Positions 1-64,000 of a stretch of DNA of 64,000 nt are shown here, piece by piece. Source of the stretch: Asterias amurensis (lineage: Eukaryota > Echinodermata > Asteroidea > Forcipulatida > Asteriidae); assembly GCF_032118995.1 (NCBI RefSeq), contig NC_092656.1, positions 21,596,965 to 21,660,964 on the forward strand, read 5' to 3'. Within the stretch, counting starts at the first letter, position 1; each line of letters begins with the position of its first letter. Both the position numbers and the translations under genes were made by a program. The notes under the pieces were generated by a model that saw only the letters and a program-made list of their open reading frames with translations, did no database searches and had not been told where the DNA came from.

Positions 1-824
1 TCAAAATGGAATGAATAAAATTATTTATTATACAATCGAGCCAATTTTGTTATTGGTTTACAGTTGATTACGACAAGGGTCACGGTGTGGCAGCCCCCCC
101 CCCCGGAGATTCTGTGTTTCGTCGTGTCCCCCCCCCCCACCCCAATGGCGACTCGTACAAACTACTTCTGATAGCGCCCTCTTTTCAGTCATCCATATAC
201 AGCCCACAATATTCCCACATGGGGGATATAATCTCCGGCGGGCAGTTTACCCTGGGATACCAGCACTCAGCCTGGCTGAGTGAATGCTGTCCCTGCAATT
301 CACCTCTATGGATCCCGGTTCGATTCCTGGACGGGATCATTGTACAGCTTTGACGTCATTCCATGGGCTCACCCGGGTAAGCCCCCAGTGCCCTGCTTGT
401 GGAGTGGGTCACTTGGGGGCTGGTCACAGGTGCATGACGTCACTACGAGAGCGGTGAGTGATCGTTCGTTTAGCTCTTGTCAGGGGCTCACCCTAGTGAG
501 CACAGCGGGGTAGACCCAGGGAAGCTAAACGAACGCACCCAGTAGGAGTTTTCCTCCCACATCTAAAGCTGAAATGTCTTTGTCTTTCTCTACCTAAAGT
601 TGGTGTGATGTTTCCATTGGGATGCTTTGCCGCTTACATAATTCGTATTCAGATTCAAAAGGGGTTCCTTCTTTCTCTTGCAGTATTCTCATTGAATCAA
701 CAACTCGTCTTTGTATGGTGGCTTTAAACGGACATCGCCAATATTCACGCCTTGTACAACAAATCGGCAATATTGACGCCAATATTCACGACTTTGTACA
801 GTGTAATATAAGTATATCACAAAC
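1..824. other. Left edge: presumed intron 5 of esterase copy A, repeat-rich
   Basis: No esterase exon is visible. The stretch holds poly-C runs at 90-140, a GGTTCGATTCC tRNA-like B-box at about 317-327, and one arm of the hairpin family that is complete at 4987-5140 (here 506-541, with a related arm near 458-475). A 62-codon frame on the minus strand (594-782) has no recognisable similarity and I do not call it a gene. Confidence 0.5.
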
Positions 825-3533
<2,709 letters not shown>

Positions 3534-4986
3534 TCATATGGGCAACGAATCTCTCGCAAAGTCTAATCTTTCTTATAAACAGCTTAGATCAACTACCAGA
3601 ACCTGTTAAAATATAAATTAAAATTCACATCATATTCCTGTCCTCATATACATAGTCATGGCAGACTTGAAGCCCCTTGGAAGTTTTTTTTACAACACAA
3701 CATTTCAAACATTGACCAATGACCATAATAGCCGATAATTAATTGCATTTATCACAGTGTGCTGAAATTCAACCCAAAACAAACTGCCACTTCAACACTT
3801 TGTGGTGGCAGTACAATTGGCCTCATGTGGTCCTTTACGGAACCTTACCACCAATACAATTGTAATACCCCCCCCCCCAAAAAAAAAAAAAAAAAAAATA
3901 TCCAACCAACACAACAATTTTTTTTACAGTTTAGCCAAAGTCATTAGCAAACAATAAACACGACTTTACTCACCAAGATGAGGTGGGTCCGAGCCGTGTA
4001 TGTTACTGGCAGGAGAATCAGAGTCGGGTTGTTTGGGAATGTCAGGTGGACTCGATCCGCTCATTCCTCAAAGTTGAAGCTGGCTGCGAATTATGCCAAT
4101 TCCCCCAATTTATACACAACAGAAAGTCTTTTTGTCAACAACACAAAATGTAGCGGGTCAAGGGCATTGAATGCATGTATGTTGTTATCATTGGATATCC
4201 TGCCGTGTTAACATTTCTATGCGCTGACCTCGGTCTGGATACTGGACGTTTTTTAGTGCACCGCACTGACTGATGTGGACAAACAAATAATGCGCCAAAC
4301 TTCCATGGAAAAACACTTGGTCTTTTAGCCAATTATTGCGCACTGGGACTGCTCAATTTCAACCTTATTGATTTGCTATTGAGAAGAGAGATTTGAGTAG
4401 GGTCATTTTCCACATTGCTTGATTGGGGTAATTTTTAATGTATTTTATGTGTGATAAGCATATTTTTATTATTATAAAGACTGCAGGAACAAGACTATGT
4501 CTGCAGTGACCGATTTGGAATCCGTAAACGGGCATCGTTGGTCATGCATGGTGTAGATATATAGGTGCCCGTTTACAAGGCTCATCCCCATCGAAACACA
4601 GGAAAAAGTTCCGAGTGTGTTTCCACATCGGCTGATTAAATGAGTACACAACAACAATGCAGTTCGAAGGTTATGTTTACTCATTCCCCGTGCGTGTTGA
4701 GTTTACCCTTTTCAGTCAGTGAATGGTGAAATAGGATATGGCTGTTTTGTGGAGGATTCAGAACTACGGTTTTTTTTTTACTAACCAAAGTACAATTTTC
4801 AACCTCTTTGATGAGACGGATTCTCTTTATACGTTGAATGTGAACAAGGTATTGTACGGTGCATCGATTAAAACAGTGGATTGACTACACTACTTAATTC
4901 ATGTTTGGAAGTAATTGTTGTGGCACACAACAAAGAACGACTATGGACATCTCGTCCCGAACTAACTCACGCAAGTGTGTATACAG

Positions 4987-5140
4987 TGGGTGCGTTCGTT
5001 TAGCTTCCCTGGGTCGACCCCGGTGTGTGGCGTTTTTTTCCCCAGGACGAACGTGTGCAGATAATTACCCACGTTTGTCCTGGAAAAAAAACCACGCCAC
5101 ACACCGGGGTCGACCCAGGGAAGCTAAACGAACGCACCCA
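4987..5140. repeat. Nearly perfect foldback element
   Basis: The left arm begins TGGGTGCGTTCGTTTAGC and the right arm is its reverse complement ending at 5140. About 46 bases pair without mismatch, including GGGTCGACCC, and the pairing continues with few mismatches to a short loop near 5058-5070. One arm is also found at 506-541. It reads as a young hairpin MITE between esterase copies A and B. Confidence 0.8.
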
Positions 5141-5373
5141 CAGGCAACCGTGGACCTCTTGCTGTCCCTCTTTATACGTATACGTACACCAACTTCTTCT
5201 GCAACAGCTCCCATTGGTAGTGTACACATTTTCCAACTGTGGAACCCTTCCCGAACTATTGTCCTTTTTTGTTATAGATTCCCGGTTTTGCATGTGTATA
5301 CCTATAGTACAAAACGTAACGAACTCGCAGCCAATTACCACTGACCCCTTCTCATCCATTCCCCAGCAATAAC

Positions 5374-5845
5374 GTACCGGTGTCGCATGCAATTATGTCC
5401 TCTATGCAATACTATCCGGAAGGCATTATTGTATATGCAATAATATCCGCCAGACGGTTTTGCACATGCAATCGTGTCGACAGGACGCTGCTGCATTATG
5501 CAGTTGGGTCCGCCCGGACACATTTGCATAAGCAGTTGTGTCCGCCCCCGTGCAAAACCGTCCTTGCAGTAAATTAAACGCCCTTGCTCTACAGAACACG
5601 TTCGCCATTTTTTTACAAGATGGGAAATGTTCGGCCGTTGGTCGCTGCAATCTTCGTGAATATTCATGCTGCATATACGTAGGTTCAGTGCATGCACGCT
5701 GCTTACGCGCGCACATACAATGTACAGTCATGTTCATGTCCGCCGGACGGTTTTTTGCATAGCCCCGGACACGATTGCATATGTGCAAATGTGTCCGGGG
5801 CGGACAGTATTGCATGGCGGACACAATTGCATCCGAAACCGGTAC
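5374..5845. repeat. Foldback element with many TGCAATnnTGTCCG motifs
   Basis: Ends are GTACCGG...CCGGTAC and the two halves are inverted copies. Inside, the motif ATGCAAT followed by two to four bases and TGTCCG (or its complement) recurs about ten times in both directions, with CAGACGGTTTTGCA / TGCAAAACCGTCC blocks. It contains no convincing gene. Confidence 0.65.
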
Positions 5846-6127
5846 ACATCGGTACAGTTTCATCAAAGATCATGTTTTAATAGCTATGGTATTTGCAGCA
5901 ATACAATTCGATATTTTTTGCACGTTACATCAAACATTCCTTTTCCTATAGTCCCTATTTTAAAATGTGCTTCGGCTTGTTATAGCAATTTTGCATCAAA
6001 GATTGGTTCTGTTTTATTTTGTGTTTTTTATTTTTTATTTGAATTAACAGTTTGTCCTCTTGACAGGGTATTGTGTCCTCAACGATTAACAAGATCTGGT
6101 ATAAAGTTGATTCATTCTTGATTTAAA

Positions 6128-9100
6128 ATGAATCTGTGGTTGACGTGTGTTTTATGCCTCGCTCTTCGTGCGTCCCGGGTCTCAGCTGACCTTCCCGTAG
6201 TGACGACCAGCCAGGGCCGGATCACCGGCACCACCCTGCAATTCCGTCCCGTAGTCCACCCCGAGCTGGCCCGGGATGTAGACGCCTACCTCGGTATACC
6301 GTACGCCGAGCCACCCGTCGGTCCGCTACGCTTCAAAGCCCCCGTAGCAAAGTCATGGAGTGGCGAGCTTCAAGCTACGAAGATTGGAAACCGATGTCCA
6401 CAACCAAAATTCCCTCTAGGTAGATTCACGTTAACAGGGAGCTTCGGTGAGGATTGCCTTTGCCTTGATGTATTCGTTCCCAAACCAGTTGTAAGTGAAC
6501 GTGAGGGGAAACCTGACAGTTGATCGGGTTGTAATGAATAGAAAATTGTGGAGTAAACACGCACTAGTCGAAAGCTAGTCGAAGTCGAAACGTTGGGACC
6601 AATATTAAGAACTCACTCACTCACGACAATCTTCTTTAGCTAAAACAGTAGTACCAGTCGATTTTCTACATTCCGCCCCTTGTAGTAGGTATAAAAGCGG
6701 GACAGATTTTTGCAGAACTGAGAAGTCTCCCGAAATCCAAAAATCTACTCCCCGAAGTAAAATATAGCAAGACAATTTTCTAAAGAACAATCTCTACCTG
6801 GCAAGTAGGATACACACATGATGTTTGCATAAACCTCACCATGCAATGTCTCAACAAATCCCATAAATGATTTATTGTTTTTACATCTTTAAATATGTAA
6901 TGCACCTTGAGCGTCTTTATTGGACTGATTTCGGCGCTATATATTTATTGTTATCGACTACTTTTTGTTTCCTTCTTGTTTCCCTCTATAGCCTCCGAAT
7001 GCAGCCGTTCTGGTCTACTTCCACGGTGGTGGATTCTTCTTGGGGGCTGGTGCCATTGAGGGCCTCCTTCCAACCCCCATCGCTGCCATTGGTGACGTCA
7101 TCACCGTCTCGGTCAATTACAGACTAGGAGCACTTGGATTTTTGTCCACCGGTAAGTCGGCCATTTTGAAAGATGGTGGACGGACATAATGCTATAGGCC
7201 AGGACACTCTTAGGTTTGGTTAAATTTGAAATAATGTTGGACACTATATAGGAGTGCACTGTTTGATTTTGGTGTTTTATACAGACAAATTTACTCAAAC
7301 CTAAGACTTGTATTTTTTGTACAACGGTGAGTCTATGGACACAATACGAAATTAGGTTCTGGTATACATTGGTCTGTATACACCTAAACCAAACTGTGCA
7401 TTCCTATAGTGTTCATTATTTGTTTTTCAAAGAGAGAGACCTTGAAGGCATTGACTTTTGCAATAACACCCTAAATGATAATTAACGTGTAATTTTGTTT
7501 ACAACTACACATGCAGGTGATGACGTCATTGCAGGTAACATGGGACTGTTGGATCAACGTCTCGCTTTGGAGTGGGTGCGAGACAACATCCGAGGTACAC
7601 AAAGTCACTAGATTAATTATCAGCTTTAAACGTTATGACTCCTCCGAATCTTTGGGGTTTGAATTTGGTTGGAAAATATGACCGTGTCTGAAACGGCGAC
7701 TTCGGCTACAGCTACGGCTAGATCAGCGCGTCTGTATAAGTGTTGAAGAATAGACAGACGCAGACGCGCGCGATCTAGCCGTTAGATGTAGCCGAAGGCG
7801 ACGTTTCGGACACGGCCAATGGCCGTTTTCGAATCCACGGCTTCGGCTCCAGATTTGGCTCAGGCTAGCTTGGCCCCGCGGTTGTTTTGGCAATTACGCG
7901 TGCTTTGCGTATACCGTGCTCTGGGCGTCAGACAAGAGAGCAGAGCCTGAAGCCGAATCCAAAGAAGGCGGCCGTGGATTCGAAAAGGGCTTTAGTCTCA
8001 CAGTGTGTACTCTTAACACTTCCGGGTCAGAGTTAACCAAGATCTTGGTCTCGTGGGACCCTGACTTGTATTTGGGTTTAGTCAACGAATCTGGCTTAAA
8101 ATTACACAAAAAGGGATAAACCTGTGCATAATTTGAGTATAGCCCCATTTTCAATCATTTTTGGGGTCAGCCTGGCACTGAAATGGTTCAGGCCGCTCTT
8201 GGACGCGGAACCCGGTTCAAATCTGACCCGGGATTTTTAGAGTGTTTGAACGTGCAATGATTATCTGGGTGTTTTTTCTTCAACCCAGCATTCGGCGGAG
8301 ATCCTTCACGAGTAGCTATCTTTGGTCAGAGTGCTGGAGCAGCGAGTGCCGGTCTGCAAATGGTATCACCAGGTAGTGCTGGGCTCTTCAGCGGCGTCAT
8401 CGTGCAAGTAAGTGATACGTCGTCGATTTCGATATTCGATATTCAGAGTTTAAACTTCTTTATCGTCTTTAAAATGATAAACATGTTTATCATTTTGATA
8501 CCTGCTTGCATGGTTTGTAGCATTCAAACACATTACCGGAAATTTAGAAGTTGAAGAAAAAAAAACGTTTCAGCGAAATCTTCAATTTCATGGAACACTT
8601 AAAGTTTACAATACAGTTCACTTTGAAATACTGGCTGTTTAAACATGTTCTAGAGGTTGAAAATCCAAACAAAGTTTTAAAGTGTTGATTTCGATTTGCC
8701 TTGCTTTCAATTCGCCTTGATTTCGATTTGCCTTGCTTTCAATTCGCCTTGATTGCGATTTGCCTTGATTTCATTTTGCCTTGATTTCGATTTGCCTTGA
8801 TTTCGATTTGCCTTGGTTTCAATTTGCCTTGATTTCTATTGGTCTTGATTTCGATTTGCCGTTCGGATTTCGATTTGCCTTGATTCCAATTTGCCTTGAT
8901 TTCGATTTGCCTTGATTTCAATTTGCCTTGATTTCTATTGGCCTTAATTTCGATTGCCACATTCATAAACCCATCAAATACAGAGTCGGAGAATATTCTT
9001 ATTGTTTACATTATTTAAATGTTTACGCAGAGTGGTGACGCTTCCCCTACCTGGGCGACAGCACCCAAAGAACTTGCCCGGAAGAGGGCCTTCACCTTCG

Positions 9101-12100
9101 GCGGTTTAGTCGGCTGCGAACACGACACGTCGGAGGAACTACTTGAATGTTTACAGAATAACTTGGACGTTGACACCATTATCAACAATCAGAGCAATGA
9201 GGTTTGTATGCTTTTTTTTTATCAAGAAAAAAATATGTGCATCATTGAGATTTTTTTCCAATTTGAAACTGTTGTCTGTCATGAAATATTATTCAAATGT
9301 GATAGTAGTGTTGGTAAAGCTGACAAGATAGTCGCAAACATTTTTTTTATTTGTTTTTTATTCCAGTCACCAGACACACAAGGCCTGAATGCCACTTTAA
9401 GGTGGGGGCTACAGTTATTTTATTCCAGAGGCCGTTGCCACCTACTCCTAGGGCTGAAACAGGGTTACCCCTTTTACAGTCCATACGGAAGTAGGCTTGG
9501 GTATCATCAATTGCTCATCTTGTATGTGATCAATCAGAGAAATGAAATAGCAAACTTGTGAAAATTGTGGCTTAATTCATTGTGTGACTCGGGAGATAAC
9601 GGTGATAAAACAAAGACGTGCACAATTACAGCATGTAAACACATTTAAATTTGGTTGCAAGAATGTAAATGAAAGATCAAGTTTTTTTTACTATACCCTT
9701 TCTCCGAATATGACTTCATTTCAGAGGGAAATATTTCACAGACTTTGTACATCTTAGTCAGTCTAATAGTTATGTGTCATTGCATGATGTCTTTCCAAGG
9801 AAATCATTATTTGTATAACACTGGCGCATGTCTTTAGTTTTATGAATAAAGGCAGGGAACTAGACTGTAACCGAAGGCGCTTAATTCAAACACAAATGTT
9901 GTGATGATGTCTTTATGGCTGTTACATTCCGAATCAGCATCACCAATAATGATGGTCGTTGTTTTTAAAGTAGAAACTTTGACTAAAAAAGTAACTTCTT
10001 TCCACTCCACCAGTCACTCATTGATGGAGAAAGACCGCTCTCATTCACTCCGGTAATTGACGGCAATTTCCTTCCCGGCATCCCCTCCGAACTCTACGAA
10101 AATGGCGCCATCAACGACGCTGTAACAATCATTGGCGAGAACGCCGACGAAGGGATGTGCATAATTACCCCCATCTATCAGACGGATGAGGAGCCGTTCA
10201 TTAACAGCACATCTTACGACTCTCTGTCGCTGATGTGCACATCGATGGTGAGCAAAGAGCCGATCGTAGCCAAGGCTATTAAGATGATGTACACAGACGC
10301 AACGTGCACCGATGGACCCGGTTGTAACTATCTACAGAGTCTGTCGCAAGTATGTGGTGACATCATGTTCGTCCGCTACACGGACAAAGTGGCAAGAAGT
10401 TTCACGAAGGCCGGCCGGAAGGTGGGTCATTTTAAAGGCACTAGGGTGGATTTCACAAAGAGATAAGACGAGTTACTCTTCCTAATTTAGGACTAACCAT
10501 AAGTTTGAATACCTCCTAGGTTTGACTAGTCCTAAGTTAGGACTAGTCCTTTAACTCTTTAAGGAATCGGCCCCTGGACACTATTGGTAATTACTCAAAA
10601 TAATGTCTAGCATACGAACTTACTTGGCTACGAGCGATCGAGAGCAGTGCTGATAACACAAAACATTGTGAGAAGCGACTTCCTCTGAAGTTACGGGGGT
10701 TTTTTTTGAAAAAAAAGGTTATTTTACACTCAAATAGTAAATGACATCAGCTGAAGCCTTTGATTAACATGCATCTGAAAGCACACACATTTTGTGCAAG
10801 AAGGGTGTTTTTGTTCATTATTCTCTTGCAACTTCGATGACCAATTAGAAAGTCCTTTCGTATTGTGTCAACTAAATTGTACATACTTGTCTCTATTTTC
10901 TAACTTTAACTTCTATTTTTTCATCTCAAAGCGCACAGAGACTTCTCTGTGATTGTGATAATGCACTAAATGTTTCATTGAATTAAATTGAATTGAAGGT
11001 GTACCGTTACCACTTCACTCATACCCCGACCACGCCTCTACTCGACACCCCTCCCTGGGCGGGAGCCACCCACTCCGAAGATTTGACGTTTGTCTTCGGC
11101 CTTCCTTTGGTCGCTCAGGATGGGGACGCCTTCACAGAGGAGGAGGTCGAGATGTCTATTCGAATCATCAACCATTGGGCGAATCTTGCTAAGACTGGGT
11201 TAGTATCAATGTTCCTGGTACGGTTTTGACCTATAGACGTGATTTCAAGTCTTAGATCGCGTTATTCTTCTGCATCTCAGCCACGAAAAACTCGCAATCT
11301 AAGGCAAAATGACGTTTGATTATGGGTGCTGTTTGTAGCGGCTATCAGGACGACTAAAAAAACACGATCAATAGAACCAAGTCTAGTTTTGACCTGAAAG
11401 ATGCACGGGTGTGTTGGTCTTATGTTATTTGTTTGTTTTTCATTTGCATTTTATTGGTAACACTTAATTTATTATAGTCCTATTGTCTTTAGTAAAGAAT
11501 AATACAATTATCCTGTGAAATTATCAGTTTTAGATGGTCATCATGCTTCCAATCAAATTGCTTTTGCTGCAAACCCATTACTTGCTCATGTTTGAAAATG
11601 TAAGCACTAACTCGGGGCTGTCGTTTCGCACACTGTTCTCGAAAACAATAACAAGCAGATGTTCTGGTACAATCGTTCATTTATTGTAATATTAAAGATC
11701 AATCCTGCTGCGCATATTTACCCTTCCTTTAATAATTTTGTCTTAGAGAAGTGTTCATATTGTTTTTAAATCGGAAACATTGGAACGCCATCTGGCAACA
11801 GACTTACCACTATTCACGCAGTACTGGGCATACGCATAGAAAACAACGACTTTCCGTGATAAGTCTACTGCCACCTAGCGTTCCCGAAGGTCTCCCATTA
11901 GATTCAAACCTAGTACCTGATCGTCTCTCCCCAGAAACCCCAACCTTTCTTCCCTGGACGCTGAGCTGACAGACGAAGAGAAAAAAACAGAATGGCCGCT
12001 ATTCACCGTTGAGGGACTCGAATATAAAGATCTGACACCAGAGATGCTGAATGGGCGCGGCATCAAGGCTCAAGAGTGCCGCTTTTGGAACGACTTCATT

Positions 12101-12903
12101 CCTGAACTTGTCGAAACAATAGGTTAATCTCGGTCATTTATAGTTAGTTAGTTGCCGCATTTTTTAGATCACTGTTTTCTACAACAGGGCTGAAGGTGTC
12201 ATATTCAGGTCAGTCAAAAACGAAACCCTCAATGGTTTGCGATACGAACTTTTACCCAAAGCTAGCTGCGCCATAATGTTTTTATATATTTTTTGTAATT
12301 TGCACACTATTTTAAGAACAGGGCCAATATCAAACAGCTGCTTACAGAAACACTGCAAAAAAAAAAACGTTTTGAATGGCAATAATGAGCCGGATATACC
12401 AAAGACAAATCGTACATGTGACATGGTATTTTGGCTGGAACTTTATTCTTGCTAGCATAATTCTGTTGTGCTTAGCTTGTTTGTTTGTTAGCTCTATATG
12501 AAATTGGTTCATGCACTTAAACATCACCGACCGGCAGAATCACTACAATAATTTGTTTTCACCCGGCCTCGCGAAGCCGTCTCCTCCACTGATAAATCTA
12601 GAATCTTCGGCATGCTCAAACTTGGTTTTACGTATCTCCATGCAGGAGGGGAGCTTTGGCGGGAAGTCGATAAGCTCTGAATAAACAGTAAAGATGACTT
12701 CGAATGTTCAATATCATAATGTAAACCTTAAATGTGAAATTAGGTTGTTAAAATTATATCCTGGTTTTGATGCATTAAACAAAGTATTAATGGTTTTTTT
12801 TTTCTTTTCAGAGAAAGCAAAGAAGGGCCGAGCGAGTTCCTTCAGCTACGGTGACGGCTTCGGCAGCAAGACATGCACGGAGAAGACGTGCCCAGAAGAC
12901 TGA
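6128..12903 (+). CDS. Carboxylesterase/cholinesterase-family secreted esterase, copy B (complete, 9 exons)
   Basis: Exons are 6128-6490, 6992-7151, 7517-7594, 8289-8407, 9031-9201, 10014-10421, 10999-11198, 11935-12122 and 12812-12903. They sum to 1779 nt (592 residues) with every phase matching. There is a signal peptide (about residues 1-20, ending near RVSA), HGGG at about 132-135, nucleophile GQSAG with Ser 215, Glu 343 in GENADEG, and His 458 in THSEDLTFVFG. The triad is therefore intact, and about 590 residues is normal for the family. The C-terminus has no HDEL-like ER signal, so secretion is likely. The stop codon is followed at once by AATAAA. Intron 4 holds a 16-bp minisatellite, intron 3 two foldback elements, and intron 7 a MITE ending 35 bp before exon 8. 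Tandem with copy C. Substrate unknown; it could be a digestive or detoxifying esterase. Confidence 0.93.
7679..7816. repeat. Foldback element in copy B intron 3
   Basis: Starts GACCGTGTCTGAAACG and ends CGTTTCGGACACGGCC, with internal GCGACTTCGGCTACA against TGTAGCCGAAGGCG and GATCTAGCCG arms. It is a near-perfect inverted repeat of about 138 bp. Confidence 0.72.
7819..7992. repeat. Second foldback element, adjacent to the first
   Basis: Starts GGCCGTTTTCGAATCCACGG and ends CCGTGGATTCGAAAAGGGC; inner arms GGCTTCGGCTCC and GAAGCCGAATCC also pair. It abuts the element at 7679-7816 but has different arm sequence. Confidence 0.7.
8693..8957. repeat. Minisatellite, 16-bp unit GATTTCGATTTGCCTT
   Basis: About 16 imperfect tandem units with variants GATTTCAATTTGCCTT and GATTTCTATTGGCCTT in intron 4 of esterase copy B. 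Any open frame through it is a by-product of the repeat. Confidence 0.85.
11777..11899. repeat. MITE (CAGACTTACC / GCCACCTAGCGTTC family) before copy B exon 8
   Basis: The left arm GGAACGCCATCTGGCAACAG pairs with the right arm CTACTGCCACCTAGCGTTCC, flanking short inner sequence. It is the same family as the outer element at 13713-14011. It ends about 35 bp before the exon 8 acceptor. Confidence 0.65.
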
Positions 12904-13122
12904 AATAAAGTTCAGATTTCGAATTTGATTACCAATTATTAAGCCCGATGTCTTAGGGAAATCTGTCCGTCGGAGATTCCGTCCCCCTCATCGGAAATTA
13001 ACATGATCTGGAGGAGATTCATCTGAAGAAGTTTGTACACAGAATCTCCGGAGGGTGGGGGTGGGGGATGGGGGGGGGGGCACAGAATCTCCTGCCACAC
13101 AGTGTTCAGACCACACCAGTGT

Positions 13123-13473
13123 TAAAGGCACTGGACGCCTTGTCAAAGACAAGTCTTCTCACTTACTGTATCTGAACAGATACATAAAATAACAAACCTG
13201 TGAAAATTTGAACTCAATTGGTCGTCGAAGTTGCGAGAGAATGGTATAAGAAAAAAACACAATTGTCGCACAAGTTGTGTGTTTTCAGATGCCTTGGATT
13301 TTATTCAAATATTTAGTGAGAAACTACTTTTTTCTCAAATAAAACTACGTCACTTCAGAGGGAGCCGTTTCTCGCAATGTTTTATACTATCAACCTCTCC
13401 ATTGCTCGGAACCAAGTCAGTTTTATGCTAACAATTATTTTGAGTAATTACCAATAGTGTCCACTGCCTTTAA
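13123..13473. repeat. MITE family R1
   Basis: Ends are TTAAAGGCACTGGACGCC and AGTGTCCACTGCCTTTAA. The body has AACAAACCTGTGAAAATTTG, a TCAATTGGTCGTCGAAGTTG block and TCACTTCAGAGGGAGCCG. Flanking TTAA suggests TTAA or TA target duplication. Confidence 0.82.
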
Positions 13474-13712
13474 GATGGCTTAGGCTAAAACTAAATGTGA
13501 GCTCAGTGATACGTAATTTTGTCTTTTCGGGGAGGGTTGATGTTATAATGTGTGGATTGCGAAGTAGGGAAATTTTTGTCGTTTTTGTAACTTAACTTTG
13601 GCTATCTCGCTGTCTTTATATCTTGAACAAAAATAAATTGTGGGAAAATAAAATGAATGTTTAGTTGGAGGGCGTTTTCAGATGTAATGGTTTAATTGCC
13701 TTTGTAAAAGCC

Positions 13713-14011
13713 AATGGGAGACTTTTGGGACGCTTGGTGGCAGCAGACTTACCAGGTAAAATCCACTGTTCTCGGTAACGGCGCGTGCTCAGAACTACGT
13801 CAACAATAGACCTTATCGCAAATACCAATGCGCAAGCGCAGACTGTTGAATGAGGTGCATTGTGGGATAGATATGGATCAAATTTTGCTACCAGCTAGAC
13901 CACAATGCACCTAATTCCAAGCGTTACGCGCGCGCCCCGGTATTTGCGAAAAGGTCTATGAACATTTACCTGGTAAGTCTGCTGCCACCTAGTGTTCAAA
14001 AGTCCCCCATT
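13713..14011. repeat. Outer MITE of a nested pair
   Basis: AATGGGAGACTTTTGGGACG and GCTTGGTGGCAGCAGACTTA at the left pair with TAAGTCTGCTGCCACCTAG and AAAAGTCCCCCATT at the right. Inner sequence 13806-13959 is a different element. Confidence 0.75.
13806..13959. repeat. Inner MITE inserted in the outer one
   Basis: ATAGACCTTATCGCAAATAC at the left pairs with GTATTTGCGAAAAGGTCTAT at the right; inner arms GGTGCATTGTGG and CCACAATGCACC also pair. Confidence 0.78.
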
Positions 14012-14279
14012 ATTACGCCGAAGCGTGGAGTAATTCTAAAAAGGTCCAATTGGCATAGCCCGTCTGATTTGAACAAAGCCCACAACTTTCTATCGAAGCC
14101 ACTGTACTAAACTGAAGCCACATCCGAAGATGTGAATAATTTAAAAAATAAAACAGCCATATATGGTCAGACCATCGCATAATTAATATCACACAAACCT
14201 TGAGAGAGAAACTGCACGGTCATCTGCAGTTTCCAAGGTAAGTATTATTAATGTCAGTATACCATTTTGCAATGACGTT

Positions 14280-15180
14280 ATGCTTTTAATGAATATTCAG
14301 TTATTAAGCTGCTTTCAAGAGCGTGTTTACAGCACTATATAAAGAGCCGATGGGGCGGAGCATAGCAATGACTATTCAAATTTTCCATTTGAATATTATT
14401 CGTTCACACCAACGATCAATCAGCCTTCAGACGAGTCTGTACACACATGTACTTATTTGGAAACTCAGTGAATATTGTATGCTTCAATATGTAAACAACA
14501 CTATATAAAGCACGTGTGTATGGATCAAGGAGAGTGTGATACGGAACAACGTCGATATTACCATGATATTACATAATTGCTCCACGCTTATACTTTTCTA
14601 GTGATTGAGTCAGAAAGCTGTACACAACACGGAGCTTCCTCTATGGGTTAATGTGTTTTTTATGTTTGTCCCTTCGTCTTGTGAGAGCCTCGGCCGATGA
14701 CACTCCCGTAGTCACGACCAGCCAGGGCCGGATCACCGGCACCACCCTGCAATTCCGCCCCGTAGTTCCCCCCCCCCCCCCCCCGAGCTGACCCGTGATG
14801 TAGACGCCTATCTCGGTATACCGTACGCCGAACCACCAAACGATTTAAATAGTTAATTTTTAAAAAGCCATATATGGTCAGACCAATATCGCACAAACCT
14901 TTTCAGGAAAATCATCTATGGCCAGTCTCAAATTAAGTAGTAATGTCAACATTAATTCACAATGACGTACTGTAACATACCAGGGACCTCGCTTTGTGGC
15001 AACTTTTAATGAATATTCAGTTATTATAAGCTGTTTACAGAGAGCCGATGGGGCGGAGCCATTACGTAATAAATTTGCTATTTGAATATTCATTCACCAT
15101 AATCCGACTCGAGACGAGTCTATGTACTTATTAGGAGCACCCCGTGGCAGCATATGCGACTCGCATTCACTATAAATAAA
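14280..15180 (+). promoter_or_regulatory. Duplicated upstream region of copy C
   Basis: Two blocks of related sequence lie at about 14280-14640 and 15005-15270. Both contain a TCAGTTATTA segment, an AGAGCCGATGGGGCGGAGC segment and an AATATTCATTC-like segment. The first precedes the truncated exon copy and the second precedes the working exon 1. TATATAAA is seen near 14337 and 14503; TATAAATA at 15171-15178 sits about 100 bp before the copy C ATG and is the best core-promoter candidate. A third short shared piece (TATATGGTCAGACCA) is near 14160 and 14870. Confidence 0.5.
14653..14838 (+). pseudogene. Truncated duplicate of esterase exon 1
   Basis: This stretch matches the start of copy C exon 1 almost base for base: the signal-peptide region, then the [18 protein letters not shown] block and the [14 protein letters not shown] block. 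It differs in four ways. The start region reads ATG-GGT-TAA, a run of about 16 C replaces the codons around HPE, several bases differ, and similarity stops abruptly inside the codons for the PPVGP motif without a splice donor. It has its own upstream sequence related to the copy C promoter region. No other esterase exons follow before copy C, so I read it as a broken partial duplication rather than an alternative first exon. Confidence 0.8.
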
Positions 15181-15272
15181 CACAAAATTATGTGACTGGA
15201 CAAAGGTACATAAGGTTTATGTTGATAGCTCCATGCTTTACTTCTGTGATTGTGTCTCAAGCTTTGTGCAGC

Positions 15273-18200
15273 ATGGAGCTTTGGTTGATGTGTTTTTTAT
15301 GCTTGTCCCTTCGTCTTGTGAGAGCCTCGGCCGATGACACTCCCGTAGTGACGACCAGCCAGGGCCGGATCACCGGCACCACCCTGCAATTCCGCCCCGT
15401 GGTCCACCCCGAGCTGGCCCGGGATGTAGACGCCTACCTCGGTATACCGTACGCCGAACCACCCGTCGGTCCGCTACGCTTCAAAGCTCCCGTAGCAAAG
15501 TCATGGAGTGGCGAGCTGAAGGCCACGAAGCTCGGAAATCAGTGTCCACAACCAGTAATGCCCCTGGGGAAGAACTTGACACTCACTGGTCCTTTTGACG
15601 AAGACTGCCTTTTTCTTGACGTTTTTGTTCCTCAGTCACTGGTAAGGAATTAAATGAAACATTGTTTTTTAATTTGCGCTAAGATAAGACTAAGTAACTC
15701 ATATAAAACAAGAGTTTGTTGTTATTGTGGTTTTTTTTTTTATTTTATTTTTTATTTTGTATTATTCCCTTGAAATAATTTTATTCCGCTCCCTCGCATG
15801 TGTTCTAATTTAATGGTAGAAAATCCTGTTTTTGAGTTTGGTTTTTTAAATTATTTTATCTACTATAGGTTGTATACTTTCTTTATAAAAGAATAACTCG
15901 TATAGTATTACCTTTTCAAAATTTACCAGGGCCATGGCGAGTAAACCAAGGTAAAGCTGGATCTATTCCTGCGTCAATATTTGTATCTGTTCACAATCAT
16001 TGTTATTTGGCTGAATAATTTAACGACGGCCACTACAGGACAATGTGCATAGCATGTTTCCTTTGAAGTCTAGTTGATGTTTGTTGAGTCGTGATTTGTA
16101 AACGGTTAACACTTGTATACAATATGATGTTCAAGGTCTAAACTCATTATAACAACTCATGGCATATAGTGCTGCAATAATATAACGTTCAAGTAGGCCT
16201 ACAATAATGTTGGTTTTTTACAAAGGTATTTATGTTGTGTTTCCGTACAATTCATGGTCATACGGGTTCAATACACAGTGCACAACACTGTGCACTTCCT
16301 CATATAGACTTGTGTACAAGTCGTTCGATGTTTCAAGGAATTGTAGCGAGTCTACGTATTGCTGCTCCGTTTGATGACTACCGATTACATCGGATCCTTT
16401 CGAGTAGCGATCGACTCCAGGCGTTTGGAAACTATCTACCTGCCGACCAATGTCCTGACTGAAGCAGCAGTCTCGCGTGAGCCAGCGACTCTCGCGAGAA
16501 CAGAGCTCATCATGGAACCCTAGAGATTCTGTCCCCCACATGGCGAACTGTGTACAAACTTCTTCTGATAGCGCGCTCTTTTGAATCCTCCTCAAGTCTA
16601 TGTTAATTTCCCATAGTATGTGAGACAGACTCTCCGGCGGACACGTTTACAACCGCGATTTGTCCACAAGTCTTATTTTATAGGCAAATATTGATGCTTA
16701 CTTTTTGGTATTCATAGCCTGCCAATGCAGCCGTTTTGGTCTACATCCATGGCGGCGGCTATCATTTGGGGGCGGGCGTCATGGGAGAAGCTTTCTACCC
16801 GACTGCAACTGCTTGTGTTGGTGACGTCATCGTTGTCACAATCAACTATCGACTGGGGGCTCTTGGATTTCTGTCTTCCGGTTAGTTACCCCCCCCCCCT
16901 CATAGCTCTCAAAGCTTCACGATCTCCACACCCCTATTTGTTACCTCTTCTTTCACGTCACTGTGGTACTCTCAATGAAAAACCACATGTCCGCCACACC
17001 ACTCTTGCAAAGAGTCGTATAGCAGACAACTGTTTTTGGAGTGGAAGACGGGTACTTTCAACTCGATTTAAGAGTGACATTTTTGTTCCAACTTCAATCA
17101 AAAGGGGTGACACAGATTGACTTTCACTCTCAAAAGAGCGAAACTTACACCACTCGGACAAGAGTGAAATTGTCACTCTTTTACATCATAGAGCAAGGAT
17201 GTTTACATAAAGAGAGTAGGCCAATCCTTGGCCACAGCGTTGGATTAAAATCACGAAAAATGGATAAGTGAGGACGAAGTTAAGACTGGACAATACATTA
17301 TCAAAGCACACAATCTTAATAGCTCATAATCTGTTTCTCTTTCAGCTGATGACGTAATTCCCGGTAACTTTGGACTGTTGGATCAGAGGCGCGCTTTCGA
17401 ATGGGTCCGAGATAACATACACGGTAACTTCCATTACATGTATTTGCAACTCTTAAACCACCTAAACCCTTCCAAACCATACTGAGTGCTGTGTTCAGTT
17501 ATGTTTATGGTTTAAAGTCACCAGGAAATAGAATTTTTTTCTTTCAAACATAAGAGTATATGCTTACGAACAATAAAACAATTTTGTTAGTAATTGTTTG
17601 TCACGATTTATATGTTTAAAAAATATATAAAGTTGTTTGGGGGGCTAACTCCGCCTACCCCTTTTGTGACGTCAATCGAGGCAGACTTTGCCTGCAATGC
17701 ATATAGTAAACACACGTGCAAAGTACATGTACGTCCAAGTCGTGAGTTGGTACATTTCAAAGTGTTTTTACTGCAGTCAGCAGCAATACACCTGGTCGGT
17801 TTTTGAAACGTACAAACTCACGACTTGGTCCGTACATGTAGTTTGCAATTGTGTTCACTCTATGCATTACAGGCAAAGTCTGTCCTCGATTTACGTCACG
17901 AACAGCGCCCTCTCGGGTCGGGATCTACTCTTAAATTTGTAAATAACATAAGAACTGGTTGTTTAAAACCTTAGTTAACTGTTTATTCACATTCCACTCA
18001 TCAAAACACATATATTAATGACAAAAGCTTTATTTTGAAAAAAATACCACTTCCAGGTGACTTTAACTCGAGGACTGAACTAAAACTGAGTACGCTTTAT
18101 GTGATGCCATCATATCAGAGTCAAACAATTTGGGTGATGAGTTGCCATATTATTTTGCTACAGTAACACAGGGTCCCAGCATATTAACCAAATAATTTTG

Positions 18201-21200
18201 GGGTTGATGAACCAAACAAAAACAATTGCCATAACAGGCTACTGCCAGTTGGTTACTGCTCAACATTGCATATTGGTTATGATTAAATTATATTTAAATT
18301 CTATTTAACTCATTTTATTTGAACCCTTCTTCGCAACTCCCGTCCAGCCTTTGGTGGTGATCCCAAGCGAGTTGCTATCTACGGACAGAGTGCCGGCTCT
18401 GGGGCCGTGAGTCTTCACATGATCTCACCGGGGAGTGCTGGGCTCTTTCGCGGCGCTATAATGGAGGTAAAACTCGGTCCTCAAAACCCAACATGACTGA
18501 CTAAGAGAACGTATACTGTACATTATTATTTTTTGTTTGAAGGGGCCCTTCTAGTTTTCCCGAGCCGAAAAACATTCTTTGTCCTGTGGGTAAATGATTA
18601 GAAACCCATCGAAAGAAAGGGGAAGTCTCATACCTCCTGTGCCCCAAGACTGTAACGAAAAAAACTTGTCCTAAGCACATGTAATTATTGCCTAGCAGAG
18701 ACTGATCCTAAAGTAAATCACCCAAGAGATTTCGGATTTGTAACATATTCAAGTATTCCACACAGAGAATCAAATTTGTGCTGCTTTTTAAATTACTTTA
18801 TAGAGAATATATAAATATAATTATATAAGTATTCAACACAGAGGAACACGTGATTGCTGCCTTTTTTTAAATTAACCAAGAGAGATTAGGGTTAGAAACG
18901 AGTTCAAGTATTCAACAAAGAGATCAAGTTTTTGCAGCTTTTTAAAATTGCTTAAGAGAGATATAAGGTTAGAAACAAATTCAAGTATTCAACACGGAGG
19001 ATCAAAATAATTGTCCTGCTTTAAAAAAGAAATACTCCAGAGAGTAATATGATTAGAAACCGTAAATTCAGGTATTTAACGCAGAGGTTCAAGTTGTTGC
19101 TGCTTATTTTTTTAATACTGAAGAGAGGATAAGGTTTGTTCAAGTTTTCCTCACAGGGAATCAAGTTTTTGCTGTTTATTTAAAGTCACCTGGAAATAGA
19201 ATTTTTTTTTCAAACATAAGAGTATATGCTTACGAACAATAAAACAATTTTTTTAGTAATTGTTTGTCACGATTTATATGCTAAAAAAATATATAAAGTT
19301 GTTTGGGGGCTGACTCCGCCTACCCCTTTTGTGACGTCAATCGAGGCAGACTTTGCCTGCAATGAATAAAGTAAACACACTGCAAAGTACATGTACGTCC
19401 AAGTCGTGAGTTGATACATTTCAAAAAGTGTTTTTCTGCATTCAGCAGCAATACACCTGGTCGGCATTGCCGGGAAAAAAAAATTGTTTGAAACGTACAA
19501 ACTCACGACTTGGTCCGTACATGTAGTTTGCAATTATGTTTACTCTACGCATTACAGGCAAAGTCTGCCTCGATTGACGTCATGAACAGCGCCCTCTCGG
19601 GTCGGGGTCTACTCTTAAATTTGTAAACAACATAAGAACTGATTTTTTAAAACCTTAGTTAACTGTTTATTCACATTCCACTCATCAAAACACATATATT
19701 CGAGACAAAAGCTTTATTTTGAAAAAATACCACTTCCAGGTGACTTTAAGTAACTCAAGAGAGATATAGGGTTTGAAACAAAATAATTCAAGTATTCAAC
19801 ACAGAGGATCAAGTTTGTTTTTTTACCCCGAACAGAGTGGTGATTCTACTGCATCCTGGTCACAAATGTCTCCCAAAGTCGGTCGAAAACTTGCCTATGC
19901 CATGGGAAAAGAAGTCGGCTGCAACAGTGAAACTTCGGAGGAGCTACTTGAGTGTCTCCAGAAGGTGGAAGGTACCGATGTCTTCGTTGAAAACCAGCAG
20001 GTAGGGGTTGATTTAGTTCTTAGCACCGTCGTTTATTTTGTTTATTAATTACTTAAATAATAAAATGTGAATAAAAAAAAAAATTGTTTTTCTGTCTAAA
20101 TTATCATTACCATTATTATTGTTATAATGGTGCATTTTCTTTATTTAATATCCGTTTCATGTTTTATTATTTTTTTTGTTTTGTTTTGCTATTATTATAA
20201 AGTATTTAAAAGATTTCGGGGAGAGGGGTTATAAGTGGTTTTGTTCTGTCTCTCGTCGTTGTGACCTGTTATGCTCTTTCAGAATTCGATCCGGTCCTTT
20301 CTCCCCCCCCCTCCCCCCTCCCCCCCCCTGAGACTACTACTTTTTGGCTTAATAATAGTTGATTGTTTATTAACTTCACTTCATCTGGGGTGAACACTTT
20401 ATTGGTCTCAACGCTTCGACTAGCTTGCTCTAGTCATCTTTAAGTAAAAGTTTCTTTCTCCTACTGTATATCCCAGCTTATTCAATCTATTGGCGAGGGA
20501 GAAATGGTGTTCTTCGCACCGACCGTAGACGGAGCTTTTCTTCCTTCCAAACCAGAAGAACTTCTTGAAAAGGGCGCCATCAACGATGTCGTCTCCATCA
20601 TCGGGGCGAATGGTGATGAGGGAATGATGATGGCGATGATGATGTTCCCAAACAACACAGCAGACGATGATGAGCCGTTCATGGACAGCGCCGCATTCGA
20701 TGCGTCTGTACCCATGTGTTCCATGATGATAAGTCCAGAGCCAATCGTCACCAAACTTTTCAAGATGGCGTACACTGACGCCAAGTGCGCCGTGGGACCT
20801 GAATGCAACCATCTAGACGCCCTCTCGCAGGTCTGTGGGGACCTTATGTTCGTGTGCCCGGGTGAGAAGAACGCCAGGGCGTTCGCCAAGGCGGGACGTA
20901 AAGTGTACCGTTACCACATGACCCACGTCCCGACTACAACCTTACTCGGCCCGAAGTGGACCAAATGCAACCACGGTGACGATTTGTCATTCATCTTCGG
21001 CTCTCCTCTCATGGGTTTTGAATCCTATGTATTTAATGAGGACGAGGCCCGTATGTCCATGAAGACCATCACGTACTGGGCCAATTTGGCAAAGACTGGG
21101 TGAGCTCACTAATATTCTTTTCCTTGTTTTTCTTGGGGGAGGGGGGGGGGGTTAAGAATTTATGTATAAAAATAGCTACAATTGCTTTTTACTCTAAATA

Positions 21201-22908
21201 CAATTAAAACAAAGATTCACAAAGGGATGTGTGTCCATCTCTACCGTGGATGTGGCCGATGATTCCCCGTCCATGTTTGTTCTCGAACTGCCTCTAGCTA
21301 CCGGGCAACCTCGATAGTTGGTAAGACACTGCGTTCTAGAGTTGCAAGGGTCTTGGGTTCGAATCCCACCCGCGAGTAACATGGCTGTGATATTTTTTCA
21401 TATGACTCGGGAAAGTACTGAGTATACAGTGTTAAAAAAAAAAAATTAACATTCTTTATCCCCGATGCAAATTTAACATCTCTTATATCTTGTTCTTGCT
21501 GTCTTTCTTTTAATATACATTTTTATATATTGTCTGATATACTAATTACATTCCTTACTCGTCTCATTCTGAGCTCATTTAGTAGTTAAATTTATTGTCA
21601 TATTCTCTTGTATTGCATTTCCCCGAGTCATGTATAACTTGACCTCGTTTGTGCAACTTTAAAGTAACAATTAATTTTATTGTATGAAAAAAATATGTTT
21701 GCATTATAGCAAAGTTGTTTTTGACTCTAAATATGATAAATTAATTCCCACAGGGATGTGTGTGTCCATGTTTCTGTTTAATTGATGTTTAATATTAGGC
21801 CCTAATTTGGCTTTTGGTGAAGCATTTAAAAAAACGAAATCCAATAGACCCTTTGCATGTGACGCCACAAGCCAAAACAAAACAGCGCCCTCACTGAGGT
21901 CAAAGGAAGATATATCATTGGCTGAAGCTTTTGCGTTGCGCGGACACGTGAACACGTTTCCATAATTTGACTTCAATGATAGCATGCAGCCAATGCAAGG
22001 GGTTCAAACAAATCAAAACTTCAACAAATCTATAACGTTCACCGTTTGCTTTTTACCATTTGCTCATTCCACCAGAAACCCAAACCTTTCTTCATTGGAC
22101 ACTGAGCTGACAGACGAAGAGAAAAAGACAGAATGGCCACTGTTTACCGTTGAGGGACTCGAATATAAAGAATTGACACCAGAGATGCTAAATGGGCGCG
22201 GCATCAAGGCTCAAGAGTGCCGCTATGTAAACGAGTTCATCCCTGAACTTATTAAATCTCTGGGTAAGTCTGTAATATCGGCGTGACTAGACTTACGCCA
22301 GTTCTTTCATTGCTCTACTTATATAATGTTCACTGATGGAGGACTGTGTGCGACTCTAAGGTGCAGCAGACACACTGGGTAAAAATTGAAGTTTGAATTG
22401 ATCTGAGCGTGCGTATATTTTTTTATGAGATCAATACACCTGGCGCACCTAGCGTCCCCAGATTTGTTTTATGAACGCTTTATTTAGGGGTTGTGTGGTT
22501 GATTAGAATTTATACAAACCACTTTGTCTCACCTTTCCAAGCACACATATTCTAGATCGTACCCGTATGATATATACATGTGTTATATACGGTTTTACTT
22601 TATATTGTTGTTCGTTTTTGCTTCCCCCCCCCCCCCCCCTTCAATATTCCTGGTCAGCCTGACCCAGTCTTGGGTCACGCCTCCAGGACACGGAATTTGG
22701 GTCAATTCTAACACATTTCAGTGTTAAAACTTAAGAAATTTTAACAGTTTGTTAGAAATCATGATACCAAGTCAAATTTTTACTGATTTTCTTTTATTTA
22801 GAGGAAGCACGGAAGGGCGAAGCAGCGGGCGACGGAGCTAACAAATGGACCCAAGATGGCGACCCCTCCAGCGAGACCTGCACGGACGATAAGTGCCCTG
22901 GGGAATAA
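15273..22908 (+). CDS. Carboxylesterase/cholinesterase-family secreted esterase, copy C (complete, 8 exons)
   Basis: Exons are 15273-15641, 16718-16880, 17346-17423, 18348-18466, 19836-20000, 20477-21099, 22076-22263 and 22802-22908. They total 1812 nt (603 residues) in frame. I chose the ATG at 15273 because it opens a signal peptide aligned with copies A and B ([20 protein letters not shown]); an in-frame upstream start would only add a poor N-terminal extension. HGGG is at about 134, GQSAG Ser 218, Glu 346 in GANGDEG, and His 464 in [11 protein letters not shown], so the triad is intact. The exon at 20477-21099 equals exons 6 and 7 of copy B joined without an intron. A TATAAATA lies about 100 bp upstream. 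AATAAA overlaps the stop codon. Intron 4 holds a degenerate tandem array with a MITE in it. C is more diverged from B in exons 2-7 than in exons 1 and 8. Confidence 0.93.
17511..18066. repeat. MITE family R2, copy 1
   Basis: Ends TTTAAAGTCACCAGGAAATA and CTTCCAGGTGACTTTAA. The centre is a long palindrome with AAAGTACATGTACGTCCAAG on one side and ACGACTTGGTCCGTACATG on the other, and AGGCAGACTTTGCCTG against CAGGCAAAGTCTG. In copy C intron 3. Confidence 0.83.
18715..19830. repeat. Degenerate tandem array, unit about 85 bp, interrupted by an R2 MITE
   Basis: About seven units share AAGAGAGATTAGGGTTAGAA, TTCAAGTATTCAACACAGAG and GATCAAGTTTTTGCTGCTTT. The last unit reaches into the polypyrimidine region of copy C exon 5. 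It is interrupted at 19179-19750. Confidence 0.75.
19179..19750. repeat. MITE family R2, copy 2, inside a tandem array
   Basis: Same ends and palindromic centre as copy 1, in copy C intron 4. It is flanked on both sides by units of the 18.7-19.8 kb array, so it inserted after the array formed. Confidence 0.85.
21285..21490 (+). repeat. tRNA-derived SINE, family S1
   Basis: There is an A-box-like GATAGTTGGTAAGACACTGC, the B-box GGTTCGAATCC at 21356-21366, then ACTCGGGAAAGTACTGAG and ATCCCCGATGCAAATTTAAC. This is the clearest tRNA-like head of the three copies. It lies in intron 6 of esterase copy C. Confidence 0.68.
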
Positions 22909-23144
22909 ACCAAATGTTTTCGTAAGATGGTGATGTTCTTCTACGTCAAAAATGAATATAATTTTATACTTTGTAGAAATGTAAGATATACAAATCTCTT
23001 TAGAAAAAATGGGAAGATGTACGTGAGATGTGAGAGGGAAAAACAAGAGTGGCCTGCACCTGGTAGCAGAGTCTTTCTCGAAAGCTATAAAAAAAATCTT
23101 TAAAGAAAAGGTTTTGAAACCCTTTGGAATTTGTATCTTAAAGC

Positions 23145-23485
23145 CATTGGAAACTTTCTGAAAAGAACAACAATTAAAAGTTCACAGATTTACAAATAAT
23201 TTACAGGGTTTACAGAAGGTAATGGTGAAAGACTTCCCTTGAAATATTATTCCATGAAATGCTTTACTTTCTGAGAAAACATTAAAACAATTATCAATTC
23301 TCGATATCGAGACTAACGGCGGCGAAACGTGCGGAAACAAGGGTTGGTTTTTCCCGTTATTTTCTCCCGACTCCGATGACCGATTGAGCCTAAATTTTCA
23401 CAGGTTTGTTATTTTATATAAAATTGTGATACACAAAGTGTGGGCCTTTGGACAATACCGTTTACCGATGTTGTGCGATTGCTTT
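23145..23485. repeat. Repeat family R3, copy 1
   Basis: Contains ACAGGGTTTACAGAAGGTAA, CATGAAATGCTTTACTTTCT and GACTCCGATGACCGATTGAG; the same blocks occur inverted at 36085-36440. Confidence 0.7.
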
Positions 23486-25128
23486 AAAGATGTCCACATT
23501 AGCGTACAGTTCCATATGTATTCCAGTTGGGTTTTCATGCCAAAATGGATTTTATTGGCCAACTTTGTCAATTTGGAAGTGCTGATTTCAACAAATTAAG
23601 TACCATTTGTTTTTTATGACGTCTTCAGTCGCCATTTTGAATTTCAAAGTGGTTGCTATTTTTCATTACATTTTTAATAGTAAAGAATGGTGGCAATACC
23701 CATGTTTATGATAACTTGGAACAAGTCTGACCAAATAGGATTGTTTTTAACCTGTAGTAACATTTCAATAAAGTCTTTCATTTCGAACTTCGTTGTCACT
23801 AATTTGCAGTAAATTTATTGGTGTTTGTAATGTTAATACATTACGTGAAGTTACCCCTAACTCTAGATGGGAGTAGTATTAACTCTGTGAAATCCACCCC
23901 TGGCCTTGGTATTGGTCTCTGGTCACCGCTGTTCAGAGCTCTACATCGAGTGCCAAATAGTTTTGCGCATGCGCGAGATTTTCAGAAAGTCCAACATTAG
24001 ATAAATTATTCACAGCAGTGACCCCATCACTGTTTTGTGCATGTTTCTATGACTTTAACGATGAGTTTTGTTGGCGTTTGTGAGTAAAATTGAATTTCCC
24101 TGATATTAAAACAATGTTTGTTGTAGAGGAAAATTATTATTCTATCAAATTATTCCGTTTATATAGCAGCAAACCCTCTGGATTAATTAAAATCAGTGGG
24201 ATTCCACCAACGTTTTTCTGACGCGGCCCACATGTTTCACATACAAACTAAACAAACGCATACAATGCACAATTGCATATTCATTGCATATTCATGTTTA
24301 GTTTTCCATCTTGGCTTTTAATTGGTCAAAAATCGCGATGACCCCCAGATCGTTTTCAACGGTTCAAAGGCTATGTTTCGTTTACGATTTTGACTCAAGA
24401 GAGCGCTCTTTAACAACTTCGCACATGCGCAAAACTAACTGTCAGCGAGTAAGCAGCGGTGTGGTGTACTGGTCTTGACTACACCACAAATGTCTACTTA
24501 TAAAACGGGGAAAACAGCAAACAAAAAAACTGTCACGGTGTTTTCACCGGAGCTTTAATGAATCCACGTTTTTTAGCGAGGTGGCAGTGGGTAGCAACCG
24601 CATCTCTGGCCGCTGAATTCGCAAAAGGGCATTAACTAAACTAACCCTCGGATATCTTAGATTTAGATGAATTCTTTGCCTGTATGGGGGTTGTTTGTAT
24701 TTTAATTCCTTCATTTTTTTTTTTTTTTTTTTTTTTTTTATACTTTTTATCGTTTTTCTTACGGTGTCTGATGTAAATAACGTTTTTATAAATTTATTGT
24801 TAATAAATATAGATTTTTAAGTGTAGTTGATTTGGCCAGAGGCATTGGAAATAAAGGCCTTCGGGCTACTGTTTTTCGATACTTTTTTAGTTCCGGGCAT
24901 ACCCTGGCTTTTGTTAATGTTTGTATTTTGTTTGTGTTTCAATGCCGAATAAATAATTAGATAATAAATAATAATAATAAACAGGCGACTAAAGCTCGGA
25001 TTTTCAGCCGATAAAAAAAAATCTTCTCAAGGCTACATCGAAATTGGGGGCGTGGCAATTGGATCGTGTAATGGAAAAGTCAATATTACTCCCCCTTGCT
25101 TACCATCGCTTACGGTAATAAATAATCT

Positions 25129-25537
25129 TAAAGGAACACGTTGCCTTGGATCGGACGAGTTGGTCTATAAAAAGCGTTTGTAGGTAACCTTTTTTTATAA
25201 ATAAAATGCATATGGTTGGAAAGATGTTTTATTAAAAGTAGAATACAATGAACCACACAAGTTTGCCTCGAAATTGCGTGGTTTTCCTTTTACTGTACGA
25301 ACTAACTGCACGGTCGGCCATTTATGGGAGTCAAAAGTCAAAGATTTGACTCCCGTAAATGGCCGACCGTGTTAGTCGACGAGGTAAAGGAAAGCCGTGC
25401 AATTTCGAGGCATGTTTGTGTGGATCATTGTATTCTGCTTTTGCAACATCTTTCCAACCATTATGCATTTTATAACAAACGGTAACAAACGCTTTTCAAA
25501 GACCGACTCGACCGATCCAAGGCAACGTGTCCCTTTA
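25129..25537. repeat. MITE family R4, copy 1
   Basis: Left end CTTAAAGGAACACGTTGCC and TTGGATCGGACGAG; right end CTCGACCGATCCAAGGCAAC then GTGTCCCTTTAA. The arms exceed 150 bp and meet near the GACTCCCGTAAATGGCCGAC / GGTCGGCCATTTATGGGAG palindrome. Confidence 0.83.
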
Positions 25538-25779
25538 ATAACAAAAACAATATTCCCATGGCGCGTGTGTACTAATAGCATTTTTGTCGATTAAAATTAG
25601 CTGCTTATGATTCAGTGCAACACTACGACAGTAGAAGTCGCCACAATTGTTGAGGTATTGGTTGCTTGTAGGCACATGATATCAAACCTTAAAGTTTTGA
25701 AATCTTCTATTGATATAGAGAATCATAACTTGAGGTGCTCGGTTTGCAACACAGAGAGCTCGGTTATATTATTCTGATC

Positions 25780-28700
25780 ATGGTCTCGGTATTGGGTTTA
25801 GTGATCGTGGTTTGTTTCCTTCAAGCGAAGGGAGATGCGTGTGGAGTTTTGACCATTAATGATGGTAAGGATGACGGAGCTTCGTTTCTCAAGAAAACCA
25901 TCTCTGAGTTCAATCAAAAATGCCGGGCAGGTAAGGACATTGTTTATTTATCGTTTTTAAATTTCATTTAGTGCTTTTTGCATTGCAGCAGCCAAGAATA
26001 GGCATAGGCGACTACACTGTTATTTCGGTTGTTTAAAATCTTACACAACTTGTGTAAAATTTTACACAACCCCTGTTTACTATATGAACCTAGCAACTTG
26101 TGTAAACGGTTTACACAACCCCAGTTGTGTAGTTTTTAAACAACAGTTGTGTGATAAGTGTACACAATTATGTGTAAAGGTTTTTTAACCAAGTAGCTGT
26201 GTAAACAGTTTACACAATAATTGGGTATACTTAATTACACATCATTTGTAAAATTAAATTCTACAAAATTATGTGTAAAGTACCAAATTAGCTATTGTGT
26301 AAAGTGCTTACAGAACAATCAGTTAATTTGTTTTCACAATTATAGTTGTTCACAATTTATTACTGTTTAGTTGTTGAATGCCCATTTTTAAGTAAAGTGT
26401 AGACACATAATGAGAAAATAATTCAGCAACTTGTTTTTAATGATATTTAAATGAATTTTATTGGCCAAAACTACACCAATCATACATTCATTCACCACAA
26501 ATGACAATAGAAATGTGCTGGTCACCAGCCAATATCGACCTCGTGTTGACAAAATGGTCCAAGAGAGAACTTGGCCAAGGCCAAAATGCTTTGCGCAATA
26601 ACCATTTAGCCACTGGACCGCCCAGCCGCCTATCGATATACTGTATGTGGTAGGAGGAAACCTTGCTAGCTTGTATTTGTAGAAAAAAAAGTAACATCAA
26701 AAGAATCCTGGATAGTCATTATTAAGCTAATGAAGCTAACGATGGTGAAATAATTTAGCTCTTACCCCAACAAAACGCTCATTAGTAAACACAAAGGAAA
26801 CTGTATTTATTCATCATTCATGATAATATTGTCGAAAACTCACGTCTTCGCATTTAATCAGTATAATAATTGAGTCAGATAAAAACCTTGAAAAGCTATT
26901 GTGTCCATTTTATCCTTACAAACAAATATTCGCCATAAAAATTACCGTAGCCGTTTAACGAGAGACATTTATTGTTCTCATGCGAACTTGTACTTTTATA
27001 CAAATATCAAGGTTCAAATTGTGCATAAAAATTAAGCTGTGGCTATCTTTAAAAATTTGAACTACGATTCCAGTAATTAACTGCAAGAATCTTGAAGTAT
27101 TAGTTTTCAGCAAACTCGGGCGGTGCAGGGACTAGAGGGATAAGCAGGTTTTTAATATTGCTTGTTTATTCTGTTTTTTTATGGAACAACTGTGAATTTC
27201 AAGAGCAACACGCTGTGTCTTGTCACTTAGACAAACTGTAATTTAGTTACAAAATGACGCAAAAAGGAATACAACATGACAAACAAACTGTCCACTTTTC
27301 AAACATCCAGCTTCCCCTTGTAAATACTGTTTTGCAGTCAATTGTTCGTTTTCAACTCTCCAACGAAACAAGTATTGTTCGTCTACTCGGTCCATCCAGA
27401 TAGTCATGTTGGTAGTTCAAGGGAGCTGGTTTTTGCTATTCTTCTTGCATTTCCTAATGTCAGTACAAGCGTGTACTGAACAGTGTGGCTTATAGTTCAT
27501 GATTGTTCTACATCCAGCACATAATGATCTCCATAGCTTGACGTTCAGAATCCAACTAGCACTCATCCTGAACTAGTTTGGGCTGTAGCAAGTTCCACCA
27601 AGTGAGAAGGATGAATGGCAGTGGCCAGTGGCTGGTGCTTCAAATGCAGGAATGCTGATCATGTAGTGTTGGATATCTGTTACGTACCACCCTGTTTAAA
27701 AAGAAAGACAGTTTTGAAATAGTCTGGATGAACAGATACTTAACACACAATCAAGTAGCTGAGAGTAGGCCTACTACTACAAAAAAAAACCACGAGGGGC
27801 CACTAGCTCAGTCCCACCAGCACCTCTTGCTGAGCCAAACTGCATATTGTTTTTCCAGTTGCTTTGCATTTTTTCACAATGAACGAGTCCAAAATTCCCT
27901 GCAATGTTTTGCAGTTAAAATTTCCTTGCATCATACCAAATAATTCCATACCGAATAAAAATTTTCAAGCCCTAATAAAAGCCCAAATAAATACTATTTT
28001 CAGCATAACAGAGTTTGCAAGAAAAATCTATGTCAAAACATCAGAAGAAATACCAAAATATGTCTATGAAAAATGTTCAAGCCTTCACACAATGCTGTGC
28101 ATGTGAGACCATGGAGCACTCGCGGGTTGTCTGTGTGTACGTGTGTGGTGCACTGGGGACTAAAAATCAATATTTTTATACATGAACTCTGAGTTGGAGA
28201 TAGGTCGAGTTGACGGAATAGACATGATTAATAGAACTAGTCGGAAAATACAGCAAAACTGACTTGAATAACTAACGTTAAAACTGTCAAACTTATTTCT
28301 AAAAGTGTCTGCATTGAATGACCAAACTTGGATTGACGTCTCTCTTGGGCCCAATAGTGATCTGACTACGGAGGGTTAAAAATCTTATGCAAACTCTAAA
28401 TTTTCGGTTAACAGTGTGCAGTGTTGTAACAATGGCCTTTACGACCCGCGTAACGCGTTATCATCGACGAGGTAAAAACTTATAATTTTATGCTAATTTA
28501 CCGAAAGCCAACTGACAGATACCCACACAAAATGGTCCTTATTACGGTACTCTTCGTTAAAACCAGTGAATTGTTATTAACTTACCGCCACAATGAACAA
28601 AATCTGCGAATCATCACTGCTTTTGTCGACAGTAGCGGCAAAGTACGTTAGCCATTTTGTTTTGTCCGTTAAATTGTTTGCCAAGCAAAGGTACTTCGTG

Positions 28701-31382
28701 ATTGGTTGCTTTCTGATCACGTGCTTCAAAGTTTACACAATAGTAATGTGTAAATTCAGTTTTGGAGGATTTATCCAGGGGGGGGCGGAAGTGGTATTGC
28801 GCAATCATTTGCTAGCGCGTTTTGGGTACACTCCATTTTAAAAATAGGTGATGACAATATTAAACAAGAAAAGATAACATGAATACCGCTGAAATGCTCT
28901 CTTTAACAGCACTGAAAACATAACAGTACTTATTGTAAGAGTATTTTCAATTGTGAAACTGATTAATTTTACATAAAATGCTTAAACATTTTACCGACAA
29001 TTTTCGTTGGCTTATTGCAGCGGCCAACGTGTATGAATGGGTCCAGGCGGGAGTTTCGTTACAAAACGTCACCCCTAAAATGGCTATAAACATCGACATA
29101 ATGTGAAAAAAATTATCGTTCATCGATTTTTTTTACTGAACGTTATGATGAGGGATAGATCTTTCTTTCCTGAAAGTTTGAACAAAATCCCTCCGTACAT
29201 CCTCTGGATATTTGACGTTTTTTTAGAGGTATTTTTGAGAAAATGGTTTCTGCCTATACTTGGTTTCCACGCAAACGATCGTCTGTTGACGGACGGGAAC
29301 ATTCGCCGCAGGTAATGTTAATTCTGAGGCAAGCGCACATCTTAAACATAGTATGTAAGACATGTCGTTTACGCTAAATATATGTTGCTTATTAAATTAT
29401 TAAGTTACTGAAGCAGTTGGCAATGCAAAAAAAATCATTTTACGATGTTTTCTAGTGTAAAAATTGGGTGAATTAACACTATTTAGAGATAAACGCACCC
29501 TTTGATTAAATGGACGCGTCTAGGCAGTCTCAACGGCCGCGCGCCTGCGTTCAAAGGGTAGAACGTATTCGAAATCTTTTAATTTTATATAGGGAATGTA
29601 CGTGCACTACACAGCGCACCGTTTGCGTATGTTTGTATGGAGAGCTTCGACCAGCGCTCGTCGTGAAAGAATAATGAGATTATTTTCAACGTAGGTGGCG
29701 GGATCGTGGCGCGACCCCTTCCGCCCCCCCCCCCCCCCCTGGATTTATCGACTTATTATAATATTTAACTTACATTACACAACTAGCATTGTACACAACT
29801 TGGAAATGGGTACACAACGTTGTGTACAAATTACACAAGTTGTTTAAAAACGTTTTACACAACGTTTTTTTACACAGCAGAATAACAGTGTACAGCAACC
29901 TTTAAAACACCCGATGATGTTATGGTGCTGTGTTTAAACAAACTGTCGAATCCGCCAACAATAAAATCGCTTAAAAAAAATGGTACTTCAAAAGCAGAGG
30001 TCGTAGGTTCGAATCCCATTCGAGCGATACGCTATTATTTGTTTTTAAAGAGCTCGGGAATTACTGGGTACAGTGCTAATACACATCGGTGTATGGGTAA
30101 AACCAGTTTTGAAGGGATTTTCTATCTCCGATGAAAAATTTAACATCTGCAAAATTTGTTGTTCATTCCGACACTTAATTGGTTACAAAATGTGCACAAA
30201 TCCAACGTTGCCCATAACTGATTGAGAATATGTCAACAATAGGTTGACTTAAAATTGGATGACGTCACCTAATCATGTCTTCGATGGCTTTCAGATCATT
30301 GCTTGGCGGGTTAGATATAATGAATTCTAGGCTAATATCTGATGTTTCAGACCGATACAAAAGGGGTAATTTTCACCCTTAAAGAAACAAAAATTAAGTG
30401 CTAATAATAAAAAGGTAATTTTCTACGACGTTGATGCTAGAGATCAGTGCTGAAAAAATTAATGTGGGGTGTTTTCATTTTGGAAATTTACATGACCTGT
30501 TCACTTTATACGAGGTTATGTAGCGACTGGTTGATTGATTGTTTTTTGTTTCCAAATATCACAATAAATAATCATTAAAAAAGTGCAAGAAAAAAACAAC
30601 AACAAAGGGTGATAAGAAGAGGGCACCAGGAATTAAAAAGCCTAGGCTTATACAGGGCCTGGACACTGGATTCAATTCAATATGACGTTTTTTCCATGTT
30701 CTTTTTGGAAAATAAAAATGACGTGCAAATAAAGAAAAAGGTAATTGAAATATTTCCCCATAAAATTTATCGCAATTCAGTAACTTCCTTTTCTTTTAGA
30801 AAGTCACAAAAACGGTCGCAAAAAAAGGTTAATTTTATATCTGTCACCGCGCTGATAAGCACATTCAGTTCCAGCTGCGCATGTCTGTTACTGCTGACAA
30901 CGCAATTTGTTGCTCTCGGCCTTTTACTGGTATTGTCAAAAAGTCATAGGAGAGCAACACTGGCGTTCACAGCAGTAACAGACATGCGCAGCTGGAACTC
31001 CGAATTACTTATTCTTTTTGGGGCATCCCCCAATAGTAGTCCTATTTTCCTTCTTTATTTATCAACGGGACTCCCTCCCCATACCTTGATTAATTATTTG
31101 TCATCATCGGGAAAAAGAGTCATTGTCATTGTTGGCTTTCAAGCAAAGTGGTTTGAAACACTTTTGATCCACTTGACTTGATCCACTTGATTTACAGGGT
31201 TCTGTGTGGACTTGACAAACAGCTCCCGCGCTTTGCGTGAGACATGGCTAGAGAAGAGCTGTGATGAGTGCATCTGTACAACCGATGGTCCATCGTGCGC
31301 TGCTGTCAAGTGTGCCATGTTTCCAGCCGATGTGTGTCTTGTGTACGATGAATACCGTTGCTGCCCAACCGGGCAATGTTAA
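25780..31382 (+). CDS. Small secreted 12-cysteine protein, beta-microseminoprotein/VWC-like
   Basis: Two coding exons, 25780-25930 and 31198-31382, are joined in phase 1 across a 5.3 kb intron and give 111 residues. The ATG at 25780 opens a clean signal peptide (MVSVLGLVIVVCFLQAKGDA). The mature part has 12 cysteines: one at its start, one in QKC, then FCVDL, the cluster CDECIC, four further single positions, an adjacent CC pair and a last C two residues before the end. The C-D-L ... W ... C-x-x-C-x-C spacing resembles beta-microseminoprotein and single-VWC secreted proteins. I see the pattern by eye only; assignment between the two families is open. The exon runs one base past the stop into a donor, and a 3' untranslated exon probably starts at 32081, with AATAAA at 32428-32433. 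No function is inferred beyond an extracellular, disulfide-rich role. Confidence 0.72.
26025..26345. repeat. Array of short TGTGTAAA / TTTACACA motifs
   Basis: About ten copies of TTACACA or TGTGTAA occur in both orientations in 320 bp, several forming small palindromes such as TGTGTAAACGGTTTACACA. It lies in the Cys-rich gene intron. A second cluster is at 29770-29885. Confidence 0.7.
29770..29885. repeat. Second cluster of ACACAA / TTGTGT motifs
   Basis: ATTACACAACTAG, GTACACAACGTTGTGTAC and TTTTACACAACG occur in about 115 bp. A single pair (TTTACACAATAGTAATGTGTAAA) also occurs near 28731-28755 in two short matching halves. Confidence 0.6.
29985..30150 (+). repeat. tRNA-derived SINE, family S1
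   Basis: B-box GGTTCGAATCC at 30006-30016, then CTCGGGAATTACTGGGTACA, CACATCGGTGTATGGG and ATCTCCGATGAAAAATTTAA. It lies in the long intron of the Cys-rich protein gene. Confidence 0.62.
30867..30999. repeat. Foldback element
   Basis: The left arm AGTTCCAGCTGCGCATGTCT and GTTACTGCTG are the exact complement of CAGCAGTAAC and AGACATGCGCAGCTGGAACT at the right. Inner GTTGCTCTC / GAGAGCAAC also pairs. Confidence 0.75.
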
Positions 31383-32080
31383 GGTAAGGTCACTAATCTC
31401 TTTGCCTTGCTATAACTTTGCCAGCTCTTTAAAGGACTGACTATGTATCGACAAAATTTGAATTCTTATGAATTTACATGGAGCTTTTACAATCGCATTT
31501 TAACTCAACTATTTGCTAGAACATGATGGCGTTTCACACTAATGCGGCCATGCGCGTAACGCACTGAATGTTAGACTCGTAATATACAAATAACAAATGT
31601 TTATGAGTGCATTGGTATGAATGTTTTTAATGAGTTGAAAGATTTCAACGAACGAAAATATTGTTACTATTGCACAAATGAAAAACGGTCATTATTTATT
31701 TTATAAAGATCCAAGTAGACTATAGGCCGCTACTAAAGATGGATGCTAATGAATGTAGGCCCTTCAAGAATAATTTCTCAAGAGCATTCAATCAATGAAA
31801 TAGTCACTTTAGTCAAAGGAGGGCGGGCGAGCGTGCAATAAAACGAATTAATTTGATGGAGCGAAAATGTACGGTGAATGGAAGAAAAATGCATTGTGAA
31901 TGGAAGAAAAATGCGCGGTGAATGACGTAGCGTGCATTGGTACGTTTATTTGACATCACGTGACAGACAATCCTCCAATCAACTAGCAATGATCTGCTTG
32001 GGTGTTAATACTTTTTATCGAAGTTATTTATTTATAATAACAAATAAATAAATAAAACTTTTACCTTTCTTCTTTGATAG

Positions 32081-32450
32081 GGGAGGTGGTTCGTCCTTGA
32101 CGTCTGTGATGGGTGCTTAAATCCCGTAACACACTACAGGCCAACTACTATCGCACAGAACTGAGTAATACCTGAACAGTTCATTGTATTTTTGGATGGT
32201 TAAATAAGTTAATGTCGTTATTGCTATTTCGAATTTATTTCCCCATATCTTTGAAGATAATATTGTGTTAACATTGCGTTCAGAAAGCAATGTATTTTAG
32301 CTTGAAATTGTTGCTATTGTCTGGCATGATTTTCTACTTTTTTAGTCTGATTTTCAACTTGTTGCCCTTGGAAAAATGTGGTTAGTTTTCCTGATAAGTC
32401 CAAACAATTTGTGTCTGAGGAAAAATTAATAAACCAAAGTTACGCGTGAA
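32081..32450 (+). other. Probable 3' UTR exon of the Cys-rich secreted protein gene
   Basis: The coding exon ends TTAAG/gtaagg just after its stop. The next good acceptor on the plus strand is a TTTCTTCTTTGATAG stretch ending at 32080. No open frame follows, and AATAAA occurs at 32428-32433. A spliced 3' UTR is the simplest reading, though an intron after the stop would normally invite nonsense-mediated decay unless it is very close. Here it is one base away, which is tolerated. Confidence 0.45.
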
Positions 32451-32971
32451 CAAGTTGGAACCAGAAATAGTTCTTGATGTGGGTTCGTCCCTTGTATACA
32501 TAATTAATGTTTTTCAAGACATATCGCCTTTATGGCATTTAAAGTTATAAATTAAACAAATAGCCTTCATAGTTTCATGTTTTTCTTTTTACAAAAATTC
32601 CGTCGAACGCAAACAATCTTTATTTTAAACTGATGTTTCTACAAAACCCTTTGTGCCATAATGTTTTATAATTCGGTACAACATTTAAAGTTGGGGAGAG
32701 GAATTGGTTAAACGCCCTTCTAATCATGCCCAAATTTGTGCAGCCATTTCACAAATTTAAAACAAGAATGTCTGTTTTTAATACTTACCATAAAATTTAG
32801 AGCATGTTTTTTTTTACATATTGGAGGAAAACATTCTTAACAAAACAAAATGTGTTGTTTTAAATCCCTTTTTGATAGCAATTTTCAGTCTATATTGAAG
32901 GGAAAAAATAAAAAAATAAAAATGCAGTTAAAAAACATATGTGTACATTTTACGGCTAATTTCCAAACATG

Positions 32972-33299
32972 TACCAGTCTTCTCACTTGCTGTATCTCAA
33001 CATATGCAGAAAATAACAAACCTGTGAAAATTTGAGCTCAATCGGTCATCGAAGTTGCGAAATAATAATGAAAGAAAAAACACCCTTGTCACACAAAGTT
33101 GTGCGCTTTCAGATGCTTGATTTCTCTTGAGGTCTCGAAATCAAATTCGTGGAAAAAAAATCTTTCTCGAAAACTACGTTACTTCAGAGGAGCTGTTTCT
33201 CACAATGTTTTGTACTATCAACCTCTCCCCAAGTAAGGTTTTATGCTCAATTTGTTTTTGTATTTTGAGTAATTACCAATAGTGTCCACTGCCTTTAAA
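32972..33299. repeat. MITE family R1, 5'-truncated
   Basis: Same body and right end as the 13.1 kb copy, starting within the ACCAGTCTTCTCACTTGCTG segment. Its right end TTTAAA is shared with the next copy. Confidence 0.78.
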
Positions 33300-33680
33300 G
33301 GCAGTGGACACTATTGGTAATTGTCAAAGACTAGCCTTCACAGTTGGTGTATCTCAACATATGCATAAAATAACAAACCTGTGAAAATTTGAGCTCAGTC
33401 GGTCGTCGAAGTTGCGAGATAACAATGAAAGAAAAAACACCCTTGACACAAGACGTTGTGTGCGTTTAGATGGTTGATTTCGAGACCTCAAGTTCTAAAT
33501 CTGAGGTCTCGAAATCAAATTCGTGGAAAATTATTTCTTTCTCGAAAACTATGTCACTTCAGAGGGAGCCGTTTCTCACAATGTTTTATACCATCAACCT
33601 CTCCCCATTACTCGTCAACAATAAAGGTTTTATGCTTATAAATATTTTGAGTAATTACCAATAGTGTCCACTGCCTTTAA
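33294..33680. repeat. MITE family R1, full length
   Basis: Runs from AAAGGCAGTGGACACTAT to GTGTCCACTGCCTTTAA. An internal hairpin is formed by CGAGACCTCAAGTTC and CTGAGGTCTCG. It abuts the previous copy. Confidence 0.85.
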
Positions 33681-33979
33681 AGGAACATATTACAGAATTG
33701 GTCAGGACAAAAAATCGTCTAAGATCACAGATTTACATAAAACTTACACGGTCTAACGATGACGCGAGTAGAAAACATCCCTTGAAATATTTGTCTGAAA
33801 TGTCATTATTTGATGAGAAATAAAATAAAACTAATTTCCCGTTTGGATAACACGAACATAAGTTCGGCAAATTGGTTTCTAAGTGTTCACAGTAACCAGA
33901 AACGGAGGTCAAGTCGTCTTCTCTGGTGTTCTTTGTTGAGTTGTATGGTTCACGCTCAAATAGCTACATTTCCACGCGC

Positions 33980-34554
33980 TTAAAGTCACCTGGAAGTGGT
34001 ATTTTTTCAAAATAAAGCTTTTGTCACTAATATGTGTTTTGATGAGTTGAATGTGAATTAACAGTTAACTAAGGTTTTAAAAAATCAGTTCTTATGTTAT
34101 TTACAAATTTAAGAGTAGACCCCGACCCGAGAGGGCGCTGTTCGTGACGTCAATCGAGGCAGACTTTGCCTGTAATGCGTAGAGTAAACACAATTGCAAA
34201 GTACATGTACGGACCAAGTCGTGAGTTTGTACGTTTCAAAAAAAAAAATTGTTTTTTTCCGGCAATGCCGACCAGGTGTATTGCTGCTGAATGCAGAAAA
34301 ACACTTTTTGAAATGTACCAACTCACGACTTGGACGTACATGTACTTTGCACGTGTGTTTACTATACGCATTGCAGGCAAAGTCTGCCTTGAATGACGTC
34401 ACAAAAGGGGTAGGCGGAGTCAGCCCCCCAAACAACTTTATATATTTTTTAAACATATAAATCGTGACAAACAATTACTACAAAAATTGTTTTATTGTTC
34501 GTGAGCATATACTCTTGTTTGAAAGAAAAAATTATATTTCCAGGTGACTTTAAA
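33980..34554. repeat. MITE family R2, copy 3, inverted
   Basis: Runs from TTAAAGTCACCTGGAAGTGG to CCAGGTGACTTTAA in the opposite orientation to copies 1 and 2. An R1-like fragment (AAAGGCACTGGACACC) begins directly at its right end. Confidence 0.83.
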
Positions 34555-36084
34555 GGCACTGGACACCTTTGGTAATTGTGCGACAGGTATAAAACATGCC
34601 CCTTACTTTGTGGTTTAATCAACTTCAGTTAGTTCCTTTAACTAATTCTTTTGTAAATCGAGCGCCCTCAACGTCATGTTTCGGGTGCTCCCATAATTCC
34701 ATATTGAAGACAGCTCTATACATGTGCTTTGCTTGACTTAACTTTTACAGGTAAATTTCCCCTTTTTGTATTATATATTTCTCATTCTAAAGTTGTTTAA
34801 GTTTATTATCTAAGATTGTTGTACATTAAGCTTAAGTTTCAAAGGATAGTGTCTGTAGAATATGCCGATTATGCTCTAAGTTTGGTTACCGCATTGCCGA
34901 TGTAAAATAGTATTCCAAGATGGCGCGGCCCATAAAAGCCGTGGCGGGAACCGCATACGTATTTGAGTCGTTTTCTGTTCTGGGCCAAGTTTGTGTGCTT
35001 TCAGATGCCTACAAAAGGCTTCAAGCCTGAATTATTTTTTGTATATTATTTGAGTGAGAAATTATCTCTTTCTGAAAAACTACCAACGTTACTTCATAGG
35101 GAGCTTATAATATTGTTTCTCATTAGTTATATATTAACGGCTCTCCATAGCTCGTTACTAAATAGTGTTTTATATTTTGAGTAATTACCAATAGTGTCCA
35201 GTACCTATGGCAACTTTAATAATAATTCTTTGTCATTATTGTGTAAAGTGTGCAAGTTAACCATTTGGCTAAACGCGGCACAACTCGCATTATGCATGCA
35301 ACGTTTGCGCATGCATTTCGCATCAAGGTTGTGAATTACAATGAAAACTGTTTATTCATTTATAAGGCAAGGTATTGTCCAATACCAGTATCCTCGCTTG
35401 GTGTATCCCAACGTGTAAAATGCAAAAGTAACAAACCTGTTTTATATTAATTGACCTGATGTATTGTGAAGACCTTATAAATAAAACATGTGATATAGTT
35501 ACAAGAAGACTGCATATCGTATGTGTTCTGTACTCACGTTCATTGAACACTTCTCTCAGACTCGCATCTGAGTGCCGCGCAAATTAAAAAATGGCCATGC
35601 GCCCAACAGTGGAATGTTTGTCAAATCATCTCCATCCATCACAATCAAGAAAAACTTGAAATCTCACCTGTTCAAAACAAGCATACTCACACAATCCTCA
35701 GTCCTAATTTGTCTTCCTCCCCATCAAGCGCCATGGGAGTGAGTACCTTCTTTGTATTCTATATTGATTATTATTATTATTATTTACTAAGATTTGACTG
35801 GCATTTTTCCCTTTCGGAATTGTTATCAATAATCCGGCAATAATCCTCTTAAAAACAGCAGAGCTCTCTTAGTTTAGTACTTTGTAACTTGGGCGATATC
35901 ACGATATCACCGAATATCGCGATATATTTTGACGATACATCATGGGTAAAAAAAAAGCAATATCGCCAAAGCTTATTTTTAGTTAGATCTACAGGGTTGG
36001 GATTTAATATCCCAGTAGTAGATAGTTGCCAAGTAACAGGTGCTTAGGACATGGGGTAGCTAAATATTAAATTGTGATCTAAAT

Positions 36085-36440
36085 TTTGGGGCACTTTCGG
36101 TAAACAGTATTGTCCAAGTCCCACACTTCGTGTATCACAACTTATATATAAAATAACAAACCTGTGAAAATTTAGGTTCAATCGGTCATTGGAGTCGGGA
36201 GAAAATAACGGGAAAACCCATTCTTGTTTCCGCGCGTTTCGCCATGTCATGACATGTGTTTAAAATAAATCCGTAATTCTCGCTAACGAGAATTTATATT
36301 GATTTAATGTTTTCTCAAAAAGTAAAGCATTTCATGGAATAATATTTCAAGAGAAGTCTTTCACCACTACCTTCTGTAAACCCTGTAAATTATTTGTAAA
36401 TCTGTGAACTTTTTCTTTTTTTCTGTACCGAAAGTGTATA
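36085..36440. repeat. Repeat family R3, copy 2, inverted
   Basis: Reverse-complement match in order to 23145-23485, including CATTTCATGGAATAATATTT and TACCTTCTGTAAACCCTGTA. Confidence 0.7.
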
Positions 36441-36743
36441 ATGGCTTGTAACGGAAAAATAACCAAATCACATAAAACATTCACTCCACATTTTGTTGTC
36501 TTCATTTTTAATTGTACTATTTCTGAGAACAGCCTTGTGTAGGCATGGGGCATCAAATACTTTTTAAAGTATTGACATCGGATCAAGTTTATTACAGTTT
36601 TTACAAATTCAAAACCATTCTTGTTGTTTTTGTTTATGAACAGTAACAATTCTACCATACCCTAAACATGCAATCTTATTGCACATACTTCTACAACATA
36701 CTCCAATGTATGTGTGGCACTGGTAGGCCCTCAAAGCACCTTA

Positions 36744-37090
36744 GTTAAGAACACCTTGGATCGGTCGAGTTGGTCTTTGAAAAGCGTTTGAAAAAGTTTT
36801 TTATAAAATGCATATGGGTAGAAAGATGTTGTAAAAGTAGAATACAATGATCCACACAATTATGCCTACAAATTGCGTTTTCCTTTTACCTCGTCGACTA
36901 ACAAATTCAGCCATTTATAAATGGCCGACCGTTTTAGTTTGCAAAGTAAAAGGAAACCACGCAATTTCGAGGCAAATTTGTATGGATCATTGTATTCTAC
37001 TTTCAAAACATCTTTCCAACCATATGCATTTAATAACAAACGGCTTTTTATAGACCAATTCGACCGATCCAAGGCAACGTGTTTCTTTAA
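36744..37090. repeat. MITE family R4, copy 2
   Basis: Same terminal sequence (GATCGGTCGAGTTGGTCTTT / ACCAATTCGACCGATCCAAG) and the same ATGGCCGACCGTTTTAG centre as copy 1. Confidence 0.78.
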
Positions 37091-37714
37091 ATACCCCATT
37101 CATCAGCCCTAATAATATTGTCTCTGAAATTATCTAAACTCCTTAGGAGTAGATGCAGCACCGTAGCCAAATTGGCGTACACGAGCAAGTCTGTGTGAGT
37201 GACTACTAGACTTGACCAGACACCGTGACGTTTACTTTCAAATTAACCATAGTCGACCATGCTACGTGCATACCCATGCTCCGTGCATGGTTTGATATAG
37301 TCAATCTCCCTGTGCTCTCTGGTTTCTGGTTAATCTCGTCCGTGAAGTCAATTCTAATCGCCACCCGAACTTGCTCCAGGCTGCTAATAAATCACATAAC
37401 CAATCTCTACCCACACAGATCCCCATACCCCTGGTGATCACATAATATTTACATACATGTATACATAAATAAATTTAATCCTGAGGTTGCAGGTTCAAAT
37501 CCCGCTCCACTCAATTTTTCTTTGTCAAACCCTAATTTTTTTAAATTAATTTTCACAGTCAGTTTCCCTGATGTTTTTTGGGGTTGATAATTGAAATGAA
37601 AAGTTGCATCCCCTTAGATGATCCCACTGCCTCTGCTTCCTAAAATGTGACTGGTGCCCCTGCCCCCCCCCCCCCCCACCCCGAGCAAAGATAACAACAA
37701 AAAAGGGAGACCCT

Positions 37715-37815
37715 CAGCATTAGGGCTTGATAGCGCGTTTGGTAAAGCAGCGTCGACACCTCAATCCAGAGGACCCAGGTTCAAGTCCAACTCTTGTCAA
37801 TTTTTCTTTGTCTCA
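37715..37815 (+). repeat. tRNA-like SINE head
   Basis: A TAGCGCGTTTGGTAAAGC A-box region and an AGGTTCAAGTCC B-box are spaced like a tRNA, followed by TCAATTTTTCTTTGTC. A partial copy with GGTTCAAATCC and the same tail sits at about 37478-37530, so the pair belongs to one SINE family, different from S1. Confidence 0.55.
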
Positions 37816-38876
37816 ACCCCAAATTTAATTTTAGTTGAGTGACATGATTAGTACCTATCACAAGCCTGTTCAAAATCTGGTGGGAGTGTTGTATATAAAA
37901 TGAGACAGCAACATGTATACAGGTCCAACAGCTGCAGTCTTTATACAATTGTATGTACATTACACTATTAAAAATAAATACAAGCACTTACTGTTACAGT
38001 TCACATAACTAAGGCATCCAGCAGGTTTACTTTTTTGTAAACTCTCAAAATGAGTTGTTCACCGTCCACAAGAAAAGGCAAAATAATGCTTAGTTGAACA
38101 CTTTCGTATTGTCAAGTTTAGATTTTAAACAGAGTGGACTGAGACCTATTCAACATTAAAGCCCTAACGATGCTAAATGTAACATTGACCAAATGGCAAT
38201 AGTTGTTGTAATCTTTTGCAATTGGCAGTCAACTCAGATGTCATTCTTTGACTGAATTTGTTACATTTAGATGTCAAGTGACTTTGAGTTGCATTTTGTT
38301 TTGGCAGTCATTTTGTTTTGGCAGTCAAGTTTACACCTTGATGGAATTTGTTGCATTTGACTGAGTTCGTGGTCCGCACAAATTAGCCAATTCACTACTA
38401 CACACTTATTTAAGCAATAGTAGGCAAACACCCTTGCTCAGTCTTAATTCAATGCAACAAAATCCCATGTTTTTTTTTTTTTTTTGCATTTGGCATGGTT
38501 CTCATTTCAACTGTGTTGCATTCTGATGTGTTTGGCACGGTATGTGGATCAGAGGGAATCTAATAGGGGTTAGGGTTTCAAATTAATACAGTGTACCTCT
38601 GTAGGAACTATAGTGACAACTTAAACCACATAAATAAAACTGAACAAAAGGATTTTCTAAAGTTGCATGGCCGACGATAGCAAGGCTCACAGGTACATGT
38701 AACAAGATTATATTATTAGACATGCATTATTTTTATTTATTTGTCAAAAAAATAATTTGGTGGGGAGACCCTGAACATGTCCATAAAAAAAGAAAAAAAT
38801 ATGCATCTATTTAATTCAATATTTTTTTGTAGCACCGACCTTCCGAAGTGGATTACTTGGTGGGGTTTATTTCTCG

Positions 38877-41800
38877 TCACGCTGGTGCTAGGGGAATTTT
38901 GAGCGGCCTGGCGTAGACGACAACATTGTTTCCTATTCGACTTTCCAGTGGTACATGCGTGTGGAAGAATGACGCAGCCTGTCAGGGGTTAAAGAGTTAG
39001 AAATCTGGTAATTAAAAAACCATATTGTAGCGTTGACTAGGGGTTCAATGTACACAGCTTTGAATGACAGAAATGATACAAATACTAGCTTTTGTCCTTT
39101 GTTCTGGAGCTTTATTGACACTCAAAAAGTCATGATTTTTACACAAAGAAGTTCGCCTAAATTAGAGGACCCCTCTATGGTAGCGAGTTTACCGATCGGC
39201 CTGCATGGGCGACAAGCAGTGCTCTGACATAACTCTTGAGAACGTGAATGCGATACAAGTTTTGACTGTTTTTGCAGCAAATGTTTTGCAGGAGTTCAGC
39301 ACAAGTCAACTTATGCGAATTATTCGCTGCAAATTTGTGACATCAAAATTCTCATCACATTCGCAGGAAGTATGAACTGGGCTTTAATGGATGAGCAGTT
39401 AATTTGCCTGGGGAATGTAGCAGCACTACTGGTTAGTGCATGATCCAATGAAGTCCAGTGTTTGGAAAAGCATTTACATACTATGAGATAACATGTGTGA
39501 GTTGCGAGCGGAAAATGATACGTCTTTTTAGCATCTTTCTTAAATGGAGCATTCTCGTAATGACTATTGACCTAAAATATAAAGCAATATTGAAAGTTGA
39601 GAAATTATTTACCTTTGTGTAGCCTTTACTTGACACATATCTTTTTATTTTCTGCAAATCAAAAATACAAATTATCAAAATTTTTGGCATTTATTATTTC
39701 ATTTGTTTTAATCCATTAATGTTGAGTATGTGAGGAAAGCTTAAAGGTAGTGTCATACCTACAAAAATTTAAAATAGAAGAAATTGTGCGCGAACAAATT
39801 TTGCTGAAGTGTCCTCCTTGATTAGAAATAATTATATAAAAGCATGGGTGGATTAGGTGTTTTTGATAAAATGCAGTTGGCAGCTTTTCGCTCTTTCCTT
39901 AACAAGTATGAACTTTTTTATTCTGAAACTTTAATCACTATTTTTTATGCAAGTTCGCCCTAAACAAGGCTACTCTTGGTATGTGGCTACAAGAAGAACA
40001 ATTATTTTTAAATGTGAAAAGAACTCGGGGGAGCTGAAGATATTGATATTCCTCCTAAAACAGTCTAGATTGTAGGATGGAGGGAAACATGCAACAGGCA
40101 ATGAGTTCCAAAGAGATACAGTACGTGGAATAAAGCTGCTGGAATGGCTCCTTGTTCTACATTATACATCTCAGCAGATCAAGAGTGTATGGATTAGAAG
40201 CCTTTAATTAGGCATCTGAAAGCACACAATTTTATGCAACAAGAGTGTGTTTTTCTTTCGTTGTTCTCTTGCAACTTAGATGACCAATTTAGTTCAAAAT
40301 TTCACAGATTTGTTATGTTATGCATATGTTAGGAATACCAGGTGAGTACTGGGTGTGGATTTCACAAAGATTTAAGACTAGTCTTAACTCGAGTTAGGTT
40401 GAGTTACTCTTCCTAACTTAGGACTAGCCATACGTTTTTTATATCTCCTAGGACTAGTCCTAAGTTAGGACTAGTCCTAAGTTAGGACTAGTCCTAACTC
40501 TTTGTGAAATTGACCCCTGCCCCCGATTTCAAGAAACTCATCACAAGTAGCGACACATCGTAGGGTTTGCGATGCGTCGCAGACCTATAAGACACTTCGC
40601 GCTGCGACGAGTTCGCAACTTACGACGTGTAACCGGTCGCAACTTGCACTTGCGACGCGTCGCAGCGCTTCGTGAAATCGGGGGCTGGTCTTTGACAATT
40701 ACCAAAGGTGTCCAGTGCCTTTCAGCCCTACTATAAATTTTGAAGTTTTCACTTTCACGTTCAGAAATCAAAGTTATCAAAAATTGCATTTACTCACCGG
40801 TAGGAGTACGTCAAAGAACACGAGGTACCTCGGTAGCTTACTACCGGCTTTGAACTCCGACTTGAGCCAGTCGGACGGATTCTCAAAGAAGATGTCCGCT
40901 TCGTCCTGGTACATGGTGTCCATGCTGTATCGACTAAGATTAGGTGGGCACTCCAGGAATCGCATTGAGATGTTAGCGTGAACATGGCTGAAAGTAGAGA
41001 TTGGATAGAGTTAAAAGCACCGAGATGGATTTCACAAAGAGTTAAGACTAGTCTTATCTCGAGTTAGGATGAGTTACTAGTCCTAACTTAAAACTAGTCT
41101 TATGTTTTAAATATCTCCTAACTCTTTTTGAGAGTTTTGTGATAATTATACATATATATGAATGGACTCTAACATTCACGTTAATTAATTCACATTACCT
41201 GAAGTACGGTGTAGAATGACACGGCATGAGAAAGAGCACGGACGGTACTTTGAAGTGAACATTAGGAGCGTGTGCTATCGTCTGCAAATACCCCATAACA
41301 TCAACGGTACCCCTCTGGTGAATAAGACCAGTGTAAAGACATGCTGGAAGATTGGTACACAGTATGAATATGGCCAGGCTGGTAGCCCGACCCGTTCTTG
41401 AAAGACTTCTTAGACAAACCCCTGTGTGGACGAAAACAAATCTTGAAAATTTCAAAACAAGCCTTTGATGGAATGCTTATTAATAAATAAAACAGCTTTG
41501 GACTCATTTTTTGAGAAACCTACTCTTGGGACTTAAAGCAGGGTTCCTCCCTTCACAGTCCATAAGGATGTACGCATGGGTATCATCCACTAGGAGCCTG
41601 GCTGGTAGAGCAGAAAGCACTGCCTACCTAGTTGTGTATGAAGCAATTACAGGCAAGTGCTTTGCTCAAAGGAACAAGTGTCATGACCGGGTGCTGCTGC
41701 CGACAACACCTGGGCCCAAATTCATAGAGCTTACCAACAGCCAATTTTGTGCGTACTTTACGTTTTCCATTTTACAGCATTCTAACCTTCCAGTGCTTAT

Positions 41801-44800
41801 CACAATACAAATCCATGGTGAATGCACAAGATGGCCGCCTAATTTACTTGCTAACATGTGTAATACGCATACACCTTAGCAAATTTATCTGCTACAGTAG
41901 GCAAACAAGATTGCTTACAGCTTACCCAAGCTTGGGTCAGGAGAGTTAATTAGACCTGTGGCTATTGGTTGGTTAACTCACAGGAAAGTTACCAAGAGAA
42001 CGAGAGTTAACAAAGGCCCACAATTTGAATCGTAACTTACCACAAAAAGCCATGGCTATGGGAACCAAAGGTAGAAGAAATCTGTACTCCTTGTGCTGTA
42101 AAAGGCTGGGGAAGAAATAAAGAAACTGGATTAAGAAAAGTGGTGGTCTGTGTTAACAAATGACACTCAACCAACCGGCATATTGTCAGCTTAAAATGGA
42201 TGTCTGCATGAGAATAGGAAAACGAAAAAAAACCTACATCCACCACACAAGCTCTAAAATGAAGGATTGCATCCAGCAACTTTTACGCTCCGTGCACATA
42301 TTGAGTAGTAAAACGATGAGTTTTGAGTAGCAACTGGTTGCAGTTTCCTAGTGAGTGTGCAATAAGCCTGGGCGACTAGTGAAACTTACTACTCGATTAG
42401 TCGTGACTAAAATAGTCCCCACTTTGACACTAGTCCCTACTAATTTTCAATTCCCAAGATTCATTGCAGTATATTGTTTGACGCAGGTCGCAACTTTTAT
42501 CTACTAGCTTTACAATCTTGTGGATTTTTCCTCCAAAATTGAGCCCTGGCATTAAAAAAAACTGCTCACCTATAAATAAATTGAGTCCACATCATGAGTA
42601 TGACGAGTGGTCTGTAGGAACGTCCAGCGAGTCGTATACCAAGAATGAAGGGTAGAATGTGAGTGCCCATAATGATGGGCAAGCCCTGGCTCAGATACCA
42701 GTGCCAGGATTGCGTCCCGTAGAAAGAGCTGATGTTGTACAGAGTGTTGAATCGCAGGAAGTTAAAATGTACAAAAACCCACTGGGAGGTAGAGAAGAAA
42801 GGAGGTTAAAGACACTGTTGGTAATTACTAAAAATAAAAAATTTACTTGGTAACGAGCAATGCAGAGCTGTTGATAGTATAAAACGGCTACCTCTGAAGT
42901 TGTTTTGGGGAAAGAGGTAATTTCTCACTCAAATTTTTGAATCTGACAAAAGACTTCAGGCCCGAAGCCTTTTATTATGCATCTGAACGCACACAAATTT
43001 GCGCAACAATGGTGGTTTTTTCTTTCATTATTCTCTTGCAGAATTAAGCGGTAAGCAGAGCCATGAAATTGGGCCCAGCTCTAGAATGAGGGGGTTCCCA
43101 CATAGCCAGTGTTTTTTTTTTTTTCCAAATTGGTAAAAGGAAAAAAAACAAATAATTATATTCAAGCATGGGATACTGGTTACATCTCATGTTTCAAGAG
43201 TAAAATATTTTCAACTTCATACCTTGCCGTAAAACAATCGATCTATCAGTAAGGAACAGCTGAGAGAAGCAGAGCTGAGGGAAGCAAGAAACAAAAAGAC
43301 CAAGCTGTTAATATTAAAAGCTGTAGCAGAGTGGTAAATGATAGCAGTCTCAAATTTTATTTTTATGCAAGTTCGCCGGTTCGCAAATGAGTTCGCAAAC
43401 GAGGCTTTTAGCCACTCTGGGTAAGGGGCTACAAGAAGAAAATGATTAAACATGAAAATAACTCAGGCGAGCTGGAGGCAGGAATTGATATTCCTCTTAA
43501 AACAGTCCAGATAGTAGGAAGGGGGGAAACATCCACCAGGCAAGGAGTTCCAAAGAGATGCAGTACGTGGCATAAAGCTGTTGGAATGACTCTTTGTTCT
43601 ACATCTCAACAAATCAAGAGTGTATGGGTGAGAAGAAGCAGAAAGTTTTGTTTCACGCTCAAACACCATATGAGGAACTAGGTCGGACACACTGGTGGCA
43701 CATTTACCATAAAAAAATACTATTATTATTCTTAACAAACTTTTCAACTTACGCCATTGGGATCATATCCACCAGGAGCGTGATGAACAAGTTTTGACTT
43801 CTTGCTAGATGCCATAAACACAGTGGGATCCAGATGATACCTGCTGTGGGGCGCATGACGGTGGCTAATGATGCGCAGAAGAGATACCAGCCAACTGAGG
43901 AACTGTATACAGGAAAGACGGATAAGAACTTAATCAATCATTGTTAGAATTAAAGTTAAAAACCAAAATATCAAAAGTTGTAGTGCATCCCCCTGGCTCT
44001 CTATAAACTTAGACAAACACTAAACAAAGAAGATACAAAGTTCAGCAGCAGAAGGAAACTGCAGAAGAAAACCGACCTAAAGACAAACTGGAATTACATC
44101 GAGGTCATAGAGGCCATGGATTCTGTTGCCCCTGGTCTCGATATTGGTGCCCCCACATTTAAAGTTTCCCATGACCTTGCCCTCTCTAAGACAAAATTCC
44201 ATGCCAGTAATTGTAAACAAGAGTGTATAGTCTGTAGGAAAATGGTCAGAAATGCACTGGAATGGACAAGTTCAGCTCTGTTTTGTAAACTTTGTTTTGT
44301 TCTCTAGCAGACGATCAGAGCATACTAATCGAAACGTCGAGTTGACACCAACGGTGTCTTTTCAGAAACAGCCCAACTCATTTAGAGATTATCATAACAT
44401 GGTGTTACCGCAAACCTTACTATATTATAAACAATACATCTTCTATCTATCTTCCAATGAGTACATCCCTCCAAAGGAGTATAGTCGTACTTGGGTGCAA
44501 AAATGCTTGGTCACTGGAACAAATATTTAAAAAAAATGGGGTACAGACTGAGGTCAAGGTGCAAGTAAAAAGATATCTTGGTCTACAGGAAGATGGAGGT
44601 GTTTACCTATTTCTGTCTGAGATGGAACCTTTGAGCATGTACAAAGGCCATGGGTAATGGAACAATCCACACACTGTCAGGATCATCTCCATTGTGTTGC
44701 TAAGGGTCCGAGCAGCCGTGTAGAAAACAAACCAGGAGCTGAGGTGACAGAACAGCTGGTGTTGACGTTGGGTCAAGGTTCACAATCTACCCTATGAACT

Positions 44801-46719
44801 TATGTGCCTAACCTAAGTAAAACTTTTTTTTCGTAATTGATCAAACGGACTGTTCATACACGATCAAACGAACTGGAATGCGTATGTTCAAAATTCAAAA
44901 CACTTTTGTATTTTTGGGTCTTAGACATTAGGTCAAGGTATGTGTAATTAACAGTGTTGTAGCCACAGTGTGAGCGCCGCCAGGTTGGCCCGACCACAGC
45001 TTAAATTTTTTGCCCAGCACTCGGAGCAGAATACACAATGCTGCCGAGCAGAGATTTCCCCAAAAATGTTGTGCATTAGTCTCAGACACCGCTAGCTGAT
45101 GATAAGGTGTATCAAATTACACAGAGAAAGAACACAGTCAAAAGATCTTTCATTTTTGCCCCATAACATGAACAGTTTGGAAACCTAGCATCATGCCTAC
45201 CTGAAGCTTGCACTTCAGAAATGATGGCCCACATAAAGTAAAAATGTTTGGATTAAGAAACCACCACCAAGATGGTCTAGCTACAACTCTGGTAATCAAC
45301 AATATGTGCCACAGCCAAACTGTTTTTTTTTTCGTAAACAAAGACGAGAAAATTAAAAGGATACAGCCCATCTTGCAGTGTCCTCGCCCCACATACGTCG
45401 GGCAAATTTATACAAGTAGAGATCTCCAATGGCTGAAAATGTGCCCTGGAGCATTCGAGGCAATACAATCTGAAATGAGAGAAGCAAAAACATGTACATG
45501 TAGCTGAATGTTTTTCTAAGAATAATAAATTCTTTCATCTTTAACAACTCACACCTATAATCTTTGAACTAGAGTGTGAACGCTCCACTTAATCTAGAGA
45601 ATCTGTGTCAAATTTCCTTAAAATTGATATTTGCCAGATTTAAGTGTAGTGTATACAATACACAGATAAATTCACACAGAACATTCTCTGCTCTATTAAT
45701 GGGGATGTATTATTGAACTGTCTTCTTACTATTAATATAGGATGATCCAGTTGTAGTACAGCTAGGGCTTTATACAAAACAGCAAAGATGGCTGGATGAG
45801 CAAAACCTCTCAGGCCTGTCCTCCATTCCCAAGTCAGATATCCATACGTGTCTTTATGTTAAGGTGTATTCAAAGAAATAAGATCACATTATCTTTGTGG
45901 TTATTGGGGTTGTGCATGCATATCCTAAAGGGTTAAACGGAACTTGCAGGCCTGGAACATCAAGGAGGCCCAGGGCCATGTTGCCCTGGTCTTGGCCTTG
46001 GTGCCCTTCAAAAGTTTCCCAGAGACTTCAAGATTTTCCAATAGAAGTGCCATTTTCAAAGTGAACTTTTAACTTCCAGTAAACTGTATATAGACAAAGT
46101 TAGTATACCTTTGATTGTTTTAATTCTTTAAAAAGGTAGATGTAGGCCTATACAATAAAACTAATCAATGAACATTTTTATTTCAAAAGATGGGCGCATT
46201 GTTTAGATCTAAGCAGCTCTATGAAATTGGGCCCTAGTCTAAGCCTTGGTGCCCCTTCCAAAATTTCCCATAATCTTACAATTTTTTCAATAGAAGCGCA
46301 CTTTGAAAAATGAAATTGGCCTTTCCCTCTCAAAAAAAGATGAAGTTCCTGGCCTGCCTAATACTACAAAAAGGATATCCAAAGACAACTTTGTGAGCCA
46401 CCTCCAGAGACTGCCAGTACTCGTCAGGAGCAAAATAAGTCTGAGTCAAGGCGGCGTTCAACCAACGGAACAAGATCAAGAGCAACAACATCCGTTTCCT
46501 CGGCCACGGTTTCAGCTCTGGAGAAGTTCTCTCTTTGGATAGAACTGGCTCGGGCGTCTTTTCTGTTTCCAACTGATTAGCGGAGCCTGCATTATTTCCT
46601 TCTGTTGTTGTGACCCTCGTTGACTGATTACTTTGTGTGGTGTGGTCTGGTTCCTCGTCTTCTACTGGTTGTTTAACTATCTTGGTGAACACCTGTCTTG
46701 ACCTCAGGCTGTGAGCCAT
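38877..46719 (-). CDS. PIGB: GPI mannosyltransferase 3 (PIG-B), complete, 12 coding exons
   Basis: Exons (minus) are 46379-46719, 45730-45847, 45365-45469, 44607-44755, 43753-43902, 43223-43274, 42570-42781, 42041-42105, 41199-41421, 40798-40987, 39613-39651 and 38877-38978. They total 1746 nt (581 residues; human is about 554) and all phases fit. PIG-B adds the third mannose to the GPI anchor precursor in the ER lumen. Recognisable family blocks are [98 protein letters not shown] and [13 protein letters not shown]. It is a multi-pass membrane protein of the GT-C type. The N-terminal 70 or so residues are polar and poorly conserved. A longer frame reaches GTG at 46731, but the ATG at 46719 is the better start. 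Introns 1 and 3 look U12-type. AATAAA lies a few bases past the stop. LINE and MITE fragments fill the introns. Confidence 0.95.
39212..39386. repeat. MITE related to the element at 1054-1188
   Basis: Shares ACGTGAATGCGATACAAGTTTTGAC and the GAAGTATGAACTGGGCTTTA end with the copy near 1.1 kb in shorter matching blocks. It lies in PIGB intron 11. Confidence 0.55.
39950..40195 (-). mobile_element. LINE 3' fragment in PIGB intron 10
   Basis: About 240 bp closely related to the fragment at 43360-43690, including AGTTCCAAAGAGATACAGTA and CCTTGTTCTACATT. Read on the minus strand it is the tail of the same non-LTR element, heavily 5'-truncated. Confidence 0.55.
40370..40516. repeat. Palindromic MITE with AACTTAGGACTAGTCC
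   Basis: Ends GTGGATTTCACAAAGA and TTTGTGAAATTGACCCC; the inside is built of CTAGTCCTAAGTTAGGACTAG repeats in short blocks. Related copies are at about 10426-10570 and 41022-41135. Confidence 0.68.
40520..40686. repeat. Palindromic MITE with CCCCCGATTTCA ends
   Basis: CCCCCGATTTCAAGAA at the left and TTCGTGAAATCGGGGGC at the right; internal GCGACGCGTCGC and GCGATGCGTCGC palindromes. It abuts the element ending at 40516. Confidence 0.68.
43360..43690 (-). mobile_element. LINE (non-LTR) reverse-transcriptase C-terminal fragment in PIGB intron 5
   Basis: The minus strand encodes [18 protein letters not shown], then LWNSLPGG and a FKRNIN segment. This is the typical end of a CR1/jockey-like ORF2 (R-T-x-x-x-x-S-F-x-P-R-T-x-x-x-W-N-x-L-P). 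Only the tail is present, with 3' UTR sequence toward 43360. Confidence 0.68.
44756..45364 (-). other. PIGB: Candidate U12-type GT-AG intron (PIGB intron 3)
   Basis: The donor on the minus strand is GCT/GTATCCTTTT, the minor-class GT consensus. Upstream of the acceptor, ...GTCAACACCAG/CTG, there is an ACCTTGAC motif that fits the U12 branch consensus TCCTTRAC, with its A roughly 17 bases from the splice site. The exon join yields [13 protein letters not shown] in frame. Confidence 0.68.
45848..46378 (-). other. PIGB: Candidate U12-type AT-AC intron (PIGB intron 1)
   Basis: On the minus strand the intron begins ATATCCTTTTT after ...GTCTTTGG. It ends CACCTTAACATAAAGACAC before GTATGGATATCTG. 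The donor matches the minor-class consensus, CCTTAAC matches the U12 branch site and lies about 10-12 bases from the end, and the intron ends in AC. Only this choice gives the expected [11 protein letters not shown] across the junction. A conventional GT donor 11 bases further in would break the frame with any AG acceptor nearby. Confidence 0.8.
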
Positions 46720-48587
46720 GACCTTTGACACGTGAACAATGCAACTTGCAGTCCTCCTGTTGATAGTTTCAAAGTGAAATATTGTTTTAAGCCAGGTCTA
46801 CTCTATATATTTGATGTATGTTTAAAATATTTTGGCAGGATGTCTTTTGTACTTTAGTTTAAACAAATACAGAAGAAGACAATAGAACATGTTATTGTAA
46901 TGCAACCAGGTCCAGACTAATTTTAGACTCAATCCCGATCCCTCTTTGTTTTTAACATGTTTAATGCATATTGTGAACATAAACCGATCCCACTACCCTG
47001 CCTTTACCCCACGGGTACTACAAGTGTTGTAATAAAAATAAATAAAAATAAATTGATAAGTAAAATATAATTTATAACTTTAGTAATAGTAGGTTAGGTG
47101 ATCGCCCAGGGATAACTTCAGGTGATCGCCCAGGGCAATCTGCCCACCTGGAACACCTCCTCTTGTTTGTTATTGTTAGTTTTAGTTTCATACCCAAGTT
47201 CCTAGATCTTCTGCAAATTTGCCTACAACTGTGTCCAAAACTCTCATGAGAATGATGCATACTAATGAAAGTCAACCGCGCTGCAGTGCGCGTCTCCACA
47301 CAGTTTCAAGTCACGGCAGTCAGAAGGGTTCCACTGCCCCACTGTCGTAAAGCAGCTGTACTATAAGCAAAGCATCATGCATGGACATCGAGAGACGGTG
47401 TCAGACAAAAGATCTTTAGTTGCCAAAACACTAAAGTAAGATGTTTATGGCATTAAATTACAAAATAAATTGTACGTTGGGTGGACCAGGTCGTATAACA
47501 AAAATCTTTTTGAAAAGTGGCATTCATGTTAAATCAATAAAGGCACTTTTGCATGTACTTACCGGCCTGTGGTTTCGATAGTCTAGTGCAAGAGGATTCG
47601 GCAAAGGATGTTTGAAGTAGAACGCCCTCTCGTGTTTCAAACTAGCTCTAGAAGGCTGGGCCCGTACAATCTCGCCTGAAATCACATTGATTTTTGCATT
47701 TACGAAGTCTGACAACAAGTCCTGCTTTTAAAGGTAAACTTTTTTATAATTTTGTACAAATTCCTGTGTTTTGTAACAGCATTTTATTTTGAGTTGTTTA
47801 TTATTTCGAAGAAGTTTATCACAAAGCTATCTTAGGAAAGGATCAGGAAACAGTTTGAAACAATTTGAATTCACAATGTAGGCTACTTTTCTCATTTTTA
47901 AAGCTGACCTGAGGGATAACTTTCCGTATGGCGCCACCAGTTTTTCACTCATTTTTACAAAAAGGGATATATCAATCAGGTAAATTAGATACTATATTAT
48001 TTTATTTCGAATGAAAAAGTGGTGGCGATACGGAAACTTTTCCGACCTGAGACTGAGAGGCTCAGCATGGAGCTACCTAGCTCTATTTTATATATGACCA
48101 TGACATGAGCTGAGCCTCTCAAAACTAACCAGGCTCGGTCGGGCTGTAAAACTGTTTCAAGAATCATATTGTTGTATTTGTATAAAATATAGTAACTTTT
48201 TATTTTAGTGGTATTGACGATTAGTTACACAGCTTCTTCAATCTAAATAATAATAGTATCCTTCTTTTCTTGCTATTCCTTGTTTATGTTCTAAAAAAAA
48301 CTAAACACTGTATGACATGATTGATAAAATAGTGTAAAGTTTATTTAATAGTAAAAATTAACACTGTGTCTCACTCTCTGTCTCACTCTAATATCTGCTA
48401 AAATGCCAAATTTGAGGTGAAACTTTCTCAGTCACTTTATTTATTTACTAGTACCACATGGATACATCAAACGAACAATATTACTAAACATGCTTAATAA
48501 AACTTTAAAATACATGCATACATTTTTACTGAAAATAAAACAACATTGTTCCATTTTTAATTAAGTACGTTTCCTTTTTATTCACAG
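46720..48587. promoter_or_regulatory. Head-to-head PIGB / PIGBOS1 intergenic region
   Basis: About 1.9 kb separates the PIGB ATG from the PIGBOS1 coding exon. It should hold the shared or bidirectional promoter and the first PIGBOS1 exon. GC-richer sequence lies at 47090-47400, where promoter elements are most likely. I could not fix a TATA box. Two foldback repeats occupy 47905-48050 and about 48052-48127. The rest is AT-rich without recognisable coding. Confidence 0.45.
47563..47675 (-). other. Unassigned exon-like segment between PIGB and PIGBOS1
   Basis: On the minus strand a 113-nt segment has a good acceptor (GTGATTTCAG) and a good donor (CCG/GTAAGTAC) and is open in one frame throughout, reading EIVRAQPSRAS... 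to LDYRNHRP. I do not recognise the peptide. It lies 0.8 kb upstream of the PIGB start, where an AG (ATCAACAG near 46756) could accept it, so it may be a 5' UTR or alternative first exon of PIGB. It could also be chance. Confidence 0.3.
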
Positions 48588-48863
48588 AACGCATCAAATG
48601 TTCATAGGTGGGACATCTCCCAAACGACGATGATTCGTATACCTAGATTGCCATTCCCACATATTGCCACGGCAACCATAGTCGGTGCTATGGCAGGGTT
48701 CTACATCTACAAGCCAATGTTTAAGAAGTATCATCTCGAACGAGCTGAGAAGGAACTGGCGGAGAATCAAGTGCCCGCAGAACTCAACATTGACCAAGGT
48801 GATGCAAACCAGGAAAGAACTATATTAGCGAGTACGACAAAGTCAGAGAATCAAAAATCATGA
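48588..48863 (+). CDS. PIGBOS1: PIGBOS1-like mitochondrial membrane microprotein
   Basis: The coding part is 48630-48863, a 77-residue single-exon frame. A strong acceptor (TTTTTATTCACAG) ends at 48587, so at least one upstream untranslated exon is expected. The protein starts MIRIPRLPFPHIATATIVGA, then MAGFYIYKPMFKKY and a charged tail with EKELAE. Human PIGBOS1 (54 residues) has the same layout: a short basic N-terminus, an ATVLG-type membrane helix ending in YIF-P-F--Y, then a Lys/Glu-rich tail. PIGBOS1 is known as a mitochondrial outer-membrane protein that binds CLCC1 and affects the unfolded protein response. The assignment rests on that alignment by eye and on its position opposite PIGB. 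The acidic C-terminal extension of about 25 residues is extra relative to human. AATAAA at 49690-49695 may end the transcript. Confidence 0.85.
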   Translation, partial: NASNVHRWDISQTTMIRIPRLPFPHIATATIVGAMAGFYIYKPMFKKYHLERAEKELAENQVPAELNIDQGDANQERTILASTTKSENQKS

Positions 48864-49118
48864 GATCTTACCAATAAGTAGTACCTTCAAGTGTGTTTAT
48901 CTTTCGTCCTGTCTTGGCCTCCTCCAACAAGTCTACTCTCAACTAGCTCTGTGGAGCACGTTTTATCTTCAGTTGAGGAATAACCCAAGAAAATAGTCTT
49001 GTTAGTACCACCCAGATTCGGGACTGGAATTTCAACGTTGTGGGGCAAGGTCATTTCATTTACATGTAGGCAGAGGACACTTCAATTGTTAAATCTGGAA
49101 GTGTGTGGGACACTTTTG

Positions 49119-49240
49119 AAGGGGCACCAACACTTATGCCCGGACATGGGGCATCCGTGGGCACCAACACCAATGCCCGGACATGGGGCATCCGTGGGCA
49201 CCAACACCAATGCCCGGACATGGGGCATCCGTGGTCTCTG
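49119..49240. repeat. 37-bp minisatellite, three units, in the PIGBOS1 3' region
   Basis: The unit begins GGGCACCAACACCAATGCCC and ends GGACATGGGGCATCCGT. The first copy differs slightly (ACACTTATG). It lies between the PIGBOS1 stop and its likely AATAAA. Confidence 0.85.
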
Positions 49241-49287
49241 TTTATTTCCAGGACAGCAGAGTGGTACATGTAGGTTGGATCAGTCAA

Positions 49288-49390
49288 GGGGCCGATTTCA
49301 CAAAGCAATCAAATTTATCGCAAGACAAATTTTCAGTATCGATTTGAATTGCAGTATGATCAATCCTAGATCTTTGTGAAATCGGCTCCT
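49288..49390. repeat. Short MITE with GCCGATTTCACAAAG ends
   Basis: GGGGCCGATTTCACAAAG at the left and CTTTGTGAAATCGGCTCC at the right, about 103 bp, in the PIGBOS1 3' region. Confidence 0.68.
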
Positions 49391-51784
49391 GGTCCCTCCT
49401 AACACGTCTCAACTACGTAATCTTCAGTTGACTTGAGGATTCAAATCTCAAGAGAATTGTCTTGTTAGTACTGGATCAGAGAGTGCACTGGTAGATCGCA
49501 TGCCAGACCTTGCCCCTCCTACAGGACCCAACTTAAACTGTGTTAATCTTTGGTAGCTGCTTGATGGCAAATTTGTTGGAGAACCCAAATGTGCTTGATA
49601 TCTTCACATCAAGAGAAAGAGATTGGGAAGTCATGTATTAAGACTGAGCTAAGACAGCAATGGAAGCATCCTTTGATTTAACTGTCATTAATAAACAGTT
49701 TTCTGTAATCATTTGTGATCGATGTCAGAGTTGCAGTGCAACCCTGTTGGTCTAAGAGACTAATGTAAATTAAATTTTAATTGTTATAATAATGAATGTG
49801 GTTTTATTGAAGCTGTTATTCTAATAACAGATCCAAATAGAAGCAGCTCTTTGCTTTTTGATGCTCTATGGGTCTTTTGCCTAAGTTGATCTATAAAGTA
49901 TGAGCTTAGTCCAAAGAAACTGGAAATATTGTTTGCCTTGTAATTTGCCTAGAATGAAAGTTTCTTAAGCGTCAGACTCTAGCTCTGATGGCTGGATAGT
50001 ATGCAGTTGCCGAAACTAAAATGAACAAATCTGCGAATCATTGGTTTTTGTAATGCTGCAAGTGCCCAATATGGCTATTAAAACAATTTCCCTCCAGTGT
50101 TTCTATTGTTCATATATCAGGCCTGATACTTCATAAAGGCAATTGCCTCCATGCCCCTTGGTGTGGTCAATGCCTTTGTGCCCTTGAAAAATGCTCCTGT
50201 AGAAACTTACAAATTCCTCATCTAAGGGTGTCCTTTATTAAGGAGAACATGTCTTGGTGCCCCTGGCCTTTCAAAAACGAAGCATCAGGCATCAAACAAA
50301 ACAAAATAAAATACACAAAATAAAGGCCTGGAATTCCATGGAGGTAGGCCATGGCCCTAGTGCCCCTTGGATTGGCCTTGGTGCCCCTTCAAAAGCTTCC
50401 CATAGATTGTTAAGGTTTTACTAAGTGAAGTGCCCTTTGCAAAATAAAAATGGCCTTGCCCTCTCAGGGATGAAATTCTAGGCTTGAAATAATCACTTGA
50501 TTTCAATACCTTAATGTAAATTTTTAAACATTCTCAAATCTTGTTTTATTACACAGCAACTTATATTTCATCTTGTATAAGATCAAAATACAACACAAAT
50601 CAAATCAAGTACACATGTATACAAATTAAATCCAATAATAATTATGTTAAATGTTTTTTCCTGAACTTTGAAAAGAATAACAGTTTCAAAGACAAATGTA
50701 CATAAAAACATGTTTATTAAAACCGTTGTCTTCCCAAAAAGATTGTTTCTTTATGTTGTGTAGTTTATGTGTCTTTATATTGTGATGTTTCAAAGAAGTT
50801 CCAATTTTGTTATATGAAACTATTCTGATGACAAAATTGGAACATACCCACAGTAAACTATAATTATTCTGAAATAAACCAAACGTTAAACATGCAGTGG
50901 TTCTTAAAAACATGCAATTCCTAAGTCTCATACTGACAAATAAGGAGGAGTGACTTCAAGTTTCTTGCAAGATGAACTGAATCAAATGGAATTTAAAAGG
51001 CAAGGTGTCACAGACTTCAAAGTGTGAATTGGAATCGGTATTCTGTGAATAGCTTTATAATATCGACCACTTGCACAACACGGAACACACTTTCACACCA
51101 TTTTGGGAGTTAATTCCTTTGTGTATTTTCTTTTTACTGCCAAAATGGGGGACAAAATGGTCACTGGCAAGTCTGCTGCGCTTTGTGCAAAGGGTCAATA
51201 AGATTAGTATGTTGAACCCCCATCTGAGATGAGTGAGGTTTGTTTTCGATTGTAGTGCAGTAAGAGTTAACCCGTTAACAGTTTTGGCTTTCAAGCGAGT
51301 TGACCAACTATTCAATTGTAGGGTTGTGTAGGGTAGAGCAACTGTACATGTATGCGCTGTGTAGATGTATTCCCTGCTTGATATCACATTTCAGGCTGGC
51401 TAAGTTTACTAATAACTCAAAACCACAGTGGATGATGTTGAATGATCAGACAATAGGGGGTAACAGAATTTGACGGTTCTTTTCTTGGGTGCAGTTGTTT
51501 CCAGAATTTCACGAGTTGAATAAGTGAATATCCTATAATAGATCCTGGGTGGGTCGTCTAGATGTGGTGACTACTAAACCCTGTGAGGTTAACTTGCTGT
51601 AAGACCTTTGCAAACTGGAAACTCCATCCTAACGCTGGAAAATAAACAACAGAAAAAAGATTTATTATAAGTTACTACATTGTATAGTATAAAGAACCAC
51701 TGATTCGAGAAATGTTCAATCTGTGAAATGTTGCCATGGAAACTTCAAATGACCAAAAAGTAAATATCTTTCCAAATGTCGGAG

Positions 51785-52172
51785 TTTAAAGTCAGTGGAC
51801 ACTATTGGTAATTGTCAAAGACTAGTCTTCACAGTTGGTGTATCTCAACATATGCATAAAATAACAAACCTATGAAAATGTGAGCTCAATCGGTCATCAA
51901 AGTTGCGAGATTTTAATGAAAGAAGAAAACACCCTTGTCACACGAAGTTGTGTGCGTTTAGATGATTGATTTCATGACCTCAAGTTCTAAACTTGAGGTC
52001 TCGAAATCAAATTCGTGGAAAATTACTTCTTTCTCCAAAACTATGGCACTTCAGAGGGAGCGGTTTCTCACAATGTTTTATACCATAAACCTCTCCCCAT
52101 TACTCGTCACCAAGAAAGGTTTTATGCGAATAATTATTTTGAGTAATTACCAATAGTGTCCACTGCCTTTAA
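51785..52172. repeat. MITE family R1, full length
   Basis: Same ends and body, in the PIGBOS1-UQCR11 intergenic region; left end TTTAAAGTCAGTGGACAC. Confidence 0.83.
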
Positions 52173-52593
52173 GATCAATAGTATTCTTGGTGATTTGTAG
52201 TCACAGTCTACAATTTCCTCAATGGAAAAGTGGGAAACATGAGAATGCTAGGACTTGTTTCAAAATGCTAAATTAAATTGTCCCTTTCCACCAGTGGCCC
52301 AGCGTGCATTTCAAGCCCTGCCTTAGCTTGTTTCAGCGGGTGAGCAACTCTACAAGTTGGACCATCATTAATTGCGATAACATAACCCTCCTGATGACGG
52401 CCTCCGGCTCCACCATCGCCAGGAGGGTCACATTATCGCAACTAGACCTTCATGTACTAAAGAGCACATCTTGAGGAGGGGTTAGGCCAACAAGTTAATG
52501 TCTACGGTTTTGAGTGATAATTCCGTCTGCTCCTTGATTTGAAAACACACCTTTATTTTAATAAGCTCCTTTAACTTGCAACAGCACTTCAGT

Positions 52594-53457
52594 CTATGGC
52601 TCTTCTTCCACCTTAAACTTTCCTCTGACCATTGGGACGTATCCCATGATGACTTGCCAGTCTGTTCCGTATAGGAAGAGAACGCCTAGGGCTCCGCCCC
52701 ATATTGCGCCAGTCCTCCTCCTGAAACAATGAATATCAAATAATAAACCACCAGGGATAAAAAACAGGGTAAATTTGAAATGATTTATTTGGCTTGGCCC
52801 TTTGGGTTGGTTGAAAAAAGAAAAATTGTCAGGGATTTGCTTTGAGCCAGCCCAAGGCCCTACAATTTAATGTGCCGCGGTGCTCTACCAACGGAGCTAT
52901 CTAACCCTTAGTTCGTTGGCACAGTGGTTTCCACCCACTCTCCAAATTTTCATTAAGAAAAGAATTGGAATTGCAACACCCCCCCCCCACCCCCACCCCA
53001 GCTATCCATGTCATCATCATGATTCATGTCATTGATTGTGATCACTGATTGTCACTATCGTATCACTCAGTACTACCACCAGTAGCAGTACTGGTAACTT
53101 AACTGGACGACATTTCCAGCTTGTGCTGTAGTCATTGCGAAATCAGTGGTTAGCTTGATACTAATGATTGATAGTGGGACAGACGGACTTGAACCCATGT
53201 TCGTTGCAAAATGCAATGCACTTGCTCCTTGCACATGTTGCAGAGCAGAGTTGCACTGGGTTTGCGGAGTTTGCAGAAAAGTTGTAAATCATAATAATGT
53301 AATCTAATCCTACCTCCATGGTAATTGTAAGTGAAGTGAACAAACAAACATGGTTTATGGTTGTTAAAATTTTAATAAAACAACTGAGGTTGACTCACCA
53401 GTTTTTTGCCAATTCAAAATACCTTGGGCCGATTAATTTTGTCACAGATCCTAACAT
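52594..53457 (-). CDS. UQCR11: Cytochrome b-c1 complex subunit 10 (complex III, UQCR11)
   Basis: Two exons, 53399-53457 and 52594-52720, join in phase 2 and give 61 residues. The protein begins MLGSVTKLIGPRYFELAKNW and continues with WGGALGVLFLYGTDWQ, GYVPMVRGKFK and a short acidic tail. Human UQCR11 (56 residues) has GPRYRELVKNW, then WGAVGAVGLVWATDWRLILDWVP and GKFK, so the match is end to end. The product is a single-helix subunit of respiratory complex III in the mitochondrial inner membrane. A longer in-frame reading exists upstream of 53457 but has no family similarity. AATAAA on the minus strand is at 52552-52557. The gene lies tail to tail with PIGBOS1. Confidence 0.93.
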
Positions 53458-56400
53458 TTTTAGTGAAATAATGTAACTTTCCCACACCGGTGAATGAAAG
53501 AAAAAGTGCCGGTAGAAACGACGACTGCCTCTGAGTATAAATCCCCAGACGTCTTGACAGTACACATGGGACGTAATGACTAAAGAATAATGCACCATAC
53601 TATTTTCCATTCGTCATTTCATGAAGTGCGACCTCTGTCGACGACTAATTTGCGGTATTCCCGCACCCCCCCCCCCCCCCCCCGTTAATGTCGATGGCAA
53701 GTAGTGATAACCAAAATTTCCAAGTTAATTCTTATCCTAATCCATGCTAGAACAGACTTGTTGTTAGTAAAGAAAACAATTATATGGACAACCGTTTGAC
53801 CTATTAAAAAGTGTGAACTATTTTTGTTTTGCCCTACACACTTGCCGCTAGGTACTATGATTTTGACAATTTTATGATTCCCAAAGGCGTTGAGGTTCAC
53901 AATCTATACTTGCTTTGTAATGGTGGGGCCGTAGGGGGATATGAAGGGCACAAGTACATCGGCGCGGCGCGACGAAAGGAGGAGCCTGGGGGTGATGTCC
54001 CCCCCCCCCCCCCCCCCACCACCCCCATCCCCATCCCCTCAGAAGTTTGAATTTCGTTTTTTGAAGGCCTTAAATTCAAACTATTGTGGCGCGCAATTTC
54101 TTTTTTTGCTGTTGGTTATTTAGACCAAACAACTCAATTACAGCTTTAAATTAAATTCGTTTAATGCTGAGCGGCACATCATACCCACGCACTCATCCTT
54201 ATCATCGCAAATCATCATCAAGGGCGGAGGTGTCCCCCCCCCCCCCAACAATCGTTCGCCGTCACTTCGCCAGACAGTAGGCCATTACCAAGTCTCGCGA
54301 GTCTCGCGATGTGTCCCTTTGATACTGATCTACAACTCGCCCTCACCGATTTGAAAGTGTTCGTGCAGCTGTTTCGATGGCGAAATTCACCTCTTCTTAT
54401 TTAGGTCGCGTGTTTGGAATTTTTGTATCTCATTTCCACATCGTAAGAAACCAACCAGCATCTAGCAGTATAGCAAGTCTTCGTAACAAGAAAATAAATT
54501 ATTTATTCCTTGCAGCTTCGCCGGTTATTATCATCATTGTTTTGTCTGATCAACTCCATTTTTAGCTCAATACTTTTCTTTTCTAGTGTCTTTTTTTCAT
54601 AACACTGCAAAATCTTAACTGAAAACATATTAAAGGATTCTTTAGAAATTGTTAATAATTATTATGCAAACATTTTAAAATAAAAACCCAGGTAGTCTAA
54701 TAATTATTCATAAATAAATAATTATTTTATTATGCTGTATTGCAACACTGCTCATTACAAATACAGTAACATAGTAGTTATGCATCAAACCGCAAAAATA
54801 ATGTTTATTTGCTTGCATTATGCAATCAAGTCTTAGATAATTTTTAAAATTTATTATCTAATAATGAAATGAATAGTGCTATAAAACACAAACTGTTTAA
54901 AGTACAAAACGTGAAACATTGATAAGATACATTTTTTTACCAGAACTTCCATAATGCATTATTTGAAGAACAACAAATTAATTAATAACCCGCCACATTC
55001 GAACTTTCGTCTAGTACCACTCCAACTATTTATTTTATTTTTAAAAATATTGCTCTAAATATCCTAATTAATTATTCATGAGTAAAAAAATGTTTAAAAA
55101 GATGAATGGAGAACCGATTTCAGATCTTTCAAAAACAACGATGTAAACTTAATCTCAAAAATTAAATCGAAACTAAACAAGTTCAACAAACGCAGGTTAG
55201 TAAAACTCTTTCATGAAGGATCAAAATTAGTTGACTATTTACATTTGTTTTAGATACAAACACATCTTAAAACTCAATCTAACTCTTAATTAATTTGTTT
55301 TTACTAAAATGTGACAAGTCTGTTTAAACAAAAAATTAAAGTCAGTGTTCATTACTTTTATCAGTAATTTAAAAGTAGAAAGATAAATTATTTTTTGCTT
55401 ACAAAACAACAAGAACATTTTTTTAATGGGCGGACAGTGAATGCGAAAGTTTTTTTTTCAACATTGCGTACATTGTTTTTAACAACTACAGAAATTGTTT
55501 CCTCTGATAGTGCATTATATTATAATTACCAGCAGTATTTCAGTTAATCCAATAATGTGATTCAATTATAACAATGCGTTATTTTAGATACATTTTAACT
55601 ATACTACAGACAATATTGACATAGTAAATTATTGCGATTCTTTTATGGTAATAAGCAGCGAGCAGCCTCATTTTAACGGCAAAGTTTTATTTAAAATTTA
55701 CATACACAACTTTTCATTATCATTAGTTATTACAAGACGTTTTGGCACATGTAGATGCATGTAAACACTATTTTATAATGATAAACTTACTTTGTTATAC
55801 AGTTAACTATTGGTTAAACTATTACAGTAACTTTTTTGTTTGTAAATAGTGATAAGTTAGCAATGGATATGTTTAGTATTAACTTGTCAAAGACCAGTAT
55901 TCTCACTTGGTGTATCCCTGCATAAACAACAAAAAATATTTAATTGGGCTCAGCTGGTCATGGTAGTTGCAAGAAAACAGCAAAAGAAAAAACACCATTG
56001 TTGCACAATAATTTATGTGCATACAAATATCAATTTGTCTTTCTTAGATTAAGTCTTTTTTTAGATTAAGTAAGAAACTACCTCTTTCTAAAAACTACGT
56101 TACTTCAAAAGGAGTTGTTAACATATCACGCTTTAGACTTTTTAGACAACAACAAATATCAGATTTTACACCAAATTAAATAAATAGAAGAGTGTGTTCT
56201 TTTTACAAAGAGGCTGAAATGTTTACAAAATCACAGTCAATAGATATAATGTTTCAGAAACTCCCTATAAATTGTCATATTTTTTTCTGAAGCAGTGATG
56301 GTGCCGACATAGTGCCGACATTTTGAATTCTTCTTGATGATGTGCCGAATTTACTTCTGTGAATTATGCGAAAACAATTGTATTATTACTCTGTACGTGT

Positions 56401-56513
56401 ACACCCTTACACGAAGCGATTGCTATTCTGATGATTATGAAAGTAATGTTTTCGCGTTATAAACTCGTTGCAACAGGGCGCTATAAATGACAAACAGACT
56501 TGGTTTCGAATGT
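53458..56513. other. Region between UQCR11 and HSP70
   Basis: Poly-C runs at 53668 and 54000, then strongly AT-rich sequence 54600-55880 with no repeats I can name, an R1-like fragment at 55880-56170 and the HSP70 3' UTR. A 62-codon frame at 54377-54565 is not recognised and unsupported. Confidence 0.5.
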
Positions 56514-56997
56514 TTAGTCGACCTCTTCAACTGTAGGTCCTTGGTTGCTGCTCCCGCCGTTACTGTAACCTCCTGCCCCACACTGCGGCCCTGCCCCACC
56601 AGCCCCACCACCGCCCCCGTGAATCTTGGACATAATGGGTGAACAGGTCTTCGTGAGTTCCTCCTGCCTGTGTTTGAACTCGTCCACCTCCGCAAGTGAG
56701 TTTTTATCCAACCAATCCAGGGTGTCCTTGACGGCGTCTTCCACCATCTTCTTGTCCGCGTCCGTCAGCTTCCCGTCAGGGACTTCGTTCACGGCTTGCT
56801 TGAGGCTGAAGGCGTACCCCTCCAGCCCGTTTCGAGCTGTCACACGTTCCCTCTGCGCCTCGTCTTCGGCCTTGTATTTCTCGGCGTCCGACAGCATACG
56901 GTCAATATCGGCTTGCGAAAGGCGTCCCTTTTCGTTCTTGATCACGATGCTTTTACTCTTTCCCGTGCCCTTGTCCTTAGCGGAGACGTTCAGGATA

Positions 56998-57029
<32 letters not shown>

Positions 57030-59709
57030 TTGAGGGACGCCGCGTGGAGCAGGTGCAATGCCGGAGAGTTCAAAGGTTCCCAGGAGGTTGTTGTGCTGGG
57101 TCATAGGTCGCTCACCCTCGAACACCTGGATGTTGACACCGGGTTGGTTGTCGGAGTATGTGGTAAAGGTGTTACACGCTTTGGTTGGGATACGAGTGTT
57201 ACGTTCGATCAGCTTCGTCATGACTCCTCCTGCCGTCTCGATCCCCAGGGAGAGGGGTGCTACGTCAACGAGAAGGATGTCCTTCACCTCGCTACTATCA
57301 TCCCCGGTGAGAATAGCGGCTTGAACGGCAGCACCGTATGCTACCGCCTCGTCTGGGTTGATGGACTTATTCAACTCTTTGCCGTTAAGGAAATCTTGAA
57401 GCAACTTCTGTATCTTTGGGATGCGAGTTGAGCCTCCCACCAGTACCACCTCGTCAATCTTACGTTTGTCCAGCTTAGCGTCCACAAGAGCTTGCTCAAC
57501 GGGTCCGAGAGATTTTCTGAACAACGAGGAGCAAAGCTCTTCGAAACGTGCCCTGCTGACACTGGTGTAGAAGTCAATGCCGTCAATCAGCGAGTCGACC
57601 TCAATGTTGGCCGTTGTGCTGCTGGACAACGTACGCTTCGCACGCTCGGCAGCCGTTCGGAGACGCCTCATGGACCTTGGATTATTGGTCACGTCCTTCT
57701 TGTGTTTTCTCTTAAACTCGGCAGCCAAGTGGCTGACCAAGAGATTATCAAAGTCCTCCCCGCCGAGATGCGTATCACCGGCCGTAGATCTCACCTCGAA
57801 GACCCCGTCATCAATGCTGAGGATGGACACGTCAAAGGTACCGCCGCCCATGTCGAAGATGAGAACATTCTTCTCTCCCGTCAGTTTCTTGTCCAGGCCG
57901 TAGGCCAAAGCAGCAGCCGTCGGTTCGTTGATGATTCTCAGCACGTTCAGCCCAGCGATCACACCAGCATCTTTGGTGGCCTGCCTCTGCTGGTCATTGA
58001 AGTACGCTGGTACGGTCACCACGGCGTCTTTGATCTTCTGGCCCAGGTATGCCTCGGCAACCTCCCTCATCTTGACCAGGACCATGGAGCTGATTTCCTC
58101 GGCTGCAAACTGTTTGGTCTCGCCCATGTACTCGGCTTGGATCATCGGTTTCCCTGCTTTGTTGACCACGGTGAAGGGCCAGTGCTTCATATCGGCTTGG
58201 ACCGTCTGGTCCTCGAACTTGCGACCAATCAGGCGCTTCGCGTCGAAGATGCTGTTCTTGGGATTCCTGTACAATAAAAGACAAGTAAAAAAGAAAATGA
58301 CATTAGGTATTAATTTTTTTAAAGTTAAGTAAAGGGGCACATACATCATATTGCTATAGCACTGCACTCCAATTAACTAATTGGAAGTACTGTGTGTGTC
58401 GAAGCCAACAAAAAGAGTGCTGAAAGATGGCTCAGTTTAGGGAAATATAAACGGAAGCCACAGTTTTTGTCTAAGTTTTAATTAAAGTTTAGAACTTGTA
58501 GAATTACTATCCTTTTTGTGACTAACAAGTCATTTCAGTCAAAATTAACAAGCGAGTTTTTATCTAGGTTTTTTTTTGAATGAGCACGTTCAGCCTGCAA
58601 CAAATGAATTATATTAATGTTTATCTTTATTGTATTAGATTTGCTGGTGCAACCCAGATCAAAGTATCACGTATCACGTTTGTGTGGATGCTTTTATGAT
58701 AATGTCATCACAAAGAATGCCAGCACTGTTTGGAATGATAAACGAAAACGATTTGCGAGTTGTGTTTCGTCATTAATTATTTGACCTGTAAATGTTGCAG
58801 AGTGAACAATTTACGCCAATTCGTGTCAGTTGAACTTTGACATAAACATTTAGTACAAAGATGAGAGTTAAAGTTGGTCTGAGATAGCGCCTTTATCAAT
58901 TTTTTTGTTCATGACACAGGTGTAAACAAAAATGAAACAACATTAAAGATACTGGGTCAAATTTCGGGCGATTAATGAGAATGATTTTGGCACAAAAAAA
59001 ACCATCACTTATAGTAGTGGTAGTCGATTAAACTAAAAACGAATTATATTATACTGTAAAGGATCGCCCGGCATGTTCCTTTTTTCCCGTGCCAAATAAT
59101 TATGCGAAATGTTTATCATGTTTGTGCGGATCCTTTTGAAACAGCATCATCATCATCAAAATTCGTTCAGATAAAACACACTGACAAACAAACAATTTCC
59201 AGCAGATTATAATAATATTTCACTCAAATAAAAACCATAAATAATCGGCGTCTACCTTTTGGTTGTGACTCTCGGGTCAGAAATGGACCCGGTTCCGCTC
59301 AAAAGGGACCTGGCCTATTACTGGGTCAGTGTAACCCGGATTATTCTTGTCAACAAAAAATGACCGATAATGAGTCAAACTGGCGCTGAATCCGAGGTGG
59401 GTTTTTACTACAAGTTTCTGGCTCATCAGCCTGACCCAGAATGAGTCAAGTCCCACTGTGATCCGGGTCAATCTCCCTGATCCGGGAATTGTTTTGAGTA
59501 TAAATAAAATGCAAAACAAGTACTTACATGGCAACTTGGTTCTTTGCAGCATCCCCAATGAGCCTCTCCGTGTCGGTGAAGGCAACATAACTCGGCGTGG
59601 TCCTGTTCCCCTGGTCATTGGCAATAATCTCCACTTTGCCATTCTGGAACACACCAACACAAGAATAGGTCGTCCCCAAATCAATCCCGATCGCTTTCAC
59701 TTTGCTCAT
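56514..59709 (-). CDS. HSPA8: Cytosolic HSP70/HSC70 chaperone, complete, 2 coding exons
   Basis: Exons 59528-59709 and 56514-58266 join in phase 2 inside the Met of NQVAMNP, giving 644 residues (human HSC70 has 646). The ATPase domain carries IDLGTTYS at residues 9-16, [14 protein letters not shown] at 197-210 and [17 protein letters not shown] near 335. The substrate-binding domain follows. The C-terminus is a Gly-rich segment ending PTVEEVD, the cytosolic signature that binds TPR co-chaperones such as CHIP and HOP. IFDMGGG has Met where most relatives have Leu, a mild change. The upstream region has heat-shock elements, so the gene is probably inducible despite containing an intron; whether it is the constitutive or inducible paralogue cannot be told, so the symbol is approximate. 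Intron 1 (58267-59527) contains a repeat at about 59270-59470. Confidence 0.95.
59270..59475. repeat. Inverted-repeat element in HSP70 intron 1
   Basis: GGGTCA-rich motifs recur in both directions (GGGTCAGAAATGGACCCGG, CTGGGTCAGTGTAACCCGGA, CTGACCCAGAATGAGTCA, TGATCCGGGTCAATC). It looks like a foldback element, with less regular arms than the others. Confidence 0.5.
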
Positions 59710-59914
59710 CTTGAAAGTGATGTAGTCAATTGCGCTCCAGAAGTTGGAAAATAATGCGCTTTAAACTCAGTTTATGCACGTTCAGTTCGTAGATGCTTCA
59801 GTTGTATACCACACAGCAGATGCCTTCTCGTATTATTTTCGTCGCCAGGGGATGTATTTCCCAAATTCGGTGCTGGAATCTTTCGGATAACTGACGAAGC
59901 GACGGAGACTCGCC

Positions 59915-59921
59915 TATTATA
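59915..59921 (-). promoter_or_regulatory. TATA-like box of HSP70
   Basis: The minus strand reads CAATATAATAGG here, between the heat-shock elements and the start codon. This would imply a 5' UTR of roughly 175 nt. Assignment is by position and sequence only. Confidence 0.5.
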
Positions 59922-59936
59922 TTGACGCGTGCTATG

Positions 59937-59949
59937 TTCGGGAACTTTC
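59937..59949 (-). promoter_or_regulatory. Heat-shock element, three units
   Basis: TTCGGGAACTTTC reads TTC-nn-GAA-nn-TTC, a perfect three-unit HSF1 site. It is about 16 bp upstream of a TATA-like TATAATA on the minus strand (59915-59921) and about 230 bp upstream of the HSP70 ATG. Confidence 0.8.
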
Positions 59950-59993
59950 CTCATTAACATTATTGCGCCGACGATGTAAACAACTAACTGCGC

Positions 59994-60011
59994 TTCTAGA
60001 ATTTTCAAGAA
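59994..60011. promoter_or_regulatory. Heat-shock element, four units
   Basis: TTCTAGAATTTTCAAGAA is a perfect four-unit heat-shock element (TTC-nn-GAA-nn-TTC-nn-GAA). It lies between the HSP70 and UBL7 start codons and could serve either promoter. Confidence 0.83.
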
Positions 60012-60155
60012 CGACAGGAGTGCTAGTGAAGTCTATTTTTTGACTTGACGTCACACACGAGCCCTCTGGAAATTTTTAGAATGTGGCCGAAAGGGGGCGT
60101 CCTAACACATCAACAAACGCAGTCTGTTTTTTGCTAGTCGCGCACAACTTCAGCA

Positions 60156-63100
60156 ATGGCGAATTCTTCTGGAAATATCTGCGTGAAGTTTTCTGAGAAA
60201 ACTGGAAGAACTCGCCTCGATGATGTCGATTTTTCATCATTAGTTGGTACTCTTAAGGAACGGGTGTCCCAAGCTATTGGTTTACCGTCTTCAGAGTTTT
60301 GTAAGATATTTTACAAATTAAAGTTTATTTTTGTATTCTACTTTCTAGTATTTGGTCCGCCATCCGCCCGGCCACTGCACTGGACTTGTTTTGTTGTGTT
60401 GTGAAATACAATAATTTATTACACATGTCATGATGTTGATGTAGAATTCATACAACATATTTTTTAATTATAAAATAATATGACATTTACTGACAAGTTC
60501 GATTAGTTACAGCACATCAATAGCATACTTTTCATTGAGTATTTCATGTTATTGTTTAGTGTTAAGCCTGGCTGGTGTTGTTTAGTGTATGTACATGGGG
60601 GGGGATGAGCAGATGAGGAAGGAGTTGAGAGTGTGTATTGTAAAACCAAAAGTGACTCACGACCACCAAGCAATTCGATAATGCGTAGGCGTACGGCATA
60701 TATGACTGTTAACATTTTGTTTGACCACAGATAAATTACAAAAAGCGGGGAAATAAAGTCCATTCCTACAAACAAAAACAAAAACTTTGGAAAATGGCAA
60801 CCGGATTTTAAATACAAAGTCATTGAATTTCAGGTTAACAATTCTGTAGCTTACTTGGGCAAAACCCATTGAGTCTATTCTACTCCGTAATTTTTTACAT
60901 TAGTAGATTTTTTTTTTAAATGTTTCCTTTTTTCCCCCCAATTAAATAGCGATGGTTTACTGTGGTCGAATCCTGCGAGATCAAGATGCCTTAAAGCTAT
61001 CTGGACTTGTGACTGGATGTACTGTACACGCCCTTAAAAAGAAAGCTCCGTTGCAAAAATTGCAAGCAGGTAAGAACCTAATCTTGGCCCAAGGCGTTAG
61101 CGATCGGTTAGTGGATCATGTACTGCGCTGAGGCGCGCCCTTTTAAGGCATGATTTTACCAACTTGACTACCTCAAACCAAGCATCTTGGAAATCTTGTT
61201 AGTGCTAGGCAGTCAAGTTGGTTAAATGATGCAGTAGGAGGGCGCGCTTTAGCGATTTACAACCGAGTACACAGTACACTATCCACTATCGATCACTGAC
61301 GTCTTGGGCCAAGACTAGTAAGAATCTACTTAAAATGACATACCAATAGCTCTCCAAACATCAAAACCATACATGTACCAATTCAGAACCAAAGCACCTT
61401 CCAGTCATGAATAACAATAAAATCCTGGTGTTTTATCCAGAGCCATTGGATGATACTGCAATTCGCCAGCTGATGACAGCACTACATGCAGCTCTACTCA
61501 ATCCAGCACACAGACAAGCAGTAAGTAGTAACTATTGACGGACTATTGACGGACTATTGACGGACTATTGACGGACTATTGCAAAGTGTGCATCTTTCTT
61601 TTTCGCCATTTTGGGACCCAATTCTTTTGTTGACTCCCAAAATGGCGGACATGATAGGTGCGTGCATTGAGCAAGGAACTATGGTGCGTGTAAGTGCGCT
61701 CCACATTTTGAAATAAGTCAATTTTTGTGTTCTTGATGCACATGTTAATCATCAACATGGGCAGGCCTGACATTCGTTCTTCTAAGGGCAAAAAGCAGTT
61801 TTTCCATCAGTTAAGGTCACTTGTATTATGAGGGAAATAAAAGTTCTTTACAGAAAATCTTGAAAGACACAGAGGCAAAGACCAAGAAGCATAGAGGCAA
61901 TTGCCTCCATGAAGTTTCCAGGCCTGTATGGAGTCATTTAATTATAATAATAACAATAGTATGAAGTTTTTATATAGCACTTTTTCACTTCCGAAGGGTG
62001 TCCCAAAGCGCTTCAAATTATTACTCCTGGTCACTGGGCCTTAAGTCATTCCTTAAACCATCTCAGCTCCCTGGGGAGTTTACAGCCTTGTGCAACAAAG
62101 CGCTACTCGGCTAAATCAATCACAAGAACCATTTCTGCCCTCACAGGTACCCATTTACCCCTGGGTGAAGAGAAGCAATTATAGTAAAGTGTCTTGCTCA
62201 GGGAAACAAGTGTCACGACTCGAACCCCCACTCTGCTGAACAGAATCAGCAGAGCTTGAATTCGGTGCTCTTATCCGCTCGGCCACGACACCCCTTGTAA
62301 GGTCAGGGCACAGTGTGTGATATAATATCCACTATCATTACCCCTTTCAGCCAAAATGGGTACTTTAGTTGACTGCACTACCACTCGGCCACAACACAAA
62401 ACATTGTACCAGTGTGTCAAACATAAATATTACTTTTCAATTTCTTTTCACCCAGGTACACAAGATCCTTACAAATTCGGAGACCATCGATAACATCATT
62501 GCAGTCACTCCCGGTCTCGCTGTGGACCACATCGCAGTCTGTAAGTATTACACTCAGTTCCATCATGGAGGTAGAATTAGTTCCATTTGCTTTATGAAAC
62601 AAACTCAATTTTAAGACAGAAAAAAATATTGGAAGGCGTTTTCATACCGCCAACTTTTTAACTCGTGTGCAAGTTTCTGTTTGCGATTTACAATACCATT
62701 AGCAAGTTTCCGCTAAGCAAAAGTAAGTTGGATACCGGTCACATAATGTACTTGATGTTTTGGCTAATAAAATTGTTCTGATAAGCATAACTTTTATTGT
62801 GTTTAGCTGTTTGTTTGTGTTTTAACTCGTGTGCAAGTTTCTGTTTGCGATTTACAATACCATTAGCAAGTTTCCGCTAAGCAAAAGTAAGTTGGATACC
62901 GGTCACATAATGTACTTGGTGTTTTGGCTAATAAAATTGTTCTGATAAGCATAACTTTTATTGTGTTTAGCTGTTTGTTTGTGAACTTGAAGTAAAGACG
63001 ACCGTTTTAGAACCAATAAAACATTTTTTTCTAACCAAAAAGTTTGTTTTCACTATCATTGGCTCAGTTAGTGTGATTATCAGTGAGCTCATTATCAACC

Positions 63101-63311
63101 TGGAAAGAGCCCCTTTCTTCCTTTCAGGCCGTAGATATTAGTTTAATGAAGGGTTTTTGTAGTGTATGCCAGAAATATATTTCTGTTTATTGACCTTTCA
63201 TTGTACTTCATAATACTATTTACAAATCAGAAGAATTATTCTTTTATATATAGCTATGCTACGAGATCCAGAGCTGTTAATACAAATTGCTGACGCAGAA
63301 AATGTTCGAAG
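60156..63311 (+). CDS. UBL7: Ubiquitin-like protein 7 (partial, exons 1-5)
   Basis: Exons are 60156-60300, 60950-61069, 61441-61520, 62456-62540 and 63254-63311, all in phase. Further exons lie beyond the right edge, since the last donor is CGAAG/gtcagt. The N-terminal part is a ubiquitin-like domain with MVYCGRILRDQDALKLSGL and GCTVHALKK, matching the IYCGRKLKDDQTL and GSTVHVLRK blocks of human UBL7. Next come MTALHAALLNPAHRQAV and LTNSETIDNIIAVTPGL, matching the human ALHSSSSYREAVFKMLSN and LDQIIVATPGL region. The C-terminal UBA domain is not in the window. UBL7 is a ubiquitin-like/UBA adaptor linked to proteasome and innate-immune signalling in mammals. Here it is divergent from HSP70 and shares an intergenic region with heat-shock elements. 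Confidence 0.87.
61537..61580. repeat. Short tandem repeat GGACTATTGAC
   Basis: About four units in UBL7 intron 3, just after the exon 3 donor. Confidence 0.8.
61960..62297 (-). repeat. tRNA-Leu/Ser-like SINE in UBL7 intron 3
   Basis: Read on the minus strand it begins GGGGTGTCGTGGCCGAGCGG, an A-box with the long-variable-arm tRNA look, followed by GGGTTCGAGTCGTGACACTT. It then continues to a tail containing AAAGTGCTATATAAAAAC. Related tails occur near 41655-41690. Confidence 0.65.
62657..62984. repeat. 164-bp direct tandem duplication in UBL7 intron 4
   Basis: Two nearly identical units begin TTTAACTCGTGTGCAAGTTT, include AGTTGGATACCGGTCACATA and end TAGCTGTTTGTTTGTG. One difference seen is ACTTGATG against ACTTGGTG. 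The close identity points to a recent duplication. Confidence 0.88.
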
Positions 63312-64000
63312 GTCAGTTTCAAAAACCATTGTGTTTTTTTATTGTTTAATTTATTTAAGGCAGTGGACACTATTGGTAATTGTCAAAGACTAGCCTTCAC
63401 AGTTGGTGTACCTCAACATATGCATAAAATAACAAACCTGTGAAAATTTGAGCTCAATCAGTTATCGAACTTGTGAGATAATAATGAAAGAAAAAACACC
63501 CTTGTCACACAAAGTTGTGTACGTTTAGATGGTTGATTTCGAGACCTCAAGTTCTAAATCTGAGGTCTCGAAATCAAATTCATGGAAAATTACTTCTTTC
63601 TCGAAAACTATGGCAGAGGGAGCTATTTCTCACAACGTTTGATACCATCAACCTCTCCCCATTACTCGTCACCAAGAAAGGTTTTATGCTAATTATTATT
63701 TTGAGTAATTACCAATAGTGTCCACTGCCTTTAAGGATCTGTTTTCACATGTTGAAGATAATTTGAAGCCATGTGCAGCCTCACTTAATCTTAACCCAAA
63801 CATTCTTGTGTGATTTTACGAGGATCCTTCCTCACTCTAACAAAATCCAACACCATTATGGCAACTCAACACCGAAAGCCAAACTGTTGGACTCTCTGAT
63901 TATGGTGGTATGCCTGATCCCATGAGTGATTAATACTAGGATCCTTCCACACTCTAACAAAGTCCAACACCATTATGGCAACTCAACACCGAAAGCCAAA
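63312..64000. other. Right edge: UBL7 intron 5
   Basis: Contains the R1 MITE and then a direct repeat: AGGATCCTTCCTCACTCTAA, AAAATCCAACACCATTATGG and CAACTCAACACCGAAAGCCA recur with minor changes from about 63941. No further UBL7 exon is visible. Confidence 0.6.
63355..63735. repeat. MITE family R1, full length
   Basis: Same ends (TTAAGGCAGTGGACAC and GTGTCCACTGCCTTTAA), in UBL7 intron 5, 40-odd bases after exon 5. Diverged or partial relatives are also seen near 10570-10850, 34555-34600, 35160-35205, 40200-40330, 42800-43050 and 55880-56170. Confidence 0.83.

Follow-up and report, generated by a model that had tools for sequence, protein, structure and literature searches.

Does the short reading frame that lies next to PIGB on a sea star chromosome represent a genuine PIGBOS1 gene, and how much of the human arrangement and function would such a gene share? 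PIGBOS1 is named in the literature as a known microprotein of 54 amino acids (PMC10073203, PMC7066179), the length reported for both the human and the rat protein (PMC6814811). An echinoderm sequence for this stress-related mitochondrial microprotein is of interest as its discoverers had described PIGBOS1 as having neither paralogs nor homologs. It is very likely that the sea star chromosome bears a real copy of the PIGBOS1 gene, back to back with PIGB. The fuller explanation that we favor, and hold with good confidence, is that the frame is the sea star PIGBOS1 orthologue, a single-pass protein of the outer mitochondrial membrane that is paired with PIGB as in human, probably since before the split between echinoderms and vertebrates. 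This explanation draws on family membership, uniqueness, a complete PIGB and a head-to-head gene order, all observed here in one echinoderm genome, while the membrane location is carried over from knowledge of the family.

The stretch of DNA that was analyzed (the window) is 64,000 nucleotides long, and that its host lies outside the vertebrates can be seen in the mitochondrial genome. On the mitochondrial contig (16,427 bases), COX1 contains 11 in-frame TGA codons, several of its 8 AAA codons fall at asparagine positions (e.g., in GGFGNWL), and its 6 AGA codons read serine, the reading being made against residues that we take to be conserved in COX1. This codon usage fits the echinoderm/flatworm mitochondrial code, in agreement with the non-vertebrate host assumed in the original prediction.

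Identity of the Microprotein

The frame occupies positions 48630..48863 of the forward strand as a single exon of 77 codons and a stop, and its translation is MIRIPRLPFPHIATATIVGAMAGFYIYKPMFKKYHLERAEKELAENQVPAELNIDQGDANQERTILASTTKSENQKS*. Pfam already has a curated PIGBOS1 family, PF23670. Against this family the frame scores 49.2 bits (E 5.8e-13), which exceeds the curated cut-off of 27 bits by 22 bits, and the alignment places frame residues 1-51 on model positions 1-49 of 54, with the start codon coinciding with model position 1. In a composition-adjusted BLASTP comparison with human PIGBOS1, whose letters here and below are those we presume to be correct, 16/41 positions are identical and 26/41 are positive (E 5e-10). 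The same human sequence scores 80.8 bits on PF23670 as a positive control, which supports our version of it. Judged from these matches, the frame is a member of the PIGBOS1 family and its identity is secure, so that the resemblance to PIGBOS1 from which the inquiry began is upheld. Two other Pfam families, DUF1761 and UPF0154, echo the frame at 16.3 and 15.7 bits, both under their own cut-offs. A PDB sequence search returned 6 matches (best E 0.38) and no relative. Scans of viral contigs gave 18 pattern matches and scans of prokaryote genomes 158, with 0 relatives confirmed in either set, as expected of an animal gene.

The match is also unique. In a search of the whole assembly (491,506,623 bases in 23 contigs, with all five first-look candidates scored), the locus of the frame gives 48.7 bits and is the sole PF23670 match above the cut-off in 491.5 Mb; the next places are only two, at 16.4 and 16.3 bits, each with E >5. 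At the search sensitivity used, the exon's DNA occurs once in the genome. Among 14 control genomes, two, both bacteria, give PF23670 matches, and these fall under the cut-off.

Because a membrane helix can produce spurious similarity through composition, it had been proposed that the profile match be examined once this bias was accounted for, and the match persists under such controls. None of ten control copies (five shuffled segment by segment, four shuffled throughout and one reversed) matches PF23670 at E<=10, in a search whose filters drop most matches with E above about 0.1. When the membrane helix alone is shuffled the score falls to 7.8 bits, and when it is masked the match is gone, which indicates that significant kinship depends on the helix plus its flanks. 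The Smith-Waterman score against human PIGBOS1 is 78, a value reached by 0/5000 segment-wise and 0/5000 full shuffles, the best of which score 69 and 52, respectively. Thus, the shuffling and masking controls indicate that the match requires the order of the residues, beyond the composition of the membrane helix.

The PIGB Neighbor

PIGB is complete on the minus strand, running from its ATG at 46719 down to its stop at 38877 in 12 coding exons that encode 591 residues. The original prediction of a complete, divergent PIGB beside the microprotein is thereby confirmed, with most of the gene lying outside the interval 46379-48863 to which that prediction was tied. Exon 1 (46379..46719), placed by the assembled model, begins with the ATG, and the intron after it appears to be a U12-type AT-AC intron. 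The assembled model and human-guided tblastn together place exons 2 (45730..45847), 3 (45365..45469, with what looks like a U12-type GT-AG intron after it), 4 (44607..44755), 5 (43753..43902), 8 (42041..42105), 10 (40798..40987) and 12 (38877..38978, with the stop), and these two sources are joined by the family search for exons 7 (42570..42781) and 9 (41199..41421). Exons 6 (43223..43304) and 11 (39613..39651) were missed by tblastn and were positioned from their reading frame, their splice sites and their resemblance, the latter exon, of 39 bases, being the better of two candidates that keep the frame.

The assembled protein covers positions 3-414 of the 414 in the PF03901 (Glyco_transf_22) model, with a score of 356.6 bits, and the family search finds five exon matches to PF03901 within the window. 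Against the human PIGB sequence that we take as guide, 491 positions of the protein can be aligned, with 45.6% identity and a score of 428 bits, in a comparison that starts at about residue 95, as the guide lacks the N-terminal part. With the same guide, tblastn gives 10 collinear matches from 46437 to 38898; one further match, at 2530-2360 (E 0.42), was regarded as chance. Five other PF03901 loci of the genome that were compared fall far below this, reaching at best 35 bits against sea star PIGB and 37.7 bits against human PIGB, the paralogue comparison being confined to these loci, with human ALG9, ALG12 and PIGZ left aside.

With the PIGB ATG at 46719 on the minus strand and the PIGBOS1 ATG at 48630 on the plus strand, the two genes stand head to head with 1910 bases between them. 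The chance that a random gene would be the head-to-head neighbor is near 1/33,000, taking the 16,531 genes reported for Asterias amurensis (PMC10625585). The wider human-type neighbors of the pair, which we take to be RAB27A and CCPG1, were not recognized by eye among the open reading frames listed for the window (length limits 35-90 amino acids).

Predicted Transcripts and the Intergenic Stretch

In human, PIGBOS1 is reported to have two exons with the coding sequence in exon 2 (PMC6814811), and the splice sites predicted here suggest a similar layout. The coding sequence would lie wholly within a predicted second exon, followed here from 48588 as far as the stop (48588..48863, +). Its acceptor (TTTTTATTCACAG/AACG) lies 42 bases before the ATG and scores 10.2 on a simple hand-made matrix, which places it in the top 0.09% of the plus-strand AG sites of the window and above each of the 8 U2-type PIGB acceptors that were scored singly (0.9-8.6). 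The strength of this acceptor makes an untranslated first exon likely, as in human. The PIGBOS1 ATG has an A at -3. An upstream open reading frame of 11 codons (48598..48633, +) ends in a TGA that overlaps the main ATG (ATGA), and falls within the leader if the 48588 acceptor is used.

A candidate for the last base of the non-coding first exon of PIGBOS1 is 47435 (+; AAA/GTAAGATG), where the predicted donor scores 4.1, within the range of the 8 U2-type PIGB donors (0.9-5.8). On the opposite strand, a non-coding exon of PIGB might end at 47563 (-; CCG/GTAAGTAC), where the predicted donor scores 6.6 (top 0.08%); this donor could be joined, by prediction, to a weak acceptor before 46756 (score 1.2). 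A further donor, at 47979, was dropped as it sits within a repeat. PIGBOS1 would then be expressed from a predicted two-exon transcript that starts between the two genes, and if the donors at 47435 and 47563 are both used, the two predicted transcripts would overlap at their 5' ends.

The repeat between the genes is a short, MITE-like inverted-repeat element (47911..48045, ends approximate), recognized by its copies and by imperfect inverted repeats at 47914-47932 and 48025-48043. It occurs in at least 41 other places at 175-234 bits, with 40 of 1775 first-look candidates scored. Bidirectional promoter pairs often have starts within 1 kb of each other and often share a CpG island. Across 46700-48699, the observed/expected CpG ratio in 200-base windows is 0.17-1.05, inside the usual range of the window as a whole (median 0.77, 90th percentile 1.21), which indicates that a CpG island is absent between PIGB and PIGBOS1. 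No ERSE, ERSE-II, UPRE, CRE, NRF1, ETS, ZNF143, YY1, TCTCGCGAGA, Sp1 or CCAAT motif was found between the genes. The stretch does have a single TGATGCAT, at 47253, against 0.18 expected from mononucleotide shuffles, and 7 TATA-like sites against 5.6 expected, and neither was counted as evidence.

Whether the pairing has regulatory meaning is a separate matter from its existence. The cell line in which the pair was followed under LPS treatment is a mouse line. Both mRNAs are reported to drop in it, and the first exons of human PIGB and PIGBOS1 are reported to overlap (PMC6814811), an arrangement that could also arise here through the donors predicted at 47563 (-) and 47435 (+). These observations speak against the idea that the pairing has been kept by chance or because rearrangement is slow, that each gene has a promoter of its own and that the arrangement carries no regulatory meaning. 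We give that idea only slightly less than an even chance, as the ATGs are 1910 bases apart with a repeat inserted between them, a CpG island and the usual shared-promoter motifs among those tried are absent, the fly gene is reported from the cup locus (PMC12740097), and knocking down either PIGB or PIGBOS1 in human cells is reported to leave the other gene unaltered (PMC6814811).

Protein Architecture and the CLCC1 Question

The family signal is concentrated near the N-terminus. Residues 1-27 score 24.7 bits on PF23670, residues 1-34 score 40.1 bits and residues 12-51 score 36.6 bits, while residues 28-77 alone give 11.3 bits (E 0.41), and these fragment scores indicate that the anchor and the juxtamembrane motif YIYKPMFKKY bear the signal. 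Hydropathy together with a single-sequence structure model points to a single N-terminal membrane helix flanked by basic residues. Windows of 19 residues with a mean hydropathy >1 fall inside residues 4-31, and the best of them averages 1.2 (residues 9-27), which is low for a membrane helix. The single-sequence fold has a helix over residues 10-45, with pLDDT of about 76-87 over residues 11-40; it is modest overall (mean pLDDT 67.6) and contains a doubtful second helix at 59-73. From knowledge of the family, the helix, which is weakly hydrophobic, spans about residues 10-27 and follows two arginines, would act as a signal anchor that leaves the C-terminus in the cytosol.

The GxxxG spacing within the helix, which favors helix-helix pairing, is kept in a pairwise alignment with the presumed human letters (G19-AMA-G23 in sea star, G17-IAG-G21 in human), and would let PIGBOS1 helices pair. 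Such pairing is consistent with the oligomers reported for human PIGBOS (PMC6814811) and with fly PIGBOS, which is reported to self-associate and to form mitochondria-associated bodies, both of which require the full-length protein (PMC12740097). Beyond the membrane, the YIYKPMFKKY motif would extend as a cytosolic helix and might dock a partner on the ER.

The C-terminal extension had been described as acidic and as a lineage feature, and neither description holds. Residues 52-77 contain 4 acidic and 3 basic residues and are polar and near-neutral, and fly PIGBOS is longer still at 129 amino acids (PMC12740097), so that the sea star lineage is not alone in having a protein that extends past the human length.

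Conservation had also been taken to imply that the ER-stress role is ancient, and this is weakened by the residues concerned. In human PIGBOS, residues 30-36 are reported to be critical for CLCC1 binding, and a mutant with alanines at 30-32 fails to rescue function (PMC6814811). In the alignment with the human sequence that we take as correct, sea star is identical at 1/7 of these positions, the tyrosine, and the human EQ that precedes it is KK in sea star; the comparison involves a single human sequence and a human functional feature outside the Pfam family definition. An ER-stress role is possible, yet with so few of the critical residues kept, the sequence does not imply it, even though a CLCC1 (MCLC) homologue is present on contig C13 in two neighboring exons (33.8 and 26.3 bits against a cut-off of 25). 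Since 6/7 of these residues differ, sea star PIGBOS1 would bind CLCC1 through other residues, or would bind another partner.

It is therefore worth considering that the frame is a true PIGBOS1 orthologue whose ancestral job was independent of CLCC1 and the unfolded protein response, CLCC1 binding having arisen or been tuned in vertebrates. This alternative agrees with our preferred explanation on identity and differs on function, the conserved part being the anchor and the pairing motif. The concentration of kinship in residues 1-34, the near-complete change of the CLCC1-critical residues and the reported behavior of the full-length fly protein (PMC12740097) are all in keeping with it, while the sea star genome does contain a CLCC1 homologue, binding could outlast sequence change if it is set by helix geometry, and the comparison covers a single human sequence. 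We regard it as a serious contender that falls somewhat short of an even chance. A bolder proposal combines this with the gene order, namely that the head-to-head unit was already present in the ancestor that echinoderms share with vertebrates, or earlier, and was kept as its other neighbors changed, and that ancestral PIGBOS1 was a self-pairing anchor of the outer mitochondrial membrane that acquired its role with CLCC1 and unfolded proteins later in vertebrates; this is offered tentatively, as we judge it rather unlikely.

Two further possibilities concern the gene itself. That it is a mere remnant of PIGBOS1, decayed or no longer transcribed, is very improbable, given that the frame is open throughout without a stop, its ATG has an A at -3 and a strong predicted acceptor stands upstream. 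A chance or convergent membrane frame that merely resembles PIGBOS1 is more improbable still and can be set aside, for although the sequence is short, DUF1761, UPF0154 and two control bacteria supply weak echoes, and ATG frames of at least 77 amino acids are common (51 in the window against 9-17 in 20 shuffles), the score lies 22 bits over the cut-off and is alone above it in 491 Mb, the shuffles are negative, the start codon falls on model position 1 and PIGB adjoins.

Comparison With Known PIGBOS Systems

The expectation that PIGBOS1 exists outside vertebrates is true here, and as a new claim it had been anticipated by the Drosophila gene CG34310, already published as PIGBOS (PMC12740097). 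The sea star sequence is thus a new member of an already known family, and the pairing with PIGB outside vertebrates is the modestly new part. Our literature searches, which were weak and one of which misses the fly paper too, found no paper on an echinoderm PIGBOS1 or on a non-vertebrate PIGB pairing. Many human bidirectional promoters are reported to have arisen after the chicken/fish split (PMC2423431), and an echinoderm PIGB-PIGBOS1 pair would be older than these. Should the pairing recur among other invertebrates, few divergent gene pairs would match it in age, and annotators would have a guide to an easily missed gene. In addition, the comparison separates an old part of the protein, the anchor and juxtamembrane motif, from the human CLCC1-binding residues that are not kept.

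Like its human and rat counterparts, sea star PIGBOS1 starts at model position 1 and has arginines ahead of the helix, and all three share the pattern AT-x-x-G-x-x-x-G-x-YI-x-x-P-x-F-x-x-Y. As in human, the gene stands head to head with PIGB (GPI mannosyltransferase 3, PF03901), whose protein is otherwise ordinary, and a single exon, with a leader exon predicted ahead of it, holds the whole PIGBOS1 coding sequence. Unlike the 54-residue human and rat proteins, it has 77 residues with a polar, near-neutral tail, and unlike human PIGBOS1 it retains only the tyrosine of the CLCC1-critical residues 30-36. Drosophila CG34310 is likewise an invertebrate homologue that exceeds the human length, and its first membrane helix is reported to be conserved with mammals (PMC12740097). 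In contrast to the sea star gene, CG34310 is reported to lie in the cup locus and its protein to have a second membrane helix, the likeness between the two being drawn from description rather than from alignment.

Structure of PIGB and the predicted PIGBOS1 leader

Two introns of PIGB, both on the minus strand, look U12-type when judged against the consensus of this class. Intron 1 (46378-45848) is an AT-AC intron with the donor ATATCCTTTT, a branch-like CCTTAAC and the acceptor AC, and intron 3 (45364-44756) has the donor GTATCCTTTT and a branch-like CCTTGAC. A literature search for a U12-type intron in PIGB found no paper.

On the plus strand, an upstream ORF of 11 codons (48598-48633) ends in a stop that shares ATGA with the PIGBOS1 start. 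Were the exon to begin at 48588, this short ORF could permit reinitiation. A 37-base tandem repeat of about three copies, with 97% matches, lies at 49122-49234, 3' of the PIGBOS1 stop and 5' of the first AATAAA (49690).

Between PIGB and PIGBOS1 lies a MITE-like repeat at about 47911-48045, whose inverted repeats are imperfect. A first look gave 1775 candidates for further copies, of which 40 were scored; these yielded at least 41 additional places at 175-234 bits, 11 of them on C19.

Neighboring genes and nuclear COX1 copies

Several carboxylesterase genes occupy 2000-22300 on both strands, and all four frames tested there matched PF00135. An HSP70 gene (56514-59760, minus strand) has a 620-codon frame matching PF00012 at 743 bits; 59524-59760, recognized by eye on the same strand, is likely its 5' exon. 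Plus-strand fragments at 60138-61535 are reminiscent of UBL7, a ubiquitin-like protein, and none of three fragments searched had a Pfam match at E 0.01.

Elsewhere in the assembly, contig C5 carries nuclear COX1 copies at 658874-660214 (L013) and 675294-676634 (L014). Because their spacing of 16,420 bases is close to the 16,427 bases of the mitochondrial contig, the comparison suggests that chromosome C5 holds tandem whole-mitochondrial insertions.
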